A DNA stretch of 64,000 bases from Anaerolineales bacterium (GTDB lineage Bacteria; Chloroflexota; Anaerolineae; Anaerolineales; Villigracilaceae), in contig JABTUU010000002.1 of assembly GCA_015075275.1 (NCBI GenBank), forward strand, positions 496,001 through 560,000, in the 5' to 3' direction. Position numbers and translations under genes: made by a program. Below the pieces are notes generated by a model that was not told where the DNA came from, did not search any database, and saw nothing but the letters and a program-made list of their open reading frames with translations. Below, one piece after another: positions 1 to 64,000 of the stretch; the stretch's first letter is position 1, and the number at the start of each line of letters is the position of its first letter.

Positions 1-575
1 AAAAAGCGATACGAGAATTTGTAAGGCAATTTTCTCACGAGTTTCTTGTGTCCCCGCTCGGTTGGCAGTTCAAACATGTTGAATTGCTTGAGTTGGTCTT
101 GCCATTCCTGTTTCCATTCACGTTCATCTTCTTCGATAACAAAGTCCACGATACGGGAAGGCTTCAAGGTCGCGAGAGATTTCCTTTGGTTTGGGTCTTT
201 GGCGAGTGCAATAAGTTCATTCATCGAAAAGAATGTTTCTTTGAGAACAAAACTTTTCCGTGCCGCCCATTCATTCGCTGTTCCGATTTGCTCAAAGACC
301 TTGATCGGCTCGTCCACGCCAAGTTTGGGGCTATAACTTTCAGGGCGAAAATCATCTGTTTTGCGAGTCAAGTTGAGTTCTATCCAAGAATACTTTGGAT
401 ATTTCTGCTGGTCTTGTAGAAAGCGATATGGAATTGGATACATCCGAATCCATTTTTCGCCGTTCAACAATCCCGCCGTGCAAACCAATTCCGTGTAACT
501 GCGTGACGGCAAAGGATAGGTCTTTACCGTGATCAATACTCTGGCGTTTGGGAGTTCGTTGGGTAGATAGGTCAT
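1..575 (-). CDS. Uncharacterised conserved protein, partner of DUF488 gene (3' end outside window)
   Basis: The frame is open from an ATG at 575 to the window edge, giving at least 191 residues without a stop, so this is the N-terminal part of a gene. The protein is soluble-looking, with no signal peptide or membrane segment. It has a recognisable N-terminal block (KTYPLPSRSYTELVCTAG, then KWIRMYPIPYRFL and a DFRPESY motif) that I associate with an uncharacterised family often found beside DUF488 genes; no function can be assigned. It starts 16 nt after the stop of the upstream DUF488 gene, with a purine-rich AGAGGGG just before the ATG, so the two are very probably co-transcribed. Confidence 0.75.
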   Translation of the reverse strand, partial: MTYLPNELPNARVLITVKTYPLPSRSYTELVCTAGLLNGEKWIRMYPIPYRFLQDQQKYPKYSWIELNLTRKTDDFRPESYSPKLGVDEPIKVFEQIGTANEWAARKSFVLKETFFSMNELIALAKDPNQRKSLATLKPSRIVDFVIEEDEREWKQEWQDQLKQFNMFELPTERGHKKLVRKLPYKFSYRF

Positions 576-591
576 TGTCCCCTCTGTGGAT

Positions 592-1476
592 TTATGGCAA
601 GTGAACGACTTTTCTCTTGAAGGATTTGTTCTTCTGCAAATACTCAATCAAAGAATGCCGATGACAAAAATTGTGATCAGCTTCAAAACAAACTAAAGCG
701 ATGCGTTCATTTTTGTTGGTCAAGTCAATTAGTTGCTTGATTGCGGCTTCCTGCTTTGGCAGAAGTTTGGTTTCATAAGCCTTGAACAAAGTCTTGTGCG
801 AAACACTTTCGCCAAGTCCCTTGCGCATGGAGGATGGGATTCCAAGTTCGGGGATGTGGATGTATCTCATCCCTGCGTTTTCGATATAGTGCTTGAAACT
901 CTTTTTAGAAAATCCATACTTCATGGATTGCGGGTTATTGCGAACATCCACGACAAGGGTGATGCCATTGGTGATAAGTTTGTACAGGAACGAGTCAATG
1001 GTCAAGCCTTCGTAGCCGATGGAAAAAACTGCGGGCTTGGTTTCTGGGGTAAATGCAAATTGTCGCTGTTGCAGTTCTTCGGCGGTAAAGTGTCTGTCAG
1101 CAATTTTGCTTCGCAAGGTGTATTGCGGAAATTCACGATAGGTTTTCTTGACGAGAGCATCTCCACGCAAGTTACCCATATTCGATTTGAATCTCAGTAA
1201 AGCGGCTTTGTCGGTTGGCGTAAGTTCTTTCAAGTAGGAGTGTTTTGTGCTTAATTGGAAATTATCAGAGGGTTTTAGCAATCCAGAACTTATCAGTATC
1301 CGTTTATCGTAATACGACATGTTGCTAAAAGGTCCAAAGTTATGAGGAAAAAAGTCGTAGTGATCCTTCTTTGACTGTTGGCAGAAATTAAATAGAAGTT
1401 TCTCGCAGTCCGTGCTTTGCAGACTGCCGCCAAAAACTTCGATCAATGCGAGGAGAATTTTTCTACGGTAGTACAT
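592..1476 (-). CDS. DUF488-domain protein
   Basis: This is a DUF488 family protein of 294 residues. The DUF488 core begins around residue 150 with FSIGYEGLTIDSFL, followed by VVDVRNNPQS and the Lys/Phe-rich FSKKSFKHYIE. It ends with a Cys/His-rich segment (CFEADHNFCHRHSLIEYL) that may bind metal. The N-terminal 130 residues form a separate helical domain absent from minimal DUF488 proteins. The ATG at 1476 is preferred over an upstream in-frame codon because a TATAAT box and an inverted repeat lie directly upstream, inside what would otherwise be coding sequence. The family has no established activity; it is common in accessory and defence-like neighbourhoods, and here it heads a two-gene operon. 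Confidence 0.8.
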   Translation of the reverse strand: MYYRRKILLALIEVFGGSLQSTDCEKLLFNFCQQSKKDHYDFFPHNFGPFSNMSYYDKRILISSGLLKPSDNFQLSTKHSYLKELTPTDKAALLRFKSNMGNLRGDALVKKTYREFPQYTLRSKIADRHFTAEELQQRQFAFTPETKPAVFSIGYEGLTIDSFLYKLITNGITLVVDVRNNPQSMKYGFSKKSFKHYIENAGMRYIHIPELGIPSSMRKGLGESVSHKTLFKAYETKLLPKQEAAIKQLIDLTNKNERIALVCFEADHNFCHRHSLIEYLQKNKSFKRKVVHLP

Positions 1477-1478
1477 AG

Positions 1479-1531
1479 TGTCCGCTTTGATTATAGCGGA
1501 CATTTGTCTTGCATTGCATGACAAATTGTCA
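1479..1531 (-). promoter_or_regulatory. Promoter with two inverted repeats ahead of the DUF488 operon
   Basis: A perfect 8-bp inverted repeat (TGTCCGCT / AGCGGACA, 8-nt spacer) spans 1479-1502 immediately upstream of the DUF488 ATG. A TATAAT hexamer on the minus strand (1495-1490) lies inside it. A second palindrome, TGACAA-A-TTGTCA, spans 1519-1531. A -10 box buried in a palindrome is the usual layout of a repressor operator. No convincing -35 box was found at standard spacing. The regulator is unknown. Confidence 0.5.
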
Positions 1532-1549
1532 AATCCAAACGTGGGAGGG

Positions 1550-1745
1550 TTCTTCGGCTTCGCTCAGAATGCGGTTCGAGTGGGCGGGGTTGACCTTTCC
1601 CCCGTCCCCTTCCCTCAAGGGAAGGGGTGCCTGCTAGTCGAGATGCGTCTGCGTGGGCTGGCGGGTATCTCAGACGGAAAGGTTTTAACTCCCGCCCCTT
1701 CGCGAAGCACCCTTTAGGGTCAGGGGAGGGCTGGGGAGGTTTTTT
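1550..1745. repeat. Intergenic G/C-skewed repeat remnants
   Basis: This non-coding stretch separates the DUF488 promoter from the first DUF559 gene. It contains a palindromic CCCCTTCCCTCAAGGGAAGGGG unit (imperfect ends) and a second block ending in GGGGAGGGCTGGGGAGG. The style matches the repeat between kdpC and kdpD (19333-19425), so it is a dispersed intergenic repeat type of this genome. No gene is supported here. Confidence 0.5.
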
Positions 1746-1916
1746 CAATTAGAATCAAAACATGCCGATTAAAAATATTGTCACTGGTCAACATGTCACC
1801 AAAGAAAAGCTTCAACGCGCCAAAGAACTCCGCCGCGAGATGACGCCTGCTGAGAAACTTCTGTGGCATGAATTACGGGCTAATAAATTAGGCGTTCATT
1901 AGACCTCTTGCAAAAG

Positions 1917-2297
1917 TCATGATTTGAGTTCCAGGTTGTAAATGGCTGCAATCAAATTGAAACGCAAACCAAAGCGTTTTCGCCGATTGCGGTAGCGTTC
2001 ACTCAAGATCCGGAAGATTTTCAATTTGCGGATGATGTTCTCGATCACAATGCGTTTCTTGGATAACTTGCGATTGGCGGTCTTTTGTGCCGCGCTCAAA
2101 GGATGAAGTTTACTTTTCTTGGCCGGTGTCTGGCTATTCGAGTGCAGACTGGACAATCCTTGGTAGCCAGCATCGGCTAAAATCCAAATGTGTTCTGCGA
2201 CCCTGGAGCGACTTTGTTTGAACAACTGAAAATCATGGCAACTTCCGTGACAGAAGTCTGTGGCTAGGATTTGCTCGGTATTCAAGTCGGCCATCAA
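1917..2297 (-). CDS. IS5-family transposase, frame B (expressed by -1 frameshift)
   Basis: Frame B carries the other two DDE residues: the second Asp in WILADAGYQG and the Glu in RIVIENIIRKLKIF. It joins frame A through a run of seven A residues (plus-strand T run 2351-2357) reading A-AAA-AAA-G. Slipping back one base there fuses frame A's ERPKK to a basic segment (RQKRHYSGKKKRHTQKAQ) that leads straight into MADLNTE of frame B, giving a normal-length transposase. The apparent ATG at 2297 is internal to that reading and need not be a true start. Confidence 0.8.
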   Translation of the reverse strand: MMADLNTEQILATDFCHGSCHDFQLFKQSRSRVAEHIWILADAGYQGLSSLHSNSQTPAKKSKLHPLSAAQKTANRKLSKKRIVIENIIRKLKIFRILSERYRNRRKRFGLRFNLIAAIYNLELKS

Positions 2298-2731
2298 CTG
2301 CGCTTTTTGGGTATGGCGCTTCTTTTTGCCGCTGTAATGCCGTTTTTGTCTTTTTTTGGTCGCTCAACTGGCTGTTCAGTCACATCTACTAGCACAATTT
2401 CAAAGATCGTATCGCTGGGTTGCAACGCTTTTTTGCCCGGCAGGTGAAACTGCTTGGATTGGATCAGCACATTTTCAACCTTTTGGATGGTGCGACAGAC
2501 CGTTGACTCGCTGACGCCATAGGTCAAGCCAATGTGAAATTCAGTGCGATATTCACGCCAGTACATCAAGGTCATCAGTAACTGGTCCGCTCGCTTGAGC
2601 GTAGTTGGCCTGCCAAAGTTACGCAAGCCTGCTTCCATGATTGCCAGCATTTGTTCAAAGGTGTTGCGCTGGACGCCTGTGCATCGTTTGAAGTCTTCAT
2701 CCTTGAGGTTTTGTACGGTTTCGTATCGCAT
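2294..2731 (-). CDS. IS5-family transposase, frame A
   Basis: The frame encodes the N-terminal half of a DDE transposase. It has a helix-turn-helix-like region (LTYGVSESTVCRTIQKVE) around residues 70-90 and the first catalytic Asp in IVLVDVTEQPVERPKK, where most relatives read DATEQ. ATG 2731 is chosen because AGGT lies just upstream; an earlier in-frame ATG at 2749 lies next to the terminal repeat. Frame A runs on past the slippery run to a stop at 2294, giving a basic tail that is probably a by-product. The full enzyme needs a -1 shift into frame B. Confidence 0.85.
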   Translation of the reverse strand: MRYETVQNLKDEDFKRCTGVQRNTFEQMLAIMEAGLRNFGRPTTLKRADQLLMTLMYWREYRTEFHIGLTYGVSESTVCRTIQKVENVLIQSKQFHLPGKKALQPSDTIFEIVLVDVTEQPVERPKKDKNGITAAKRSAIPKKRS

Positions 2732-2974
2732 GCACCTATTATGGCACACTTATGCAAGAGGTCTATTTTAGAAGACAGCAAGTTATTCAGGGATTCATTG
2801 TGGATTTTTATTGTCATCGGGCGGGGTTGGTTGTGGAAGTGGATGGCGATGTCCACGACTTGCAGAAAGAGGAAGATGAGAGGCGGGAGAAGATTTTGAG
2901 TGAGTTGGGGTTGAGGGTGGTCCGCTTTGGGAATGATGAGGTGATGAGGGACGTGTCCGCGGTGGTGGGGAGAA

Positions 2975-3502
2975 TTAAAGCTTGTCTGTGAAAGATTTAT
3001 ATTCCTTTTCTTTCCCCTCCACTTTTGACCAACGCTTGATCTCTTTCAAACCCACTCGCTGGCTTTTTGTCACTAAAATTGCTTGTTCCAATCCCTGCAA
3101 GTCGTTCCAGAAATAGAACGCGCACAACCTGTCTTTGACACAATCCGTTGGCGATAACACTTGTAATGTCCCTGTTGAAAGTTCAAACTCACTGATTTCT
3201 TTCACAGGTTCTTCGCCAACAGAGAGTGGTCCATCGGGGAATTCGATGAAGAAAGTTGTATCAGGGTGGACGAAGTAACGTCCCTTTTCTGTGAGACCCA
3301 GGTTTTCCATTACCGATTTGATCTTGCTTCGTCTGGCAAAGCCTGTGTTAATCAAGTCCAGGTCTTTTGAGACGTATTTGTTGCTACTGTAAAACGAAAC
3401 CGCGCTCCCACCTGAAAGCACAACAGAAATTCCTTCTGCTTGCAATGCGTCTTGTATATACGCCGCCAGTTCCACCTGACTCATGTTCTTGATCTTTTTC
3501 AT
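2975..3502 (-). CDS. Nucleotidyltransferase-fold protein (AbiEii/MNT-type, probable toxin-like partner)
   Basis: This 175-residue protein carries the nucleotidyltransferase signature: GGSAVSFYSS at residues 31-40 followed by the paired aspartates of KDLDLI about a dozen residues later. The C-terminal part has LSPTDCVKDRLCAFYFW, typical of AbiEii/MNT-like proteins. Its ATG overlaps the stop of the winged-helix gene by 4 nt (ATGA), so translation is coupled. The pairing of a winged-helix protein with a nucleotidyltransferase is a known toxin-antitoxin-type arrangement; whether this one is a toxin, an antitoxin or a plain modifying enzyme cannot be told from sequence. Its 3' end runs 17 nt into DUF559 copy 1. 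Confidence 0.8.
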   Translation of the reverse strand: MKKIKNMSQVELAAYIQDALQAEGISVVLSGGSAVSFYSSNKYVSKDLDLINTGFARRSKIKSVMENLGLTEKGRYFVHPDTTFFIEFPDGPLSVGEEPVKEISEFELSTGTLQVLSPTDCVKDRLCAFYFWNDLQGLEQAILVTKSQRVGLKEIKRWSKVEGKEKEYKSFTDKL

Positions 3503-3828
3503 AGCGTTTTCCCCTTTGCGCGCGGACGGCGGCGATTTATTTTTAATTCTTCCTGTTCTTTGGTTGGAAAAAACGAAAGCGCCTTTTCGAGCAGGGCTTT
3601 CAACTCAACCAAGAACGCGTAACGTGGATTGAATTCATACGGGCGCGTCCGCCCGACTTCGCGGCTGACGAGAATGCCGCTTTTTTCAAACTTGTCTAAT
3701 TGCATTTGAATTGGTTTCAAGTCTGTTCCATAGAAACTGGCAATCTCGCGTGCGTAACCTTCATCGCGCGCAAAGATGTAAAGTAATACTCGTTCCGCGT
3801 TTTTTGAACCCAGAAGTGTTTCGATCAT
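3499..3828 (-). CDS. Winged helix-turn-helix regulator of the nucleotidyltransferase module
   Basis: This is a 109-residue DNA-binding protein. An ArsR-like winged helix spans residues 1-60 (LLYIFARDEGYAREIASFYG, then IQMQLDKFEKSGIL and REVGRTRPYEFNP), with a basic C-terminus (INRRRPRAKGK). It is the first gene of the two-gene unit, with a strong AGGAG 7 nt before the ATG. It probably represses its own promoter by binding the phased TGACGT repeats directly upstream (3840-3879). Partner and context suggest the regulator or antitoxin half of the module. Confidence 0.8.
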   Translation of the reverse strand: MIETLLGSKNAERVLLYIFARDEGYAREIASFYGTDLKPIQMQLDKFEKSGILVSREVGRTRPYEFNPRYAFLVELKALLEKALSFFPTKEQEELKINRRRPRAKGKTL

Positions 3829-3839
3829 GACTTTTCTCC

Positions 3840-3884
3840 TGACGTCTAATTGACGTTATATGACGTTTAATTTACGTCATTATA
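3840..3884 (-). promoter_or_regulatory. Promoter and phased TGACGT operator array
   Basis: Three direct TGACGT hexamers start at 3840, 3851 and 3861, spaced 11 and 10 bp, so they lie on one face of the helix. An inverted copy (TACGTCA) follows at 3873-3879. A TATAAT box on the minus strand (3884-3879) sits at the upstream edge, so the repeats cover the transcription start and leader. The inference is autorepression by the winged-helix protein. Confidence 0.65.
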
Positions 3885-3912
3885 TCATGGGCACAGAGAA
3901 CTCCGCCGCGAG

Positions 3913-4203
3913 ATGACGCCTGCTGAGAAACTTCTGTGGAATGAACTGCGGGCGAATAAGTTGGGAGTCCATTTTCGGAGGCAGCAGGTCATTCAGGGAT
4001 TCATCGTTGACTTTTACTGTCACAGGGCGGCGCTGGCTGTCGAAGTGGATGGAGATATCCACGATTTGCAAAAAGAGGAAGATGAAAGGCGCGAGAAGGC
4101 GTTGCGTGAGTTGGGGCTGAGGGTGGTCCGCTTTGGGAATGATGAGGTCGTGAGGAATCTGTCCGCGGTAGTGGTGAGAATCAGGGAAGCCATTGAAAGC
4201 TGA
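3913..4203 (+). CDS. DUF559 protein, copy 2 (5'-truncated)
   Basis: The frame encodes 96 residues covering the whole DUF559 catalytic core: MTPAEKLLWNELRANKLG, then GFIVDFYCHRAALAVEVDGD and HDLQKEEDERREK. It lacks the about 26 N-terminal residues of copy 1. Nucleotide homology to copy 1 begins near 3895, immediately after the winged-helix promoter, and the sequence upstream of that is out of frame. The gene therefore looks like a 5' fragment replacement that reuses an internal Met as start. No ribosome-binding site is evident, so expression is uncertain. The catalytic-type residues remain. Confidence 0.7.
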   Translation: MTPAEKLLWNELRANKLGVHFRRQQVIQGFIVDFYCHRAALAVEVDGDIHDLQKEEDERREKALRELGLRVVRFGNDEVVRNLSAVVVRIREAIES

Positions 4204-4214
4204 TTTTTCAACCC

Positions 4215-4243
4215 TTGTCAAGTATCTCAATTTGAGATATAAA
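4215..4243 (+). promoter_or_regulatory. higBA promoter with operator palindrome
   Basis: TTGTCA (4215-4220) and TATAAA (4238-4243) are separated by 17 bp. A perfect palindrome, TATCTCAATTTGAGATA (4223-4239), fills the spacer and touches the -10 box, an ideal site for autorepression by HigA. The higB ATG at 4251 is 7 nt past the -10 box, implying a leaderless transcript. Confidence 0.7.
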
Positions 4244-4250
4244 ATAGCCC

Positions 4251-4550
4251 ATGCACATCATCACCCGCAAAACGCTTATCCAGTTCTGGGAAAAATACCC
4301 CAACAGTCGAATGGCGTTACAGCGTTGGTTCAAGATTGTGCAGAAGACCGAATTCAATAACTTTGCCGAGTTGAGACAAGTTTTCCCATCCGCCGACAAA
4401 CTTGACCATTGGGTCATTTTCAATATCGGCGGCAACAAATACAGGTTGATCACGTCCATTCATTTCAATCGAGGCAAAGTGTATATTCGTCATGTTCTCA
4501 CTCACGCAGAATATGATCGAGGAGACTGGAAAAATGACCCTCGCAACTAA
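4251..4550 (+). CDS. higB: HigB-family toxin (mRNA interferase)
   Basis: This is a 99-residue protein of the HigB family (RelE-like fold), a type II toxin that cleaves mRNA on the ribosome. Seen motifs: HIITRKTLIQFWEKYP, WVIFNIGGNKYRLITSIHF in the middle, and a C-terminal YIRHVLTHAEYDRGDW, which matches the family's conserved basic/His end. Length is normal. The toxin precedes the antitoxin, the usual order for HigBA, and the two frames overlap by 17 nt. Transcription is probably controlled by the palindrome directly upstream. Confidence 0.9.
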   Translation: MHIITRKTLIQFWEKYPNSRMALQRWFKIVQKTEFNNFAELRQVFPSADKLDHWVIFNIGGNKYRLITSIHFNRGKVYIRHVLTHAEYDRGDWKNDPRN

Positions 4551-4932
4551 AGAACTCGAAGTCCACTGGGCAAATATTGCGCCGCTGCTTTCTATTCGTA
4601 ACGAGCGCGAATACAACGCGGCGGTCAAAAGGCTGAATGAATTGCTGGACGAAATCGGAGATGACGAGAAACATCCGCTTTATGGGTTGTTGGACACCCT
4701 TGGAACGCTAATTCAAATCTATGAAGAAGCGCATTATCCAATTCCAGAGGTCCCTGGGGCAGAGGTTTTGCGCTTCCTCATGGAAGAGCATGGTCTGACA
4801 CAATCTGATTTGCCTGAGGTTGGATCACAAGGTGTGGTCTCTGAGATATTGAATGGAAAGCGCGAGTTGAATATTCGGCAAGTTCGCTTCCTTGCAGAGA
4901 AGTTCAAAGTTTCGAGCTTGGTATTCATGTAA
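4534..4932 (+). CDS. higA: HigA-family antitoxin
   Basis: This 132-residue protein is the HigA partner (COG5499-type). An N-terminal helical region binds toxin and a C-terminal helix-turn-helix lies around residues 85-130 (LMEEHGLTQSDLPE, VVSEILNGKRELNIRQV, LAEKFKVSSLVF). ATG 4534 is chosen because GGAG lies 10 nt upstream; an earlier in-frame ATG inside higB would lengthen it by 14 residues. It should neutralise HigB and repress the operon at 4223-4239. The stop codon abuts DUF559 copy 3, whose homology begins at the next base. Confidence 0.9.
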   Translation: MTLATKELEVHWANIAPLLSIRNEREYNAAVKRLNELLDEIGDDEKHPLYGLLDTLGTLIQIYEEAHYPIPEVPGAEVLRFLMEEHGLTQSDLPEVGSQGVVSEILNGKRELNIRQVRFLAEKFKVSSLVFM

Positions 4933-5270
4933 ATGCTCCCGCCGAGAAAATCTTGTGGGAGGAAATCCGCGCAAATAAACTGGGAGTCCGCTTTCGGAGG
5001 CAGCAAGTCATTGCGGGATTCATTGTGGATTTTTACTGTCACCCCGTAAAGATCATACGGGGTCTTCGACAGGGCGGGGCTGGTTGTGGAAGTGGATGGA
5101 GATGTCCACGATTTGCAGAAGGACGAGGATGAGAGACGGGAGAGGGTGTTGAGCGAGATGGGGCTGAGGACTTGTGCTGAGCCTGTCGAAGCATTGTCCG
5201 CTTCAGAAATGATGAGGTGATGAAGAGTCTGTCCGCGGCGGTGGGGAAGATTCTTGTCTTCTTAAACTGA
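4933..5270 (+). pseudogene. DUF559 gene, copy 3, degenerate
   Basis: The sequence aligns with copies 1 and 2 from their MTPAEK codon onward but cannot be read through. A 28-nt insertion (about 5043-5070), containing a CCCCGTA/TACGGGG inverted repeat, splits the region matching DFYCH-RAGL. A second insertion of about 24 nt (near 5170) introduces GTGCTGAGCCTGTCGAAGC, a REP-like motif. Both shift the frame. The 5' end is missing and starts directly after the higA stop. Nucleotide identity to copy 1 is still high, so the decay is recent. Confidence 0.8.
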
Positions 5271-5307
5271 AAGAGCCGGGCGCTCCTACGCCCGGCTCTT
5301 TCAGTTT
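5264..5307. terminator. 19-bp perfect hairpin
   Basis: Arms 5264-5282 and 5289-5307 are exact inverted repeats (GAAAGAGCCGGGCG core) around a 6-nt loop. No long T run follows, so it may act as a bidirectional transcription block or a REP-like element. It is followed at 5310-5324 by the purine tract AAGGAGGAGAAGAGA. The rest of the gap to 5425 holds only short palindromic CGACG-rich sequence and no gene. Confidence 0.6.
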
Positions 5308-5425
5308 CTAAGGAGGAGAAGAGAACGCAACTGTAGCGCCAGTCTGCAAACAGCGCTTGACGACTACCCTACGTCGTTCAGACGATTCGACGACGATTTG
5401 TATGAGTCGTTTCTTAATTTCATTT

Positions 5426-5641
5426 CTACTTTCCCGATAACCTTAGCTTTAACTCGTTAGGATCAAGATACATTTCCACAAATCCGCAGTTCGGGCAGGC
5501 GCGCGCCTGCGATATTTTCGTCACAACTCTGAGCATCCCCGTTTGCTTATTAGATACATACCCCGCTGAATTGTTCCCGGTCCAACTCATACGACCTTCA
5601 TCCATGGGCGCTTTACATTTTGGGCAAGGCGCTGCTTCCAT
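5426..5641 (-). CDS. Small zinc-ribbon protein
   Basis: This 71-residue protein has two CxxC pairs, CPKC near the N-terminus and CPNC near residue 50, that would bind one zinc ion in a zinc-ribbon fold; the segment between them is polar and Gly/Asn-rich. ATG 5641 is preferred because AAAGGAG precedes it at normal spacing; an upstream in-frame ATG would add 15 residues without a site. The function is unknown. It is divergent from amn and alone in its transcription unit. Confidence 0.75.
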   Translation of the reverse strand: MEAAPCPKCKAPMDEGRMSWTGNNSAGYVSNKQTGMLRVVTKISQARACPNCGFVEMYLDPNELKLRLSGK

Positions 5642-5776
5642 AATGAGTTCTCCTTTAACGTTGACCAGAGCATATAGCGACGACAAAGCTGATTATATTT
5701 GAAAACTCTCCTAAACCGCAGCGCATAATTTCAGGTAAGATTGGCTCCAGGCTGTATTTTATTCTTGGGAGTTCCG

Positions 5777-6547
5777 ATGAAAACAAAAGAAGAGATTGTG
5801 CGCAACTGGCTGCCGCGCTATACCGATACGCCGCTCAAGGGGTTTGGCAAGCATATTTTGCTCGTCAATTTTGAGTCTTATTTACATACGTTCTCAGAAT
5901 GGTTCAATGTTCCCGTTCGAGGCGAGGGTAAGCCTATGCCCGCTGTTACGGCGGAAGGCATCACGCTCATCAACTTTGGAATGGGGAGCGCCAACGCCGC
6001 CACCATCATGGACTTGTTGAGCGCGATCAAACCGCAAGCCTGTCTCTTCCTCGGCAAATGCGGTGGTTTGAAGAAAAAGAGCAAGGTTGGAGATTTGATT
6101 CTGCCGATCGCGGCGATTCGCGGCGAGGGCGCCTCAGACGATTATTTCCCATCCGAAGTGCCAGCCCTGCCGGCCTTCAATCTTCAAAAAGCCGTTTCGG
6201 CGACGATCCGCAACCGTATGCGAGATTACTGGACCGGCGCCGTATACACGACCAACCGACGCGTCTGGGAGCATGACGATGAGTTCAAGAAATATCTGCG
6301 CCGTATTCGCGCGATGGCGATTGACATGGAAACCGCCACGCTCTTCATTGCCGGCTTCTACAACAAAATTCCAACAGGCGCCTTATTATTGGTATCCGAT
6401 CAGCCGATGATCTCGAGCGGCGTTAAAACCGCAAAAAGCGACAAGAAGGTGACGCAGGAGTATACGGATATGCATCTGCGCATCGGTATTGATTCGCTTA
6501 AGGAACTGATCAATAAAGGGGAAGAGGTGAAGCACCTGCGATTTTAA
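5777..6547 (+). CDS. amn: AMP nucleosidase (short form)
   Basis: The enzyme hydrolyses AMP to adenine and ribose 5-phosphate in purine salvage. This 256-residue protein corresponds to the PNP/MTAN-fold catalytic domain. Seen motifs are INFGMGSANAATIMDLL, CLFLGKCGGLKKKSKVGDL, the substrate-binding AMAIDMETATLFIAGF, and LLVSDQPM. It lacks the extra N-terminal domain of the long E. coli enzyme, as do many short forms. ATG 5777 follows TTGGGAG; an upstream in-frame ATG (5741) has no site. A possible promoter is TTGAAA (5699-5704) and CATAAT (5724-5729) with a loose 19-bp spacing. Confidence 0.85.
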   Translation: MKTKEEIVRNWLPRYTDTPLKGFGKHILLVNFESYLHTFSEWFNVPVRGEGKPMPAVTAEGITLINFGMGSANAATIMDLLSAIKPQACLFLGKCGGLKKKSKVGDLILPIAAIRGEGASDDYFPSEVPALPAFNLQKAVSATIRNRMRDYWTGAVYTTNRRVWEHDDEFKKYLRRIRAMAIDMETATLFIAGFYNKIPTGALLLVSDQPMISSGVKTAKSDKKVTQEYTDMHLRIGIDSLKELINKGEEVKHLRF

Positions 6548-6608
6548 ACTCATCAGCCCGATTCACGCTGGAACTGACGGTATAATAGCCCAACTCGACG
6601 AGGCTCAC

Positions 6609-7298
6609 ATGATTCGAAAAACGTTCGAAAACGAAATCCAACAGTTAAAAGATGAAGTGCTTGCGCTGGGCGCCATGGTGGAGCAAGCGATCCTCGATTC
6701 GGTCGAAGCGTTAAAGAAGCGCGACGTGAAAACGTCCGAGAAGGTCTTTCAGGAAGATCAGCAGATTAACCAGAAACGATTCGATATCGAAAATACGTTG
6801 ATGATTCTGATCGCCACGCAGCAACCGATGGCGCGCGATTTGCGCTTGTTGGCTTCGACAATGGAAATTATCTCGGAGTTGGAGCGTATGGGCGATTACG
6901 CCAAAGGGATCGCGAACATCAACATCCGCATGGGCGACACGCCTTTACTCAAGCCGCTGATTGATATTCCGCGCATGGCGCAGATCGGCGTGGATATGCT
7001 TCATCGCGCGCTGGCTGCCTTTGTCAATGAAGACGTCGAGGCGGCGCGCGCTATTCCGATTCAAGATGACGAAGTGGACGCGCTCTATAATCAAGTGTAC
7101 CGCGAGCTAATGATGTTCGTCATTCAAGATCCCAAGGCGATCGAACGCGCCAACTGGCTTTTGTGGGTGGCGCATAACCTTGAGCGCGTCGCCGACCGTG
7201 TGACGAATATTTGCGAGCGGACGGTGTTTATTGTGACCGGCGAAATGAAAGAGATCAAATCGTCGGACGATGAGTTTTGGCAGGGACAAACTTCGTAG
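6609..7298 (+). CDS. phoU: Phosphate-specific transport regulator PhoU
   Basis: PhoU is a cytoplasmic all-helical protein that links the Pst transporter to the PhoR/PhoB response and limits phosphate uptake. This 229-residue protein has two PhoU repeats of three helices each. The first carries LRLLASTMEIISELERMGDYAKGI and the second ANWLLWVAHNLERVADRVTNI; the acidic E/D-xxx-D positions bind metal clusters. A TATAAT box lies at 6581-6586 and GACGAGG precedes the ATG. It is convergent with pstB1, leaving 21 nt between stops, rather than last in a pst operon. Confidence 0.92.
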   Translation: MIRKTFENEIQQLKDEVLALGAMVEQAILDSVEALKKRDVKTSEKVFQEDQQINQKRFDIENTLMILIATQQPMARDLRLLASTMEIISELERMGDYAKGIANINIRMGDTPLLKPLIDIPRMAQIGVDMLHRALAAFVNEDVEAARAIPIQDDEVDALYNQVYRELMMFVIQDPKAIERANWLLWVAHNLERVADRVTNICERTVFIVTGEMKEIKSSDDEFWQGQTS

Positions 7299-7319
7299 CC
7301 TGCGCCGGCGCAGTTTCGC

Positions 7320-8078
7320 TTATCCCATTCTTCCCGTAAGATACGCCTCTGTGATTTCATTTCGCGGATTGGTAAACATCGAGTTCGTATCTCTAAACTC
7401 AACGAGTTCGCCCAGCCAGAAGAAACCGGTCTGGTCGGAGATGCGCGCGGCTTGCTGCATGTTATGCGTGACGATGACGATGGTGTAATCCCGCTTCAAC
7501 TCAGCGATTAATTCTTCGATCCGCAGCGTAGCGATTGGGTCGAGCGCGGAGGTGGACTCGTCCATCAAAATCACCTCGGGTTGCACCGCAACGACGCGGG
7601 CGATACACAGGCGTTGTTGTTGCCCCAACGCCAAACTGAGCGCGTCGGCTTTGAGATCGTCTTTCACGTCGTCCCAGAGGGCGGCGCGTTCGAGGCTTTC
7701 GCGAACAACCCGATCGAGGTTAACGTTCATGCCCATCACGCGCGGACCGAAGGCTACGTTATCGTAAATGGATTGGGGGAACGGATTCGGCTTCTGAAAC
7801 ACCATGCCCACGCGCTGACGCAAGTTGACCACGTCCATCGTTTCCGCGTAGATGTCTTTGCCGTTGAGCAGAATCGTCCCTTCGACGCGGGCGCTGGCGA
7901 TCGTGTCATTCATCCGGTTCAAACAACGTAAGAACGTAGACTTTCCGCATCCCGATGGACCGATCAGTGCCGTCACCTGCCGAGGTTGAATTTCTAAATT
8001 AACGTTCGAAAGGATTTGGTTCTGCCCGTAATAGAAGTTGAGTCCTTGAACAGAGAAGGCGGAAGAGACGGCGGTCAT
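7320..8078 (-). CDS. pstB: Phosphate ABC transporter ATPase PstB1 (degenerate signature motif)
   Basis: This is a 252-residue PstB-type nucleotide-binding domain. Walker [10 protein letters not shown] (residues 39-47), the Q-loop [10 protein letters not shown], Walker B VILMDE and the switch His of VTHNM are intact. The ABC signature reads LALGQ instead of LSGGQ, and the D-loop region reads DESTSALD. It is transcribed away from pstS and towards phoU. A TAAAAT box (8090-8085) lies 6 nt before the ATG, so the mRNA is probably leaderless. It may pair with PstB2 (11075), whose signature is intact but whose Q-loop is altered. Confidence 0.9.
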
Positions 8079-8084
8079 AAAGCG

Positions 8085-8173
8085 ATTTTATCAAAGAAAA
8101 GGAATAGTCCGTACGAACGGATGAAATTGCTCGAGACAGATTTTTTCATCAGGGAACCGCCTTCGACTATAAT
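8085..8173. promoter_or_regulatory. Divergent promoters between pstB1 and pstS
   Basis: The minus strand has TAAAAT (8090-8085) 6 nt from the pstB1 ATG. The plus strand has TATAAT (8168-8173) 8 nt before the pstS ATG. Neither gene has a Shine-Dalgarno sequence, so both look leaderless. I could not identify a clear Pho box in the 103-bp gap. Confidence 0.55.
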
Positions 8174-8181
8174 TCCCGCTA

Positions 8182-9054
8182 ATGAAACGCGCTCTGATTG
8201 CACTTTTCCTTCTCTCGTTTGTCGCCGTCTCTTGCGATTTACCCTCCTCGCGCCCCTCATCGAATTTGCCGACAATGTATATCGAAAACAAAGGTTCGGA
8301 TACATTAGTCAACCTTGCACTGGCATGGGCGGAGCGCTATCAAGAGAAACATGCGGATGTGCGCATCTCCGTTACAGGCGGGGGGTCCGGCACCGGCATC
8401 GCCGCGCTCATCAACAATACGGTGGATATTGCGAACATGTCGCGCGAAATCAAGCCGGAAGAGTTGGCGGAGGCGCGCGCGAAAGGCGTGAATCCTATAG
8501 AATATGTCATCGCGCGCGATGCGATCGCGGTGATCGTGAATCCTGAAAACCCCGTTTCGAATTTGACGCTTCAGCAACTTTCGGATATTTACAGCGGCAA
8601 GATTAACAACTGGAGCGAAGTCGGCGGCGAAGACCGCCCGATCGTTCGTCTTTCACGCGAGACAAACTCCGGCACGCACATTTACTTCCTAGAGACGGTC
8701 TTACGTTTTGGGCGCGAAGGCGACGCAACGTTGTTTTCAACCGATACGTTGTTGCTGCCCTCGTCTGAAGGGATTATCCTTGAAACGCGGCAAAATCCGA
8801 ACGCCATTGGCTACGATGGTTTAGGATATGTGCCGAACGACCTAAAGATGATCGCCATTGCGGAAGATCCCGGTTCCTCGTATGTGTTACCATCTATTGC
8901 AACGGTGAACGATGGAAGTTACCCGATCGCGCGCGACCTCTATCTGTATTCCAACGGCGAACCGACGGGCGCTCTCGCTGATTATCTTGCGTGGATTCTT
9001 TCGGAGGAAGCGCAAAGAATTGTGGCTGAACTCGGCTTTGTGCCTGTTGAGTAA
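8182..9054 (+). CDS. pstS: Phosphate-binding lipoprotein PstS
   Basis: PstS captures extracellular phosphate for the PstCAB transporter. This 290-residue protein has an N-terminal signal ending in a lipobox (FVAVSC, Cys18), so it should be a membrane-anchored lipoprotein. PBP-like features follow: GSDTLVNLA, then VTGGGSGTGIAALINNTVDIANMSR, which matches the phosphate-coordinating SGTG motif, and RETNSGTHIYF. The C-terminal half is complete. It starts the pstS-pstC-pstA-pstB2 run. Confidence 0.92.
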   Translation: MKRALIALFLLSFVAVSCDLPSSRPSSNLPTMYIENKGSDTLVNLALAWAERYQEKHADVRISVTGGGSGTGIAALINNTVDIANMSREIKPEELAEARAKGVNPIEYVIARDAIAVIVNPENPVSNLTLQQLSDIYSGKINNWSEVGGEDRPIVRLSRETNSGTHIYFLETVLRFGREGDATLFSTDTLLLPSSEGIILETRQNPNAIGYDGLGYVPNDLKMIAIAEDPGSSYVLPSIATVNDGSYPIARDLYLYSNGEPTGALADYLAWILSEEAQRIVAELGFVPVE

Positions 9055-9163
9055 TTTTTTATACGCGAAGGACGCAAAGATCACGGAGGCTTTTTATGCG
9101 GCGCAACTCGATAATCTCTTTTAGAGCTTCTTTCGCGATAGTTGAAAGCAAAGCATTAATGCC

Positions 9164-9208
9164 ATTGTTCAACTTAACTTTGTGTTCTTCGCGCTCTTCG
9201 CGGTAAAG
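9164..9208. repeat. Degenerate CGCGAAG-type intergenic repeat
   Basis: The pstS-pstC gap (9055-9216) begins with ACGCGAAGGACGCAAAG and ends with CTTTGTGTTCTTCGCGCTCTTCGCGGTAAA, inversely related low-complexity units built on CGCGAAGA. Similar heptamer-style repeats appear in other gaps of the window. They could form a long stem in the pst transcript. No gene is seen in the gap. Confidence 0.45.
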
Positions 9209-9216
9209 AAAAGAAA

Positions 9217-10113
9217 ATGGAAAAATCTTTAACTTGGCGTGAATTTATCGTCACGCGCGCGATCCAAGCCTCAGGGTATTCCGCGATTGTGTTCGTCGCG
9301 CTGATCTTTTTCTTCCTCCTGCGCGAGGGCGCTCCTGCTTTAACCGACGTGAAACTTTCCGCGCTCTTCAGCGCACGCTGGTATCCCATCGAAGATTATT
9401 TCGGGGTTTTGCCGCTCATCACAGGCTCGCTTGTCGTCACTATCGGCGCGATGCTGATCGCCTTTCCGCTCGGAATCGGCACGGCAGTGTACATCTCAGA
9501 GATCGCGCCGCGCTGGATCCGCGAAATTCTCAAGCCGCTGGTCGAATTGCTCGGCGGGCTTCCCTCCGTCGTGCTGGGATTTCTGGGGATTCTGCTCGTC
9601 TCCCCATTCTTACGCGTCTTTCTCGACCTGCCGACGGGACTGACCGCATTTACCGGATCGCTCCTCCTCGGCGGGATCGCCGTGCCAACCATCGTGTCGG
9701 TCGCCGAAGACGCGCTTGACGCGGTTCCGCGCTCATACCGCGAGGGCGCGTGGGCGCTCGGCGCGACCCGCTGGCAGACGATCTGGTACGTGACCTTGCC
9801 CGCCGCGAAATCCGGCGTTCTGACCGCTGTGATGCTTGGAGTCGGACGCGCCATCGGCGAAACAATGACTGTGATGATGGTGACCGGCAACGCGCCCGTG
9901 TTGGCGACCGCCTTGGGAAGTTGGTTCGCGCCAGCCCGCACGATGACCGCCACCATCGCCGCCGAAATGGGCGAAGTCGCCAACGGAAGCGCGCACTATC
10001 ATGTGTTGTTCTTTATCGGCATCGTTTTATTCCTCATTTCACTGGGCGTGAACGTCGCCGCGTCGTCGGTTGTGTTCCGCACAAAGAAACGCGCGGAAAG
10101 GATTTTGTCGTGA
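9217..10113 (+). CDS. pstC: Phosphate ABC transporter permease PstC
   Basis: PstC is one of the two membrane subunits of the phosphate importer. The 298-residue protein has a first membrane helix near residues 20-36 and five more in the MetI-like permease domain. The coupling-helix EAA motif is visible as YREGAWALGATRWQTIWYV around residue 177, followed by GRAIGETMTVMMV, a PstC hallmark. No strong ribosome-binding site precedes the ATG; AAAGAAAAG is the best. It lies in the pst operon between pstS and pstA. Confidence 0.92.
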   Translation: MEKSLTWREFIVTRAIQASGYSAIVFVALIFFFLLREGAPALTDVKLSALFSARWYPIEDYFGVLPLITGSLVVTIGAMLIAFPLGIGTAVYISEIAPRWIREILKPLVELLGGLPSVVLGFLGILLVSPFLRVFLDLPTGLTAFTGSLLLGGIAVPTIVSVAEDALDAVPRSYREGAWALGATRWQTIWYVTLPAAKSGVLTAVMLGVGRAIGETMTVMMVTGNAPVLATALGSWFAPARTMTATIAAEMGEVANGSAHYHVLFFIGIVLFLISLGVNVAASSVVFRTKKRAERILS

Positions 10114-10146
10114 ATTCGTATGGGAGAGATTGCCAGTCCATAAGTG

Positions 10147-10170
10147 AGGCGAGAGAACCTCGCCCCTACG
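10147..10170. repeat. Palindromic GGCGAG...CTCGCCCCTACG repeat
   Basis: A 6-bp hairpin (GGCGAG / CTCGCC) followed by CCTACG lies in the pstC-pstA gap. The same unit, with the same CCTACG tail, recurs at 40001-40023. It is a dispersed short palindrome of this genome. Confidence 0.55.
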
Positions 10171-10185
10171 CAAATAACAGACATT

Positions 10186-11049
10186 ATGAAACGCCCCTTC
10201 TCCCCTAACCGCCGCTTCGTTGAACGGATCGGCTTCGCCGGTCTCACGGCAACGGCGCTCGTTACAACCTTGCCGATCGTCGGCACGATCGTTTATATTC
10301 TCATTCAAGGCGCGCCCGCGATCTCGCTGGAATTTCTAACGAGTTTTCCACGCGATGGTATGCGCGCCGGCGGAATCTTGCCCGCCATTATCGGCACGTT
10401 GTATCTGGCGCTGGGCGTGTCCATTTTCGCCGTGCCTTTGGGGATTGCGGCGGCGATCTATCTGGCGGAATATGCTTCCGATACGCCTCTCACGCGGACG
10501 ATTCGTATCGCCATTATCAACCTCGCAGGCATTCCGTCGGTGGTCTATGGCTTGTTCGGGCTGGGGCTGTTTGTGCTCTTCCTCAATTTTGGCACATCCA
10601 TCCTCGCCGCCTCGCTGACGCTTTCGATCATGACGCTGCCGGTCATCATCAGCACTGCCGAGGAGGCGTTGCGCACAGTGCCGCAGTCATTCCGCACGGT
10701 GAGCGCTTCCCTCGGCGCGACACGCTGGCAGACTATCCGCCGCATCGTGTTGAAGGAGGCGTTGCCCGGCATCCTCACCGGCGTGATCCTTGGTCTCGAA
10801 CGCGCCGTCGGCGAGACAGCCCCCATCTTGTTTACCGGCGCGGCGTTCTTCTTGCCGCGTCTCCCCAACTCGCCTTTCGACGCAACGATGGCGTTGCCGT
10901 ATCACTTGTTTGTGATCTCTACGCAAGTTCCGAATATGCCGGTCCAAATTCAGTATGGCGTAGCGCTGACGTTGCTAGCGTTTGTGTTGACGATGAACCT
11001 CGTCGCTACCGTGATCCGTTCGCGAGCGCGCGCCAAACGGCAGTGGTAA
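10186..11049 (+). CDS. pstA: Phosphate ABC transporter permease PstA
   Basis: PstA pairs with PstC to form the phosphate channel. The 287-residue protein has six predicted helices, a YLAEYASDT motif, and the cytoplasmic coupling loop FRTVSASLGATRWQTIRRIV followed by GLERAVGETAPILFTGAAFF. ATG 10186 is used because it begins a typical PstA N-terminus (MKRPFSPNRR); an in-frame GTG 14 codons earlier falls inside the palindromic repeat. No clear Shine-Dalgarno sequence is present. pstB2 follows after 25 nt. Confidence 0.9.
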   Translation: MKRPFSPNRRFVERIGFAGLTATALVTTLPIVGTIVYILIQGAPAISLEFLTSFPRDGMRAGGILPAIIGTLYLALGVSIFAVPLGIAAAIYLAEYASDTPLTRTIRIAIINLAGIPSVVYGLFGLGLFVLFLNFGTSILAASLTLSIMTLPVIISTAEEALRTVPQSFRTVSASLGATRWQTIRRIVLKEALPGILTGVILGLERAVGETAPILFTGAAFFLPRLPNSPFDATMALPYHLFVISTQVPNMPVQIQYGVALTLLAFVLTMNLVATVIRSRARAKRQW

Positions 11050-11074
11050 ATCTATCGTAAATCGAAAATCGTAA

Positions 11075-11830
11075 ATGCATAAGATCATCATCGAATCTCT
11101 CTCTTTACAATACTCCGACGGCACCGAGTCATTGCGCGACGTGAACCTCAGTATTCACCAGAACGCGGTGACAGTCTTGTTCGGTCCGGCCGGAGGCGGG
11201 AAGTCAACCTTGTTGCGCTGTTTGAATCGGCTCAACGACCTCGCCGAAGTCAAAGCCTCGTCCGGACGCATCCTGATTGACGGCGAAAATATCCTCGACC
11301 CCAAAATAGATGTGATCGCGTTGCGCCGCAAGGTCGGCATGGTGTTTGCCCGTCCAGTGCCATTGCCGATGAGCATCCGCGACAATGTGACTTATGGGTT
11401 GGAACTCGCCGGCGAGAAGCACCGCGCTACGTTAGACGAAGCGGTTGAACGCAGTTTGACACTCGCCGCTATCTGGGACGAGGTGAAAGACCGCCTAGAC
11501 ACGCTCGCCGTCGCCCTTTCCGGCGGACAGCAACAGCGCGTCTGCTTGGCGCGCGTGTTGGCGCTTCAACCTGAAATCATTTTGCTCGATGAACCGACCT
11601 CGGGACTCGACCCGATCTCCACGGGCAAAGTCGAAGCCGCGCTGCAAGAACTCAAAAAAGAGTACACCGTCGTCCTCGTGCCTCATTCTGTGCAGCAGGC
11701 GGGACGCACAGCCGATCATGCAGCGTTCTTTTTGCAAGGCGAACTGGTCGAGTACGGCGAAGGCAAATCTCTCTTCACCGCGCCCAAGCAAAAGAAGACA
11801 GAGGATTATGTGACGGGCAGATTTGGGTGA
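11075..11830 (+). CDS. pstB: Phosphate ABC transporter ATPase PstB2 (altered Q-loop)
   Basis: This second PstB paralogue (251 residues) is last in the operon. Walker A reads GPAGGGKST, the signature LSGGQQQR is canonical, and Walker B IILLDEPTSGLDP keeps the catalytic Glu. The Q-loop, however, reads MVFARPVPLP, with Ala where the conserved Gln should be, and the switch region reads VPHSVQQAGR rather than [10 protein letters not shown]. PstB1 has the opposite pattern of defects. The short leader ATCGTAAATCGAAAATCGTAA before the ATG is one of the degenerate tandem repeats seen elsewhere. Confidence 0.9.
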   Translation: MHKIIIESLSLQYSDGTESLRDVNLSIHQNAVTVLFGPAGGGKSTLLRCLNRLNDLAEVKASSGRILIDGENILDPKIDVIALRRKVGMVFARPVPLPMSIRDNVTYGLELAGEKHRATLDEAVERSLTLAAIWDEVKDRLDTLAVALSGGQQQRVCLARVLALQPEIILLDEPTSGLDPISTGKVEAALQELKKEYTVVLVPHSVQQAGRTADHAAFFLQGELVEYGEGKSLFTAPKQKKTEDYVTGRFG

Positions 11831-11918
11831 TCGCCTCGTTCGGCGCGTACGAGGCGAACGCCGCCCACATGGCGAACAGCCCGTACATTTTTAGGAAATC
11901 TCGACGCGTGAGCGTCAT
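11775..11918 (-). pseudogene. Truncated gene: Tat signal peptide remnant
   Basis: A 47-codon frame starts at ATG 11918 behind a textbook AAGGAG. Its N-terminus is a twin-arginine signal (TRRDFLKMYG followed by LFAMWAAFA), which directs folded, cofactor-containing proteins through the Tat system. The frame then runs into the 3' end of pstB2 and stops at 11775, so only the signal region survives. The rest of the original exported protein is gone. Location beside the pst genes makes a phosphatase an attractive guess, but nothing in the remnant shows it. The gap 11919-12128 holds no other gene. Confidence 0.6.
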
Positions 11919-12128
11919 GTCAACTCCTTGCGCCAAGTATAGGCGAATGAATTGAACTGCGAATTATCCCCTTGCAAAATCTCTATAAAGAAACGCGCTC
12001 CCTCTCACGCGAGCATAACTAGATAACCACAATCAACCCCCTCTTCGTTATATTTGACAAATAGCGGCGGCTCCTCAGCTCCGCCTGCCTCGTGGCGCTT
12101 TAGGCGCTCCTGCAACATATTAACATAC

Positions 12129-12899
12129 TTATAAAGTCTCAGCGCGCACGGGGTTTTTTATTGAGCCAAGCCCTTCGATCTCGATCTCAACCACATCGCC
12201 ATTTCTCAATTCATTGACTCCCGCCGGCGTGCCGGTGAAGATCAAGTCGCCGGGTTCCAGCGTCATCACAGATGAAATGTAGGCGACCAGCGTTCCCACA
12301 TTGAAGATCATGTCGCGCGTGGACGCCATCTGGCGCATCTGCCCGTTGACGCGACAGGTGATGACCGAATCGGACGGGTCGAAGTCGGTGTCTATCCATG
12401 GACCAAACGGGCAGAACGTGTCGAAACCTTTGGCGCGCGTCCATTGATTATCGGATTTTTGCAAGTCGCGCGCGGTCACATCGTTGCCGATGGTGTATCC
12501 TAAGATGTGCTTCTTCGCGTCATCGGCAGCAATGCGGCGCCCGCGTTTGCCGACGACGGCGACCAACTCCGCTTCGTGTTCCACTTGCGAAGATTGCGGC
12601 GGCAGAAGAATCGTTTCGCCATTGGAGATGACTGACGACGGCGGTTTTAGAAAGAGGAGCGGGACCTTCGGCGTTTCGTTGCCCAACTCTTTGGCGTGTT
12701 CCACGTAGTTGCGGCCCACGCAGACGATCTTGCCCGGCTCGCACGGCCCGATCAGCCGCACGTCGGAAAGAGGCGTGAGAGCCTCCTGCCGGCGATAGCG
12801 CCCATAGATGTTTCCGCCGATCTCACCGACCTTGTTGTCCAGCAACCATCCATATTTCTGCTTTTTACCACCTTGTGTTTCGTAGCGAACGATGCGCAT
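12129..12899 (-). CDS. Fumarylacetoacetate hydrolase family protein
   Basis: FAH-family enzymes hydrolyse, decarboxylate or hydrate dicarbonyl acids and use a divalent metal. This 256-residue protein has the short N-terminal region and the catalytic fold: VCVGRNYVEHAKELG, the metal-site Glu pair in SQVEHEAELVAVVGKRGR, then GNDVTARDLQ, GFDTFCPFGPW and DLIFTGTPAGV. Length and motifs match the catechol-degradation/acylpyruvase-like branch, but the substrate cannot be told. GGAGGAAAT precedes the ATG. It is divergent from the tRNA-Val gene and stands alone. Confidence 0.88.
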   Translation of the reverse strand: MRIVRYETQGGKKQKYGWLLDNKVGEIGGNIYGRYRRQEALTPLSDVRLIGPCEPGKIVCVGRNYVEHAKELGNETPKVPLLFLKPPSSVISNGETILLPPQSSQVEHEAELVAVVGKRGRRIAADDAKKHILGYTIGNDVTARDLQKSDNQWTRAKGFDTFCPFGPWIDTDFDPSDSVITCRVNGQMRQMASTRDMIFNVGTLVAYISSVMTLEPGDLIFTGTPAGVNELRNGDVVEIEIEGLGSIKNPVRAETL

Positions 12900-12929
12900 A
12901 TTTCCTCCGGGCGCAAGTGTATCATGATG

Positions 12930-12935
12930 TATAAT
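12930..12935 (+). promoter_or_regulatory. -10 box of the tRNA-Val gene
   Basis: TATAAT lies 8 nt before the mature 5' end of the tRNA, so transcription should begin almost at the tRNA. No good -35 box was seen. Confidence 0.55.
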
Positions 12936-12943
12936 AGCGGCGC

Positions 12944-13017
12944 GGGCGCTTAGCTCAGTTGGTTAGAGCGCTTCTTTTACACAGAAGAGGTCAGGGGTTC
13001 GAGTCCCTTAGCGCCCA
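12944..13017 (+). tRNA. tRNA-Val (anticodon TAC)
   Basis: The acceptor arms GGGCGCT and AGCGCCC pair perfectly. The D-arm reads TAGCTCAGTTGGTTAGA, the anticodon stem-loop is CTTCT-TTTACAC-AGAAG giving anticodon TAC, and the T-loop is GGTTCGAGTCC. The discriminator is A and CCA is not encoded, so it must be added by CCA-adding enzyme. Length is 74 nt. Confidence 0.97.
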
Positions 13018-13023
13018 TTGATG

Positions 13024-13059
13024 AAAACTTCCGAAGCCGCTTTGACCTCGGAAGTTTTT
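13024..13059 (+). terminator. Intrinsic terminator after tRNA-Val
   Basis: AAAACTTCCGA and TCGGAAGTTTT form an 11-bp stem around a 13-nt loop, ending in TTTTT. It starts 7 nt after the tRNA. Confidence 0.85.
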
Positions 13060-13157
13060 GCTTTATCGCCCAAATAAGACGCGGGCTATTTCTTTTACGA
13101 TAATCAGGTGAGGTTGATCAAGAGGTATCGATTCGATTGTTGCATTGTTGTTCATAT

Positions 13158-13170
13158 GCAGTTCAACTGC
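13158..13170. repeat. Short palindrome GCAGTTCAACTGC
   Basis: A perfect 13-nt palindrome lies in the gap between the tRNA terminator and the CPBP gene. It has the same core as the in-frame insertion at 14010-14046 and resembles the hairpin at 42270-42294, suggesting one small palindromic element family. Confidence 0.5.
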
Positions 13171-13182
13171 CGCATAAACTTT

Positions 13183-13905
13183 TCACGAGGGAAACAGTTC
13201 AGGGAATCGCATGGCGACGAGCATGGCTCCCATGGCAAACCCGTTGTTGAGGAAGTGCAAGATGACGCTGGGCCACAATGAGTTAGAACGATGATACACA
13301 TATCCCAACACGACGCCTAGGATGAACGTCGGGATGAACGAAACGGGATCGAGATGCGAGGCGGCGAAGATTCCAGAACTGAGGAGGAGCGCGGCGATCC
13401 AGCCGTAACGCTGTCGAAATCCTTGAAATAAAAATCCCCTGAAAAAAATTTCCTCCACAAGCGGGGCGACGATCACGGCAGCGAGAATCAACCAAACGGG
13501 CGATTTCAATTCGGAGAACATTTTCATCACCGCTTCGCCTTGCGTATTCACGCCGAGAAATGTCAGGAGCATGTTGTGGGCGATGATGATCGGATATGAA
13601 ATAACGATCAACCCGCATCCCAGACCCATCGTGAGCGAATCAAATTTTTTGAAACCGAGATGACTGAGGCCGATGCGTTTTGCGGCAAGGATGACCAACA
13701 CGGGTAGAAGATAGATCAATTCGCCAAACAGGATTCCCGCGCCTTGCGCGAATTGCTTTGCCTCGTCTTGAAATAAAAAGAGCGCCACGAGCATGCCGAC
13801 GTTGATCAGTATGAGCAATACGACGCCCAGCCACGTGTCTATGATCGTCCACGGGACAGAATACACCTGCGCTTCTTGCGAGACTTCAACCCGATTCTCT
13901 TCCAT
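13183..13905 (-). CDS. CPBP-family intramembrane metalloprotease (CAAX/ABI type)
   Basis: This 240-residue membrane protein has about seven hydrophobic helices and the ABI/CPBP motifs: VEEIFFRGFLFQGFR (EExxxR) near residue 150, FAASHL (FxxxH) about 40 residues later, and HFLNNGF near the end. These place a zinc- or Glu-based active site within the membrane. Bacterial members process peptides or act in stress; the substrate is unknown. Its ATG directly follows the stop of the DUF6504 gene (TGAATG), so the two are translated together. Confidence 0.88.
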   Translation of the reverse strand: MEENRVEVSQEAQVYSVPWTIIDTWLGVVLLILINVGMLVALFLFQDEAKQFAQGAGILFGELIYLLPVLVILAAKRIGLSHLGFKKFDSLTMGLGCGLIVISYPIIIAHNMLLTFLGVNTQGEAVMKMFSELKSPVWLILAAVIVAPLVEEIFFRGFLFQGFRQRYGWIAALLLSSGIFAASHLDPVSFIPTFILGVVLGYVYHRSNSLWPSVILHFLNNGFAMGAMLVAMRFPELFPS

Positions 13906-14310
13906 TCAGCCTTCTCCCAGTTCTCGATACACAACCCATTGACCTTTGCGGTCGTCCACGCTTTTCATGGCGCGGTCGTAGTAAATATCGAAGATTTGAG
14001 TTGATTCTACTTGATCGTCTCGCAGTTCAACTGCGAGACGATCAAGTGCAACTTTCACGCGGAAATAAAACCTGCCGACGTTCAACGATCCGCGATTGGA
14101 CGCAACCGCCGCGTGCTCAGGTTGCATATTGCGAGCCATCTTTCCGCGCCGCTTGAAATCCGTCCACGCGGAGAGCATTTCGATCACGCGATAGGTGTTG
14201 CCTTCCCAGATGAATCCGTTTGGGCAGGTGGGACTTTTCTCCAGCGCGGGAGGCGTATCGAAGATCACTTCAATCGGATGATCTAAAAAATGAAGCGGGG
14301 TGAATTCCAC
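13906..14310 (-). CDS. DUF6504-type protein with an in-frame palindromic insertion
   Basis: The family is small and uncharacterised; recognisable parts are FIWEGNTYRVIEMLSAW and the closing FDIYYDRAMKS with a Trp/Arg end. A GTG at 14310 is the most likely start. It begins just before the conserved block, and a GATAAT box (minus strand, 14322-14317) sits 6 nt upstream, whereas a more upstream frame start adds unrelated Arg-rich sequence. Between FRVKVA and TQIFDIYYD the protein carries DRLAVELRDDQVES, encoded by a perfect 37-bp palindrome (14010-14046). Relatives normally run straight from the FRV strand to the YRD motif. Confidence 0.65.
   Translation of the reverse strand: MEFTPLHFLDHPIEVIFDTPPALEKSPTCPNGFIWEGNTYRVIEMLSAWTDFKRRGKMARNMQPEHAAVASNRGSLNVGRFYFRVKVALDRLAVELRDDQVESTQIFDIYYDRAMKSVDDRKGQWVVYRELGEG
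14010..14046. repeat. Perfect 37-bp palindrome inserted in coding sequence
   Basis: Two 18-bp arms (left arm starts CTTGATCGTCTCGC) flank a single C. The length keeps the host reading frame open. The core CGCAGTTCAACTGCG matches the small intergenic palindromes elsewhere in the window, so this looks like a mobile palindromic unit that landed in a gene. Confidence 0.75.
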
Positions 14311-14415
14311 GCTTCGATTATCGCACACTTCTTGACCTTTTCTTGACGCCCTGCCCGCCCATCTTAACCCCAATTTGACCTACAACTGAATACACTGTAT
14401 CCAACGGAGGCACGC

Positions 14416-14511
14416 ATGAATGACATTCTCTTTATTGGATTGACCCTTTTATTCTTCGCGCTCACTTTTGGCTTGCTTGCCATTTGTGACCGCCTGATGG
14501 AGAACAAATGA
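14416..14511 (+). CDS. 31-residue membrane peptide at the head of the kdp operon
   Basis: ATG 14416 follows a strong GGAGG. The product is one hydrophobic helix (LFIGLTLLFFALTFGLLAIC) ending in the charged DRLMENK, so it should sit in the membrane with the C-terminus in the cytoplasm. Its stop overlaps the kdpF ATG (ATGA). It is not KdpF itself, but similar short membrane ORFs occur ahead of kdpF in some bacteria. The position suggests a second KdpF-like stabilising subunit. It is too short to be recognised by most gene finders. Confidence 0.75.
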   Translation: MNDILFIGLTLLFFALTFGLLAICDRLMENK

Positions 14512-14600
14512 ACGCATTGTATTTAATCACGGGCGTCGTTGCCCTGATCCTGTTTGGCTATCTCGTTGTAGCCCTATTGAAGCCAGAATGGTTTGGATAA
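14508..14600 (+). CDS. kdpF: K+-transporting ATPase subunit KdpF
   Basis: This 30-residue single-helix peptide has the KdpF pattern: a hydrophobic stretch (ITGVVALILFGYLVVALL) followed by KPEWFG at the C-terminus, which matches the family's conserved KPE(W/K)F end. KdpF stabilises the KdpFABC complex. It overlaps the preceding small ORF by 4 nt and ends 1 nt before the kdpA ATG. Confidence 0.9.
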   Translation: MNALYLITGVVALILFGYLVVALLKPEWFG

Positions 14601-14601
14601 C

Positions 14602-16293
14602 ATGAACATTTACGATTGGATTCAAATCCTTTTTTACCTGACCGTTTTGTTCGCTTTGGTCAAACCGCTGGGCGGATACATGGCGCGCGTCTATCAAAAC
14701 GAGCGCGTCATTCTTGACCCGATCCTTGGTCCTGTTGAACGATTCGTTTACCGCGCCTCAGGCATTGACTCGAAAGCCGAGATGAATTGGAAAACCTACG
14801 CCGTTGCCATGTTGCTGTTTAATGCAATCGGCTTACTGGCTGTCTATTTCCTGCAAAGAATGCAAGTCTTTTTGCCGTTGAACCCGCAGGGATTCGGCGC
14901 AGTCACTCCTGATTCTTCATGGAACACAGCGACCAGTTTCGTCACCAACACCAACTGGCAGGGCTACGGCGGCGAGACGACTATGAGTTACCTGACCCAA
15001 ATGCTGGCGATGACCGTGCAGAATTTCGTCTCTGCCGCGACGGGTATGGCGGTCTTGGTCGCTTTGATTCGCGGCATTATCCGTCATAACACAAAAGAAG
15101 TTGGGAACTTCTGGGTAGACCTGACCAGAAGCACACTTTATATTCTTGTGCCGCTTTCATTAATCTTTGCGCTGGTTTTGGTCTCTCAAGGCGTTGTGCA
15201 GACCTTCAACGAATCTCAGACCGCTTCAGCGCTTCAATCTGGCGGACAGACGATTGCGGTTGGTCCAGCCGCTTCGCAGATCGCCATCAAACAACTCGGC
15301 ACGAACGGCGGCGGATTCTTCAACACCAATTCCGCGCATCCGCTTGAGAACGCAACGCCGTTTTCAAACTTTCTGGAGATGTTGGCGCTGTTATTAATTC
15401 CCGCCGCGCTTTGTTACACCTACGGGAAAATGATCGGAGACACGCGCCAAGGCTGGTCATTGCTCATTGCGATGACAATCGTTTTCGTCTCCTTGTTGGG
15501 AGTGACGGTTTGGTCGGAGAAAACAGCCAACCCTGCGATAGAGGCGTTGGGCGTCGTCGGCGGGAATATGGAAGGCAAGGAAGTCCGCTTTGGGATTGTC
15601 AATTCCGCTTTGTGGACGACTGCCACCACTTCTGTGTCGAACGGCGCGGTCAATTCGATGCTCGATTCGTACATGCCCCTGGGCGGACTCGTGCCGATGT
15701 GGTTGATGCAACTCGGCGAGATCATTTTCGGCGGCGTTGGCTCTGGCTTATACGGCATGTTGACATTCGTCATCATTGCGGTTTTTGTGGCGGGGCTGAT
15801 GGTTGGGCGCACGCCTGAATATCTCGGAAAAAAGATAGAAGCCTATGAAATGAAAATGGCGTCCATCATCATTTTGACGCCGATCATCGTGACGTTGGTT
15901 GGAACATCCATCGCCTTGATGAGCGAAGCGGGCAGAGCCACGATCTTTAATCCGTCGGCGCATGGGTATAGCGAAGTGTTGTATGCCTTTTCATCCACTG
16001 CGGCGAATAACGGCTCGGCGTTTGCTGGGCTGGGAGCAAACAATCCGTTTTACAACACGGCGTTGGGGCTTGCCATGTTAATTGTTCGGTTTTGGCTGGC
16101 GGTCCCTGTTCTGGCAATTGCTGGCGCGTTGGCGAACAAAAAGAAAACGCCCGTCAGCGGCGGCACATTGCCGACACACACGCCTTTATTCATCGGCTGG
16201 TTGATTGGAGTCATCGTCATTGTGGGCGCGTTGAGTTATTTGCCCGCGCTGGCGTTGGGTCCGATTGTGGAACATTTGATGATATTCAAGTAA
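14602..16293 (+). CDS. kdpA: K+-transporting ATPase channel subunit KdpA
   Basis: KdpA is the K+-selective membrane subunit of the high-affinity KdpFABC pump. The 563-residue protein has ten or more helices and four pore-loop regions. The clearest filters are TNTNWQGYGGETT, GTNGGGFFNTNSAHPLENATP and TAANNGSAFAGLGANNPF. ATG 14602 is used, 1 nt after kdpF; a TTG three codons upstream lies inside kdpF. Length is normal for the family. It is separated from kdpB by a 117-bp palindromic repeat. Confidence 0.95.
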   Translation: MNIYDWIQILFYLTVLFALVKPLGGYMARVYQNERVILDPILGPVERFVYRASGIDSKAEMNWKTYAVAMLLFNAIGLLAVYFLQRMQVFLPLNPQGFGAVTPDSSWNTATSFVTNTNWQGYGGETTMSYLTQMLAMTVQNFVSAATGMAVLVALIRGIIRHNTKEVGNFWVDLTRSTLYILVPLSLIFALVLVSQGVVQTFNESQTASALQSGGQTIAVGPAASQIAIKQLGTNGGGFFNTNSAHPLENATPFSNFLEMLALLLIPAALCYTYGKMIGDTRQGWSLLIAMTIVFVSLLGVTVWSEKTANPAIEALGVVGGNMEGKEVRFGIVNSALWTTATTSVSNGAVNSMLDSYMPLGGLVPMWLMQLGEIIFGGVGSGLYGMLTFVIIAVFVAGLMVGRTPEYLGKKIEAYEMKMASIIILTPIIVTLVGTSIALMSEAGRATIFNPSAHGYSEVLYAFSSTAANNGSAFAGLGANNPFYNTALGLAMLIVRFWLAVPVLAIAGALANKKKTPVSGGTLPTHTPLFIGWLIGVIVIVGALSYLPALALGPIVEHLMIFK

Positions 16294-16295
16294 TC

Positions 16296-16412
16296 ATGTC
16301 GTTGCGAGCCGTTGGTCGAGACGCAAACAGTCGAGACCATAAGGCGAAGCAACCTCCTGTTACTTGAAGATTGCTTCGCCGCAAAGAAAAAAGGCGCGGC
16401 TCGCAACGACAT
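16296..16412. repeat. 117-bp palindromic (MITE-like) element, copy 1
   Basis: The ends ATGTCGTTGCGAGCC and GGCTCGCAACGACAT are perfect 15-bp inverted repeats. The interior holds a second inverted pair built on GAAGCAA/TTGCTTC. A related 115-bp element lies at 42137-42251. It fills the kdpA-kdpB junction and ends just before the kdpB ribosome-binding site. It resembles a widespread class of repeats that start TGTC(A/G)TTGCGAGCG. Confidence 0.85.
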
Positions 16413-16426
16413 AAGAGGAAATAAAA

Positions 16427-18499
16427 ATGACAACTCAAACAAAAAAACAAACTCACATGAAACAGGAAATGTACCGCCGAGCGGTTGTTGAATCATTTAT
16501 CAAACTCAACCCGCGCTGGATGGTTCGCAACCCCGTCATGTTCGTAGTGGAAGTCGGTAGTGTGCTGACAACCATCTTGTGGATTCAAGCCATCTTCGGT
16601 CAAGGCGAAGCGCCGACGGGATTCATTGGCGCAATTGCCTTGTGGCTGTGGTTCACGGTTCTATTTGCAAACTTCTCTGAGGCTGTTGCCGAGGGACGCG
16701 GCAAAGCGCAAGCCGAGTCGCTTCGCAAGGCGAGGCAGGATACACCCGCAAAAAAGGTTGCAAGTTTGCAGGTTGAAAAGTTGCAAGTTGAAGGCGCAAA
16801 TGCAAAACATGAAATTGTTTCATCCACAGCGCTTCGCAAAGATGATCTGTATCTGGTCGTTGCAGGAGATATTCTCCCAGCCGACGGCGAGATCGTGGCG
16901 GGAATCGCGTCAGTGGACGAAAGCGCCGTCACTGGCGAATCAGCCCCCGTTGTGAGAGAAGCGGGCGGCGATCGTTCCGCAGTCACAGGCGGCACGAGAT
17001 TATTATCCGATTGGTTAATTGTCAAAGTCAGCGCGGACCCTGGTCACGGATTTTTAGACCGCATGATCAGCATGGTCGAAGGCGCGAAGAGACAAAAGAC
17101 GCCGAATGAAATTGCGTTGAATATTTTGTTGGCGGGTTTCACCATCATCTTTTTGGTCGTGTGCGCCACGTTACTGCCGTTCTCAATGTATAGCGGCGGC
17201 GCGATCACCATCACCGTATTGGTTGCCTTGCTGGTGTGTTTAATTCCCACCACCATCGGCGGTTTGCTTTCTGCCATCGGCATTGCAGGCATGGACAGAA
17301 TGATTCAGCGCAACGTCATCGCCATGTCGGGTCGTGCGGTGGAAGCGGCGGGCGATGTGGATGTGCTACTGCTCGATAAAACGGGAACAATCACGTTGGG
17401 CAATCGCCAAGCGGTTGAGTTTATTCCCGTGAATGGAATCAACGCGCAAGAACTTGCCGAAGCCGCGCAACTCGCTTCGCTCGCCGATGAAACGCCTGAA
17501 GGTCGCTCGATCGTTGTGCTGGCAAAAGAAAAATTTGGTTTGCGCGGTCAAACGATGGAGAAGATGCACTTCGTCCCATTCACCGCGCAGACGCGCATGA
17601 GCGGCGTGAACTTTAATGGAACTTCGATTCGTAAAGGCGCGCCAGATACGATGATCGAGTTGATTCAATCCAATGGAGGAACAACCGCTTCAGACCTCAA
17701 GCCGACAGTTGATTCAATTGCCCGAACAGGCGGCACGCCTCTGGTGGTGACGCGCGACAACCAAGCCCTCGGCGTGATCCATTTGAAGGACATCGTCAAA
17801 GGCGGCATGAAAGAACGCTTCGCGCATTTGCGAAAAATGGGAATCAAAACCGTGATGATCACAGGCGATAACCCGCTCACCGCCGCCGCCATCGCCGCTG
17901 AAGCGGGCGTGGATGATTTCCTCGCGCAAGCCACACCCGAAGCGAAGTTGAAATTGATCCGCGAATATCAAACAGGCGGGCGGCTGGTTGCTATGACAGG
18001 CGACGGCACAAACGACGCGCCCGCGCTCGCCCAAGCGGATGTGGCAGTAGCCATGAACACAGGCACGCAACCCGCGCGCGAAGCCGCCAACATGGTGGAT
18101 TTGGACAGCAACCCCACCAAGTTAATTGAGATCGTTGAAATCGGCAAACAATTGTTGATGACGCGCGGCTCGCTGACCACCTTCAGCCTTGCCAACGATG
18201 TGGCGAAATATTTTGCCATTATCCCTGCCGCGTTTGCCGCTACGTATCCGCAATTGCAAACCTTGAACTTTATGAAACTTGCAACGCCTGAAAGCGCCAT
18301 CCTGTCGGCTGTGATTTTCAACGCATTGATCATCATCGCATTGATCCCGCTCGCGTTGCGCGGCGTGCCGTATCGCGCGGTCGGCGCGGCGCAATTGCTG
18401 AGAGACAACCTTTTGATCTACGGTCTCGGCGGTCTGCTTGTGCCGTTCATCGGCATCAAATTGATTGACATGCTGTTAGTTTTACTTGGATTGGTCTAG
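16427..18499 (+). CDS. kdpB: K+-transporting P-type ATPase subunit KdpB
   Basis: KdpB is the catalytic P-type ATPase that energises K+ uptake. The 690-residue protein has the phosphorylation motif DKTGT (in [13 protein letters not shown]), the actuator TGES, the KGAP motif of the nucleotide-binding domain, and [23 protein letters not shown] precedes ATG 16427. In the linker before the actuator domain, around residue 110, the protein reads [12 protein letters not shown], encoded by a degenerate tandem repeat (16756-16794) like those in intergenic gaps; most KdpB proteins have a shorter linker there. All catalytic motifs are intact. Confidence 0.95.
16756..16794. repeat. In-frame degenerate tandem repeat within kdpB
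   Basis: The stretch repeats a 12-nt-like unit, GGTTGCAAGTTT / GCAGGTTGAAAA / GTTGCAAGTTGA. The same GGTTGAAAGTTG style occurs in the rimI-udg gap (46253-46325). It adds about 12 residues to a surface linker of KdpB without breaking the frame. Confidence 0.5.
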
Positions 18500-18508
18500 G
18501 AGGCTGAC

Positions 18509-18772
18509 ATGGCAGTTCATAATCTATCATATCCGTATCTTGAAAGCATCAGGCGTAAACCTTTTGTTGCCGCTCGAAAAGAAATATCCATGAAACCAAA
18601 AGAGTATTCAAAAATCGTCAGGCATGTTTTGTTGGCGGCTCTTACCATAGCGTTAACCGCTGGCGCAATTGCGCCCGATGTATTGAACGTGCCGTCCACA
18701 TGGCAACCCTGGTTGTTTGTCGCATCCATCTTTTGGCTCGTAAGTTACTTTACAGGAACATTAAACTCATGA
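18509..18772 (+). CDS. 87-residue membrane protein between kdpB and kdpC
   Basis: ATG 18509 follows an excellent TAGGAGG. The protein has a positively charged N-terminal third and two hydrophobic segments ([18 protein letters not shown] and [17 protein letters not shown]) joined by a short loop, so it should be a two-helix hairpin. Its stop overlaps the kdpC ATG (ATGA). I do not recognise the family, and standard kdp operons have nothing here. Operon position and translational coupling suggest a Kdp accessory subunit or assembly factor. An internal Met (18590) would leave only the hairpin. Confidence 0.8.
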
Positions 18773-19332
18773 AAACACAACTTCGTCCCGCGCTCATAAT
18801 TTTCGCTTTACTCACCATCGTGACTGGCGTGGTCTATCCGCTGGCGGTCACGGGCATTGCTCAACTCGTTTTTCCGCATCAAGCCAATGGAAGTTTGGTC
18901 ACAATCAATGGAAAGACGTACGGCTCCGAATTGATCGGTCAGCAGTTTGACGACCCGAAATATTTTTGGGGACGTTTATCGGCGGTCAACTATGACTCTT
19001 CGACCTCTTCTGGCTCCAACTATGGACCGATGAATCCCGCTTTGATCGAAGCCGTGCAAGCGAGGATTGACGCCCTGAAAGCGGCTGACCCCGATAACAC
19101 GCTTCCGATTCCTGTGGACCTGGTCACTGCTTCGGGTAGCGGACTCGACCCCCATATCAGCGTCGCCGCGGCGTTGTATCAAGTCTCTCGCGTAGCATCA
19201 AGCCGAGGTTTGAGCGAAGCGGATGTCATCGCGTTAGTGAATCAATATACCGATGGTCGTCAATTTGGTTTTCTTGGCGAACCGCGAGTCAATGTGCTGT
19301 TGTTGAATCTGGCTTTGGATAGAATTGAGTAA
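18769..19332 (+). CDS. kdpC: K+-transporting ATPase subunit KdpC
   Basis: KdpC is a single-helix subunit that assists nucleotide binding by KdpB. The 187-residue protein has an N-terminal helix ([20 protein letters not shown]), then [23 protein letters not shown], a KdpC signature, and [17 protein letters not shown] near the C-terminus. ATG 18769 overlaps the upstream small ORF by 4 nt and begins the typical KdpC N-terminus; an earlier in-frame start would lie inside that ORF. Confidence 0.95.
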
Positions 19333-19425
19333 CCCTCACCCTAGCCCTCTCCCGTTGGAGAGGGGACTCAGACTCCCTTCTCCCTTCTCCCTTTGGGAGA
19401 AGGGTTGGGGATGAGGGAGAATAGG
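19333..19425. repeat. Inverted CCCTCACCC-type intergenic repeat
   Basis: The kdpC-kdpD gap is filled by CCCTCACCCTAGCCCTCTCCC and, inverted, GGGAGAAGGGTTGGGGATGAGGG, with a tandem CCCTTCTCCC in the middle. It could fold into one long hairpin and may separate pump expression from sensor expression. Confidence 0.6.
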
Positions 19426-19439
19426 AATACAATATCTTT

Positions 19440-22100
19440 ATGCAACGTCCAGACCCTGATGAATTATTGAAAAATATCCAAGCCGAAACGCACAGCCGAG
19501 GCGAGTTGAAAATCTTCCTCGGCTATGCCGCTGGCGTGGGGAAAACCTATGCCATGCTTGGAGCCGCGCATCAACGCAAAGAGCAGGGCATGGATATTGT
19601 GATTGGGTATATTGAAACGCATAAGCGCAAAGAAACGGAAGAACTCGTTGAAGGGTTGGATGTATTACCGCGCAAGCAAGTTGAATATCGCGGAACAAAT
19701 TTGCCCGAAATGGATGTAGATGCAGTTCTAGCGCGAAAACCCGCCATTGTGTTGGTGGATGAATTCGCTCACACGAACGCGCCTGGTTCGCGCCATCCCA
19801 AACGATATCAAGATGTGCAGGAAATTTTGGACGCGGGCATTGACGTGTACACCACGTTGAATATTCAACACCTCGAAAGTATGAATGATATTGTGGCGCA
19901 AGTGACGGGCGTGGTAGTGAAGGAAACCATTCCCGATTCTGCCATTGACGAAGCCTTTGAAATTGAATTAATTGATTTACCGCCCGACGAGCTATTGGCG
20001 CGTTTGCATGAGGGCAAGGTGTACATCCCTGAACAAGCCAGCCGCGCGGCTGAAAAATTTTTCCGCAAAGGGAATCTCACTGCTCTGCGTGAAATGTCCC
20101 TGCGGCGCGCGGCGGAACGCGTGGATAACCAGATGCGGGCGTACATGCAAACGCGCGCGATCCCTGGTCCGTGGGCGGCGACGGAAAGATTGTTGGTGTG
20201 TGTCAGCCCCAGCCCGTTGAGCGAGCGTTTGGTTCGCACAACCAGAAGATTATCCGAAGAACTAAATGCGGAGTGGATCGCCTTGTTCGTTGAAACGCCG
20301 CAATCGGTCGCCATGTCTGAGCCGAAACGCGAGCGAGTCGCAAAAATTTTGCAACTTGCCGAAGACCTAGGCGCAAGGTCTTATACGGTCAGCGCGGGCG
20401 CTTCCATTGAATCAATCTCGCAGACGGTAATTGATTTTGCGCGCAAAAATAACATTACGAAAATTATTGCTGGCAAACCCCTGCGCCCGCGCTGGCAGGA
20501 GATCCTGCGCGGCTCGCTGGTGGATAACTTGATCCGCAAAAGCGTGGACGTTGATGTCTATGTCGTCACTAGTAACGATACCCCGTCTTTTCCAGCGGAC
20601 GAGAATCCCTTCAAGTTGCACAGCCCGCTTGCGCGTTATGCGTGGAGCGTTCTACTCGTGGCGCTGGCTACCATACTCGGCGTATTTATCGGCTGGCGGC
20701 TTGAACCCACCAACCTTGTCATGGTGTATCTGTTAGCGGTTGTGATTGCCGCCATCTATTTAGGGCGCGGACCTGCCGTCCTTGCATCCATACTGGGTAT
20801 CCTGGCATTTGATTTTATTTTTGTCGCGCCGCATTTTTCATTCTCCGTTTCTGATACGCAGTACCTGATCACGTTCATCGCTTTGTTTGTGGTGGGAATG
20901 GTGATCAGCCAGTTAACGGCTTGGGCGAGCGAACAAGCGCAAGCGGCGCGTCAGCGTGAAGCGGAGACGGCGGAGTTGTATGATCTAAGCCGCGATTTGG
21001 CGTCTTCCGCCGATCTTGAATCCATTTTGAAGCAGTTAAAAAAACACTTTGAACAAACTTTTGAAAAAGTGGTTGCGGTATTCCTGCCCAATGAAGATAA
21101 GCTTGAAACCCGAATCAGCAGTGACGATTTGATTTTGAGCGCGGAAGAAATTGCCGTAGCAGATTGGGTCTATCGTCACGCCGAGCCTGCGGGTCGTTAT
21201 ACCAATACGTTACCCGCCGCTCAACTTCGATATTTACCATTGAAAACAGCGGGCGGTGTTGTGGGCGTGTTAGGGATTGGAAAATTGAGCGCGTCGGCGG
21301 CGGCGGATCTGCCCCCCGCAAAAAGAAGACTTGCGGAAGCGTTTGCTAATCAAGGAGCGCAAGCCATCGAGCGCGCCTTGCTGGAAGAGCAAACGCAAAA
21401 AATATCTTTGATGCAATCCGCTGAAAAACTGCAAAATGCCCTGCTCAATTCCGTCTCGCACGATCTGCGCACGCCTTTGGTTTCGATCACAGGGGCGCTA
21501 ACCGCCCTGGACGAAAATTATACTGGCATGGACGAAGCGTCTCGTAATGCGTTGATTGAAAACGCGCGCATTGAAGCCGACCGATTGAATCGTCTGGTTG
21601 GAAATTTATTGAACATGACTCGCGTTGAAAGCGGCGCGATCAAATTAAAGTTAGAGTCGAGAGATATGCAAGATTTGATCGGCACAGCCATCGAACAACT
21701 TGGCTGGCGCGTGAACGAGCGTCACATCCAAATAAACATTCCCGCCGACTTTCCGCTTGTGCAAATGGATTTTGCCTTGATGGTGCAAGTGATCGTCAAC
21801 TTGTTGGAAAATGCCGTCAAGTATTCCCCTAAAAATTCTTTGATCGAAATCGCCGCATCCGTGTTCGACTCGAAAGCGCGCCTCCAAATATCGGACCGTG
21901 GAGTGGGCATCCCAGCGGAAGCATTGGGTCATATCTTTGAAAAATTCTATCGCGTCCACCTCCCAGAAAACGTGAGCGGAACGGGCTTGGGGCTTTCCAT
22001 CAGCAAGAGCATCGTGGAGATTCATGGCGGGTCAATTCGCGCCATGAATCGTGAAGGCAATGGCACAGTCGTTGAAATTGAATTACCATTGGGGAAATGA
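19440..22100 (+). CDS. kdpD: Sensor histidine kinase KdpD
   Basis: KdpD senses K+ limitation and turgor and phosphorylates KdpE. The 886-residue protein is full length. The KdpD domain (about 20-230) contains Walker A GYAAGVGKT (28-36) and VDEFAHTNAPGSRHPKRYQD; a USP-like domain follows at about 245-370; four helices lie at about 398-490; a GAF-like region at about 520-650; the HisKA box SVSHDLRTPL has its His near 674; the ATPase domain has ENAVKYSPK, DRGVGIP and GTGLGLSI. TACAAT (19428-19433) lies 6 nt before the ATG, so kdpDE probably has its own leaderless promoter. Confidence 0.95.
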   Translation: MQRPDPDELLKNIQAETHSRGELKIFLGYAAGVGKTYAMLGAAHQRKEQGMDIVIGYIETHKRKETEELVEGLDVLPRKQVEYRGTNLPEMDVDAVLARKPAIVLVDEFAHTNAPGSRHPKRYQDVQEILDAGIDVYTTLNIQHLESMNDIVAQVTGVVVKETIPDSAIDEAFEIELIDLPPDELLARLHEGKVYIPEQASRAAEKFFRKGNLTALREMSLRRAAERVDNQMRAYMQTRAIPGPWAATERLLVCVSPSPLSERLVRTTRRLSEELNAEWIALFVETPQSVAMSEPKRERVAKILQLAEDLGARSYTVSAGASIESISQTVIDFARKNNITKIIAGKPLRPRWQEILRGSLVDNLIRKSVDVDVYVVTSNDTPSFPADENPFKLHSPLARYAWSVLLVALATILGVFIGWRLEPTNLVMVYLLAVVIAAIYLGRGPAVLASILGILAFDFIFVAPHFSFSVSDTQYLITFIALFVVGMVISQLTAWASEQAQAARQREAETAELYDLSRDLASSADLESILKQLKKHFEQTFEKVVAVFLPNEDKLETRISSDDLILSAEEIAVADWVYRHAEPAGRYTNTLPAAQLRYLPLKTAGGVVGVLGIGKLSASAAADLPPAKRRLAEAFANQGAQAIERALLEEQTQKISLMQSAEKLQNALLNSVSHDLRTPLVSITGALTALDENYTGMDEASRNALIENARIEADRLNRLVGNLLNMTRVESGAIKLKLESRDMQDLIGTAIEQLGWRVNERHIQINIPADFPLVQMDFALMVQVIVNLLENAVKYSPKNSLIEIAASVFDSKARLQISDRGVGIPAEALGHIFEKFYRVHLPENVSGTGLGLSISKSIVEIHGGSIRAMNREGNGTVVEIELPLGK

Positions 22101-22789
22101 CGCAAATCAATCAACGCATTTTAGTAGTAGATGATGAAACCCCCATCCGCAGATATTTACGCGCCGCATTAACCGCGCAAGGGTTTACTGTGTATGAAGC
22201 GTCCAATGGCGAAGAAGCGTTGAATGCGGTGTTGGCAAACCGCCCCGACATGATCATTTTAGATTTGGGCTTGCCCGACATGGACGGCATCGAAGTAACA
22301 CGACGCTTGCGCGAATGGTCGCAAACGCCGATCATCATCTTATCCGTCCGCGAAGCGGAAAATGACAAAATTGCCGCGCTCGATGCGGGCGCCGACGATT
22401 ACCTGACCAAACCCTTCGGCACAGGCGAATTGCTCGCCCGTATGCGAGTCGCGCAGAGAAGGCAACTTACCAATGCGGACGAACCTATCTTTCAAGTCGG
22501 CGCATTGAAAATGGATATATCCCGCCATTTGGTGACGTTGGATGAAAATGAAATCGCGCTCACACCAACAGAATATGATATTTTACGTTTGCTGATAAAA
22601 AACGCAGGCAAAGTACTGACACATCACCATTTACTCAGGCAAGTTTGGGGAACAGCCTATGAGAGCGAAATGCACTTGTTGAGGGTCAATATCAGTAATT
22701 TGAGGCGGAAGATCGAACCCGACCCCGCCCGTCCGCAATATATCGTCACGGAATCAGGCGTGGGGTACAGGCTGCGCGTTGATTCTTGA
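22097..22789 (+). CDS. kdpE: Response regulator KdpE
   Basis: KdpE activates the kdp operon once phosphorylated by KdpD. The 230-residue OmpR-type regulator has a receiver domain with VVDDE (acidic pair near 12-13), the phospho-acceptor Asp56 in IILDLGLPDMDG and KPFGTGELLARM. A C-terminal winged helix follows, with LTPTEYDILRLLIKNAGKVL and the recognition region ESEMHLLRVNISNLRRKI. The ATG overlaps the kdpD stop by 4 nt. Confidence 0.95.
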   Translation: MTQINQRILVVDDETPIRRYLRAALTAQGFTVYEASNGEEALNAVLANRPDMIILDLGLPDMDGIEVTRRLREWSQTPIIILSVREAENDKIAALDAGADDYLTKPFGTGELLARMRVAQRRQLTNADEPIFQVGALKMDISRHLVTLDENEIALTPTEYDILRLLIKNAGKVLTHHHLLRQVWGTAYESEMHLLRVNISNLRRKIEPDPARPQYIVTESGVGYRLRVDS

Positions 22790-22803
22790 TTGACGATTCC
22801 ATC

Positions 22804-23148
22804 TTACTTCTCATCCTCCAAATGGAAGTGATGCAAAAAGCGATGAAAGATGGGGGCGGCTAACACGCCGGCGGCGGCAAGCGGGACAATGCCCGAGTAC
22901 AACGCATAGAACGAGGCGAAGAGTTTTCCAGCATCGGTCTGCACGGGGTTGACGGGTCCCATGCCGCTGAGGATCATGGAAGCGTTGAGCAGGGAGTCGA
23001 GCCATGAGAGATTTTCGAAAACGTGGTATCCGAGCATTCCAACGATGAGCGAAACCAGAATTAACAATCCCCCGATCGCTCCGTTGCGCATGAGTCGGCG
23101 GGCGAAAACTTTTCGGCTGGCGAGCGGTTGATTGTGATGTTCGTACAT
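22804..23148 (-). CDS. Two-helix membrane protein with pore-loop-like segment
   Basis: This 114-residue protein has two hydrophobic helices (GLLILVSLIVGMLGYHVFE and FASFYALYSGIVPLAAAGVLA) with a re-entrant-looking stretch between them, ASMILSGMGPVNPVQTDAGKLF. The layout resembles two-helix K+ channels, where the filter TVGYGD is followed by P-x-T-x-x-G-K. Here GMGPVN replaces the filter, so K+ selectivity is not supported. The C-terminus is His-rich. Its ATG overlaps the alpha-amylase stop (TAATG), so it is coupled to that gene, and it lies just beyond kdpE on the other strand. Function unknown. Confidence 0.75.
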   Translation of the reverse strand: MYEHHNQPLASRKVFARRLMRNGAIGGLLILVSLIVGMLGYHVFENLSWLDSLLNASMILSGMGPVNPVQTDAGKLFASFYALYSGIVPLAAAGVLAAPIFHRFLHHFHLEDEK

Positions 23149-24482
23149 TACTTAATCGCATACACGGCAAACCCGCGCGGGGGAGCGTAGAACTGGGCGC
23201 GGCCGTCGCGGTCGGTAGATTGGTTGATGGGACGCGAAAGGTCGCTTTTGGACCACCAAGCCACAGGGTGGAAAGAAGCGTTCGTCCATTTGGTGGTGAC
23301 GAGTCGCCCGTTCCAGTTGTCGCCGCGATTGTTGAGCACGTAGACCAGTCCGGGTTGATCGGCATATCCCACGCGCTGCATGATGTAGAGGTTGTCGTCC
23401 ACGTATAAGACTTCGGTGTCGCCGCCCGCATATTTTTCGTGCGCGTCCACGAGCGCGACGATGCCGTTGGGCGTATCGCCGAGCGCGAGATTCAAATTGA
23501 AGTAGTCATGCCAGAACACGCACGGATAACCCTCATGCGTCAGGATGTACGAGTACGCCAACAATTTATCGTTGATGATGGGACGCCCCTCATCGCGCAG
23601 GTCGTGATTTTCAACGAACGAAACCGCGTTCTGTTCCTCGCGCCGAACGACGGTGTCCCACGTGGTGAGATCCTTCAAACTAAAACCGTATTGATCGCAC
23701 ATCGCTTTGAGCATTTCGCGCTGAGGAAAGTCGAACGCTTCCACAGGATTCGTGTTGGAGAAATTGGCGAGGTCTACCCAATTCTCGATCGCGTGCGCGT
23801 TATCCCAAAATTCCGCCACACCATACGGGATGAATTGTTTTCCGTTGCGCTCGTAGCGATATTCTTGGATCGCGGTGATCGTGTCGGCGCCGTAGCCTTT
23901 TACAAAATCATATCGAAAGCCATCGAAGCCAATGTCTTCGATGAGCCAGCGCGCCAGCTTGAGCAGTTCGGCATATACATACGGATTGCGATGCGCGAGG
24001 TCGGGCATGTCGCCGAAGGTCATGTTGTCCCAACTTTCGTACATGCACGGATGGAAACATTCCCAATTGCGTGGGAACTTTCCGCTCTTCGGATAGAACA
24101 ACGTCCAGCGCATTTGATTGATGAGCGGATTCAACTCCTGCGCGTCTGCCCCGCTGTTGTGATTGAAGACCATATCCGCGATCACGCTGACCTTGTGGCT
24201 GTGTGCGGCTTGGATGAGGGATTCCAACTCCGAGCGCGGACCGAACCACGTGGGTATCGTTCCTTTCTGATCGAACTCGCTGAGATCGTAATAATCGTAC
24301 GGGTCATAGCCCATCGAAGGTCCCGCCAAATTCGCGGCTTTATGCGCGGGCGGAAGCCACAACGCGGTAAACCCTGCTTTTGCCAATGCGGGGATTTGTT
24401 CGCGCACAGTGTTCCACCATTGGAATTCTTTGTTCTCTAATCGCGGACAGTCCCAGTAAAAGGCTTGCATCATCACGCCCAT
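23148..24482 (-). CDS. Alpha-amylase, GH13 family, cytoplasmic
   Basis: The enzyme should hydrolyse alpha-1,4-glucans such as glycogen or maltodextrin. The 444-residue protein has the (beta/alpha)8 barrel motifs in order: MVFNHN (region I), GFRYDFVKGY with the nucleophile Asp near residue 190, GVAEFWD with the acid/base Glu near 222, and FVENHDLRD with the third carboxylate near 292. A compact beta C-terminal domain follows. No signal peptide is present, so it acts on intracellular glucan. AGGAGTCA precedes the ATG. It is coupled to the small membrane protein downstream. Confidence 0.9.
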   Translation of the reverse strand: MGVMMQAFYWDCPRLENKEFQWWNTVREQIPALAKAGFTALWLPPAHKAANLAGPSMGYDPYDYYDLSEFDQKGTIPTWFGPRSELESLIQAAHSHKVSVIADMVFNHNSGADAQELNPLINQMRWTLFYPKSGKFPRNWECFHPCMYESWDNMTFGDMPDLAHRNPYVYAELLKLARWLIEDIGFDGFRYDFVKGYGADTITAIQEYRYERNGKQFIPYGVAEFWDNAHAIENWVDLANFSNTNPVEAFDFPQREMLKAMCDQYGFSLKDLTTWDTVVRREEQNAVSFVENHDLRDEGRPIINDKLLAYSYILTHEGYPCVFWHDYFNLNLALGDTPNGIVALVDAHEKYAGGDTEVLYVDDNLYIMQRVGYADQPGLVYVLNNRGDNWNGRLVTTKWTNASFHPVAWWSKSDLSRPINQSTDRDGRAQFYAPPRGFAVYAIK

Positions 24483-24505
24483 TCAAATGACTCCTGACGA
24501 CAAAA

Positions 24506-25348
24506 TTATTTTGCCTTAGCTTTATTTTTTTTTCTGATTTTCGATGCGCCAAATTCAAGTTCTTCTTGCGCTCTCTCCGTCTCCCCAACGACCCTCTTCT
24601 TCGACAACTCGCAATACTTCGCGTCCACTTCGATGCCGATGGCTTTGCGCCCATTTGTCACAGCGGCGATCAACGTTGAGCCGCTGCCACTGAATGGGTC
24701 TAACACGGTATCGCTGACGTAACTGAACAACTTCACGCAGCGCCTCGGAAGTTCGAGCGGAAAGGGCGCGGGATGCCCGACTCTCTTTTTACTCTCGCCG
24801 TTGAAGGTCCACACGCCGTTGGTCCACTCCATGAATTCGTCGCGCGTTACATCCGAGATTCTGCTTCCACCGCTTTTCTTCCATTGTTTTTTGTACAGCA
24901 CGAGGATCAATTCCACTGGCGCAATGACATACGGCGCGCTGGCGCTCATCCATGAGCCCCAGGCGGTGCGGCGCGAGATGTTGCCCTCGTTCCAAATGAT
25001 GGTGGAGTGATAGCCGAAGCCGATCCGTTTTGCGAGCGTGGTCAAATCCGCGCCGACGCTTTGTTGCCCGCCTTTATTTTTATCGAGCGGAATGTTCAAA
25101 CAGAAACGCCCGTCGTCCTTCAGCCACTCGTAACAACGCGTCATCCATTTTTGGCTGAACTCGAGATACTCCGCATACGAAATGTCGTCTTTGTGCGAGT
25201 TGTACGCGATGTCCACGTTGTACGGCGGCGAGGTGACGATCAGATCAACGCTGGAATCCGCTACGCAGTCGGTGGCGATTACGTCATCGTGGATGATCTT
25301 TACTTGTTCAGTTTCAAAAAAGATTTTGGAGTCGGGCATGAGGTTCAC
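24506..25348 (-). CDS. Site-specific DNA methyltransferase (beta-type, orphan)
   Basis: This 280-residue enzyme transfers methyl from S-adenosylmethionine to an amino group of A or C in DNA. The catalytic motif TSPPYN lies at residues 39-44 and the AdoMet-binding DPFSGSGSTLIAA near 214, with the target-recognition region between them; that order defines the beta class. TSPPY is common in N4-cytosine enzymes but not exclusive to them. The GTG at 25348 is chosen because TATAAT (25362-25357) lies 8 nt upstream, matching other leaderless genes here. No restriction endonuclease is adjacent, so it is probably an orphan with a regulatory or protective role. Confidence 0.85.
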   Translation of the reverse strand: MNLMPDSKIFFETEQVKIIHDDVIATDCVADSSVDLIVTSPPYNVDIAYNSHKDDISYAEYLEFSQKWMTRCYEWLKDDGRFCLNIPLDKNKGGQQSVGADLTTLAKRIGFGYHSTIIWNEGNISRRTAWGSWMSASAPYVIAPVELILVLYKKQWKKSGGSRISDVTRDEFMEWTNGVWTFNGESKKRVGHPAPFPLELPRRCVKLFSYVSDTVLDPFSGSGSTLIAAVTNGRKAIGIEVDAKYCELSKKRVVGETERAQEELEFGASKIRKKNKAKAK

Positions 25349-25464
25349 GCGTTTGGATTATAGCACGTCGGTTTTCCTGCCGCTTGGAAAATGAGATTCG
25401 CCGTTTCTGTAAGGTTGCATTTTCTTCCAACCAAAAAGAAATTTCGTGTTAGGATTAAGAGCAT

Positions 25465-25560
25465 ATGGATCAACTTCTTTCATGTCTTCTGCGAATTATC
25501 GGCAGTCAAGTCGCCAGCCTGACGGGTATTTACTTACCCGCCGGGCTTTTTTATTCCTAG
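25465..25560 (+). other. Possible leader peptide overlapping a terminator
   Basis: A 31-codon frame (MDQLLSCLLRIIG..., Leu-rich) ends at 25560. Its second half is the terminator hairpin 25516-25552. It lies 51 nt upstream of the aminotransferase ATG. It has no strong ribosome-binding site and no run of one regulatory amino acid, so an attenuator is only a possibility; the frame could be chance. Confidence 0.25.
25516..25552 (+). terminator. Intrinsic terminator upstream of the aminotransferase gene
   Basis: AGCCTGACGGGTA pairs with TACCCGCCGGGCT (two weak positions) around a 6-nt loop and is followed by TTTTTT. No gene precedes it on this strand except the possible leader peptide, so it may control read-through into the aminotransferase. 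Confidence 0.7.
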
Positions 25561-25611
25561 CGTGGATTAAAGCGCTTTATACGTATGGAAAATAAGAAAG
25601 GAGATCGTACA

Positions 25612-26850
25612 ATGCAAACAATTTGGGAAACGCCTTGGGACTATCGTTACGCGCATCGTATGCAACGGATGACCAGCTCGGTCATCCGCGAACTATTAAA
25701 GTTGACGGAACAACCAGACATCATTTCGTTTGCCGGCGGTTTGCCCGCGCCGGAGGTTTTTCCAATCCAAAAATTTCGCGAAGCGTGCGCTTATGTGCTG
25801 GAAAATCTCGGTCCGCAATCGCTTCAGTACGGCGCTACGGACGGGTATTTGCCCCTACGCGAGATGATCGCGCGGCACACCTCGCGTTTTAGCGCGGAAG
25901 TGAACGCCGATAACATTCTTATCACTTCCGGTTCGCAGCAAGCGCTCGACTTTATCGGGCGGCTGTTCATCAATCGCGGCGACTATATCGTGCTTGAATC
26001 GCCAACTTATCTGGGCGCGCTACAAGCATGGAATGCTTTTGGCGCGCAATACATCCCCGTCCGTTCGGATGAGCACGGGATGGTCGTAGACGAATTAGAA
26101 GCCGCGCTTCGCATCGGACCGAAATTTATCTACGTTCTGCCCAATTTCCAGAATCCGGGCGGTTCTACGCTGCCTCTTGAGCGGCGCAAACAACTCGTCA
26201 AGATCGCGGATAAATACGGCGTACCGATCATTGAAGACGATCCCTACGGTCAATTACGCTATGAAGGCGAACATATTCCGTCCATTGTGTCGCTGGACAG
26301 CGAATATCGCGGTCCGAATGGCGGACATTACAGCGGAAACGTGATTTATCTGAGCACGTTTTCAAAGTTGCTTGCGCCGGGTTTACGGTTGGGATGGGTC
26401 GTTGCGCCGCCGGAAGTGATTCAAAAATTGGCGGTGACAAAGCAAGCCGCCGACTTGCATACTTCTTCGTTCAATCAATACGTCGCTTACGAGGTGGCGA
26501 AGGGCGGTTTCCTCGACGAGCATGTGAAATTAATCCGCGCCACATATAAAGAACGTCGCGATGTAATGATCGAGATGATGGAAGAAATGTTCCCCTCCGG
26601 GGTGACATGGCGAAAACCGCATGGCGGCATGTTCTTGTGGAGCGTTTTGCCTGAAGGTATGGATTCGTCGGAGATGCTGAAGCGCGCAATTGAGCGGAAG
26701 GTTGCGTTTGTGCCGGGCGAACCGTTCCATCCAAACGGAGGCGGCAAGAATACCCTGCGACTTAATTTCTCATATTCATCGCCGGAGATCATTCGCGAAG
26801 GCATGGCGAGGCTGGCGGAAACGTTGAAGGAAACGGTTGTAAACGCATAA
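25612..26850 (+). CDS. PLP-dependent aminotransferase, class I/II (2-aminoadipate/aromatic type)
   Basis: This 412-residue fold-type I aminotransferase moves an amino group between an amino acid and a 2-oxo acid with pyridoxal phosphate. Seen features: FAGGLPAPEVFP near the N-terminus, ITSGSQQALDFIGRLF, YVLPNFQNPGG, EDDPYGQLRYEG, and the PLP-Lys segment YLSTFSKLLAPGLRLGW. The pattern resembles LysN/AroH-like 2-aminoadipate aminotransferases, which often act on several substrates. ATG 25612 follows AAGGAGAT; an upstream ATG at 25585 has none. It is expressed alone, behind a terminator that could attenuate it. Confidence 0.88.
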   Translation: MQTIWETPWDYRYAHRMQRMTSSVIRELLKLTEQPDIISFAGGLPAPEVFPIQKFREACAYVLENLGPQSLQYGATDGYLPLREMIARHTSRFSAEVNADNILITSGSQQALDFIGRLFINRGDYIVLESPTYLGALQAWNAFGAQYIPVRSDEHGMVVDELEAALRIGPKFIYVLPNFQNPGGSTLPLERRKQLVKIADKYGVPIIEDDPYGQLRYEGEHIPSIVSLDSEYRGPNGGHYSGNVIYLSTFSKLLAPGLRLGWVVAPPEVIQKLAVTKQAADLHTSSFNQYVAYEVAKGGFLDEHVKLIRATYKERRDVMIEMMEEMFPSGVTWRKPHGGMFLWSVLPEGMDSSEMLKRAIERKVAFVPGEPFHPNGGGKNTLRLNFSYSSPEIIREGMARLAETLKETVVNA

Positions 26851-26867
26851 CCCGTTCTGATTCTATG

Positions 26868-26905
26868 GAATTGACCGGCTCGTTCGAATCCGAGCCGGTC
26901 AATTC
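26868..26905. terminator. Bidirectional hairpin between convergent genes
   Basis: Arms of 15 bp (GAATTGACCGGCTCG and its complement) enclose an 8-nt loop between the aminotransferase and the HAD gene, which converge here. There is no strong T run on either side. Confidence 0.65.
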
Positions 26906-26912
26906 GTTAAAG

Positions 26913-27626
26913 CTAGAAACTTTCGATCGTTGAAATTAATTCGTCGAATGATCGGATGATCGGACAGTCGGCTTCGGGAAAGAAGCGACTGGGGTCGTAC
27001 AGCACAGGTTGAAGTCCCGCGCGGCGCGAACCGACCACGTCGGCGTAATAGTTATCTCCCACATAGGCGGTTTGCTCAGGGAGCGCTTGCGCTCGTTGTA
27101 ACGCGTGTCCGAAGATTTCAGGCTGAGGTTTGTACGAATCGACTTCGCCGCCGGCGAGCGTGAAGTTGAAGAAATCGCCGATGCCATGCGCCGCTAATTC
27201 TTCGCCGAACGGCTGCGTACGATTCGAGATGACCGCCATAAAATAGCCGCGTTCTTTCAGTTCCTCTAAGGCGTTTTGTACGTCTGGAGGAACAACGCTG
27301 CGCGGCGTATAGAATTTCTGCATGTACGCAAGCACTTTGGGCGCGAGCGCTTTCGATTGCCGATGCGAAACGCCCAGCGCGAGCAATTGGCGATAACTGT
27401 AATTGACCCAGAAGCCTTCGTTCTCGCCGTTATTTGCTTTCAAGTCGGCGTTGAGGTCGGTCGAGTTCGCCCAATAAGAAAATTCCCAACGCATGGCGCG
27501 ATGGAAGTCCTTGTCGCTGAACTCAACGCCTAAAGAGCGAATGTATTCGGATGATGTGACGCCTCCGCCGGGCACGCTGTGTCGCAACGTTCCGTCGAAG
27601 TCGAAAAAGATGGCTTTGATTTTCAT
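26913..27626 (-). CDS. HAD-superfamily hydrolase
   Basis: This 237-residue haloacid dehalogenase-like phosphatase has motif I FFDFDGTLRHS at residues 6-16, a helical cap, motif II VISNRTQP, the motif III Lys in DSYKPQPEIFGHAL, and motif IV YVGDNYYADVVGSRRAG. The first Asp is the nucleophile. This is a type I HAD of the phosphoglycolate-phosphatase style; the substrate is unknown. ATG 27626 begins the conserved motif; upstream in-frame sequence overlaps the moaA end and is Arg-rich. A degenerate GAAGGTTCGAAAG repeat lies just upstream. Confidence 0.85.
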   Translation of the reverse strand: MKIKAIFFDFDGTLRHSVPGGGVTSSEYIRSLGVEFSDKDFHRAMRWEFSYWANSTDLNADLKANNGENEGFWVNYSYRQLLALGVSHRQSKALAPKVLAYMQKFYTPRSVVPPDVQNALEELKERGYFMAVISNRTQPFGEELAAHGIGDFFNFTLAGGEVDSYKPQPEIFGHALQRAQALPEQTAYVGDNYYADVVGSRRAGLQPVLYDPSRFFPEADCPIIRSFDELISTIESF

Positions 27627-27688
27627 ATTGAATGTTTGAAGGTTCGAAAGTTGGAAGGATGAACGCGCTGCCCTGCGACCGAGAGGTT

Positions 27689-28693
27689 TTACCCGCCGAT
27701 GTGCGACATTTCCACTTTGGGCAAACCGGCTGTGTTTTCCGAGCGGAGTTCCGAGTAGCGGTCGGCGCGCGCGCCCCATACGCCGGCGATAGTTTCCAGA
27801 ATCTCCTCATCTGACGCGCCGTTCCGCAAGAGCGATTTTAAATCGTGACCTTTGACGGCGAACAAACAAGTGTATAGCTTGCCTTCAGCGGACAAGCGAA
27901 TGCGCGTACAGTCGCGGCAAAATGCGTGCGTGACGGATGAAATGAACCCGATCTCGCCGCTTCCATCTTTGTAACGCCAGCGACTCGCCACCTCGCCGCG
28001 GTATCTGGCGTTGAGCGGCTCGATGGGCATGGCGGCGTTAATAATTTGGATTAATTCCGCAGAAGGCGTCACATCGTCCAGCCGCCAGCCGTTGGAATGA
28101 CCGACGTCCATATATTCGATAAAACGCAGAATATAACCTTTTTCGCGGAAGAAGCGCGCCATCGGCAAAACGCTTGATTCGTTCATCCCGCGTTTGACCA
28201 CCATGTTGACCTTCACCGGTCTCAGCCCGACCTGCGCGGCTGCGTCCATGCCTTCGATGACCTTTGTGACCGGAAAGTTGACGTCGTTCATAGCTTTGAA
28301 AGTTTCATCGTCCAGCGAATCTAAACTGACAGTGACGCGCTGCAATCCCGCCGCTTTCAAGGAGGACGCTTGCTTGGCGAGTAAAGAGCCGTTAGTCGTC
28401 AGCGTAAGGTCGAGATTGGGAATCTCAGCGAGTTGTTTTATAAGGATATGCAGGTCTTTGCGCACGAGCGGTTCGCCGCCGGTCAAACGGACCTTTTGTA
28501 CGCCCAGCGATGTGAAAACACGCGCAAGCCGTGCAATCTCTTCAAAGGTTAGGATTTCATCATGTGAAAGATAAGGGTAACGGGCGCCGAAAATTTCTTT
28601 CGGCATACAATATACGCAACGAAAGTTGCAACGATCGGTCACAGAAATGCGCAGATCGCGCAAGGGGCGGTGTAGAGTGTCTGTAATGGTCAT
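27689..28693 (-). CDS. moaA: GTP 3',8-cyclase MoaA
   Basis: MoaA is the radical-SAM enzyme of the first step of molybdopterin synthesis. The 334-residue protein has the N-terminal cluster motif CNFRCVYC (Cys22, 26, 29), [11 protein letters not shown] for SAM binding, and the second [4Fe-4S] site [21 protein letters not shown] in the C-terminal part. It ends in the Gly-Gly pair needed for activity. A TATATT box (28705-28700) lies 6 nt before the ATG, fitting a leaderless start. No other molybdopterin gene is in the window. Confidence 0.95.
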
Positions 28694-28779
28694 GGTTTAA
28701 ATATAGGCGGGCGCGCGAACGCGCAAAAGCGTTTTTCATTATAACAACTCTGCGCGAAACGTCTACTCAATTATTGTGT

Positions 28780-28808
28780 TTGACTTGCCCTTTCAGGCAT
28801 GCTATCAT
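28780..28808 (+). promoter_or_regulatory. Promoter of the PIN-TRAM gene
   Basis: TTGACT (28780-28785) and TATCAT (28803-28808) are 17 bp apart, close to the sigma-70 consensus. A strong AAGGAG precedes the ATG at 28842. Confidence 0.75.
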
Positions 28809-28841
28809 TTGCCATTATTTGCACCTTATTAAGGAGTTTTT

Positions 28842-29924
28842 ATGAAAGTCAGCGTCGAATTTATTCTTCGGATTATTGGTATGATCTTTGTTGGAATTAT
28901 CGCAGGTTTTTGGGGTTACAGTTTGGGCGGCGATAACTTTTCAGAATCCATTCGTTTTATGGCGGTTATCGGATTGCTTGGCGGGCTGGCGGGGCTGGTG
29001 CTCACGCCGTATGTGACCACGCGCCCTGCGCATGCAGTGCGCGCCCGATTAGGGCGGCTTTCAGCGGAAATGCTATTCGCCGGATTATTCGGCATGATCG
29101 TCGGCTTGCTCGCGGCCGCCTTGCTTGCTTTTCCGCTTTCGCTTTTGCCCAAACCGTTTAGTCAGATTATGCCGCTGGCTGGCGTGATCGCGTGCGTGTG
29201 GCTGGGAATCTCGTTGTTCGTCATGCGGCAGGGAGATATTATGGGCTTGTTCAGCACGCTGAGCGGACGGGGCGGCGAAGGCGGTTCGTCTTCTTCATGG
29301 ACGAACCTAAATCGCACGACCTTACTTGACACCAGCGTTATCATTGATGGGCGCGTGACGGACATCGCTCGGACCGGGTTTTTGCCCGGCACGCTTCTCA
29401 TCCCGCGTTTTGTGCTAAACGAATTGCAATATATCGCCGACTCGGCTGACGGTCTGCGCCGGCAGCGCGGACGGCGCGGCATGGAAGCGCTGGCTGAACT
29501 GCAAAAATTGCCAAACATTCTCGTGCGCATCAGCGACATCAACGCTGAGGGCGTGCGCGAAGTGGACGATAAACTGGTTGTGCTTGCCAAGCAATTAAAA
29601 TGTCCGATCCTCACTAATGATTACAATCTGAACCGCGTGGCAGAACTGCAAGGCGTAACTATCCTCAATATCAACGAACTGGCGAACGCGGTCAAATCGG
29701 TCGTTTTACCCGCCGAACACATGACGTTAAATATTTTCCAAGAAGGCAAGGAACAAGGTCAAGGCGTGGGCTACATGGACGACGGCACGATGGTGGTGGT
29801 AGAGAACGGTCACGATTACATCGGCGAATACAAAGAAGTGGTCGTCACGAAAGTCCTCCAGACTGCGGCGGGTCGCATGATCTTCGCACGGGTGGAGGAT
29901 GATAATGGGAAAAGGAAGAAATAG
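28842..29924 (+). CDS. Membrane PIN-TRAM domain protein (YacL-like)
   Basis: The 360-residue protein has four N-terminal membrane helices (residues 5-125), a PIN nuclease-fold domain that starts at LLDTSVIIDGRVTDIAR (about 162) with acidic residues in NELQYIADSAD, VDDKLV and TNDYNL, and a C-terminal TRAM RNA-binding domain (about 290-350). It matches the YacL/TRAM family, thought to be RNA-directed, but its substrate is not established. It is monocistronic or leads into cysS, separated from it by an inverted repeat. Confidence 0.9.
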   Translation: MKVSVEFILRIIGMIFVGIIAGFWGYSLGGDNFSESIRFMAVIGLLGGLAGLVLTPYVTTRPAHAVRARLGRLSAEMLFAGLFGMIVGLLAAALLAFPLSLLPKPFSQIMPLAGVIACVWLGISLFVMRQGDIMGLFSTLSGRGGEGGSSSSWTNLNRTTLLDTSVIIDGRVTDIARTGFLPGTLLIPRFVLNELQYIADSADGLRRQRGRRGMEALAELQKLPNILVRISDINAEGVREVDDKLVVLAKQLKCPILTNDYNLNRVAELQGVTILNINELANAVKSVVLPAEHMTLNIFQEGKEQGQGVGYMDDGTMVVVENGHDYIGEYKEVVVTKVLQTAAGRMIFARVEDDNGKRKK

Positions 29925-29937
29925 TTTCATAGTCACT

Positions 29938-29983
29938 TAGTTTGATAGTCATACAGTTTGCATACTCCTTGACTATCAAACTA
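29938..29983. repeat. 14-bp inverted repeat of TAGTTTGATAGTCA
   Basis: TAGTTTGATAGTCA (29938-29951) and its complement (29970-29983) flank an 18-nt loop; degenerate further copies (ATCAGACC, ATCGAACT, ATTAGAC) follow to 30009. It is a low-complexity tandem-plus-inverted repeat between the PIN-TRAM gene and cysS. Confidence 0.6.
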
Positions 29984-30010
29984 TCAGACCATCGAACTAT
30001 TAGACTAACA

Positions 30011-31408
<1,398 letters not shown>

Positions 31409-31450
31409 CGCGAAGCGGCTATCTATATAGCGGCGTTTAGGAGAATATAT

Positions 31451-32356
31451 ATGCTCAAAGTCGGATACATCGGATTGGGATTAATGGGCAAATCTATGGC
31501 GCGGAATATCCTCAAAGCGGGATTTCCGCTGGTCGTGCATAATCGTTCTCGCGCGGCAATGGAGGAACTCGTGGCGGAGGGCGCGACCGCCGCGGAGTCG
31601 CCTAAAGAAGTCGCTACACAAGTGGATGTGATCTTCACCAATCTGCCCGATTCACCCGACGTGGAAAAAGTCGTTCTCGGCGCAGAGGGAATTATCGAAG
31701 GCGCACATGAGGGCTTGGTCTATGCGGATAATTCCACGATCAAGCCCGCCTCCGCGCGGATGATCGCTGAAGCGTTGAAGGCGAAAAAATCGTTCGCGCT
31801 TGACGCGCCTGTTTCAGGCGGCGATATAGGCGCGCGCAACGGAACGCTCGCCATTATGGTCGGCGGTGATGCGTCTGCATTGGAGCGTATCATGCCGGTG
31901 TTGCTGGCGATGGGCAAAACGGTCACGCATGTTGGCGAAGCGGGCGCAGGACAGGTGGCGAAAGCCGCGAATCAGATCATGGTTGCTGCACAGATGGTCG
32001 CAATGGGCGAACTTCTTGTCTTCGCGAAGAAGGCGGGCGTGGATCCGCGCAAGGTCGTGGACGCGATTAAAGGCGGCGCGGCGCAGTGCTGGACTCTCGA
32101 TGTGAAACCATCGCGTTTGTTCGAGGGCAACCGCAGCCCCGGCTTCAAAGCGCGTATGCAGTTAAAAGATCTGCGGATCGTAATGGAAACCGCGCAGGAA
32201 TATAACGTTCCCATTCCATCTGCGGCGGAGAACACAAAATTCTTTCAGCGGATGATTGACGCAGGCATGGGCGAGCTCGATAACTCGGCGGTCGTGGGCG
32301 TGATCGAAAAAGCGGCGGGAGTGGACATTTTGAGCGAAACAGATTTAAATTTGTAA
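31451..32356 (+). CDS. Beta-hydroxyacid dehydrogenase (3-hydroxyisobutyrate / tartronate-semialdehyde reductase type)
   Basis: The 301-residue protein has an N-terminal Rossmann fold (VGYIGLGLMGKSMARN), then TNLPDSPDVEKVV, the substrate-site DAPVSGGDIGARNGTL, and GAGQVAKAANQIM with the catalytic Lys. These are hallmarks of the NAD(P)-dependent family that includes 3-hydroxyisobutyrate dehydrogenase and GarR; the exact substrate cannot be decided. TTAGGAG precedes the ATG. Confidence 0.9.
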   Translation: MLKVGYIGLGLMGKSMARNILKAGFPLVVHNRSRAAMEELVAEGATAAESPKEVATQVDVIFTNLPDSPDVEKVVLGAEGIIEGAHEGLVYADNSTIKPASARMIAEALKAKKSFALDAPVSGGDIGARNGTLAIMVGGDASALERIMPVLLAMGKTVTHVGEAGAGQVAKAANQIMVAAQMVAMGELLVFAKKAGVDPRKVVDAIKGGAAQCWTLDVKPSRLFEGNRSPGFKARMQLKDLRIVMETAQEYNVPIPSAAENTKFFQRMIDAGMGELDNSAVVGVIEKAAGVDILSETDLNL

Positions 32357-32379
32357 GGACGCGTAGAATAAAACTCGCT

Positions 32380-33864
32380 ATGAATGCGCATAAAGTAGGT
32401 ATAGGCTTGATCGTTCTTGGAATTTCAGGAACGCTTCTCTCCGTTTTAGTTGACTTGCTTCCGACGGCGAAAGCAGGCGTTCAAGCCGCGCAAATCACAG
32501 GAATTGAGATCGGAGTCGTTATTTCCTTAGCAGGCTTCTGGATCGCGTTGACAAAGACGCCTGAGAAGATCCAAGCGCGGAAAAAGATCGCTGATTTCTT
32601 CCGACGGCTGTTGAACGCGCCGCTTCTGACATGGCTGCTGCTCTCCTTTTTAACAATCTATCTTCTATTCTTTATCGCGCCCGTATTTTTGAACGATATT
32701 CATCGTATGCGTTACTTCACTACATATCTACCGGACAGATTCCCGATTGGCAACGATATGATTGATTTTGTCAATCTGATCAAGAACTGGTTTACGAATG
32801 GACAATCTCCGTATCATATCCAATTTTATCCGCCGTTATCTTATATCCTGTACGCTCCCGCTTTGTTGATTAGCGATTACGCGACCCTTTTCGCAATTTT
32901 CACGTCAATTACATTGGTCAGTTATTTCGCGTTGACATTTTTAATTCCGGTTGCTGTCTTTCGAATGGGAAAAGCGGCGATTGTTTTGATATTCTTTCTT
33001 ACTGGATTGATCTCATACGGTCTTCAGTTTGAACTTGAACGAGGACAATATAACGTTCTAACGTTCCTGCTTTGCATGCTCTCGATCTATATATTTCATT
33101 ATCGCCCCGCGCATCGCATATTTGCGTATCTTTTATTTTCGCTCGCAATTCAATTAAAATTGTACCCGGCGATATTTATCCTTATGTTGGTGGATGACTG
33201 GCGGAACTGGAAGCGGATCGCATTGCGCTTTATAGGAATCGGATTTTTTAATTTTATTCTTCTGTTCGCCATGGGCTATAAAGCGTTTATAGAATTCACA
33301 AGTTCAGCGTTAACCCAACTGGCGACTCCCGGCTGGCTTTGGATTGGCAACCACTCTATTAAATCGTTCGTTAAAGGACTGGAAAGCGGACAGTTAGGGC
33401 TAACCAACGCCGCAACGCTGACGCTGATCCAACAGAATTCTGAACGTCTCTCCACGCTGTTCTTGCTGATTATCGCGGTATGCCTGCTCTTAAGCGTATG
33501 GATTTCTTGCTTGAGGCGCGAAGGCGGCGTGGATTATTATCTACTGCTGAGTTGTACGCTCGTCGCGCTTACCGTTCCGGTCAGCAACGACTACACTCTT
33601 TCGATACTTGCCGCTCCGATGGCGCTGTTTTTTGCCAGCTTGCCGGAGATTAAGGACTCTCGAAACAAGGTCGTCTCAATACTATTGATTATCGGCATAT
33701 CCCTATCGTATGCGTTGGTTCTGACGCCTTTCAAATATAGACCCGCGTATCTAGGCAATGCTTTTCCTCCCTTATTGGTTATCTTAATCTTTGCGACTGG
33801 GATGAACTTCATCCGACATTTTTCTACGAAAAGAAGTATGGAAAACGCTGTGCAAACCCAATGA
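32380..33864 (+). CDS. Multi-pass membrane glycosyltransferase (GT87/DUF2029-like)
   Basis: The 494-residue protein has about 12 membrane helices. The first large loop carries HRMRYFTTYLPDRF, NGQSPYHIQFYPPL and YAPALL, resembling the GT87 polyprenol-phosphate-mannose-dependent mannosyltransferases. It should add a sugar to an extracytoplasmic lipid or polysaccharide acceptor. The two N-terminal helices form an extra small domain. Its stop overlaps the next gene's ATG. It is low in GC relative to neighbours. Confidence 0.7.
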   Translation: MNAHKVGIGLIVLGISGTLLSVLVDLLPTAKAGVQAAQITGIEIGVVISLAGFWIALTKTPEKIQARKKIADFFRRLLNAPLLTWLLLSFLTIYLLFFIAPVFLNDIHRMRYFTTYLPDRFPIGNDMIDFVNLIKNWFTNGQSPYHIQFYPPLSYILYAPALLISDYATLFAIFTSITLVSYFALTFLIPVAVFRMGKAAIVLIFFLTGLISYGLQFELERGQYNVLTFLLCMLSIYIFHYRPAHRIFAYLLFSLAIQLKLYPAIFILMLVDDWRNWKRIALRFIGIGFFNFILLFAMGYKAFIEFTSSALTQLATPGWLWIGNHSIKSFVKGLESGQLGLTNAATLTLIQQNSERLSTLFLLIIAVCLLLSVWISCLRREGGVDYYLLLSCTLVALTVPVSNDYTLSILAAPMALFFASLPEIKDSRNKVVSILLIIGISLSYALVLTPFKYRPAYLGNAFPPLLVILIFATGMNFIRHFSTKRSMENAVQTQ

Positions 33865-34751
33865 AAAAATATCTTCCCGCCTTTCGCGATTACCTTCTGA
33901 TTATCCTCTCTGCCTTGATCCAGGCGTTTTCGCTGCGCGCGTTTTTTATTCCCGCCAATTTAGCGTCGGGCGGCGTGAGCGGCATCGCGCAGTTGATTAA
34001 TTATTTTACGGGTTGGCGCATCGGCTTGATGGTGCTTATCGGCAATGTGCCGCTTTTTATTCTAGGGTGGCGTTTTCTCGGCGGACACCGCTTTGTGCTG
34101 CGAACCGCGATCGCGATCTTGACCTACTCCACGTTTATTGACATATTGCCTAATACGCCGCTTTTTACAGAGGGTGGATTCGGCGCGGCGTTGGTGCATG
34201 ATCTGCAAGGAGACATTTTCCTCAATACGCTCTACGGCGCCATCGTCAGCGGCATCGGCTATGGACTGATCTATCGCGCGCGCGGCACCAGCGGCGGCTC
34301 AGATATTCTGGCGCGCATCCTCAGCCATTGGCGCGGGATTCCCGTCACGCAAAGTTATCTCTTTGTCGATTCCGCCGTCATCCTCGGCGCGGGATTTGTC
34401 TTCGGATGGAAGCAAGCCCTGTATGCAATGATCGCGTTGTATGTGAGCGGATTGGTCGCTGAAACGACTTTGGAAGGCAGCCGCACGATTCGCACGGCGA
34501 CGATCGTCACATCTGAACCGGACGCCGTTTCCAACCGCATCATCGAGGAACTTCAACGCGGCGTGACGATCCTCGAAGGCGCGGGAGCGTATACGGGATC
34601 GGAGCGTCTCGTTTTGTATTGCGTTATTACTCGCGCCGAAGTGACCGCGCTTAAAGATATTGTTGACGAATGCGATCCGACAGCGTTTGTAGTCATCGGC
34701 GCGGCGCATGAAGTATTGGGCGCGGGATTCAAACCGTTGAAAGTGAAATAA
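33861..34751 (+). CDS. YitT-family membrane protein
   Basis: The 296-residue protein has five or six hydrophobic helices in the N-terminal YitT domain (GGVSGIAQLINYFTGW, RARGTSGGSDILARIL) and a C-terminal cytoplasmic DUF2179 domain from about residue 215 (TATIVTSEPDAVSNRIIEEL, GVTILEGAGAYTG). The family is uncharacterised. The ATG overlaps the previous stop by 4 nt, so it is co-translated with the glycosyltransferase. Confidence 0.9.
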   Translation: MKKYLPAFRDYLLIILSALIQAFSLRAFFIPANLASGGVSGIAQLINYFTGWRIGLMVLIGNVPLFILGWRFLGGHRFVLRTAIAILTYSTFIDILPNTPLFTEGGFGAALVHDLQGDIFLNTLYGAIVSGIGYGLIYRARGTSGGSDILARILSHWRGIPVTQSYLFVDSAVILGAGFVFGWKQALYAMIALYVSGLVAETTLEGSRTIRTATIVTSEPDAVSNRIIEELQRGVTILEGAGAYTGSERLVLYCVITRAEVTALKDIVDECDPTAFVVIGAAHEVLGAGFKPLKVK

Positions 34752-34788
34752 ACTTTATCTTTGTCGCTGTTTCGAAATTATCTGCGGA

Positions 34789-35706
34789 TCACTTCCTTTT
34801 CTTCTTCCCCATTCGATACCCCAGCCTTTGCATCGCGTTCTCGTCGTTGCGCCAGTCCTTCAATACCTTTACACGCAATTCCAAAAACACAGGTTGTCCG
34901 CCCATCTTTTCGATCTCTTTACGCGCGGCAGAGCCGATAGCCTTTAACATTTTTCCGCCATCGCCGATCGCGATCCCCTTTTGCGATTCGCGCTCCACAA
35001 AAATCGTTGCGCCGATATACAACATCCCATTCTCGCGCTCTTTGAACTCGTCAATGCGCACGCCTACGCCGTGCGGCACTTCCTCGCGTAATTTATGCAA
35101 ACACGCCTCGCGAATCAAATCTGCGGCGATGTCGCGCTCGTACGAATCGGTGACTTGCTCCTCGTCGAACTCTGGCGAGCGAAATGGGCTCAACGAAACT
35201 AACAATTCGATCAATTCATCGAGGTTTTGATTCTGCGCGGCGGAAATGGAAAGCGTTTTCGCATCTTTCCGCGTCGAGGCTTGATACGCTTCAAGATTCC
35301 GACTCGATGCCTCGGCGGAAGTCAGGTCCATTTTGTTCGCGACGAGCGTCAGCGGAGTTCGTCGTGGAAATTTGTTGAGCAACAGCGCGATCTGTTTATC
35401 CTCTTCCGTTGGGCGAATCGATCCATCCACCAGCCAGAGGATCACATCCATGCCTTCCAAAGATTCTTCAGCTTCGCGGTTCAAAAATTCACCCAATTTG
35501 TGCCGCGACTTGTGGATGCCGGGCGTATCCACGAACACGAGTTGATACGACGCGCTGGTGAGAATCCCTAGTTGACGCTTGCGCGTGGTTTGCGGCTTCG
35601 GCGATACCGCCGCGATCTTCTGTCCCAACAACGCGTTGATAAGCGTAGATTTACCTACGTTCGGACGACCGATGACGGCAATATAACCCATTCTGAAATC
35701 GTTCAT
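34789..35706 (-). CDS. era: GTPase Era
   Basis: Era is an essential GTPase that assists 16S rRNA maturation and 30S assembly. The 305-residue protein has G1 GRPNVGKST (13-21), G3 VDTPGIH, G4 NKMD and a C-terminal KH domain with FVERESQKGIAIGDGGKMLK. It ends in a basic tail (GKKKRK). ATG 35706 overlaps the stop of the upstream glycosyltransferase (ATGA), which fixes the start; the longer frame lies inside that gene. Confidence 0.95.
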   Translation of the reverse strand: MNDFRMGYIAVIGRPNVGKSTLINALLGQKIAAVSPKPQTTRKRQLGILTSASYQLVFVDTPGIHKSRHKLGEFLNREAEESLEGMDVILWLVDGSIRPTEEDKQIALLLNKFPRRTPLTLVANKMDLTSAEASSRNLEAYQASTRKDAKTLSISAAQNQNLDELIELLVSLSPFRSPEFDEEQVTDSYERDIAADLIREACLHKLREEVPHGVGVRIDEFKERENGMLYIGATIFVERESQKGIAIGDGGKMLKAIGSAARKEIEKMGGQPVFLELRVKVLKDWRNDENAMQRLGYRMGKKKRK

Positions 35707-37340
35707 TGGACGCGCTCGTATATACGGATAACGGGATTGGCAAACAAGATGCGGATTTGCGGCAGCCAAGGCGGCAGCGCATACTTGAATTCTGCGATCT
35801 GCCGGTAGCGCTCCGTTCCGCCCTGTTCAAGCTGAGCGAAGAATTCGCATTCTTGCGGAACTTGTTCGCAAACGTATTTGTCTTTCAAACGGTCGGCTGT
35901 GAAATTGTCCACGACCAGATAATCGGTTTTGCGATCGAGCAGTCCTTCTTCGGCTTTGTTGAATTCATACGTTTTATTTGTAGGCACAATGTCTGTGGAG
36001 CCTTTCTTTATATATAACGGGTAATTATGTTCGCGAGAGAAATATCCCTCCGGGTAATTCGGCGGATAGTTTGTATGTTCAAGCGATGCGCCAGCGGGAA
36101 GCGTGAGCATAAATTGCGTGGCGGGAATGCGCGCATCGTTTATAAATAAGAGGGCTGCGCTGATTAACCGCGCAAAGGAATAAAGAATGACGATTGATAA
36201 TATAAGCGTCGCTGCGGAAGGAAGGATGTGGAAGCGGGATAATTTTGCGCGGGCGATCAACTTTTCTACAAAGAATGCCGCAAGTATCGCCAGCGGCGGC
36301 ATAAGCGGAAGAAAGTAGCGCAATTGATAATTATACGAGAGCATGATGGGGAAATCTATTGCGAAAATCGTTAACAGCAGGATCGCGAATCCGCCGACCT
36401 GCGACTCCTTTGTCAATGAGCGATTTCGTAAAGATCGCGCAACGCGAAAACACGCCCATAAAAATGAGAGCGCGAGAATCAAGAAGAGCGCCGTTCCCAG
36501 CCCGTCTTTTAATACGGCGTATTGACCGATAATGCCCCGAACGCTATCGGGGTCTCTGCCATAGTTGACCTGCCAATTTAATACCGCGAAGACTCTCTTA
36601 AAATAGTACGCCATCCATGTCAATGCTTTAGGAGTGCCGAGCGCGTACCCTAGCGCCGTGAGCGCGCCGCCGATAAAGAGCGTCTCTGCGATACGGAACC
36701 AATCGGCACGGAGGGTCTTCCAATGTAAGATGAAATAGACGATGAGGACGACGAATGCCATACTCCCGCCGGTGTATTTGCTTGAAGCCGCCATGCCTAC
36801 CGTCGTAAACGCCGCATACAGCCAGCCTCTGCGCCCAGTTTGAAGGCAACAAAGCAGGAATAAAATGATGAGCGTTATGAAAAAAACAACGTACATATCG
36901 TTATGCGCGAAGCGGGCGTTGGAAGAAAGCGGGGTGACGCAAATCAGCAATAGTCCGGCGAGGAACGCCGTTCGAACGCTTCCGCCGATACGGCGCGTTA
37001 TAAAGTAACTTAGGACAACGATCAGTCCTCCGAGCGCGACAGATAGGAAGCGCGAAGCCATCAAGACCTCTCCGTCTGAGTATCCTAACGCAAGAACGAC
37101 CTTCCCCAAGTAAAACATTGCATATTGCGGCAGATCGGGATAATCGAAATTATATTCGCTGAACTTCCATTCGCCGTGCAACGCACTGATAACGCGGACG
37201 ACAATTTCGTCCGGGTGCCAAATACCGGGCGCACCCCATGAAACGCCCGGCAACGTGAAGGCAAGAAAGATAAGAAAAAGCGCGAGCGGCGCGATATATT
37301 CACGCTTTTTTAAGAATATTTCTTTAAATTTCAAGGTCAT
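35703..37340 (-). CDS. Multi-pass glycosyltransferase, GT39/ArnT-like
   Basis: The 545-residue protein has at least 11 membrane helices. The first periplasmic loop contains the acidic WHPDEIV (near residue 42), the place of the catalytic Asp in PMT/ArnT-type enzymes that transfer sugars from polyprenyl phosphate. A second conserved spot is ARFAHNDMYVVF. The C-terminal 150 residues are extracytoplasmic. The acceptor is unknown. A TATATT box lies just before the ATG. It is coupled to era, an unusual partner. Confidence 0.8.
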   Translation of the reverse strand: MTLKFKEIFLKKREYIAPLALFLIFLAFTLPGVSWGAPGIWHPDEIVVRVISALHGEWKFSEYNFDYPDLPQYAMFYLGKVVLALGYSDGEVLMASRFLSVALGGLIVVLSYFITRRIGGSVRTAFLAGLLLICVTPLSSNARFAHNDMYVVFFITLIILFLLCCLQTGRRGWLYAAFTTVGMAASSKYTGGSMAFVVLIVYFILHWKTLRADWFRIAETLFIGGALTALGYALGTPKALTWMAYYFKRVFAVLNWQVNYGRDPDSVRGIIGQYAVLKDGLGTALFLILALSFLWACFRVARSLRNRSLTKESQVGGFAILLLTIFAIDFPIMLSYNYQLRYFLPLMPPLAILAAFFVEKLIARAKLSRFHILPSAATLILSIVILYSFARLISAALLFINDARIPATQFMLTLPAGASLEHTNYPPNYPEGYFSREHNYPLYIKKGSTDIVPTNKTYEFNKAEEGLLDRKTDYLVVDNFTADRLKDKYVCEQVPQECEFFAQLEQGGTERYRQIAEFKYALPPWLPQIRILFANPVIRIYERVQ

Positions 37341-37355
37341 ATAAAATATACATCT

Positions 37356-37904
37356 TTATGCAGTTGCCGTTGATGTAATGGTTGCGTTCTCCATCTTCAA
37401 CAACCATGCTTTGGTCTTCAATCCTTGCCCGCCGCCATATCCGTGCAACTTGCCGTCCGCGCCGACGACGCGATGGCAGGGAATTACCAGCGGCATGGGA
37501 TTCGTCGCGTTAGCGTTTCCCACCGCGCGATACGCACGCGGACGCTTGATCTGCCGCGCGATATCCATGTAAGTTCGCGTCTCGCCGTAGGGGATGAGAA
37601 ACACGGCTTGCAGCGTTTTGCGCTGGAACGAAGTGAAGCGCGTCCAATCAATGGGAAAGGTAAAAGCGCGACGTTTCCCATTGAAGTATTCGACGAGTTC
37701 CTTCGCATAAGGCTTGATGCGCTTGGCATCTTTCACGATGGGACGCTTAAGCCGCGCGAGGTACGCGTCGAACTCGGGCTGTGAGTCAGCCCATTCAATC
37801 GCAACTAAGCCGAGGTCTGAGGCAGTAATGCGGAAATCTCCAAGCGCGGTCCCATTCAATTCACCGATGTAGATAGGCGGGGCATTTTGTTCTTTTTTAT
37901 TCAT
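37356..37904 (-). CDS. ogt: Methylated-DNA--protein-cysteine methyltransferase
   Basis: The protein removes O6-alkyl groups from guanine in DNA by suicide transfer to a cysteine. The 182-residue form has the acceptor motif IPCHRVVGADG with Cys143, RAVGNANATNP upstream, the helix-turn-helix YGETRTYMDIARQI, and a full N-terminal domain. ATG 37904 follows AGGTGAT; an upstream in-frame ATG lies at 37943. Confidence 0.93.
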   Translation of the reverse strand: MNKKEQNAPPIYIGELNGTALGDFRITASDLGLVAIEWADSQPEFDAYLARLKRPIVKDAKRIKPYAKELVEYFNGKRRAFTFPIDWTRFTSFQRKTLQAVFLIPYGETRTYMDIARQIKRPRAYRAVGNANATNPMPLVIPCHRVVGADGKLHGYGGGQGLKTKAWLLKMENATITSTATA

Positions 37905-37959
37905 GAGATCACCTGTGCTGAAATTATAGTGTATTCCGCGCATAATCGCCGTCCGGCGC

Positions 37960-37987
37960 TTGTTGTCGTTGAATAAAATGTTATACT
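37960..37987 (+). promoter_or_regulatory. Promoter of the DUF4332 gene
   Basis: TTGTTG (37960-37965) and TATACT (37982-37987) are 16 bp apart. GAAGGAG follows about 10 nt before the ATG at 38022. Confidence 0.6.
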
Positions 37988-38021
37988 ATGCTAAATGTAA
38001 AATAAAGAAGGAGTTTAACAA

Positions 38022-38426
38022 ATGACTACTCTCAAGGAAATTGAAGGCATTGGTCCCGCCTATGCGGCGAAGTTGAATAAGGCTGGCGTGCGCGGCGTGA
38101 ATGGATTATTGCAAGCGGGCCGCACGCGCAAAGGACGGCAGGAACTTGCGAAGGAAACGGGTTTTCAGGCGAAGACGATTTTAGAATGGGTAAATCGCGC
38201 AGACTTATTCCGCGTGAAAGGCGTCTCGACGCAGTATTCCGACTTGCTTGAATACGCGGGCGTAGATACAGTCGCCGAGCTGGCGCAACGCCGCCCGGAA
38301 GCGTTGTTGGAAGCCATGGCGAAAGCGAACGCGAAGCGCAACCTGGTGAGAAGAATGCCGGTGTTGAGCCAGGTAAAAGCGTGGGTCAAACACGCGAAAT
38401 CGTTAAAGCGTATGGTTGAATATTAA
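38022..38426 (+). CDS. DUF4332 helix-hairpin-helix protein
   Basis: The 134-residue protein begins with a helix-hairpin-helix (EIEGIGPAYAAKLNKAGVRGV) and has a second related unit (VKGVSTQYSDLLEYAGVDTVAELAQR), typical of DUF4332. Such units bind DNA or RNA without sequence preference. The C-terminus is basic. It is monocistronic, with a clear promoter and a terminator. Confidence 0.9.
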   Translation: MTTLKEIEGIGPAYAAKLNKAGVRGVNGLLQAGRTRKGRQELAKETGFQAKTILEWVNRADLFRVKGVSTQYSDLLEYAGVDTVAELAQRRPEALLEAMAKANAKRNLVRRMPVLSQVKAWVKHAKSLKRMVEY

Positions 38427-38434
38427 GTTTTATC

Positions 38435-38459
38435 AGAAGGCGTCCGCTGGACGCCTTCT
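38435..38459 (+). terminator. Intrinsic terminator of the DUF4332 gene
   Basis: An 11-bp stem (AGAAGGCGTCC / GGACGCCTTCT) with a 3-nt loop is followed by TTTG. It lies 9 nt after the stop. Confidence 0.8.
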
Positions 38460-38494
38460 TTGTTGCGATATGGACTTAAAAAATATGTAGGGCA

Positions 38495-38722
38495 ATCGTA
38501 GGGCAATCGTAGGTTTTGCGTCAAGTAGGTTTGAACGCCCTATGATAAAGTTAGCGTTGTAAGGTGATTTCTCTTCTCCTCCTTTCGTAGGGAACCGCGG
38601 TCGGCGTCCGCGGTTCTCGCACTTTAAAGGGCGGGTATAATCGTAAGAACCGTCCCGCAGGTTAGGTTGAGGATTTTAATACGTTGCGAGTCAACCAATA
38701 GGGCGTTCTACTTTGAGAGGTT
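38495..38722 (+). other. Structured leader region ahead of the TyrA-like gene
   Basis: The gap holds a direct repeat of GTAGGGCAATC (38495-38518), a 9-bp hairpin GAACCGCGG/CCGCGGTTC (38592-38616), and a TATAAT box at 38636-38641. The leader from there to the ATG would be about 75 nt. On the minus strand the hairpin is followed by AAGGAGGAGAAGAGA (38584-38570), a tract shared with 5310-5324. No gene is seen. Confidence 0.4.
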
Positions 38723-39721
38723 ATGATGAGCGTTCAAATTACCATCATTGGTTTAGGGCAGGTGGGAAGTTCGATCGGGCTGGCGCTGGCTGGGCAGAAA
38801 AACATTAAACGAGTGGGGCACGATAAAGAATTTAACGTCGCGCGCGCTTCGCAGAAAGTAGGCGCAGTGGATGAGATTAAATTCAATTTACCGGCTTCGG
38901 TCAGCGAAGCGAATGTCGTTATTCTCAGCCTGCCGCTGAGCGAGATCCACGCTACGCTTGGGTATATCGCTCAAGACCTGCAGGAAGGGACGGTGATCTT
39001 GGATACCGCTCCCGCCAAAGCGACGGTTGCCGAATGGGTTCGCGAAAAGATTCCAGAGAGACGCTATTATGTGGGACTCTCGCCTGCGGTTGGCGCGGAT
39101 TATGTGCATAGCATTGAACTTGGCGTAGACGCCGCTCGCGCCGATCTTTTTAAGGAAGGTCAGTTTCTTATTAACGCTCCTTACGGAACTCCCGAAGAGG
39201 CGGTTACTCTAGCGACCGATCTGACGACGCTGCTCGGCGCCAAATTTACATTGACCGATTCGGATGAAGCCGATGGCTTGCTGGCGGCTGTACACTTACT
39301 GCCGCAACTGGCAGGCGCGGCTCTGTTGGATGCGACGACATCTCAACCGGGCTGGGCAGATGCGCGTAAAGTGGCGGCGCGTCCCTATGCGACCGTTACT
39401 GCCGCGATGGCATATCACGATGAAGCAAAATCGCTCGCTGAAGCGGCATTAGGAAATTCAGCCAACGCCGTCCGCGCGCTCGATGCGTATATCGAGTCGT
39501 TGCTTAAGATTCGCGATCGCGTTGCCGCTTCAGATGAGACGAGCCTAACGGCTTTGTTGGAGGGCGCAGTCAAGTTCCGCGACCGTTGGCTGCATGAACG
39601 CGTTGCAGCGGATTGGACTCCGCCGCGCGAGCCTAACGAATTAGATTCACAAACGTTCGGTGAAAAGATGGGACATATGTTCTTTGGGAATCTGCTTACG
39701 CGCGGCAAGAAGGGCAAATGA
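38723..39721 (+). CDS. Prephenate dehydrogenase-like protein (TyrA family)
   Basis: The 332-residue protein has a Rossmann N-terminus (IIGLGQVGSSIGLAL), then ILSLPLSEIHATL, VILDTAPAKATVAEW and the helical C-terminal domain of TyrA-like enzymes (AVHLLPQLAGAALLDAT). The usual TyrA catalytic His and Arg positions are not obvious, so it may act on a substrate other than prephenate. Two adjacent ATGs (38723, 38726) are possible starts behind GAGAGG. Its stop overlaps the GIY-YIG gene. Confidence 0.75.
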   Translation: MMSVQITIIGLGQVGSSIGLALAGQKNIKRVGHDKEFNVARASQKVGAVDEIKFNLPASVSEANVVILSLPLSEIHATLGYIAQDLQEGTVILDTAPAKATVAEWVREKIPERRYYVGLSPAVGADYVHSIELGVDAARADLFKEGQFLINAPYGTPEEAVTLATDLTTLLGAKFTLTDSDEADGLLAAVHLLPQLAGAALLDATTSQPGWADARKVAARPYATVTAAMAYHDEAKSLAEAALGNSANAVRALDAYIESLLKIRDRVAASDETSLTALLEGAVKFRDRWLHERVAADWTPPREPNELDSQTFGEKMGHMFFGNLLTRGKKGK

Positions 39722-39960
39722 CGCGTTGCTTTTGTTACATCGTCGAATGCGTCGACGGGACGTATTACACCGGCTGGACGCTTGACCCCGAAAAGCGCGT
39801 CTCCGTTCACAACAAAGGGCGCGGCGCGAAATACACACGGATGCGACTCCCTGTGAAGTTAGCGTACGTTGAGGAACAAGCAGATCGAATCTCTGCGATG
39901 AAGCGCGAACGCGCCATCAAGAAGATGACGCGCGGACAAAAACAAAAATTGATTGGGTAG
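39718..39960 (+). CDS. GIY-YIG nuclease-domain protein (UPF0213-like)
   Basis: This 80-residue single-domain protein carries the GIY-YIG fold: CYIVECVDGTYYTGWTLD supplies the two Tyr-containing motifs, followed by RVSVHNKGRGAKYTR and the acidic ISAMKRERAIKKM segment. Stand-alone members are widespread and poorly understood, with likely structure-specific DNA activity. The ATG overlaps the upstream stop (ATGA). Confidence 0.9.
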   Translation: MTRCFCYIVECVDGTYYTGWTLDPEKRVSVHNKGRGAKYTRMRLPVKLAYVEEQADRISAMKRERAIKKMTRGQKQKLIG

Positions 39961-39995
39961 GAGCAGGGTTTCCCTACCCGGTCGTTGGGTTACAT

Positions 39996-40019
39996 AAAAA
40001 GGGCGAGAAGACCTCGCCC
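39996..40019 (-). terminator. Intrinsic terminator for the phosphoribosyltransferase gene
   Basis: Read on the minus strand, GGGCGAG-GTCTT-CTCGCCC is followed by TTTTT. The hairpin belongs to the same palindrome family as 10147-10170, so a dispersed repeat appears to serve as a terminator here. Confidence 0.75.
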
Positions 40020-40026
40020 CTACGTT

Positions 40027-40578
40027 TTATTCTGTGAACAACGGCAAATGCCCCAGTGAAACGATGTGCATCCACTCGGCGCGATCGCCTTCGGTGAAGA
40101 TCGCCGCTTCCGCCGCGATAGTTGCGCCGGCTTTGTCGAGGATCATCCTGATTCCTTGCAACGTCGAACCGGTGCTGATTACGTCGTCTATGATAACGAT
40201 TTTTTTTCCTTTAATGAGTTCGAAGTCTTTCTCGTCAAGAATCAATGTTTGCGGTTCACCGGTGGTGATAGACAACGTCTCGGCTTTGAGAGCGTCTCCC
40301 ATATACGATTTATACGTTTTACGCAACACGACGTAGGGTTTTTGAGTCTCTACAGAGAGTGCGTATGCCAGTGGAATAGACTTCGCCTCCGCCGTCACCA
40401 ACGCGTCAAATGGCTTCGCGGCGAGTTGTTTCGCCAGCTCCTTTGCGGAAGCCTGCGTCAGCTCGGTATCGCCGAGAATATTAAGGATGGCGATTTTCAA
40501 GCCCGGCTTGACCTCAAATAGGGGCAGTTCGCGTCTGAGTCCTGCGATTTCTACTGGATATGTCTTGTGTGTCGACAT
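40027..40578 (-). CDS. Purine phosphoribosyltransferase (adenine/xanthine type)
   Basis: The 183-residue type I phosphoribosyltransferase has the PRPP-binding loop IVIIDDVISTGSTLQG near residue 125 and ALVTAEAKSIPLAYAL, VVLRKTYKSYMGD in the N-terminal half. It should salvage a purine base with PRPP; the pattern is closest to adenine/xanthine enzymes, but the base cannot be fixed. GGAGATAAGC precedes the ATG. Confidence 0.85.
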   Translation of the reverse strand: MSTHKTYPVEIAGLRRELPLFEVKPGLKIAILNILGDTELTQASAKELAKQLAAKPFDALVTAEAKSIPLAYALSVETQKPYVVLRKTYKSYMGDALKAETLSITTGEPQTLILDEKDFELIKGKKIVIIDDVISTGSTLQGIRMILDKAGATIAAEAAIFTEGDRAEWMHIVSLGHLPLFTE

Positions 40579-40666
40579 GCTTATCTCCGCAATCGGATTT
40601 CATTCGTAGTTTATCACGATTCATTTATAATGGCTGTATCATACCGATCGTTTTTTTATTATTGTT

Positions 40667-40882
40667 ATGCTTCCCGACCTGCGCCTCTCCGACCGATTAC
40701 GCCTCCGTAAACCGCATCCCTGCGGTTCGTACGAATGGATCGTCACGCGTCTCGGCGCAGATATTGGACTGGAATGCACAGGCTGCGGTCGGCGCGTCAT
40801 GCTCACCCGTCGAGAATTGAACCGCCGTCTTAAAGAGAACCTCACCCGTCATGAAGAAGAACAAAATAGAAAATCTTCGTAA
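40667..40882 (+). CDS. DUF951 family protein
   Basis: This 71-residue protein matches DUF951: RLSDRLRLRKPHPCGSYEW, then RLGADIGLECTGCGRRV. The conserved HPCG and CTGC cysteines could bind zinc. The family is small, widespread in Firmicutes and Chloroflexota, and of unknown function. Its 3' end overlaps the next gene by 32 nt. A TATAAT lies at 40626-40631. Confidence 0.9.
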   Translation: MLPDLRLSDRLRLRKPHPCGSYEWIVTRLGADIGLECTGCGRRVMLTRRELNRRLKENLTRHEEEQNRKSS

Positions 40883-41993
40883 ACCGCACATTGTCTTTTA
40901 TTTTTCCGATACCGGCGGCGGACATCGTTCCGCGGCAGAAGCTATTATCGAAGCGGTTCAGCTTGAATATAAGAACAAAGTCACCACAGAGATGGTGGAT
41001 TTTTTCAAGGATTACGCGCCCCTGCCGTTCAACCATGTCGGCGCCATGTACCCGTATATGGTTAAAGCGCCGAATTTGTGGCGCGCGGGTTTTTACGTCA
41101 CCGATGGACGCGCCCGCGCGCGCGTGATCACCGCTACCGCATGGCCCCTTGCGAGTCGCGCAGCAAGAGCGCTCGTACGCAATCATTTTGCCGACTTGAT
41201 CGTCACCGTCCATCCGTTTGCCAACACGTTTGCTTTGCGCGCGCTCGGCAAAGACCGCCCGCCGTTCATCAACGTGGTCACCGACATGGTGACCACGCAC
41301 GCGCTGTGGTACGACAAACGCGCCGATCTAATTCTCGTTCCCACACAGCGGGCATACGACAACGCGATCCGCTTCAACATGCCGCCTGAAAAAGTTCGCG
41401 TGGCGGGTTTGCCCGTTGCCGATAAATATTGCAAGCCGCTCGGACGAAAAAGCGCGTTACGAAAAAAACTCGGCTGGGTTTTGGATAAACCCATCGTGTT
41501 GCTCGTCGGCGGCGGGGAGGGGATGGGACCTCTCGCCAAGACCGCGCGCGAGATAGACGCTTCCGGTCTGGACGTCGGGCTGGTCGTCGTATGCGGGCGG
41601 AATCAACGCCTCAAAGCGACTCTCGAAGCGGGGACATGGGAGAACCCAACGTACATTTACGGCTTCACTCACGATATGCCCGACTTTATGCGCGCCTCCA
41701 ATTTCATTGTGACTAAAGCCGGTCCTGGCACGATCGCCGAGGCGCTCAACGCGGAATTACCGATCATCCTATATTCCAAACTTCCGGGGCAGGAGGATGG
41801 CAACGTCACGTTCGTGGAAGAGGAAGGCGTGGGCGTGTGGGCGCCAAAGCCGCAGGATGTCGTCCGCGCGTTGACGCGTTGGATTATGCGCCCAGCGGAG
41901 AGAAAGCGGGTCATCGAAAACTGCCGCCGCGCCGCCAGACCCGAAGCCGCGCGGAAGATCGCGCGCATCATCGGGAAAACGCTCAAGTTGTAA
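40851..41993 (+). CDS. Glycosyltransferase, MGDG-synthase/MurG-like (GT28)
   Basis: The 380-residue enzyme resembles monogalactosyl-diacylglycerol synthases. The N-terminal domain has FYFSDTGGGHRSAAEAII; the C-terminal donor domain has LLVGGGEGMGPL, YGFTHDMPDFMRAS, and TKAGPGTIAEALNAELPIIL, the sugar-nucleotide site. It probably glycosylates diacylglycerol to make glycolipids at the membrane surface. It starts inside DUF951 and runs alone. Confidence 0.88.
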   Translation: MKKNKIENLRKPHIVFYFSDTGGGHRSAAEAIIEAVQLEYKNKVTTEMVDFFKDYAPLPFNHVGAMYPYMVKAPNLWRAGFYVTDGRARARVITATAWPLASRAARALVRNHFADLIVTVHPFANTFALRALGKDRPPFINVVTDMVTTHALWYDKRADLILVPTQRAYDNAIRFNMPPEKVRVAGLPVADKYCKPLGRKSALRKKLGWVLDKPIVLLVGGGEGMGPLAKTAREIDASGLDVGLVVVCGRNQRLKATLEAGTWENPTYIYGFTHDMPDFMRASNFIVTKAGPGTIAEALNAELPIILYSKLPGQEDGNVTFVEEEGVGVWAPKPQDVVRALTRWIMRPAERKRVIENCRRAARPEAARKIARIIGKTLKL

Positions 41994-42029
41994 AAGTAGT
42001 TTCTGGCGATGGCTCAATGGATTTCGTGG

Positions 42030-42079
42030 GGCGGGATGTTATCCCGCCAACTCAGTGGTATGCGGGATGCCATCCCGCA
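42030..42079. terminator. Twin hairpins GGCGGGAT...ATCCCGCC
   Basis: Two adjacent 8-bp hairpins (GGCGGGAT/ATCCCGCC, 42030-42048; TGCGGGAT/ATCCCGCA, 42061-42079) follow the glycosyltransferase. They may stop transcription, but the pair also looks like a short REP-type repeat. Confidence 0.55.
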
Positions 42080-42136
42080 CCACGTCATATATCAAATGCC
42101 ACTACCTAGTTTCTCTACCGTACATCACGTCAAATT

Positions 42137-42251
42137 ATGTCGTTGCGAGCGGCGAATCGGCGCCACGAAGCAATCTTCTTTGACCTGAAATATTACTCAA
42201 AACAAAAGATTGCTTCGTCGGAAAGAGCAAAACCCCTCCTCGCAACGACAT
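42137..42251. repeat. 115-bp palindromic (MITE-like) element, copy 2
   Basis: The ends ATGTCGTTGCGAG and CTCGCAACGACAT are perfect 13-bp inverted repeats, and the interior contains CGAAGCAATCTT and AAGATTGCTTCG. It is the same element type as 16296-16412. Confidence 0.85.
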
Positions 42252-42494
42252 TTGTACCGAAAACAGGTTCTTGACGCAGTTGCACTGCGTCAAGGCAGGC
42301 GATACGATTTGCCAAGCAAATCGAACTGTCGCCTGAACTTTCGCCATGAGATACCAGTTGACGCGAAGTGTATTTACGCGGTACTCGTAGCCTGTGACTG
42401 TCGAGTTGGTCGTAAAAGGCACAAGCAGCGCAAGGCTCGCCACTCCCATGACTGCAAGTAGTAACACGGTGAATAGTAAAATCTTGCCCCTCAC
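42190..42494 (-). pseudogene. Remnant of a secreted/membrane protein, overrun by repeats
   Basis: A GTG at 42494 begins a frame whose first 28 residues are a good signal or membrane segment (MRGKILLFTVLLLAVMGVAS). After about 45 residues the frame is built from palindromic repeats (42270-42332) and then runs into repeat copy 2. No family is recognisable. It is best read as a gene fragment destroyed by repeat insertions. Confidence 0.3.
42270..42336. repeat. Pair of palindromic elements
   Basis: CTTGACGCAGT-TGC-ACTGCGTCAAG (42270-42294) is an 11-bp perfect hairpin. A second, imperfect one follows (AGGCGATACGATTTGC with GCAAATCGAACTGTCGCCT). The GCAGTT/ACTGC core links it to 13158-13170 and 14010-14046. 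Confidence 0.6.
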
Positions 42495-42534
42495 ACACTC
42501 ACCCTATCACACTTGACAGAATACAATCAACTGT

Positions 42535-43557
42535 CTATCTATGCTCTACCCACACTGGTCTTTGTGCATCGTGGTCACCTGCTTTATACTCAGCTAGCCA
42601 CTTTTTGTAAGCGTCTACTAGCCAGTCAGATTCATCGCTATATTTCTTCTCAATCTTGATGCCATCTCTCACGCAGGTTGTATTAGAGTTATCTGTTGAA
42701 AGACAAAATGTCGAAGTCCTTCCAAGAAACACCGATCCGCTTACCATTGTAGAATTAGCGAGAGTCAAATCATTCGTCAAAGAACTAATCTTATCTCCAT
42801 TAACATCGGAATCCAACCACGGTTCAATTGCATATTCGAGGTCATTTCTGATTATCCACACCATTCCATTTTTATCAACAAAGAATAGTGCTGAATCTTC
42901 AGTAGTCCCCTTTAAAGACAACTCTTTATAAGTATTATCTGAGATAATCCTTGTAAAGCCCGCCACTGAATTGACCTTAGCCTTGAGGTCAAAGAACCCC
43001 GTCTTGGGGTTGTACTGCGGGATCTCAAATCCGCCCCGCCCCGCCTTGAGTAGCTCCACATACTGCTCAAGCGTTATGTCGCGGTCAGCCTCGTTGCCAT
43101 ACTCCCTGTAGTGGATCCACATGTACTTGATGTGCTGCTTGGCATACTCGTCCCACGCCTCCTGCGTCGCTCCGATGCCTTTGATGTGGTACTTGCCGTA
43201 GGCGATGCCCTTTTCTGGGATCACGGTGATGGGTATGTCTATCCCGTAGGCGTTGCCCCAGTTGGTTTTTTGGTATTCTGTCGCCAGGTCGAGCTTGTAC
43301 TCGGGGTTCTTGAGCTCCTCGGGGATGACTATTCCACTAGCTTGGAGTTTCTCTCCCACATTGGGGTCAATCACGCCGTAGGAGGGGAGGGTTGGTTCAG
43401 GCGTGTTCGTCGAAGTTGGAATAGATGCTGGCATGGAGGTTGGAGTCGGAGTCAAGACTTCGGAAGTCTGAGGAATAACCGTCGCTTGTTGCGTCGGCGC
43501 GGCGCAGGACGATAAAAGAATCACGGCAAGGAATATGATCTGTCGTGTACTGGGCAT
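42535..43557 (-). CDS. Uncharacterised lipoprotein
   Basis: The 340-residue protein has a lipoprotein signal (FLAVILLSSC, Cys18) and then a Thr/Pro/Ser-rich linker of about 40 residues, typical of Gram-positive-style surface lipoproteins. The rest is a polar globular domain rich in Tyr, Trp and Asp (YMWIHYREYGNEADRDI; DVNGDKISSLTNDLT, which could bind Ca2+). I recognise no family. GGAGG precedes the ATG. It is lower in GC than its neighbours, which hints at transfer. Confidence 0.8.
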   Translation of the reverse strand: MPSTRQIIFLAVILLSSCAAPTQQATVIPQTSEVLTPTPTSMPASIPTSTNTPEPTLPSYGVIDPNVGEKLQASGIVIPEELKNPEYKLDLATEYQKTNWGNAYGIDIPITVIPEKGIAYGKYHIKGIGATQEAWDEYAKQHIKYMWIHYREYGNEADRDITLEQYVELLKAGRGGFEIPQYNPKTGFFDLKAKVNSVAGFTRIISDNTYKELSLKGTTEDSALFFVDKNGMVWIIRNDLEYAIEPWLDSDVNGDKISSLTNDLTLANSTMVSGSVFLGRTSTFCLSTDNSNTTCVRDGIKIEKKYSDESDWLVDAYKKWLAEYKAGDHDAQRPVWVEHR

Positions 43558-43589
43558 GGTATCCTCCGGGCATGACGATTTTAGCAGGG

Positions 43590-44429
43590 CTACGATTTCT
43601 TTTTCCCGCCAACTTTTTTCTTCGGCATGGCGACTGGCAGGATTCGCGCGCTCAGCGGGATGCTGATCCCTTTTTTGTCAAAGACATTCTTGATCGTCGA
43701 AAGCGCGGAATCTTTTGCCGCAACGGTGTTGGTCATCTGCGCGTCTATCCAGAAATTGGCGGTCAAATCCATTGCCAGGTCGCCAAAGTTGGAGAAGCCA
43801 ACCATCGGCGTAGGCTCTTTCACAAACCCCGGCACGTTTTGAACCGTATCCAAAACCAGCGAGCGGACGAGTTCAATATCCGCGTCGTACGCCACGCCCA
43901 CCGACACATCCACGCGGCGGCGTTCGGCGCGGGTGTAGTTGACGATGGGATTCGATAACACGTCGGCGTTCGGCACAGACACAAGCCGCCCGTCGAGCGC
44001 TTTCAGTTCGGTCGTCCGCAAGTTGATCGCCAGCACGGTCCCATCGAATTCCTTCACGCCGATCACTTCTCCAACGCTGAACGGTTTTTGAATAAGCAGG
44101 ATGACTCCCGCTGTAAAGTTTTTCATCACGTCTTGCAGGGCAAAGCCAATGGTGAAGCCGACAATGCCCAAGCCTGCCAGAAACGCGGTCACATCGAAGA
44201 GGCGTTGCAGAGCGGTGATCATCCCGGCGAGGATGATCGTCCAGCGGACAAATTGCGCGAGCAGGTTAGTCACGCTCAAGGGAGGGTCGCGCCGGCTGAG
44301 CGCGCGGCGCAGCACTCCGCTGACGATGCGGGCGAGAAGCAGACTCGCAGCAAAGATGATCAGCGCGGTTAGAAAATTGGGTAGACCGGCGATTATTCCG
44401 TTCAGCCATTGGTCAAAATAATTTGTCAT
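43590..44429 (-). CDS. Small-conductance mechanosensitive channel (MscS family)
   Basis: The 279-residue protein has three N-terminal membrane helices. The third, pore-lining helix (ITALQRLFDVTAFLAGLGIVGFTIGFALQD reduced here to the Gly/Ala-rich LAGLGIVGFTIGFA) is followed by the MscS beta domain (IQKPFSVGEVIGV, GRLVSVPNADVLSNPIVN). It releases solutes on hypo-osmotic shock. The C-terminus is a Lys-rich tail (KKKVGGKKKS). GAGGAG precedes the ATG. Confidence 0.93.
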   Translation of the reverse strand: MTNYFDQWLNGIIAGLPNFLTALIIFAASLLLARIVSGVLRRALSRRDPPLSVTNLLAQFVRWTIILAGMITALQRLFDVTAFLAGLGIVGFTIGFALQDVMKNFTAGVILLIQKPFSVGEVIGVKEFDGTVLAINLRTTELKALDGRLVSVPNADVLSNPIVNYTRAERRRVDVSVGVAYDADIELVRSLVLDTVQNVPGFVKEPTPMVGFSNFGDLAMDLTANFWIDAQMTNTVAAKDSALSTIKNVFDKKGISIPLSARILPVAMPKKKVGGKKKS

Positions 44430-44469
44430 GATTCCAAACTCCTCAATAGACTCTATCAGAAATAAAGTT

Positions 44470-44536
44470 GGGACGCAGAAAACGCAGATTTTTCTTTTTG
44501 TCAGCGTGAATCAGCGTTCATCTGCGTCCAAAAAGG
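44470..44536. repeat. GACGCAGA-type intergenic repeat
   Basis: GACGCAGAAAACGCAGA, then CAGCGTGAATCAGCGTTCAT and CTGCGTCC are direct and inverted variants of one unit. Similar repeats are common in intergenic DNA of several phyla. No gene is seen between mscS and tsaE. Confidence 0.5.
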
Positions 44537-44653
44537 GTTATGTAAGGTAATCAGTTGGCGGATATAAATTTTTATCATCTTAACCGAAAGCCCGGCGGGA
44601 GTCCAATCGTTTGTTTGTCTTCACGCCTCCTTCCTCACGGTATAATCTTCCCG

Positions 44654-45139
44654 ATGTTTGCAATTGATGCGCACACCATCGAAGTGAAAAGCAACAGCCC
44701 CGAACAGACTCGTCAACTTGGCGAACGTCTCGGCAGGTCGTTGCGCACCGGCGACATGATCTGTTTGCAAGGGGATCTCGGCGCGGGCAAAACGACGTTC
44801 GTGCAGGGCATCGCGCAGGGATGGGGTTCTGCCGATTCCGTTTCCAGCCCGACGTTTATTTTGGTGAACATGTATCGCCGCGCGGATGGTGGTCAATTTT
44901 TTCACATGGACGCATACCGCCTCGACTCGACGGGGGAGGCTGAGGAGCTCGACCTCGACTCGATGCTCGCGGAGGGCGCGTTGATCGTGGAGTGGCCCGA
45001 ACGGATGCAAAGTCTCATTCCGAATGAAAGATTGTGGGTGGAATTCACTCCATCAGGCGAGGAAGAACGCGAACTGAAATTCAACGCGCGCGGCAAGCGA
45101 TACGAAGCCTTGCTCGATCTGATTCGCGGAGGCGCGTGA
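44654..45139 (+). CDS. tsaE: tRNA threonylcarbamoyladenosine biosynthesis ATPase TsaE
   Basis: TsaE drives the TsaB-TsaD complex in t6A37 synthesis. The 161-residue protein has Walker A GDLGAGKTT (40-48), SPTFILVNMY and HMDAYRLDS, and ends with IVEWPER. ATG 44654 is chosen because TATAAT (44641-44646) is only 7 nt upstream, so an earlier in-frame ATG (44555) lies outside the transcript. It heads tsaE-tsaB-rimI with overlapping frames. Confidence 0.93.
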   Translation: MFAIDAHTIEVKSNSPEQTRQLGERLGRSLRTGDMICLQGDLGAGKTTFVQGIAQGWGSADSVSSPTFILVNMYRRADGGQFFHMDAYRLDSTGEAEELDLDSMLAEGALIVEWPERMQSLIPNERLWVEFTPSGEEERELKFNARGKRYEALLDLIRGGA

Positions 45140-45804
45140 TGTTGCTGGCTGTGGATACCTCCAATGAATGGATGGGGCTGGCGATCTACGACGGCGAACG
45201 AGTCGCCGGCGAACGCGCGTGGAAGAGTGGTCAACATCACACGATTGAACTCGCGCCTGCGATTCAGGAGTTATTGGCAAGTTATAACTTAACAATGAAA
45301 GACATCACTGCGCTTGGCGTTGCGATCGGTCCCGGCTCGTTCACGAGTCTGCGCGTGGGGTTGGCGTTGGCGAAGGGAATCGTTTTCGCGCGGAACATTC
45401 CGTTGATCGGGATTCCGACTCTCGATATCCTCGCGCGCGCGCAGTCTGAGTCGAATCTTCCGCTGGCGGTGGCGATCGGAGCTGGGCGCGGGAGGTACGC
45501 GCTGGGTTGGTATAAAAATGTCGAGGGTGTGTGGCAGGCTCAGGGTCCGGCAAGAGTCGTGTCAGCGCAGGCAATCAAAGATAAAGTGGCGAGTCCGTCG
45601 CTGGTGTGCGGAGAGTTCACGGGCGAAGTTCGTCAAAAAATTGAATTGAATCAAAACGCGCAGTTGACTTCGCCCGAAGATTCGCAACGCAAGCCCGCGA
45701 TGTTGGCAAAACTGGCGTGGGCGCGTTTTCAACACGGCGATGTGGACGATGCGGTGTCGCTCGCGCCGATCTATTTGCACACTGCCGCGCCGATTGAATC
45801 ATGA
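45139..45804 (+). CDS. tsaB: tRNA threonylcarbamoyladenosine biosynthesis protein TsaB
   Basis: TsaB is the ASKHA-fold partner that dimerises with TsaD. The 221-residue protein has LLAVDTSNEWMGLAIYD at the start, then VAIGPGSFTSLRVGLALAKGI and IPLIGIPTLDILA. The ATG at 45139 overlaps the tsaE stop (TGATG). The C-terminal half is degenerate, as is usual for TsaB. Confidence 0.92.
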   Translation: MLLAVDTSNEWMGLAIYDGERVAGERAWKSGQHHTIELAPAIQELLASYNLTMKDITALGVAIGPGSFTSLRVGLALAKGIVFARNIPLIGIPTLDILARAQSESNLPLAVAIGAGRGRYALGWYKNVEGVWQAQGPARVVSAQAIKDKVASPSLVCGEFTGEVRQKIELNQNAQLTSPEDSQRKPAMLAKLAWARFQHGDVDDAVSLAPIYLHTAAPIES

Positions 45805-46262
45805 ACATCCGCCGCATGACGCTCGACGATCTCGCGCAGGTGATCGAGATCGATAAAGTATCGTTCAGTTTGCCGTGGCCCGAACGCTCGTTTCGATTCG
45901 AGATCACGGATAACCCCGCCTCGCGCGCGTGGGTCGCTGAATTGAATGGAAAAGTTGTCGGCGCGATCGTCGCGTGGCTGTTGGTGGACGAGGCGCACAT
46001 CGCGACGATTGCCACGCATCCCGATTTTCGTCGGCGGGGAATCGCGAGCAAGTTGTTGAGTCACGCGCTGCGGATGATGATGAACGAGGGCGCGTTGACA
46101 TCCGTGTTGGAAGTGCGCGAGAGCAACTCCGCGGCGCAAGAGATGTATCGCAAGTTCGGTTTTGAAGAATCGGGACGCCGTCCGCGTTATTATCGCGATA
46201 ACAGCGAGGATGCGATTTTGATGTCGTTATACAAGTTGGAAGGTTTGAAGGTTGAAAGTTGA
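45801..46262 (+). CDS. rimI: Ribosomal-protein-alanine N-acetyltransferase RimI
   Basis: RimI acetylates the N-terminal Ala of ribosomal protein S18. The 153-residue GNAT protein has IREMTLDDL-like start (MNIRRMTLDDLAQVIEI), IATIATHPDFRRRGIASKLL for acetyl-CoA binding, and LEVRESNSAAQEMYRKFGFEESGRR near the end. Its ATG overlaps the tsaB stop; the tsaB-rimI pairing is conserved in bacteria. Confidence 0.92.
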   Translation: MNIRRMTLDDLAQVIEIDKVSFSLPWPERSFRFEITDNPASRAWVAELNGKVVGAIVAWLLVDEAHIATIATHPDFRRRGIASKLLSHALRMMMNEGALTSVLEVRESNSAAQEMYRKFGFEESGRRPRYYRDNSEDAILMSLYKLEGLKVES

Positions 46263-46325
46263 AAGTCAAATGTCAAAGGTCGCGCGTTTGCCTTCGACCT
46301 TTGACTTTCGACCTGTGACCTTGAA
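46253..46325. repeat. Degenerate GTTGAAAGTT / GACCTTTGAC tandem repeats
   Basis: GGTTGAAAGTTGAAAGTCAAATGTC is followed by an inverted set, CGACCTTTGACTTTCGACC. The repeats begin within the last codons of rimI and run to the next gene. Confidence 0.55.
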
Positions 46326-46337
46326 CACGGAGAGACT

Positions 46338-46976
46338 ATGACCGCCGAAGAAACCCTTACACAAATTGCCAGCGAAGTGACCGTCTGCACGAACTGCGCG
46401 TTGCATCATTCGCGCAAGAAGTCTGTGCCCGGCGAGGGACCTGCCTCTGCCGAGATCATGTTCATCGGCGAGGGACCGGGCTTTCACGAGAACGAGCAGG
46501 GACGTCCGTTCGTGGGCGCGGCGGGGAAGTTTCTCGATCAACTGCTCGCGCAAGCGGGAGTGACGCGCGCGGATGTATGGATCGGCAACGTGGTAAAATG
46601 CCGCCCGCCCGATAACCGCGATCCGTTGCCTGATGAACTCGCCGCGTGCGACAAATATCTTGAGAGGCAAATTCAAGCCATTGACCCGAGCATCATCGTC
46701 ACGCTCGGTCGCTTTTCGATGAATAAGTTTTTCCCCGGCGCGAAGATCAGCGCGGTGCATGGACAGATGAAAAAAGTCGGCGAGCGCTATGTGATCGCGA
46801 TGTTCCATCCCGCCGCGGCTCTGCATCAAGCCGCGCTCAAGCCCGCGATCCTGGCTGACTTCGCAAAGTTGCCTGAATTGCTCAAAGAAGCGCGCGCGGG
46901 GTTGGGCAAGTCTGCGCCGGTGAAAAAAGTTGAAGAACCGCAAGCGGATGATCCGAAGCAGATGAGTATGTTTTAG
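46338..46976 (+). CDS. Family 4 uracil-DNA glycosylase (Fe-S type)
   Basis: The enzyme removes uracil from DNA. The 212-residue protein has the [4Fe-4S] ligands Cys17, Cys20, Cys88 and Cys104 (CTNC, KCRP, AACDKYL), the active-site motif GEGPGFHENEQGRPFVGAAG around residues 44-63, and the second motif MFHPAAALH. It matches the family 4 enzymes of thermophiles and many bacteria. It is monocistronic. Confidence 0.93.
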   Translation: MTAEETLTQIASEVTVCTNCALHHSRKKSVPGEGPASAEIMFIGEGPGFHENEQGRPFVGAAGKFLDQLLAQAGVTRADVWIGNVVKCRPPDNRDPLPDELAACDKYLERQIQAIDPSIIVTLGRFSMNKFFPGAKISAVHGQMKKVGERYVIAMFHPAAALHQAALKPAILADFAKLPELLKEARAGLGKSAPVKKVEEPQADDPKQMSMF

Positions 46977-47108
46977 GTTTCGCCCTCACCCCCACGCTTC
47001 GTCTCCGCTCTTGCCCTATTTTGATTTCGTCCTGAGCGGAGGGCTGAGCGTAATTTGCGAAGCCCGTAGACGAAGGACGCTCCGCTCAGCGCGAGAAACA
47101 GGAAAAGA
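46977..47108. repeat. Inverted-repeat intergenic region
   Basis: CTGAGCGGAG and CTCCGCTCAG are inverted across about 50 nt, with CGAAGGAC/GTCCT units between them. The motif resembles the common dispersed repeat CTTCGACTACGCTCAGGAC. No gene is seen. Confidence 0.5.
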
Positions 47109-48428
47109 ATGTCGAAAGAAGATTTGATTCAAAAACTAAAAAATAAAAATGCCCGCGTTGCGATCCTTGGACTCGGCTATGTGGGACTCCCGCTCGCGGT
47201 TGTCTTCGCGGAGGCGGGATTCAACGTGACGGGCATCGATCCTGACGCAGGGAAAGTTGATTCGCTCAAGGGCGGCATTTCCTACATCCCCGACGTGAAG
47301 ACCGAGACGGTTGCGGCGTTGGTGAAGTCCGGTCGTCTCAGCGCGACAACGGATTTCTCCGCGTTGAAAGAAATGGACGCGGTCAGCATCTGCGTGCCGA
47401 CTCCGCTGAGGCAGACCGGCGACCCGGACATGTCGTTCATCATCTCCGCGGCGGACGAGTTGTCGAAGTACATGCACAAGGGTATGGTGGTCGTGTTGCA
47501 GTCCACGACCTATCCCGGCACGACGCGCGAATTGTTGCTTCCAAAACTTGGCAGTGAAAACGGACTCGAAGTTGGCGAAGATTTCTTCCTTGCGTTCTCG
47601 CCTGAACGCGTTGACCCCGGGCGAGTAGACTTCACCACAAAGAACACTCCCAAAGTGATGGGCGGAATCACCGAAGCGTGCGGCGAAGTAGCGACGGCTT
47701 GGTATGAAGGCGCGATTGATGTTGTGCATCGCGTCTCGTCCGCCGAGGCGGCGGAGATGGCGAAACTGCTCGAAAACACCTTCCGCATGATCAACATCGG
47801 ACTGGTCAATGAATTGGCGATGATGTGCGAACGTCTCGGCGTGGACGTGTGGGAGGTGATAGACGCGGCGGCGACCAAACCGTTCGGCTTTATGAAGTTC
47901 ACGCCGGGACCGGGCTTGGGCGGTCATTGCATCCCGATTGATCCGTTGTATCTTTCGTGGAAGATGAAGTCGTTCAATTACAACGCGCGCTTCATCGAGT
48001 TGGCGTCCGAGATCAACACCAACATGCCGCGTTACGTTGTCGAACGAATCATGGACGCGCTGAACGACAAAAGCAAAGCGTTGAAGGGATCGAAGATTCT
48101 CATCCTCGGCGTCGCGTACAAACCCGACGTGAGCGACGTCCGCGAATCGCCCGCGCTGGATGTGATCGGCTTGTTGCAAAACAAAGGCGCGAACGTGGAC
48201 TATCACGACCCGTACATTCCTCACATCCACCACGAGACCGAAGGCTGGCACATGGACAGCGTGAAGGATATGATGTCCTCGGTGAAAGATGCGGACGCGG
48301 TGGTCATCATCACGAATCACAAGGCGTATGATTACGAGGCGATCGTCCACGCGGCGAAGTTTGTGTTTGATAGTCGCAACGCGACGAGAAAAATATCAAA
48401 GGGAAGCAACAAGATCGTAAGACTCTAA
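47109..48428 (+). CDS. Nucleotide-sugar dehydrogenase (UDP-N-acetylglucosamine/mannosamine 6-dehydrogenase type)
   Basis: The 439-residue NAD-dependent enzyme oxidises C6 of a UDP-sugar to a uronic acid. It has the Rossmann start ILGLGYVGLPLAVVFAEAGF, the CVPTPL region, the YPGTT motif, FSPERVDPG, and the catalytic Cys in GGHCIPIDPLYL, then ILGVAYKPDVSDVRESP. WecC/WbpA-type enzymes share these features. It is the first of the polysaccharide genes. GGAAAAG precedes the ATG. Confidence 0.92.
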   Translation: MSKEDLIQKLKNKNARVAILGLGYVGLPLAVVFAEAGFNVTGIDPDAGKVDSLKGGISYIPDVKTETVAALVKSGRLSATTDFSALKEMDAVSICVPTPLRQTGDPDMSFIISAADELSKYMHKGMVVVLQSTTYPGTTRELLLPKLGSENGLEVGEDFFLAFSPERVDPGRVDFTTKNTPKVMGGITEACGEVATAWYEGAIDVVHRVSSAEAAEMAKLLENTFRMINIGLVNELAMMCERLGVDVWEVIDAAATKPFGFMKFTPGPGLGGHCIPIDPLYLSWKMKSFNYNARFIELASEINTNMPRYVVERIMDALNDKSKALKGSKILILGVAYKPDVSDVRESPALDVIGLLQNKGANVDYHDPYIPHIHHETEGWHMDSVKDMMSSVKDADAVVIITNHKAYDYEAIVHAAKFVFDSRNATRKISKGSNKIVRL

Positions 48429-48429
48429 T

Positions 48430-48470
48430 ACTCCGTACTTCGTACTGCGTATTGCGTACTTCGTATGGCA
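48430..48470. repeat. Tandem CGTACTTCGTA repeats
   Basis: TACTCCGTACTTCGTACTGCGTATTGCGTACTTCGTA repeats a 9-10 nt unit about four times in the gap before the epimerase gene. Confidence 0.6.
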
Positions 48471-48481
48471 CAAAGGTAAAC

Positions 48482-49453
48482 ATGGCTCAATATTTGATTA
48501 CTGGCATAGCAGGCTTCATCGCCGCGCGGACGGCGGAATTATTGCTTCAAGACGGGCACACCGTCGTGGGCGTGGACAACATGAACGACGCGTACGATCC
48601 GCGCATCAAAGAGTATCGCCTGAAAAAATTGCAGGCGATGAAGGGATTCACCTTCCATAAATTGGATGTGGCGGATAAATCCATCATCGAGAAGTTCAAG
48701 GGCGAAAAATTCGACGCGGTCATCAACCTCGCGGCGCGGGCGGGCGTGCGCTTCAGCGTGGAGAACCCTTGGGTGTTCGTCGAGACGAATATGATCGGCA
48801 CGTTGAACATGCTTGAGTTATGCAAACAGAATGGGATCAAAAAATTCGTCGTCGCGTCCACGTCGAGCATTTATGGCGAAGACCCGATCTACCCCACGCC
48901 CGAATCGGCTGACAGCAGTAAACCGCTCCAACCATACGCGGCAAGCAAAAAGGGAGCGGAGGCGATGTGTCACGCGTACCATCACCTCTACGGGATAGAC
49001 GTCAGCATCCTGCGCTTTTTCACCGTCTACGGTCCCGCAGGCAGACCCGACCTCGCGCACCTGCGCTTCGTCCAATGGATCAGCGAAGGCAAACCTGTGC
49101 GAGTGAACGGAGACGGAAATCAATCGCGCGGCTTCACCTACATTGACGATATCGCGCGCGGCACGATCCTTGCATTGAGACCGCTCGGTTTTGAGATCAT
49201 CAACATCGGCGGGCATGAGGTGGTCACGATCAATGAGTTGATTCAGATCGTCGAAGAGGCGGTCGGCAAAAAGGCGATCGTGCAATATGGTCCGCCGAAC
49301 CTTGCGGATATGTTGACGAATCAAGCCGATGTGACCAAGGCGGGCGAACTGCTCGGCTGGGAAGCGCAATTCGATATGAAAAGAGGGGTCGAGAAATTGG
49401 TGGAGTGGTACAACACCGAGCGCGAATGGGCGAAGGATATTCTCACGCCGTGA
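48482..49453 (+). CDS. NAD-dependent epimerase (UDP-glucuronate 4-epimerase type)
   Basis: The 323-residue short-chain dehydrogenase has an N-terminal TGIAGFIAARTAELL, in which the third Gly of GxxGxxG is Ala, the catalytic YAASKKGAEAM (YxxxK), and FFTVYGPAGRPDLA. It should interconvert a UDP-uronic acid or its amide, feeding the product of the upstream dehydrogenase to surface glycan. ATG 48482 begins the typical N-terminus; an upstream in-frame ATG lies in the repeat. Confidence 0.9.
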   Translation: MAQYLITGIAGFIAARTAELLLQDGHTVVGVDNMNDAYDPRIKEYRLKKLQAMKGFTFHKLDVADKSIIEKFKGEKFDAVINLAARAGVRFSVENPWVFVETNMIGTLNMLELCKQNGIKKFVVASTSSIYGEDPIYPTPESADSSKPLQPYAASKKGAEAMCHAYHHLYGIDVSILRFFTVYGPAGRPDLAHLRFVQWISEGKPVRVNGDGNQSRGFTYIDDIARGTILALRPLGFEIINIGGHEVVTINELIQIVEEAVGKKAIVQYGPPNLADMLTNQADVTKAGELLGWEAQFDMKRGVEKLVEWYNTEREWAKDILTP

Positions 49454-49482
49454 TAAGCGGCGTTGACGCTTAACGACTCCTT

Positions 49483-49488
49483 TATAAT
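49483..49488 (+). promoter_or_regulatory. -10 box of the flippase operon
   Basis: TATAAT ends 6 nt before a GTG start codon, with no ribosome-binding site, suggesting a leaderless start. Confidence 0.55.
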
Positions 49489-49494
49489 CTACCC

Positions 49495-50814
49495 GTGACC
49501 TCGCTTCTTTCTAAACTAAAATTAGATGCCCTCTTCGTCCGCGTCTTGCGCAATAGCGGATACCTTTTTTCGTCCACTTTTGTTTCTGCCGCGTTGGGAT
49601 TCTTACAGGGAATTCTGATCGTGCGCCTACTGGGAATCGAACGCTTCGGCGCGTTGACCGCCATTATGTTGTTCGCTTCGAACGTGAATCGCCTGTTGTC
49701 TTTCCGCATGAGCGAGGTGATGGTGAAATATCTCGGCGAGGCGTTGACGAAAGACGATAAACTCCGCGCCGCCGCGCTCGCCAAATGGATCGGCGCCGGA
49801 GAGATCGTCACTTCTGTTTTGGCGTATCTCGTTCTTTTTTTCCTTTCGACATGGTATTCGCACGATGCGGCGCTGGTTGGCTATTACCGTTTCTACGGGC
49901 TCTTCCTGCTTGTCAATCTCGTCTATGAAACCTCCACTGGAGTTTTACAATCTACCGATAAATTTAAACGCGTAGCGTTCGCCACTTTACTGCAAAGCGT
50001 CGCTACGATTTCAATCGTCGGTCTGGCGTTCTGGATGAAGCGGGGTTTGTTCGAGGTGTTAGTCGCCTACCTTATAGGCAAGACGTTAGCGGCGTTGGTT
50101 GTGACCTTCTCCGCGATAGAGGCGTTAAATCGCAAACTAGGGCGCGATTGGATGCGCGCTCCGTTCAGTCTGCTCTCCGATTGGAAATCCATCGCGCATT
50201 TTGCCGTTACTACAAACATCAACGGCACGGTAAATTTGTTCACGCGCGATAATATTCCTCTTTACATTAACTACTTCGTCTCCGATACCGCGCTGGGATA
50301 TTTTCGCTTAGCGACAAGCCTTATCAATCTGGTCATGTTGCCCATCGAGCCGTTTATCTGGCCCACTTATGCGGAGATCACGAAAACCATCGCGCAAAAG
50401 CAGTGGGACGCTACACGCCGCCTGTTGAAGCAAGTCAGCTTGATCGGCGGCGGCTGGACCTTGCTGGCGGGCGCGGGGCTGGCGACGCTCGGCTGGTTTT
50501 TCATCCCATTCGCCTACAAAGTGGAAGCGGCGCCCGTTATCGTATGCGCGCTGATCCTGCTTATCGGTTATGGAATTGCCAATGCCGCTAACTGGAATCG
50601 CCCTCTGTTGCTGGCGCTAGGACATCCCAATATTCCGCTCGTCGTCGCGGCGACAACGGGCGCGATCGAACTCCTGCTCATCGTTCTCCTCGTCCCTTCA
50701 GGCGGGCATCTCGTCGCAGCAGGAATCTTTTCCGCTTACCTCGCCGTTTCCATCCTGATCAATATCGTTTTTGGACTTTCCGATATCAATCAACGTCAAG
50801 CGTCAATGCCATGA
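49495..50814 (+). CDS. Polysaccharide flippase (MOP superfamily, Wzx-like)
   Basis: The 439-residue protein has about 12-14 hydrophobic helices and lacks a signal peptide. The N-terminal helices (LFSSTFVSAALGFLQGILIV) and central SLINLVMLPIEPFIWPTYAEI match the MATE/Wzx family that moves lipid-linked glycans across the membrane. The GTG start is leaderless-like. It is followed by a coupled glycosyltransferase. Confidence 0.88.
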   Translation: MTSLLSKLKLDALFVRVLRNSGYLFSSTFVSAALGFLQGILIVRLLGIERFGALTAIMLFASNVNRLLSFRMSEVMVKYLGEALTKDDKLRAAALAKWIGAGEIVTSVLAYLVLFFLSTWYSHDAALVGYYRFYGLFLLVNLVYETSTGVLQSTDKFKRVAFATLLQSVATISIVGLAFWMKRGLFEVLVAYLIGKTLAALVVTFSAIEALNRKLGRDWMRAPFSLLSDWKSIAHFAVTTNINGTVNLFTRDNIPLYINYFVSDTALGYFRLATSLINLVMLPIEPFIWPTYAEITKTIAQKQWDATRRLLKQVSLIGGGWTLLAGAGLATLGWFFIPFAYKVEAAPVIVCALILLIGYGIANAANWNRPLLLALGHPNIPLVVAATTGAIELLLIVLLVPSGGHLVAAGIFSAYLAVSILINIVFGLSDINQRQASMP

Positions 50815-51932
50815 AAATTATCGCGATCGCAGGCTCAGCCGTTCCTTCCGATACCGCCAACAGCATTCAAGTTATGAAAGCGTGCAATGCGCTGACGCAA
50901 CTCGGTCACGACGTTGTCCTTATCGTTCCCGGGCGCCGCCAGCCGAATCTTGAGAATCTGCAGTCGTATTACGGCATTGCTGCATCCTTCCTTATCGAGT
51001 GGCTTTCCGATTCCTCGCGCCGTCTGTTCACGCTCCATTCCGTTCGCCGCGCGCTGCAACTCAAACCCGACCTGATCTATACATGGTTCCCGCAATCCGC
51101 CGTGTTTAGCTTGCTTGCGAAGACCCCCGCTGTTTTCGAAGCGCATCTCCAGCCGACGGGACGCTTCGGTCCCCTTTGGCATCGCGCGTTAGCCCTTCTC
51201 CCCGGCAAGAAGCGCATCGCTTGCATCACCGACGCTTTACGCCTGCTTCTCGAACGCGACTTTAAGATGAATCTTCGCGCCGATGAATTTGTCATCGCGC
51301 CGAACGGCGTCGAACTTGAGCGCTTCGTTTCGTTGCCCGACCCAGCGACGGCGCGGCAATCCCTCGGCTTTCGCGAAGCTCCGACCGTTCTTTGCGCGGG
51401 TCATCTCTATGCAGGACGCGGCGCTGATTTGTTCCTCGCGTTAGCCGAAGCGTTGACGCGTGCGCATTTTATTTGGGTAGGCGGGCGCGCTTCCGACGTT
51501 AAAGAGTGGAAGCGAAAGGCATCGCGGTTATCCAACGTCAGTTTTGTCGGTTTCGTTCCCAACATCGAATTGCCGCGTTACCTTGCCGCCGCCGATATTT
51601 TGTTGATGCCCTACGGACGCTCCATCCTCGGCTCCAGCGGAGAGGCGTCGTCTGCGGCTGTCGCCAGCCCGATGAAAATGTTCGAGTATATGGCGGCGGG
51701 ACGCGCTATTTTAACGAGCGATCTGCCTGTGATTCGCGAGATACTAGACGATTCGTCCGCCGTCTTTGCGCCGCCGGAGGATGCCTCCGCGTGGATCGCC
51801 GCGTTGCAACCTCTACTTACCGACGATGCGCGTCGCCTCGCCTTGGCGGCGCAAGCAAAGAAAAACGTGGAACGGTTTTCGTGGATCAATAGGCAAACGC
51901 GCATCTTGAAGGGGTTGTTTGACGAGCGCTAA
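50811..51932 (+). CDS. Glycosyltransferase, GT4 family
   Basis: The 373-residue enzyme has the GT-B fold: an N-terminal acceptor domain and a donor domain with GHLYAGRGADLFL, FVGFVPNIELPRYLAAADILLMPY and the SPMKMFEYMAAGRAILTSDLPV segment with the conserved Glu. It uses a nucleotide sugar. Its ATG overlaps the flippase stop by 4 nt, so it probably builds the flipped glycan. Confidence 0.9.
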   Translation: MKIIAIAGSAVPSDTANSIQVMKACNALTQLGHDVVLIVPGRRQPNLENLQSYYGIAASFLIEWLSDSSRRLFTLHSVRRALQLKPDLIYTWFPQSAVFSLLAKTPAVFEAHLQPTGRFGPLWHRALALLPGKKRIACITDALRLLLERDFKMNLRADEFVIAPNGVELERFVSLPDPATARQSLGFREAPTVLCAGHLYAGRGADLFLALAEALTRAHFIWVGGRASDVKEWKRKASRLSNVSFVGFVPNIELPRYLAAADILLMPYGRSILGSSGEASSAAVASPMKMFEYMAAGRAILTSDLPVIREILDDSSAVFAPPEDASAWIAALQPLLTDDARRLALAAQAKKNVERFSWINRQTRILKGLFDER

Positions 51933-51942
51933 AGAACGTTCG

Positions 51943-52578
51943 TCACTCTCCCCGTTTTTGCTCCAGCGCTCGCTTCACTAATTTCATTCGAAAATGATCG
52001 GCGCGTTCGCGCTCTCCCAGCGCGGTCTCGATGAAGCGCTGTTCCGATTGCAGGCGCGGAATTAAATTGTGGTCGAGCGCATTGAGTCGTCGCGATGTGC
52101 GGCGGATCTCGTCGCCGAGCCGTATGAGGCGCAGGGTGGTATCCGCCAGATGGATGATGTCTTTCACTTCCCGTTCAAACGCCGCTGCGGCTTCGTCTAC
52201 ACTGGTCGGCATCCCTACGATGGAATAGCCGCGTTCCAAAAACGAACGCGAGGGACTCTTTTGCTCGATGTGCGGAATACGCACTCCCATTACATTGCTG
52301 GTCGAAACTTCGAGGTTGAATCCGCCCCGCGACGCCAGCCCAGCGGAGCGGAGCGCTTCGGCGCCTGCCAACGCTTCGGCGCGCGCCAACGCCCGGCTCG
52401 CTTCCGCCGCCGATTCTTGCAACGCGTCTGAGCGTTCGTATGCCGCGCTTGCGACGCGCATGAATTCTTTCATCAATGCGGCGCGTTTTTGCTCCAGCAG
52501 ATCGCGCCCTTGTTTCGCAAGCGTTGTCTGCGCTTTGCGGGCGAGTAATTCCATGCGGGTGACGGAGATATTGCTCAT
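51943..52578 (-). CDS. ntpD: V/A-type ATPase subunit D
   Basis: Subunit D is the central-shaft coiled coil. The 211-residue protein is almost all helix: an N-terminal part with [23 protein letters not shown] and a C-terminal long helix ending in [19 protein letters not shown]. It is last in the operon and overlaps subunit B by 4 nt. Confidence 0.93.
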
Positions 52579-53981
52579 GATCTTTTATGATACTGTTCGA
52601 TGAATTCACGCGGGATACGCTTGAGCAGGTCGGGCGGCATAGTCGCCAGCAACTCCCACGCTGCATCTAGTGTTTGGGCGATCTCGCGGCTGGAAGTTCC
52701 CTGCCCGACGAATGTCTCCTCGAAACGATTAGTAAACTCTAACACGCGGCGATCTTCGATAGAAAGCGCCGCTTCACCGATGATTGCCACAAGCCGGCGT
52801 AGATCGCGCCCTTCGGCGTAAAACGCGTATAACTGATCTGCGAGGGAGCGATGATCGGCGCGCGTTTTACGCTCGCCAATGCCTGCGTTCATCAGCCGTG
52901 AAAGCGAAGGGAGCACGTCAATCGGCGGATAAATTCCCTTGCGATGCAGGTCGCGATTCAGCGCGATCTGTCCTTCGGTGATATAGCCGGTCAGATCGGG
53001 GATGGGATGCGTGATATCGTCGTCGGGCATGGTCAGGATGATAAGCTGCGTCACCGAACCGGACTTTCCGCGGATGCGCCCGGAGCGTTCGTAGAGACTC
53101 GAAAGGTCGGAGTACATATAGCCCGGGTAGCCGCGTCGCCCCGGCACTTCCTCGCTGGCGGCAGCGATCTCGCGCAACGCTTCGCAGTAGTTAGTCATAT
53201 CTGTGAGGATGACCAGCACATGCCGATTGTGCGTGAACGCCAGATATTCCGCGGCGGTGAACGCAGCGCGCGGCGTGAGGATGCGCTCAATGGAAGGGTC
53301 ATCGGCGCGGTTGATGAACAACAGCGTGCGATCCATGGTATCGCTGGCACGGAATTGATCCATGAAGAACGAGGTTTCGCGCTGAGTGATTCCGATGGCG
53401 GCAAAGATGACCGCGAAAGGCTCGTCGCCGCCGCTTCCGGTCATCGAGGCGTGCGAGGCGATCTGCGCGGCGAGTTCGTTGGCGGGCAAGCCGGCGCCAG
53501 AGAAGATCGGCAGCTTCTGCCCGCGCGTCAGTGTGTTCAACCCGTCAATGGCTGAGACGCCGGTCTGGATAAACTCGCTCGGTTGCGCGCGCATCGAAGG
53601 GTTGATCGGCAAACCGTTGATGTCGAGCATTTGCTCCGGCGCGATAGGCGGACCGCCGTCAATCGGAACGCCGGCGCCGTTGAGCGCGCGCCCCAACATA
53701 GAGAGCGAAACGCCCAGCCGCGCCACGTCGCCAGTGAAGCGCACGCGCGTCCGCTGGAGGTCTAAACCAGAAGTTCCAGTGAAGATACGCACCATACAAC
53801 GCTGCTGGTCTACGTCGAGGACTTGCCCCAAACGCACTTCGCCGTCGGGTCCTTCGACCTCTACGATCTCGTTATAGGCGACGCCGACGATGCGCTCAAT
53901 GAAGACCAACGGTCCGCGAATCTGCGAGAGCGTGCGATATTCTGCGGTGAATAAACGGGGAATAGAGGCAGTCTTGAGCAT
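52575..53981 (-). CDS. ntpB: V/A-type ATPase subunit B (regulatory)
   Basis: Subunit B is the non-catalytic partner of A in the A3B3 headpiece. The 468-residue protein has [20 protein letters not shown] near the start, [30 protein letters not shown] in the nucleotide domain (no full P-loop, as expected), and [22 protein letters not shown] 53981 begins MLKTASIPR and lies 1 nt after the A stop. It is translationally linked to D. Confidence 0.95.
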
Positions 53982-53982
53982 G

Positions 53983-55773
53983 TTAATTGACTCCCATCGT
54001 CGAGAACTCCTGCCGCACACGCGCCGCCAGTTCTTGAATATCCGCTTCAGCGGACTGCGCCGGGAATTCCTTCATACGTGCGATCTGCGGAACGACTGAC
54101 AGAGATAAAATGCGCTCGAGCCGAATATCAGATTCGAGCGCGGCTTGCGCCAAGCGATGAAATTCCATGATCGTTTTCAGCATCCAATAAGATTTACCGA
54201 TGGCGCAATAGCGATCTACTTCGTGGAAGGACGATTGTTGAAGAAAGTCTTCGCGCAGCATACGCGCCGTCGCCAGCATGGCGCGTTCGGGTTCCGCTAA
54301 TGCGTCGGGTCCTACCAGTTGAACGATCTCCAGCAATTCCACCTCGCGTTGCAACAATGCCATCGCCGCTTTGGTTAGGTCGTTCCAGTCATCCGCCGCT
54401 TCGCGCTCAAACCACTCTTTGAAATTATAGAGCGAGTAACTGTTCGTCCAGTTGATGGCGGGGAAGTGGCGTCGACGCGAAAGATTGTAATCGAGCGCCC
54501 AAAATGTGCTTGCCACACGCATCGAATTTTGAGTGACCGGCTCGCTGAAGTCTCCACCGGGCGGCGAAACCGCGCCGACGATGGATACCGATCCGCTGCG
54601 CGCATCCGCCTCGGGCTTGTCGTCGCGACCCGCAAGACAATGGACTCTGCCAGCCCGCTCGTAAAATTCCGCCAAACGCGCCGCGAGATAAGCGGGGTAA
54701 CCCTCCTCGCCCGGCATTTCCTCCAGCCGCCCCGAGATCTCGCGCAATGCTTCGCCCCAGCGCGAGGTTGAGTCGGCGAGCATGAGCGCGTTGTAGCCCA
54801 TGTCGCGATAATATTCCGCAATAGTAATACCGGTGTAAATGCTTGCTTCGCGCGCCGCTACCGGCATATTTGACGTGTTCGCGATCAAGACCGTACGTTC
54901 CATCAGTTTCGCGCCGGTACGCGGGTCTTCAAGTTTGGGGAATTCTTCCAACACTTCGGTCATTTCATTGCCGCGTTCGCCGCAACCCACATACACCACT
55001 ACATCGGCTTCCGCCCAGCGCGCCAGGCTGTGCTCTGTGATGGTTTTTCCGGTGCCGAATCCGCCGGGGATGATGGCGGAGCCGCCTTTCGCGATTGGAA
55101 AGAACGCGTCAATAATACGCGTACCGGTCATCATCGGTTCATTGGGGGCGAGTCGCGTCCATACCGGCCGCGGTTGACGGACGGGCCAACGCTGCGTCAG
55201 CGTCACTTCGAGCTCGTTTCCCTCTTCCGACTTGACGATCGCTGCGATCTCGTCAACGGCGAACTCGCCTTCGCGAATCTGCACGACGCGCCCGCGTTGG
55301 TTAGGCGGCATCATAATTCGGTGCTCAATCGTCCGCGATTCGTTCACTGCGCCTATAATCTCGCCGGGTTCCACGAGGTCGCCTTCCGCTGCGCGCGGCG
55401 TAAAATGCCAGCGCTTCTCGAGCGGAAGCGGCGAAGCTTGCACGCCGCGTTCGATAAATCCGTCGCCGTATTGCGCTAAGAGATTCAACGGTCTTTGCAA
55501 GCCGTCGTATACCTGACCTAATAAGCCAGGTCCCAACTGCGCCGCCAATGGATAGCCTATATTGCTGACCGGCTCCCCGATGCGAATGCCGGACGTATCT
55601 TCATAAACCTGAATCGTCGTCAAGCCTTCTGAAAGACGGATGACCTCGCCGACCAAACCTGCCTCGCCCACAAGCGCCACATCGTATAAGCGGACGTTTT
55701 CCAGCCCCGAAGCGCGGACGACGGGTCCTGCAATGCGAACGATTCGTCCGCTCGCGTGTTGAGATTTATTCAT
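53983..55773 (-). CDS. ntpA: V/A-type ATPase subunit A (catalytic)
   Basis: Subunit A is the ATP-binding catalytic subunit. The 596-residue protein has [15 protein letters not shown] at the start, the bulge domain, the P-loop GGFGTGKT (about 237-244), [20 protein letters not shown] and [18 protein letters not shown] 55773 is chosen because it begins the conserved N-terminus and overlaps the F stop by 8 nt; an upstream frame lies inside the F gene. Confidence 0.96.
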
Positions 55774-56113
55774 CGCTTTCGCCCTTCCCTTTAAACGTGA
55801 TATGCGCGCCGATCGCCTGGCGAATAAGCGCGGCGATGCGACTCTTCTGCGAAGCTTCCTCGCCCAGTGATTTGCCGCCGGGGATGACGATATACGGCAA
55901 TTGTTCGGCAGACTCCAGCCGTTTGACAATTGCTTCGTCCATGCGCTCAAATAAGCCGTCGTCTATCGCCAGCAATCCAACTTCGCCGTCGCCGATCCAT
56001 TTCTCGATCAACTCTTGCGCGCTTTCCACATCATCTACGCCGTATGCGTCTACGCCGGCGAGATGGAACCCGGGCGTCAGCGAGGGACGCGTGATAACGA
56101 ACAATTGAGTCAT
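55766..56113 (-). CDS. V/A-type ATPase subunit F
   Basis: Subunit F binds the central shaft. The 115-residue protein has the Rossmann-like pattern: FVITRPSLTPGFHLAGVDAY, IGDGEVGLLAIDD, and LPYIVIPGGKSLGEEASQKSRI. ATG 56113 overlaps the subunit C stop (ATGA), which fixes the start. Confidence 0.9.
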   Translation of the reverse strand: MTQLFVITRPSLTPGFHLAGVDAYGVDDVESAQELIEKWIGDGEVGLLAIDDGLFERMDEAIVKRLESAEQLPYIVIPGGKSLGEEASQKSRIAALIRQAIGAHITFKGKGESDE

Positions 56114-57189
56114 AACGCTAATTCCAATTCTGCGACGATCGCTTCCGTCCGCAGATCGAGATTCAACCCATTCGCGATCCAACGAAGATTATTGATCTCA
56201 TTCGTTTTTAACGCGATAAACCCCAGCGGCACGCCGATCCCCAACGGGTCGCGGACGATTTGCGCGGCGAGCCATTTCAGTTGATGTAATTGCAGCGCGC
56301 GCTCAAAATCGCTCAGCCGGCGCGAGAGAGCGTACGCCTTTAAACCAGCGCGTAAGGCGGGAGCAAGTGCGCCCTGTGCCAACGTCTCTACCGCCGGCGG
56401 AACTTGATCTTGCCGCGCCGCGTTCTCAAGCGCCTTCAGTGGGATATGACTCGGTTGGATGAACAACTGCGCGACCTCGCCGCCCGCTAACTTCTCGCGC
56501 AACCGTTCGCGCTCGGCGGGGAACTGCGCGAAGCGCAGCGCAGTCAAAGTATTGAAAATACTCGCTTCCAAAACAAGCGCGCCGCTCAACGCTTCAGGCG
56601 AGTTTGATTCGTTCTTCAGCGTCTTCGCCGCTTCTGTAAAGCGCCATTGATCGAGCGCAAGTTCCAACGCAAAGATATTTTCCGCAGAAAATTGCGCCTG
56701 CGCTTTCAGCAAAGGCGCGGCAAAAGGCAGACTCATGCTCGCTAGCGAGTCAATCGCCTCGCGCGGGTTATCCGATCGCGCCAATTGATCGAGCAAATTT
56801 GCGTCGAGATCGCCGATAGGAAGCAGGATCGAAAGGATATCCGCCGTGGAAGTTTTGTTTGATAGCCCGCGTAAGATCGCTTTGAGATTATGAACGTCAT
56901 ACGCCCACAAGGAAAGCGCGATCAACCGTTGCGCGTCTTCTTTGTAGAAACCGCGCAATTTTCCTATCATAGCGATCAGATCGTCCCGCAGCGCGATGTT
57001 GATACATGCGATCCCGGTTGCATGCGTCAGCGCGGCTTCGATTGACTTTTGATAGGTCGTTCGCGTTAGCGCGGCGATCAGTCCCGGTAACGCGCCAGCG
57101 CCGGCGAGCGACTCTAACTCGCGACGCGAGAGCAGGCGCGACCTCATGGCGCGCAGGCGAGCGTTGCCGTAGTCGTAGTCAGCGGACAT
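56110..57189 (-). CDS. ntpC: V/A-type ATPase subunit C (d-type)
   Basis: Subunit C (AC39/d) links the shaft to the proteolipid ring. The 359-residue, mostly helical protein has YGNARLRAMRSRLLSRREL at the start and the repeated LKAILRGLSN and LKWLAAQIVRDPLGIGVPLGF patterns of the family. It follows subunit E by 21 nt. Confidence 0.9.
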   Translation of the reverse strand: MSADYDYGNARLRAMRSRLLSRRELESLAGAGALPGLIAALTRTTYQKSIEAALTHATGIACINIALRDDLIAMIGKLRGFYKEDAQRLIALSLWAYDVHNLKAILRGLSNKTSTADILSILLPIGDLDANLLDQLARSDNPREAIDSLASMSLPFAAPLLKAQAQFSAENIFALELALDQWRFTEAAKTLKNESNSPEALSGALVLEASIFNTLTALRFAQFPAERERLREKLAGGEVAQLFIQPSHIPLKALENAARQDQVPPAVETLAQGALAPALRAGLKAYALSRRLSDFERALQLHQLKWLAAQIVRDPLGIGVPLGFIALKTNEINNLRWIANGLNLDLRTEAIVAELELAL

Positions 57190-57210
57190 CTATGCCCCGT
57201 TTCTGCCCGG

Positions 57211-57804
57211 TCATTCCTGTTCAAACCGCGCCGCGAGTCGTCCGCGCAAGAAGGGCGTTGCGCGTTTAAGCCGCGCTTCCAGCGTATTGTTGACCGATAT
57301 CTTGCCGTCTACGCTTTTGATAATTATGCCGCCCCAGCAATTCAACGTAAACGCGGAGACGATTCTCAATCCCTGCTCGCTCAGGAAACCCTCCACCAGC
57401 GCTTGATCGCGCGGATCGGCTTCTAACTGAAAGCTTTCTTTACCCTCCGGAACCAACTCGTTCAGCGCTTCGTGGATCAGGGCGCGCAATACGCTGGGGT
57501 AGCGCGCATCCGCTCGAATGTCGGTAAGACGCGTTTCTGTTTCAGCGAGGGCGGCGTCAAGCCAACCTTCTTTCGTCTTGCCGACGATTTTCAGCGAATC
57601 CAGACGCGCCTGATGTAAAATGCGCGCGCGTTTTGCAACGCCGGGCACAGTTGCGCGTTCGGCGGCTTCCGCTTCAATCCGGCTTGCGTCAGCGCGCGCC
57701 TTTGCAAGGAGAGCGTGCGCTGCGGCGCGCGCGCGATCTTCAACCTCGCGTACTTGCTCCCGCCCCGCTTCGCGGATCTGCTCCAAAATGGCGGGTAGGC
57801 TCAT
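57211..57804 (-). CDS. ntpE: V/A-type ATPase subunit E
   Basis: Subunit E is the peripheral-stalk coiled coil. The 197-residue protein has a long N-terminal helix (IREAGREQVREVEDRARAA) and a C-terminal globular part with GGIIIKSVDGKISVNNTLEARL, the family signature. ATG 57804 directly follows the K stop (1 nt gap); an upstream frame start lies inside K. Confidence 0.92.
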   Translation of the reverse strand: MSLPAILEQIREAGREQVREVEDRARAAAHALLAKARADASRIEAEAAERATVPGVAKRARILHQARLDSLKIVGKTKEGWLDAALAETETRLTDIRADARYPSVLRALIHEALNELVPEGKESFQLEADPRDQALVEGFLSEQGLRIVSAFTLNCWGGIIIKSVDGKISVNNTLEARLKRATPFLRGRLAARFEQE

Positions 57805-57805
57805 G

Positions 57806-58045
57806 CTAACCGCCGAGGAGCAGGAGCATTGCCACAACGGCGAATCCGAGAATTACCATCGTTTCGGGGATGGCGATGAGCAGGATGATCGCGCCGAGCG
57901 CTTCTGGCTTTTCGGCGATCACGCCCGCTCCCGCCGAGCCGATGCGTCCTTGCGCTAACCCGGTGCCGATGGCGGCAAGCCCGATCGCCAGCCCGGCGCC
58001 GATCGCGACGAGCCCCGTTCCGATTGAAGTGAGGTCAATTTCCAT
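57806..58045 (-). CDS. ntpK: V/A-type ATPase proteolipid subunit K
   Basis: This 79-residue proteolipid has two membrane helices. Helix 1 holds GLAIGLAAIGTGLAQGRIG with a Gln near its end, and helix 2 holds the ion-binding Glu in AIPETMVILGF. It is the two-helix (not duplicated four-helix) type. The Gln and the Thr after Glu are at positions of Na+-coordinating residues in Na+-type c/K rings, but the Tyr ligand is absent. GGAGAAGCGC precedes the ATG. Confidence 0.93.
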   Translation of the reverse strand: MEIDLTSIGTGLVAIGAGLAIGLAAIGTGLAQGRIGSAGAGVIAEKPEALGAIILLIAIPETMVILGFAVVAMLLLLGG

Positions 58046-58083
58046 GCGCTTCTCCTTTGTTTAATGATGAGTTCAAGAAAATC

Positions 58084-59970
58084 CTATAAGCGGCTCTTGA
58101 AAGGCTCGTAACGCCGCCCTCCACCTTCGTAGAACTTACGAAAGAACTCGACATAATGCAAACGCAAACTATGAATAGTGGGGCTGAACATACCGAGCGT
58201 TAAGTTCAACGCGTGAATCAAAACAGCGAGGATCACGCCTACGACGACGTTGCCGACCAAGCCCGCCATTTCGTTCGCCACCTTTGCAAGAAATACAGAC
58301 GCTAAGCCGATCGCCGCGATACGCAAGTAAGACAGAATGTTGCCGATCAACGTCAAAAATTCGATCGGTCCCATAATGATGCCGAGCGAGCCGAGCGAAG
58401 CGCCGAGCATGACCACGCCGACGATGACGAACGCAATCGAGATTGTCTTAAACCCTTGCGGCATTAGGTTGGCTAGGATGCTCACAAGCAGGAATAAGCC
58501 AATTAAGCCAAGCAACATGCCGCCGCGTTCGAGCAGGTGACTGCGGCTTTTGTCTTTGATGGCTTCCCATACGCCGATCACGAGTCCCAAAGTGATGTGC
58601 GCCGCTCCGATCCCGATGGTCATTAGCAACAGCCCCATCACGTTACCGGGGTTGGCGCGGTCAAACCAGAGCGGGTGCAAGCCGAGTTGTTCGCCCAGCG
58701 TGCCAAACGCTTCGCCGAACAGGAAACCGAAGAGAATCGCCCAAGCCGAGCCCATCGCCAGAACAAGCAGAATATCGCGCGTCATGCCCTCCTTGAAGCG
58801 CCGTAATAAGCCAAGGCTGATCAACAGCGCCAGCGTTCCATAACCCACGTCGCCGAGAATCATGCCGAAGAACAGCGGTAGAAAGAACGCCATAAGGCGC
58901 GTCGGGTCAACGTGCCCGTAGCGCGGAAGAGCGAGCATATTGATGAGACTCTCAAAAGGTTTTGCGATCATTGGGTTTTGTAAGACGACCGGCGCGCGTT
59001 TCTTCAACTCGGGCGTCAGCGTTAATACTTCGACAAATGCCGAGCCCGTAGGAATATCGCGCAACGTAGTTTTCAACGCCTCGAACTGGTCGGTTGGAAC
59101 CCAGCCCGCCAGAATGAAACTTGTGTCGGTTTCGCCGAATTTTAGAAAAACAGACGACGCCTCAACCTCGTCTTGCAACGCGGCACGCCATGCAGATAGT
59201 TTTTTACTCCACTGCTCAGACAACGCCACAACTTTCCGATTGATCTCCGCGATCTCAGCAGGGATGGCGGTCATGCGATGGTAGAGCGTCGCCAATGCCG
59301 TGTCGGGCGAACCGTCGCCTAATTCTTCGGGGAGGCGCAACCGCGAGATATTTTCGCGTCCGAGCATTGTTTCAATCTCTTGCGTGAACGCCTCAGGAAA
59401 GACGATCAGCATGGCGCGCGTGGATGAATCGATGTCGGTAGAGACGACATCCGCTCGACCGTGAGTGAGTTCGAGCGCGCGTTTACTGATATGATCCAGA
59501 ACATCCATGTGATCGCGACTAATGAGAATTCCTATCGAACGATTACCGGCTTTCTGCGCCGACGACGGCAGGATCGGCAATAATTTTCGCAAAGTCGCTT
59601 CGAAGCGCGGCAATGAGGCAAGTTCGGCTTCCAGCTTTTCCTTTTGTAAAAGCAAGTCTTTTAAGTAAGGCGCAAGTTCATTTACGCCGGCGCGCGCTTC
59701 ATCTATATAATTATCCGGCAGCGGCAGCGTCTTCTGTGAAACAGGTCCGTTGAGCGCGTCAATCAAGCCGTTAATGCGCGCCAGCAACAGACTGAGTTCT
59801 TCTTGCGCGCGCGCTGTTTCTTGATCCAGCGTTAATGCGTGCGCAGAGATTTCAGGCAACCCAGCCAAATCTTCAATGTGTACGTATCCGAACGCGCGCA
59901 ATGCGCGGACAGTCGTCTGTAAGTGACTTTTCAGTCCGATGATTTGGATGGGGGTCATTTCACGACTCAT
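58084..59970 (-). CDS. ntpI: V/A-type ATPase subunit I (a-type)
   Basis: Subunit I is the membrane stator. The 628-residue protein has a soluble N-terminal half of about 320 residues with coiled-coil regions and a C-terminal half of 7-8 helices. The half-channel region shows LIHALNLTLGMFSPTIHSLRLHYVEFF, including the conserved His/Arg residues, and GLASVFLAKVANEMAG. ATG 59970 follows GGGAG; it lies inside the last codons of the G/H gene. Confidence 0.92.
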   Translation of the reverse strand: MSREMTPIQIIGLKSHLQTTVRALRAFGYVHIEDLAGLPEISAHALTLDQETARAQEELSLLLARINGLIDALNGPVSQKTLPLPDNYIDEARAGVNELAPYLKDLLLQKEKLEAELASLPRFEATLRKLLPILPSSAQKAGNRSIGILISRDHMDVLDHISKRALELTHGRADVVSTDIDSSTRAMLIVFPEAFTQEIETMLGRENISRLRLPEELGDGSPDTALATLYHRMTAIPAEIAEINRKVVALSEQWSKKLSAWRAALQDEVEASSVFLKFGETDTSFILAGWVPTDQFEALKTTLRDIPTGSAFVEVLTLTPELKKRAPVVLQNPMIAKPFESLINMLALPRYGHVDPTRLMAFFLPLFFGMILGDVGYGTLALLISLGLLRRFKEGMTRDILLVLAMGSAWAILFGFLFGEAFGTLGEQLGLHPLWFDRANPGNVMGLLLMTIGIGAAHITLGLVIGVWEAIKDKSRSHLLERGGMLLGLIGLFLLVSILANLMPQGFKTISIAFVIVGVVMLGASLGSLGIIMGPIEFLTLIGNILSYLRIAAIGLASVFLAKVANEMAGLVGNVVVGVILAVLIHALNLTLGMFSPTIHSLRLHYVEFFRKFYEGGGRRYEPFKSRL

Positions 59971-60322
59971 GAAAACTCCCGCTTTCATTAAGACCGAGCG
60001 TGACGGTCAACGCTTCGCGGATCGCTGCTTCCATTTGCGTCTTCCCGCGTTGTTTTAGCGCTTGCGCTTCTTTATTTGCATTCTCAACGATTTGGTGCGC
60101 CTCTTCCTGCGCGTGAGAAACGATCTCTTGGCGACGGTTTTGCCCGCGCTGTATGCCCGCTTCATGCGCGTCCGCTTTCAGGCGCGAGGCTTGCGCGCGC
60201 GCTTCTACAAGCGTCGTTTCAGAGGCTTCGCGCGCTGCGATCAACATACGCGCGACCTCCGCTTCCGCTATTCGGATTTGATCGAGAGGGGATAGTTCCG
60301 AGAACGATAACGGTCCGTTCAT
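59960..60322 (-). CDS. V/A-type ATPase subunit G/H (peripheral stalk)
   Basis: The 120-residue protein is a single long helix rich in Ala, Glu, Arg and Gln (AEAEVARMLIAAREASETTL, then VSHAQEEAHQIVENANKEAQ) and is the first gene of the operon. It should pair with subunit E in the peripheral stalk. ATG 60322 begins the conserved block; an upstream frame is Arg/Cys-rich and unlikely. Confidence 0.82.
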   Translation of the reverse strand: MNGPLSFSELSPLDQIRIAEAEVARMLIAAREASETTLVEARAQASRLKADAHEAGIQRGQNRRQEIVSHAQEEAHQIVENANKEAQALKQRGKTQMEAAIREALTVTLGLNESGSFHES

Positions 60323-60654
60323 ACCCTGATTTCTCCGTCTACGAATGGAATAATTGCCGTTGCAACACCGGCGGCGCAATTTGAGTGTACTATAAGAAAA
60401 ATCTTAAACAGTACGATTAAAGTCATTTTTATCTTATACAAATGACCTTATTTGCCGCCTTGCGCCGCTTAACACATGGGCGTGGGAAGAATGGGCTATC
60501 CGCAAATTGTTATTCGGTTGTACAATAAACGGCGACAATCGTTGAAAGTTCGCCGCCTTTACGCGAACCTGAAAAAATGACGATAGGGTTTGACTTTTTT
60601 TAAGAACCTCGTATACTACATTATTGATTGTTATCACTTAGAGGAGAATAGCCT
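60323..60654. promoter_or_regulatory. Divergent promoter region between the V-ATPase operon and the FHA gene
   Basis: On the plus strand TTGACT (60590-60595) and TATACT (60612-60617) are 16 bp apart, followed by GAGGAG (60641-60646) before the FHA ATG. On the minus strand TATAGT (60394-60389) is a possible -10 for the ATPase operon with no clear -35. The rest is AT-rich and contains no gene. Confidence 0.6.
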
Positions 60655-61236
60655 ATGGCTCAGTATCAACTTGTTATGCGGACGGGTCCTACCCCCGGCG
60701 CAGTCTATGCGCTGGAAGGCGACCAATTGACGATTGGACGCGACTCATCTAACGAGATCGCAATCAACGACGCCGAAGTGTCGCGCCATCATGCGCGGTT
60801 AACATTCCAAGGCGGAAAGTTCGTGCTGGAAGACCTCGGCTCGACCAACGGCACCTTTGTTAACGGTCAGCGCCTGAGCGGACCGCGTGTGCTGAAAGCG
60901 GGCGAGATCGTTTCGTTCGGCGAACAGATCGTGCTGGTCTTTGAAGTCTCCACCTTTGACCCGGCGGCGACGATTGCCTCTCCTCGGGCTGCGGCTGTGA
61001 TCGCCGCCGCACGATCGGCTCCTCCACCTCCTCCGCCCGCCCAGCAATATGTGGGCAACGTTCCCGCCAGCCCTGTAGAACAGCAATCTGCTCCTACGGC
61101 GAAGAAATCCACTACGCCTATTTTCCTGATCGGCGGCGGGGTCGTGTTGTTCGTGTGCATTTGCGCGGGCGCTCTCTATTATATTGACAGCAACTTCTTA
61201 TGGTGTACGTTTTTCCCCTTCTTAGGGGGATGTTAA
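60655..61236 (+). CDS. FHA-domain membrane-anchored protein
   Basis: The N-terminal FHA domain (about 20-95) binds phosphothreonine peptides: LTIGRDSSNEIAINDAEVSRHHARL contains the GR...S...SRHH residues, followed by DLGSTNGTFVNG. A Pro/Ala-rich linker (PPPPPPAQQ) and one membrane helix (PIFLIGGGVVLFVCICAGAL) lead to a short Cys-containing tail. The 193-residue protein probably docks Ser/Thr kinase substrates at the membrane, though no kinase is in the window. Confidence 0.9.
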   Translation: MAQYQLVMRTGPTPGAVYALEGDQLTIGRDSSNEIAINDAEVSRHHARLTFQGGKFVLEDLGSTNGTFVNGQRLSGPRVLKAGEIVSFGEQIVLVFEVSTFDPAATIASPRAAAVIAAARSAPPPPPPAQQYVGNVPASPVEQQSAPTAKKSTTPIFLIGGGVVLFVCICAGALYYIDSNFLWCTFFPFLGGC

Positions 61237-61255
61237 CCGACTCAACTGAGTGGCA

Positions 61256-61293
61256 AAAAGATTTCGCGGCGTTATAACGCCGCGAAATCTTTT
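61256..61293 (+). terminator. 38-bp perfect palindrome terminator
   Basis: Two 19-bp arms (AAAAGATTTCGCGGCGTTA and its complement) meet without a gap and end in TTTT. It lies 19 nt after the FHA stop. Confidence 0.8.
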
Positions 61294-61355
61294 ATAGTTG
61301 TAAAAGTTCCATTTCTTGGCTAGAATAAGGACAGCGCGTTTGGAAGGCGCTTTTC

Positions 61356-62630
61356 ATGTCTCCAGAACCCATCCCCTCGCCCCGTTGGAGTTCGACAACA
61401 AAACTTCTTGTCGGGTTGGTCATTGTCGGCATTGCGGCATTTTTACTGAGCCGCTTTTCCAACTTGATCCCGCCGTTGTTGATGATCTTCGTTCTCACTT
61501 ATTTATTGCATCCAATCGCCGCGCTCGTTTCGCGCCGTTTAGCGATCGCCTGGAGAACCTCCGTCAATCTCGTCTATATCGCGCTCTTGCTGATCGTAGT
61601 CGGTCTGCTTACGTTAGGCGGCGTCGGTCTGGTAGGGCAGGCGCAGAGCCTTGTTGCCTCGGTGCAGCAGATCGTCGCTAATTTGCCCGGCTATATCGAA
61701 TCGTATTCGGGGCAGGTCTATAAGCTTGGACCGTTCACGCTGGATATGAACGCGATTGACCTGCAGGCGATCAGCGGTCAGTTGATTGCTTATGTGCAAC
61801 CGTTCCTCGGACAGGCTGGCAACCTGCTTGCGGCGGCGGCGAGTCGCGCCGCGCAGGCGATCGGCTGGCTGCTTTTTATTCTGCTTGTCTCCTACTTTAT
61901 CATGGCAGAATCGAACGGTCTACGAAGCGACCTTATCTATATTAACCTGCCCGGTTATACAGAAGACTTTAATAAGTTGAAGGCTGAGTTGAGCCGCATT
62001 TGGAACGCATTTCTACGCGGACAAATTTTTATCTTCGCCCTCGCGTTCGTTGTGTTTACGATTCTTTTTTCATTGTTGGGCGTTAAATATGCCATCGGTT
62101 TGGCGTTTATGGCGGGGTTAGCGAAATTTCTGCCATACATCGGTCCTTTCATTACGTCTACGACTCTTGCTTTAGTTGTTTACTTTCAACCATATAAACC
62201 TTTCGATCTTCAACCCCTGATCTACACGATAGGCGTGCTTGTTGCCACATCCGCCGTTGACAATGTAATAGATAACTTCATCACGCCGCGCATTATGGCG
62301 CGCACGCTAAAAGTTCACCCCGCCGCCATTTTGGTGACCGCCCTGATCTTTGCCAACTTGCTTGGGATTGTTGGCGTAGTCATCGCTGCGCCGCTGCTTG
62401 CCACGGTGATGTTGCTTGGGCGTTATATTGCGCGTAAGATGTTTGACCTCGACCCTTGGGCTCCTGATCGAGACGAACGCTACGACAATACCGGTCCCGC
62501 TTGGCTGACCCGTATCCGAGATCTGATCCAGCCTCAACCGAAGGCAAAACCTATTCTCGACTCGAAACCACAAAAGGAGAAGAACAATGAACGACAATCA
62601 CAACGAACCAAAAACCGACATGCTCGCTGA
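61356..62630 (+). CDS. AI-2E-family membrane transporter
   Basis: The 424-residue protein has about eight helices in the PF01594 pattern: an N-terminal pair, a large extracytoplasmic loop around residues 95-150 and the C-terminal block LAFMAGLAKFLPYIGPFI with VDNVIDNFITPRIMARTLKVHP. The family is named after AI-2 export but many members are cation-coupled or unknown. The last 44 nt overlap the next gene. Confidence 0.88.
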   Translation: MSPEPIPSPRWSSTTKLLVGLVIVGIAAFLLSRFSNLIPPLLMIFVLTYLLHPIAALVSRRLAIAWRTSVNLVYIALLLIVVGLLTLGGVGLVGQAQSLVASVQQIVANLPGYIESYSGQVYKLGPFTLDMNAIDLQAISGQLIAYVQPFLGQAGNLLAAAASRAAQAIGWLLFILLVSYFIMAESNGLRSDLIYINLPGYTEDFNKLKAELSRIWNAFLRGQIFIFALAFVVFTILFSLLGVKYAIGLAFMAGLAKFLPYIGPFITSTTLALVVYFQPYKPFDLQPLIYTIGVLVATSAVDNVIDNFITPRIMARTLKVHPAAILVTALIFANLLGIVGVVIAAPLLATVMLLGRYIARKMFDLDPWAPDRDERYDNTGPAWLTRIRDLIQPQPKAKPILDSKPQKEKNNERQSQRTKNRHAR

Positions 62631-62769
62631 AACCGATAATTTTATGGCATGGCGCGCCGAAGAACCCGACGGAGAGACTACGTACCATATCGAGTTAAAC
62701 AACGTCACCGTACATTTCTTCGAAGAAGAATGGCGCGAATTTATGGAGCTTGTTCGCGAATTAAAATAA
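62587..62769 (+). CDS. 60-residue acidic conserved protein
   Basis: ATG 62587 follows AAAGGAG inside the transporter's end and overlaps it by 44 nt in another frame. The protein is acidic and Trp/Phe-rich (NFMAWRAEEPDGETTYHIEL, then VTVHFFEEEWREFMELV) and may fold as a small beta-alpha unit. I do not know its function; the strong ribosome-binding site and amino-acid composition support a real gene. Confidence 0.75.
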   Translation: MNDNHNEPKTDMLAETDNFMAWRAEEPDGETTYHIELNNVTVHFFEEEWREFMELVRELK

Positions 62770-62831
62770 AGCCGTGAAAGGTAAGAAAGAATTCAACAAA
62801 TTTTGCGTCTGACCTTTATTCAATCGCAACA

Positions 62832-63827
62832 ATGAAACTCAACAACACACTTACCGATGTGCGCGGCGTTGAGGTGGGGCACGCGCAAAATGAGGACGCT
62901 CTCACAGGCTGTACCGTCATTCTCTGCCGGAAAGGCGCAGTCGCAGGCGTAGATGTGCGCGGCGGCGCGCCCGGCACGCGCGAGACCGACTTGCTGAATC
63001 CGATCAACCATGTTCAAAAAGCGCACGCTATCGTCTTGGCTGGCGGCTCCGCCTTTGGGTTAGATGCGGCGAGCGGCGTGATGCGTTACCTCGAAGAACA
63101 TAAGATTGGATTCAACGCCGGCGCGGCAAAAGTGCCTATCGTCCCTTCGGCGATCCTTTATGACCTGGGTCTTGGTCGCGCCGACATTCGGCCTGACGCA
63201 GCAATGGGATATGAAGCCGCCGCTGCCGCTTCTTCCGCGCCGGTGACTGAAGGAAATATTGGCGCTGGAACCGGCGCGTCGGTGGGGAAAATGTTTGGAA
63301 ATGCGCTGGCGATGAAAGCCGGGCTTGGCACAGCGAGCATGGATGCGGGCGGAGGCGTGGTTGTCGGCGCGCTGGTCGCAGTCAACGCTTTTGGCGACGT
63401 ATTTGATCCCTATATCGGCGTGATCGTCGCCGGACTGCGTTCCGGGAAGATCGGCCCGTTGCGCGTGGGGCGCGCCAACCATTTCGCTGATACGTTAACT
63501 ATGATGAAGAAGCCGATCGGGCGCGGCATCCTTGGCTTTGCGTCACGCGCCAATACAGTCATCGGCGTTGTAGCGACTAATGCGAAACTAGATAAAGCGC
63601 AGGCGACGAAGATGGCGCAAATGGCGCAAGACGGGCTTGCGCGCGCTATCCGTCCGGCGCATACCATGTTCGACGGCGACACGATCTTCGCGCTTTCAAC
63701 GGGAACGCGTCGGGCTGATGTGTCTTTATTAGGCGCGGTAGCGGCGGAAGCTATGACAGAAGCGATCCTTCGCGCCGCTCGAGCAGCAAAACCCGCGGGC
63801 GGCTTGCCCGGTCTCAACACAGAATAA
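62832..63827 (+). CDS. P1-family peptidase (DmpA/S58-type aminopeptidase)
   Basis: These enzymes self-cleave to expose an N-terminal nucleophile and then remove N-terminal residues. The 331-residue protein has RGVEVGHAQNEDALTGCTV, DVRGGAPGTRETDLL, LAGGSAFGLDAASGVM and the cleavage-region motif NIGAGTGASVGK, where the Ser/Thr after the Gly-rich stretch is the likely nucleophile. The C-terminus holds FALSTG and DVSLLGAVAAEAMTEAI. Start and length are typical. Confidence 0.9.
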   Translation: MKLNNTLTDVRGVEVGHAQNEDALTGCTVILCRKGAVAGVDVRGGAPGTRETDLLNPINHVQKAHAIVLAGGSAFGLDAASGVMRYLEEHKIGFNAGAAKVPIVPSAILYDLGLGRADIRPDAAMGYEAAAAASSAPVTEGNIGAGTGASVGKMFGNALAMKAGLGTASMDAGGGVVVGALVAVNAFGDVFDPYIGVIVAGLRSGKIGPLRVGRANHFADTLTMMKKPIGRGILGFASRANTVIGVVATNAKLDKAQATKMAQMAQDGLARAIRPAHTMFDGDTIFALSTGTRRADVSLLGAVAAEAMTEAILRAARAAKPAGGLPGLNTE

Positions 63828-63860
63828 AAAGACGACTTGCTGGAAACAAGTCGTCTTTTT
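63826..63860. terminator. Bidirectional terminator
   Basis: AAAAAGACGACTTG and CAAGTCGTCTTTTT form a 14-bp stem around a 7-nt loop, with A and T runs on either side, between the peptidase gene and a convergent gene. Confidence 0.85.
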
Positions 63861-63880
63861 AAAATTTGCGCAGAGGGGAT

Positions 63881-64000
63881 TTATTTCCTCTTCCCTTTCA
63901 ATTCGTCTTTCAGAATCAACGTCAATACCACGCTCACAGCGCTGACAATTAACCCGCCGAGGAAAGCGTTCCACCAAACTGGGTCGGCAATGAGCAGTTG
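63881..64000 (-). CDS. C-terminal end of a membrane protein (YvlD/phage-holin-family-like; 5' end outside window)
   Basis: The last 39 residues are visible: PVWWNAFLGGLIVSAVSVVL, then a short basic tail ending DELKGKRK. The pattern fits the last helix of the YvlD/phage-holin-like (PF04020-type) small membrane proteins. It converges on the peptidase gene across the terminator. Confidence 0.55.
   Translation of the reverse strand, partial: QLLIADPVWWNAFLGGLIVSAVSVVLTLILKDELKGKRK

Follow-up and report, generated by a model that had tools for sequence, protein, structure and literature searches.

An in-frame palindrome in a DUF6504 gene of an Anaerolineales bacterium shares its core with hairpins that flank a clade of RAYT transposases

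The closest described systems are the REP/BIME elements of the GTAG superfamily, which are associated with the RAYT transposase (TnpA_REP). In the literature (PMC3733652, PMC2817692, PMC8266576) they appear as hairpins of 20-40 bp with a 2-4 nt loop, a covarying stem and a 5' tetranucleotide at the foot of the hairpin, occurring as dimers and alternating arrays, mostly between genes with some copies inside them. Cleavage of the single-stranded hairpin by RAYT has been demonstrated for other REPs (PMC8266576). Di Nocera and colleagues report that in many species REPs also occur within genes, among them those for repair proteins and tRNA synthetases; they group the Rickettsia palindromic elements RPE-4 and RPE-6 with the CGTC REPs, which come without a linked transposase, and RPE-1 is described there as longer (PMC3733652). 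Rickettsia palindromic elements (RPEs) lie in frame in protein genes, some of them essential, and also in gaps. Going by the published abstracts, protein-coding palindromic repeats are also found, in different hosts, as the Wolbachia palindromic element and PARCEL, the latter a tandem intragenic repeat (PMC2996958), and in the mitochondria of Nematomorpha, where they reach up to 284 bp (PMC6649704). How such protein-coding elements spread is poorly understood. Here we characterize a coding palindrome and its repeat family in Anaerolineales; we found no paper on this repeat in Anaerolineae or Chloroflexi in the open-access literature.

The window, by which we mean the whole 64-kb stretch of DNA analysed, contains a DUF6504 gene on the minus strand at 13906-14310. 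Its likely start, judged from homologues, is the GTG at 14310; the listed open reading frame starts at a TTG at 14373. The gene product matches the Pfam DUF6504 domain with E=2.8e-25. Because the nearest relative (G020, L007/L035) carries the gene without an insert, the extra segment could be set at 42 nt, or 14 codons, at 14008-14049 (minus strand), encoding ALDRLAVELRDDQV. Positions 14009-14047 form a perfect 39-bp palindrome with 19-bp arms around a 1-nt centre. Palindromes with such arms and a centre no longer than 1 nt are expected by chance about 5e-7 times per 64 kb at equal base frequencies, and the palindrome folds as RNA at -32.3 kcal/mol (z -7.4). A sequence-only reading had described a perfect palindrome of 37 bp that extends the protein in frame; perfection and in-frame insertion were confirmed, the latter against the uninserted sister gene, while the length is 39 bp.

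Within the palindrome lies a 31-bp repeat unit (14013-14043), which in the minus-strand reading consists of GATCGTCTC, GCAGTTGAACTGC and GAGACGATC and whose boundary was drawn from pairing in 127 distinct copies. It follows the formula GTT-N6-GCAGTTGAACTGC-N6'-AAC, that is, a 13-bp core within 9-bp arms that end in GTT...AAC. The core GCAGT-TGA-ACTGC (14022-14034, loop TGA on the minus strand) is invariant, an invariance partly built in by the search pattern. Pairing at positions 1-9 outside the core ranged from 55 to 90% in the 127 copies, each position above its shuffles, with 82-90% at distances 1-7 versus 29-74% expected and all four Watson-Crick pair types at positions 1-6. From position 10 outward pairing was at chance across the copies overall, which was also the outcome when we looked for arm extension by template switching. 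Because the arms vary yet pair, and because pairing reaches the chance level at position 10, we infer a unit of about 31 bp in which the hairpin is required and the stem sequence is free. The sharp outer boundary is stronger evidence than the covariation, part of which may reflect shared ancestry of the copies.

Counts of the exact core GCAGTTSAACTGC were high in several relatives compared with a reversed-pattern control (G027 48/0, G018 45/0, G024 34/0, G011 32/1, G015 28/2, G057 25/0, G019 22/5). Among 400 genomes sampled across the phylum, more than 5 copies were counted only in members of the same family and, outside it, in the single genome G345. In the window's own genome (G000), examined via pattern searches and selected stretches, no more than 4 exact cores were counted, versus 2 for the control, implying that the repeat is not amplified there. 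Thus, several relatives present a small hairpin within the 20-40 bp range of REPs in many copies (the 31-bp unit, with 25-48 exact cores), and the window's genome does not. The genome-wide search for the core, as proposed from the sequence alone, thus showed amplification in sister species rather than at home.

The same reading had placed the core in two further palindromes of the window. One of them, at 13149-13179, does contain the exact core (GCAGTTCAACTGC, 13158-13170) between imperfect arms; it lies just downstream of a CAAX-protease gene (13183-13905, minus strand), and copies are found downstream of the same gene in other species too. The other, at 42267-42294 on the plus strand, is a hairpin of a related subfamily with a different loop: its core, GCAGTTGCACTGC at 42276-42288, is one base off the exact core and has a TGC loop, and the GTTC at its left (42267-42270) makes it one-sided. 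Its perfect arms span 42270-42294, with no strong coding signal around. Counted with mismatches in the 64-kb window alone, the core occurred 3 times versus a mean of 2.35 expected, which is not above chance, and the evidence for a repeat family therefore comes from the relatives. In several Anaerolineales genomes, copies occur both between genes and in frame within genes, including essential ones, which bears out the proposal that one element family occupies genes and gaps alike. Other features of the window were seen in passing. A search for known structured RNAs returned only a tRNA (12944-13017). Long perfect inverted repeats without coding signal around them lie at 5264-5307, 26868-26905, 61256-61293 and 63825-63861 and may be terminators or other palindrome families. 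At 14506-16293 (plus strand), short open reading frames followed by a KdpA-like protein resemble, by eye, the beginning of a kdp operon for potassium transport (kdpF, kdpA).

Two kinds of hairpin could be distinguished by loop and tag. Those with TGC, TGT or TGG loops have about 5 bp of pairing beyond GCAGT, and a tetranucleotide resembling GTTC immediately precedes the stem on its 5' side. Under a loose definition, 23 of the 37 hairpins had this tag at their left and 4 had it at their right; these hairpins are not independent, because many come from three RAYT arrays (L165, L197, L198). This one-sided arrangement is the REP layout with GTTC replacing GTAG. The TGA-loop copies, including the window's, are symmetrical, since they are tagged at both sides (92 and 82 of 132), the tag being paired with GAAC. 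A GTAG tag was rejected: the tag is GTTC/GTTY, and its fourth letter was G in 1/37 and 17/132 copies. CGTC occurred within the arms of some copies, where it was paired, unlike the unpaired tag of the CGTC REPs, with which RPE-4 and RPE-6 are classed (PMC3733652). The Anaerolineales (Chloroflexota) family has the hairpin size, loop length, covarying stem, foot tetranucleotide, paired and arrayed copies and mostly intergenic, partly intragenic placement of the REP/BIME systems, as well as, for its TGC/TGT/TGG-loop hairpins, the RAYT association, and differs from them in host, in its GTTC/GTTY tag and in the TGA-loop subfamily, in which tags at both ends yield a nearly perfect palindrome.

We screened IS200-like Y1 transposases for a mobiliser and then inspected their flanks. 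A RAYT gene in the complete genome G011 (L165:1411-1971) is closely flanked, to left and right, by seven hairpins of the GCAGT-NNN-ACTGC type, including an imperfect one. Its product matched the TnpA_REP structure 4er8 (5e-6), and relatives with 59-83% identity were found in four other genomes. The two clade members that were scanned, L165 and L197, scored 101 and 111 bits with NCBIfam REP_Tyr_transpos (NF047646), versus a cut-off of 80. The HxH motif (H61/H63) is invariant in all five proteins, and YIHxNP, the region of the catalytic Tyr, is present in four, the fifth (L199) having been read only in part. The clade, whose genes lie outside this window, thus shows the profile, the HUH motif and the catalytic Tyr region of the RAYT class. 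GCAGT-NNN-ACTGC hairpins accompany all five genes, on both sides in G011, G104 and G055 and in smaller number in G021 and G034, so that the linked-RAYT (REPtron) arrangement is present for the TGC/TGT/TGG-loop hairpins. None was seen within the stretch read at 25 more distant RAYT loci (L201-L225), many of which have other palindromes. Of 152 genomes, 15 have at least 20 copies of GCAGTNNNACTGC, and these include four of the five that carry the clade (Fisher P=3e-4), a value that is indicative only, as the threshold of 20 was picked post hoc, the RAYT arrays add to the TGN counts and the genomes are phylogenetically non-independent.

Further RAYT loci were recorded alongside. Around the G055 gene (L198:1160-2640), about 20 alternating GCAGT-type hairpins form a BIME-like array. 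The RAYT loci of G018, G027, G024, G057 and G015 were rejected as mobilisers, their close flanks being free of GCAGT-NNN-ACTGC; at two of these loci, L168 and L178, TGA-loop cores lie about 1.4 kb away. Other RAYTs are flanked by other palindromes, of the AGACTTCCGAAGTCT type at L180 (G019) and of the AAGTGACAGTCACTT type at L176 (G024), L179 (G019) and L169 (G027).

Based on these findings, we consider it likely that a small REP-type mobile hairpin, non-autonomous and mobilised by this RAYT clade or a close relative, gave rise to the palindrome as one of its in-frame copies. The transposase would recognise the single-stranded hairpin together with its 5' tag (GTTC-N5-GCAGTTGNACTGC) and insert copies; those landing inside genes would survive only if they are in frame, keep the frame open and fall in a permissive surface turn. 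The loci compared gave no clean pair of an empty and a filled site with a target-site signature. That the clade moves the TGA-loop units as well is suggested by the core, stem, tag and neighbourhood that the two kinds of hairpin share. The main competing explanation, which we regard as rather unlikely, is a dispersed mobile palindrome with a different mobiliser, be it another HUH transposase, another RAYT, or copying by replication slippage or template switching. It draws on the difference in loops, TGC, TGT or TGG beside the RAYTs and TGA in the dispersed family that includes the window copy; a single imperfect TCA/TGA-type copy (L165, G011) was the only member of the TGA-loop family at a RAYT, with no perfect one seen. 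TGA-rich genomes in which no clade RAYT was seen exist too (G018, G027, G024 and G057, several of them fragmented MAGs), as do CGTC-type REPs reported to have no linked transposase (PMC3733652). Against it stand the core, stem length and GTTC/GTTY tag common to dispersed and RAYT-flanking hairpins, and the occurrence of the hairpins at 5/5 clade RAYTs versus 0/25 other RAYT loci. No intact clade RAYT was found in the window's genome (best match E=3e-4); because that genome is without this RAYT and has few copies, the REP-type hairpin in the window is probably a relic, or else a sporadic newcomer.

The repeat was also sought in other genes, as the sequence-only reading had proposed, and the search was positive. 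At least 7 of the 32 exact copies in the complete genome G011 lie in frame in genes, namely those for ValS, GuaA, AlaS, Mfd, CinA, ArgS and DUF6504; units are present in ArgS and GuaA of G018, and paired units in CinA and, at a second site, AlaS of G024 and in GuaA of G027. Genes were named from PDB matches for the G011 proteins and from visible similarity for those of other genomes. In PDB alignments, solved homologues of ValS, GuaA and ArgS have a gap at the insert; AlaS, Mfd and CinA were left out of this evidence, as their alignments put the insert at an edge or break. Both GuaA and ValS have relatives without the insert. Within the genus, GuaA has no insert in the window's genome, G008, G012, G014, G017, G023 and G009, carries units in G011, G024, G018, G015, G020 and, in altered form, G022, and has different extra sequence at the same site in G013 and G016. 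The ValS loop holds this repeat in G011 and G015, unrelated in-frame inverted repeats, AGACCTCCGAGGTCT-like or CCTTCCGAAGG-like, in G018, G008, G019, G021 and the window's genome, and still other inverted repeats in G014 and G017. With unrelated inverted repeats there in different species, this loop has evidently been hit by several palindrome families. One unrelated type among the ValS-loop repeats, AGACTTCCGAAGTCT, flanks its own RAYT in G019 (L180). The window's own genome has CCTTCCGAAGGTTCCGAACCTTTGGAAGG at the loop (L282; loci compared L276-L287). The CinA gene of G011 (L101:7968-9230) has PPLPSGEGLGVR beside its GCAGTTSAACTGC unit, which looks like a second inserted-repeat type. Peptide frames containing Cys (QLNC/QFNC) were used at 0/8 distinct intragenic sites, weak evidence with a chance of about 0.017 by simple arithmetic with three of five open frames allowed, or 0.026 with nine loci and a cruder null.

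We then asked how the insert is distributed among DUF6504 proteins, of which relatives were found in 72 of the 152 genomes of the same family; a further search added 26 loci on named contigs of Anaerolineales and Chloroflexota. RVxV-D[TS]G-QIFD is what most relatives have at the position; they are without the insert, as is the Pfam domain itself, so that the segment is far from universal, whereas its presence in all lineages would have refuted the sequence-only reading. Inserts of this repeat family occupy the turn in nine genomes (the window's, G019, G008, G015, G011, G018, G022, G024 and G027); both DUF6504 copies of G019 have extra residues there. They are pieces of one repeat read differently, PAVELRDE-like or SSSTAGQ-like, with two units in G015 and G024 and part-units plus one whole unit in G011, G018 and G027, and all lengths compared are multiples of three. 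MAG contigs end or break at the insert (L060 at its start, G024:C211, G024:C66), which suggests that such palindromes interfere with assembly and that the counts for fragmented MAGs are too low. An AlphaFold2 model (40 sequences, mean pLDDT 74) places insert residues 94-106 at the turn of a predicted beta-hairpin, in the loop that joins strands 83-93 and 107-115. Given this turn, the many variants found in it and the frames used, the 14 added residues are probably near-neutral.

When the insert columns are left out of the tree, the insert label needs at least 4 changes, and supported branches force every one of them; G027 and G022 fall outside the main carrier group, and the sister L035 has no insert. 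The history at this turn requires several gains or losses, and the number of gains is not fixed, because a single gain followed by two losses could account for three of the changes. The main carrier group of the genus may also go back to one ancestral DNA insertion, with divergence and a loss in L035 afterwards. Much less credible is a local origin, in which duplication or template switching made the insert in the DUF6504 turn and it is palindromic by accident. Perfect palindromes can arise by template switching, the window copy (14009-14047) pairs for 4 bp past the 9-bp boundary, and composite inserts of half and full units in DUF6504 and GuaA suggest that units were rearranged locally once they had arrived; as sole cause, however, a local origin is contradicted by the recurrence of the core at unrelated sites across many genomes and genes and by the sharp outer boundary. 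Equally improbable is a segment ancestral to DUF6504 proteins and lost in most lineages: several close relatives do have an insert at the same turn, but it is missing from the Pfam domain, most of the family and sister L035, its peptides (AVEL and SST) are read from different strands and frames across species, and the tree puts carriers apart, which contradicts the protein-level version.

The window palindrome seems to work like an RPE, as had been suggested; the parallel is right as an analogy, in that a palindrome sits in frame in protein genes as well as in gaps. Intragenic REPs are already published; what appears to be new is the family, its GTTC tag, the symmetrical subfamily and the shared loops hit by unrelated palindromes. 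We tentatively speculate, with less confidence than in the REP-type origin itself, that a RAYT-moved hairpin whose non-canonical GTTC tag became symmetrical, and whose open frames encode mild hydrophilic peptides, could invade coding loops repeatedly. The core and 5' tag of the coding palindrome recur in RAYT-flanking hairpins, in high-copy genomes that include the complete G011, and the question of its mobiliser is thereby open to ordinary biochemistry. The inserts in ValS, GuaA, AlaS, CinA and ArgS are natural maps of insertion-tolerant loops. If the symmetrical, RAYT-moved hairpin is real, it would provide a concrete mobiliser for RPE-type palindromic coding elements, and the turns of ValS, GuaA, CinA and DUF6504 would be landing pads common to unrelated REP families.
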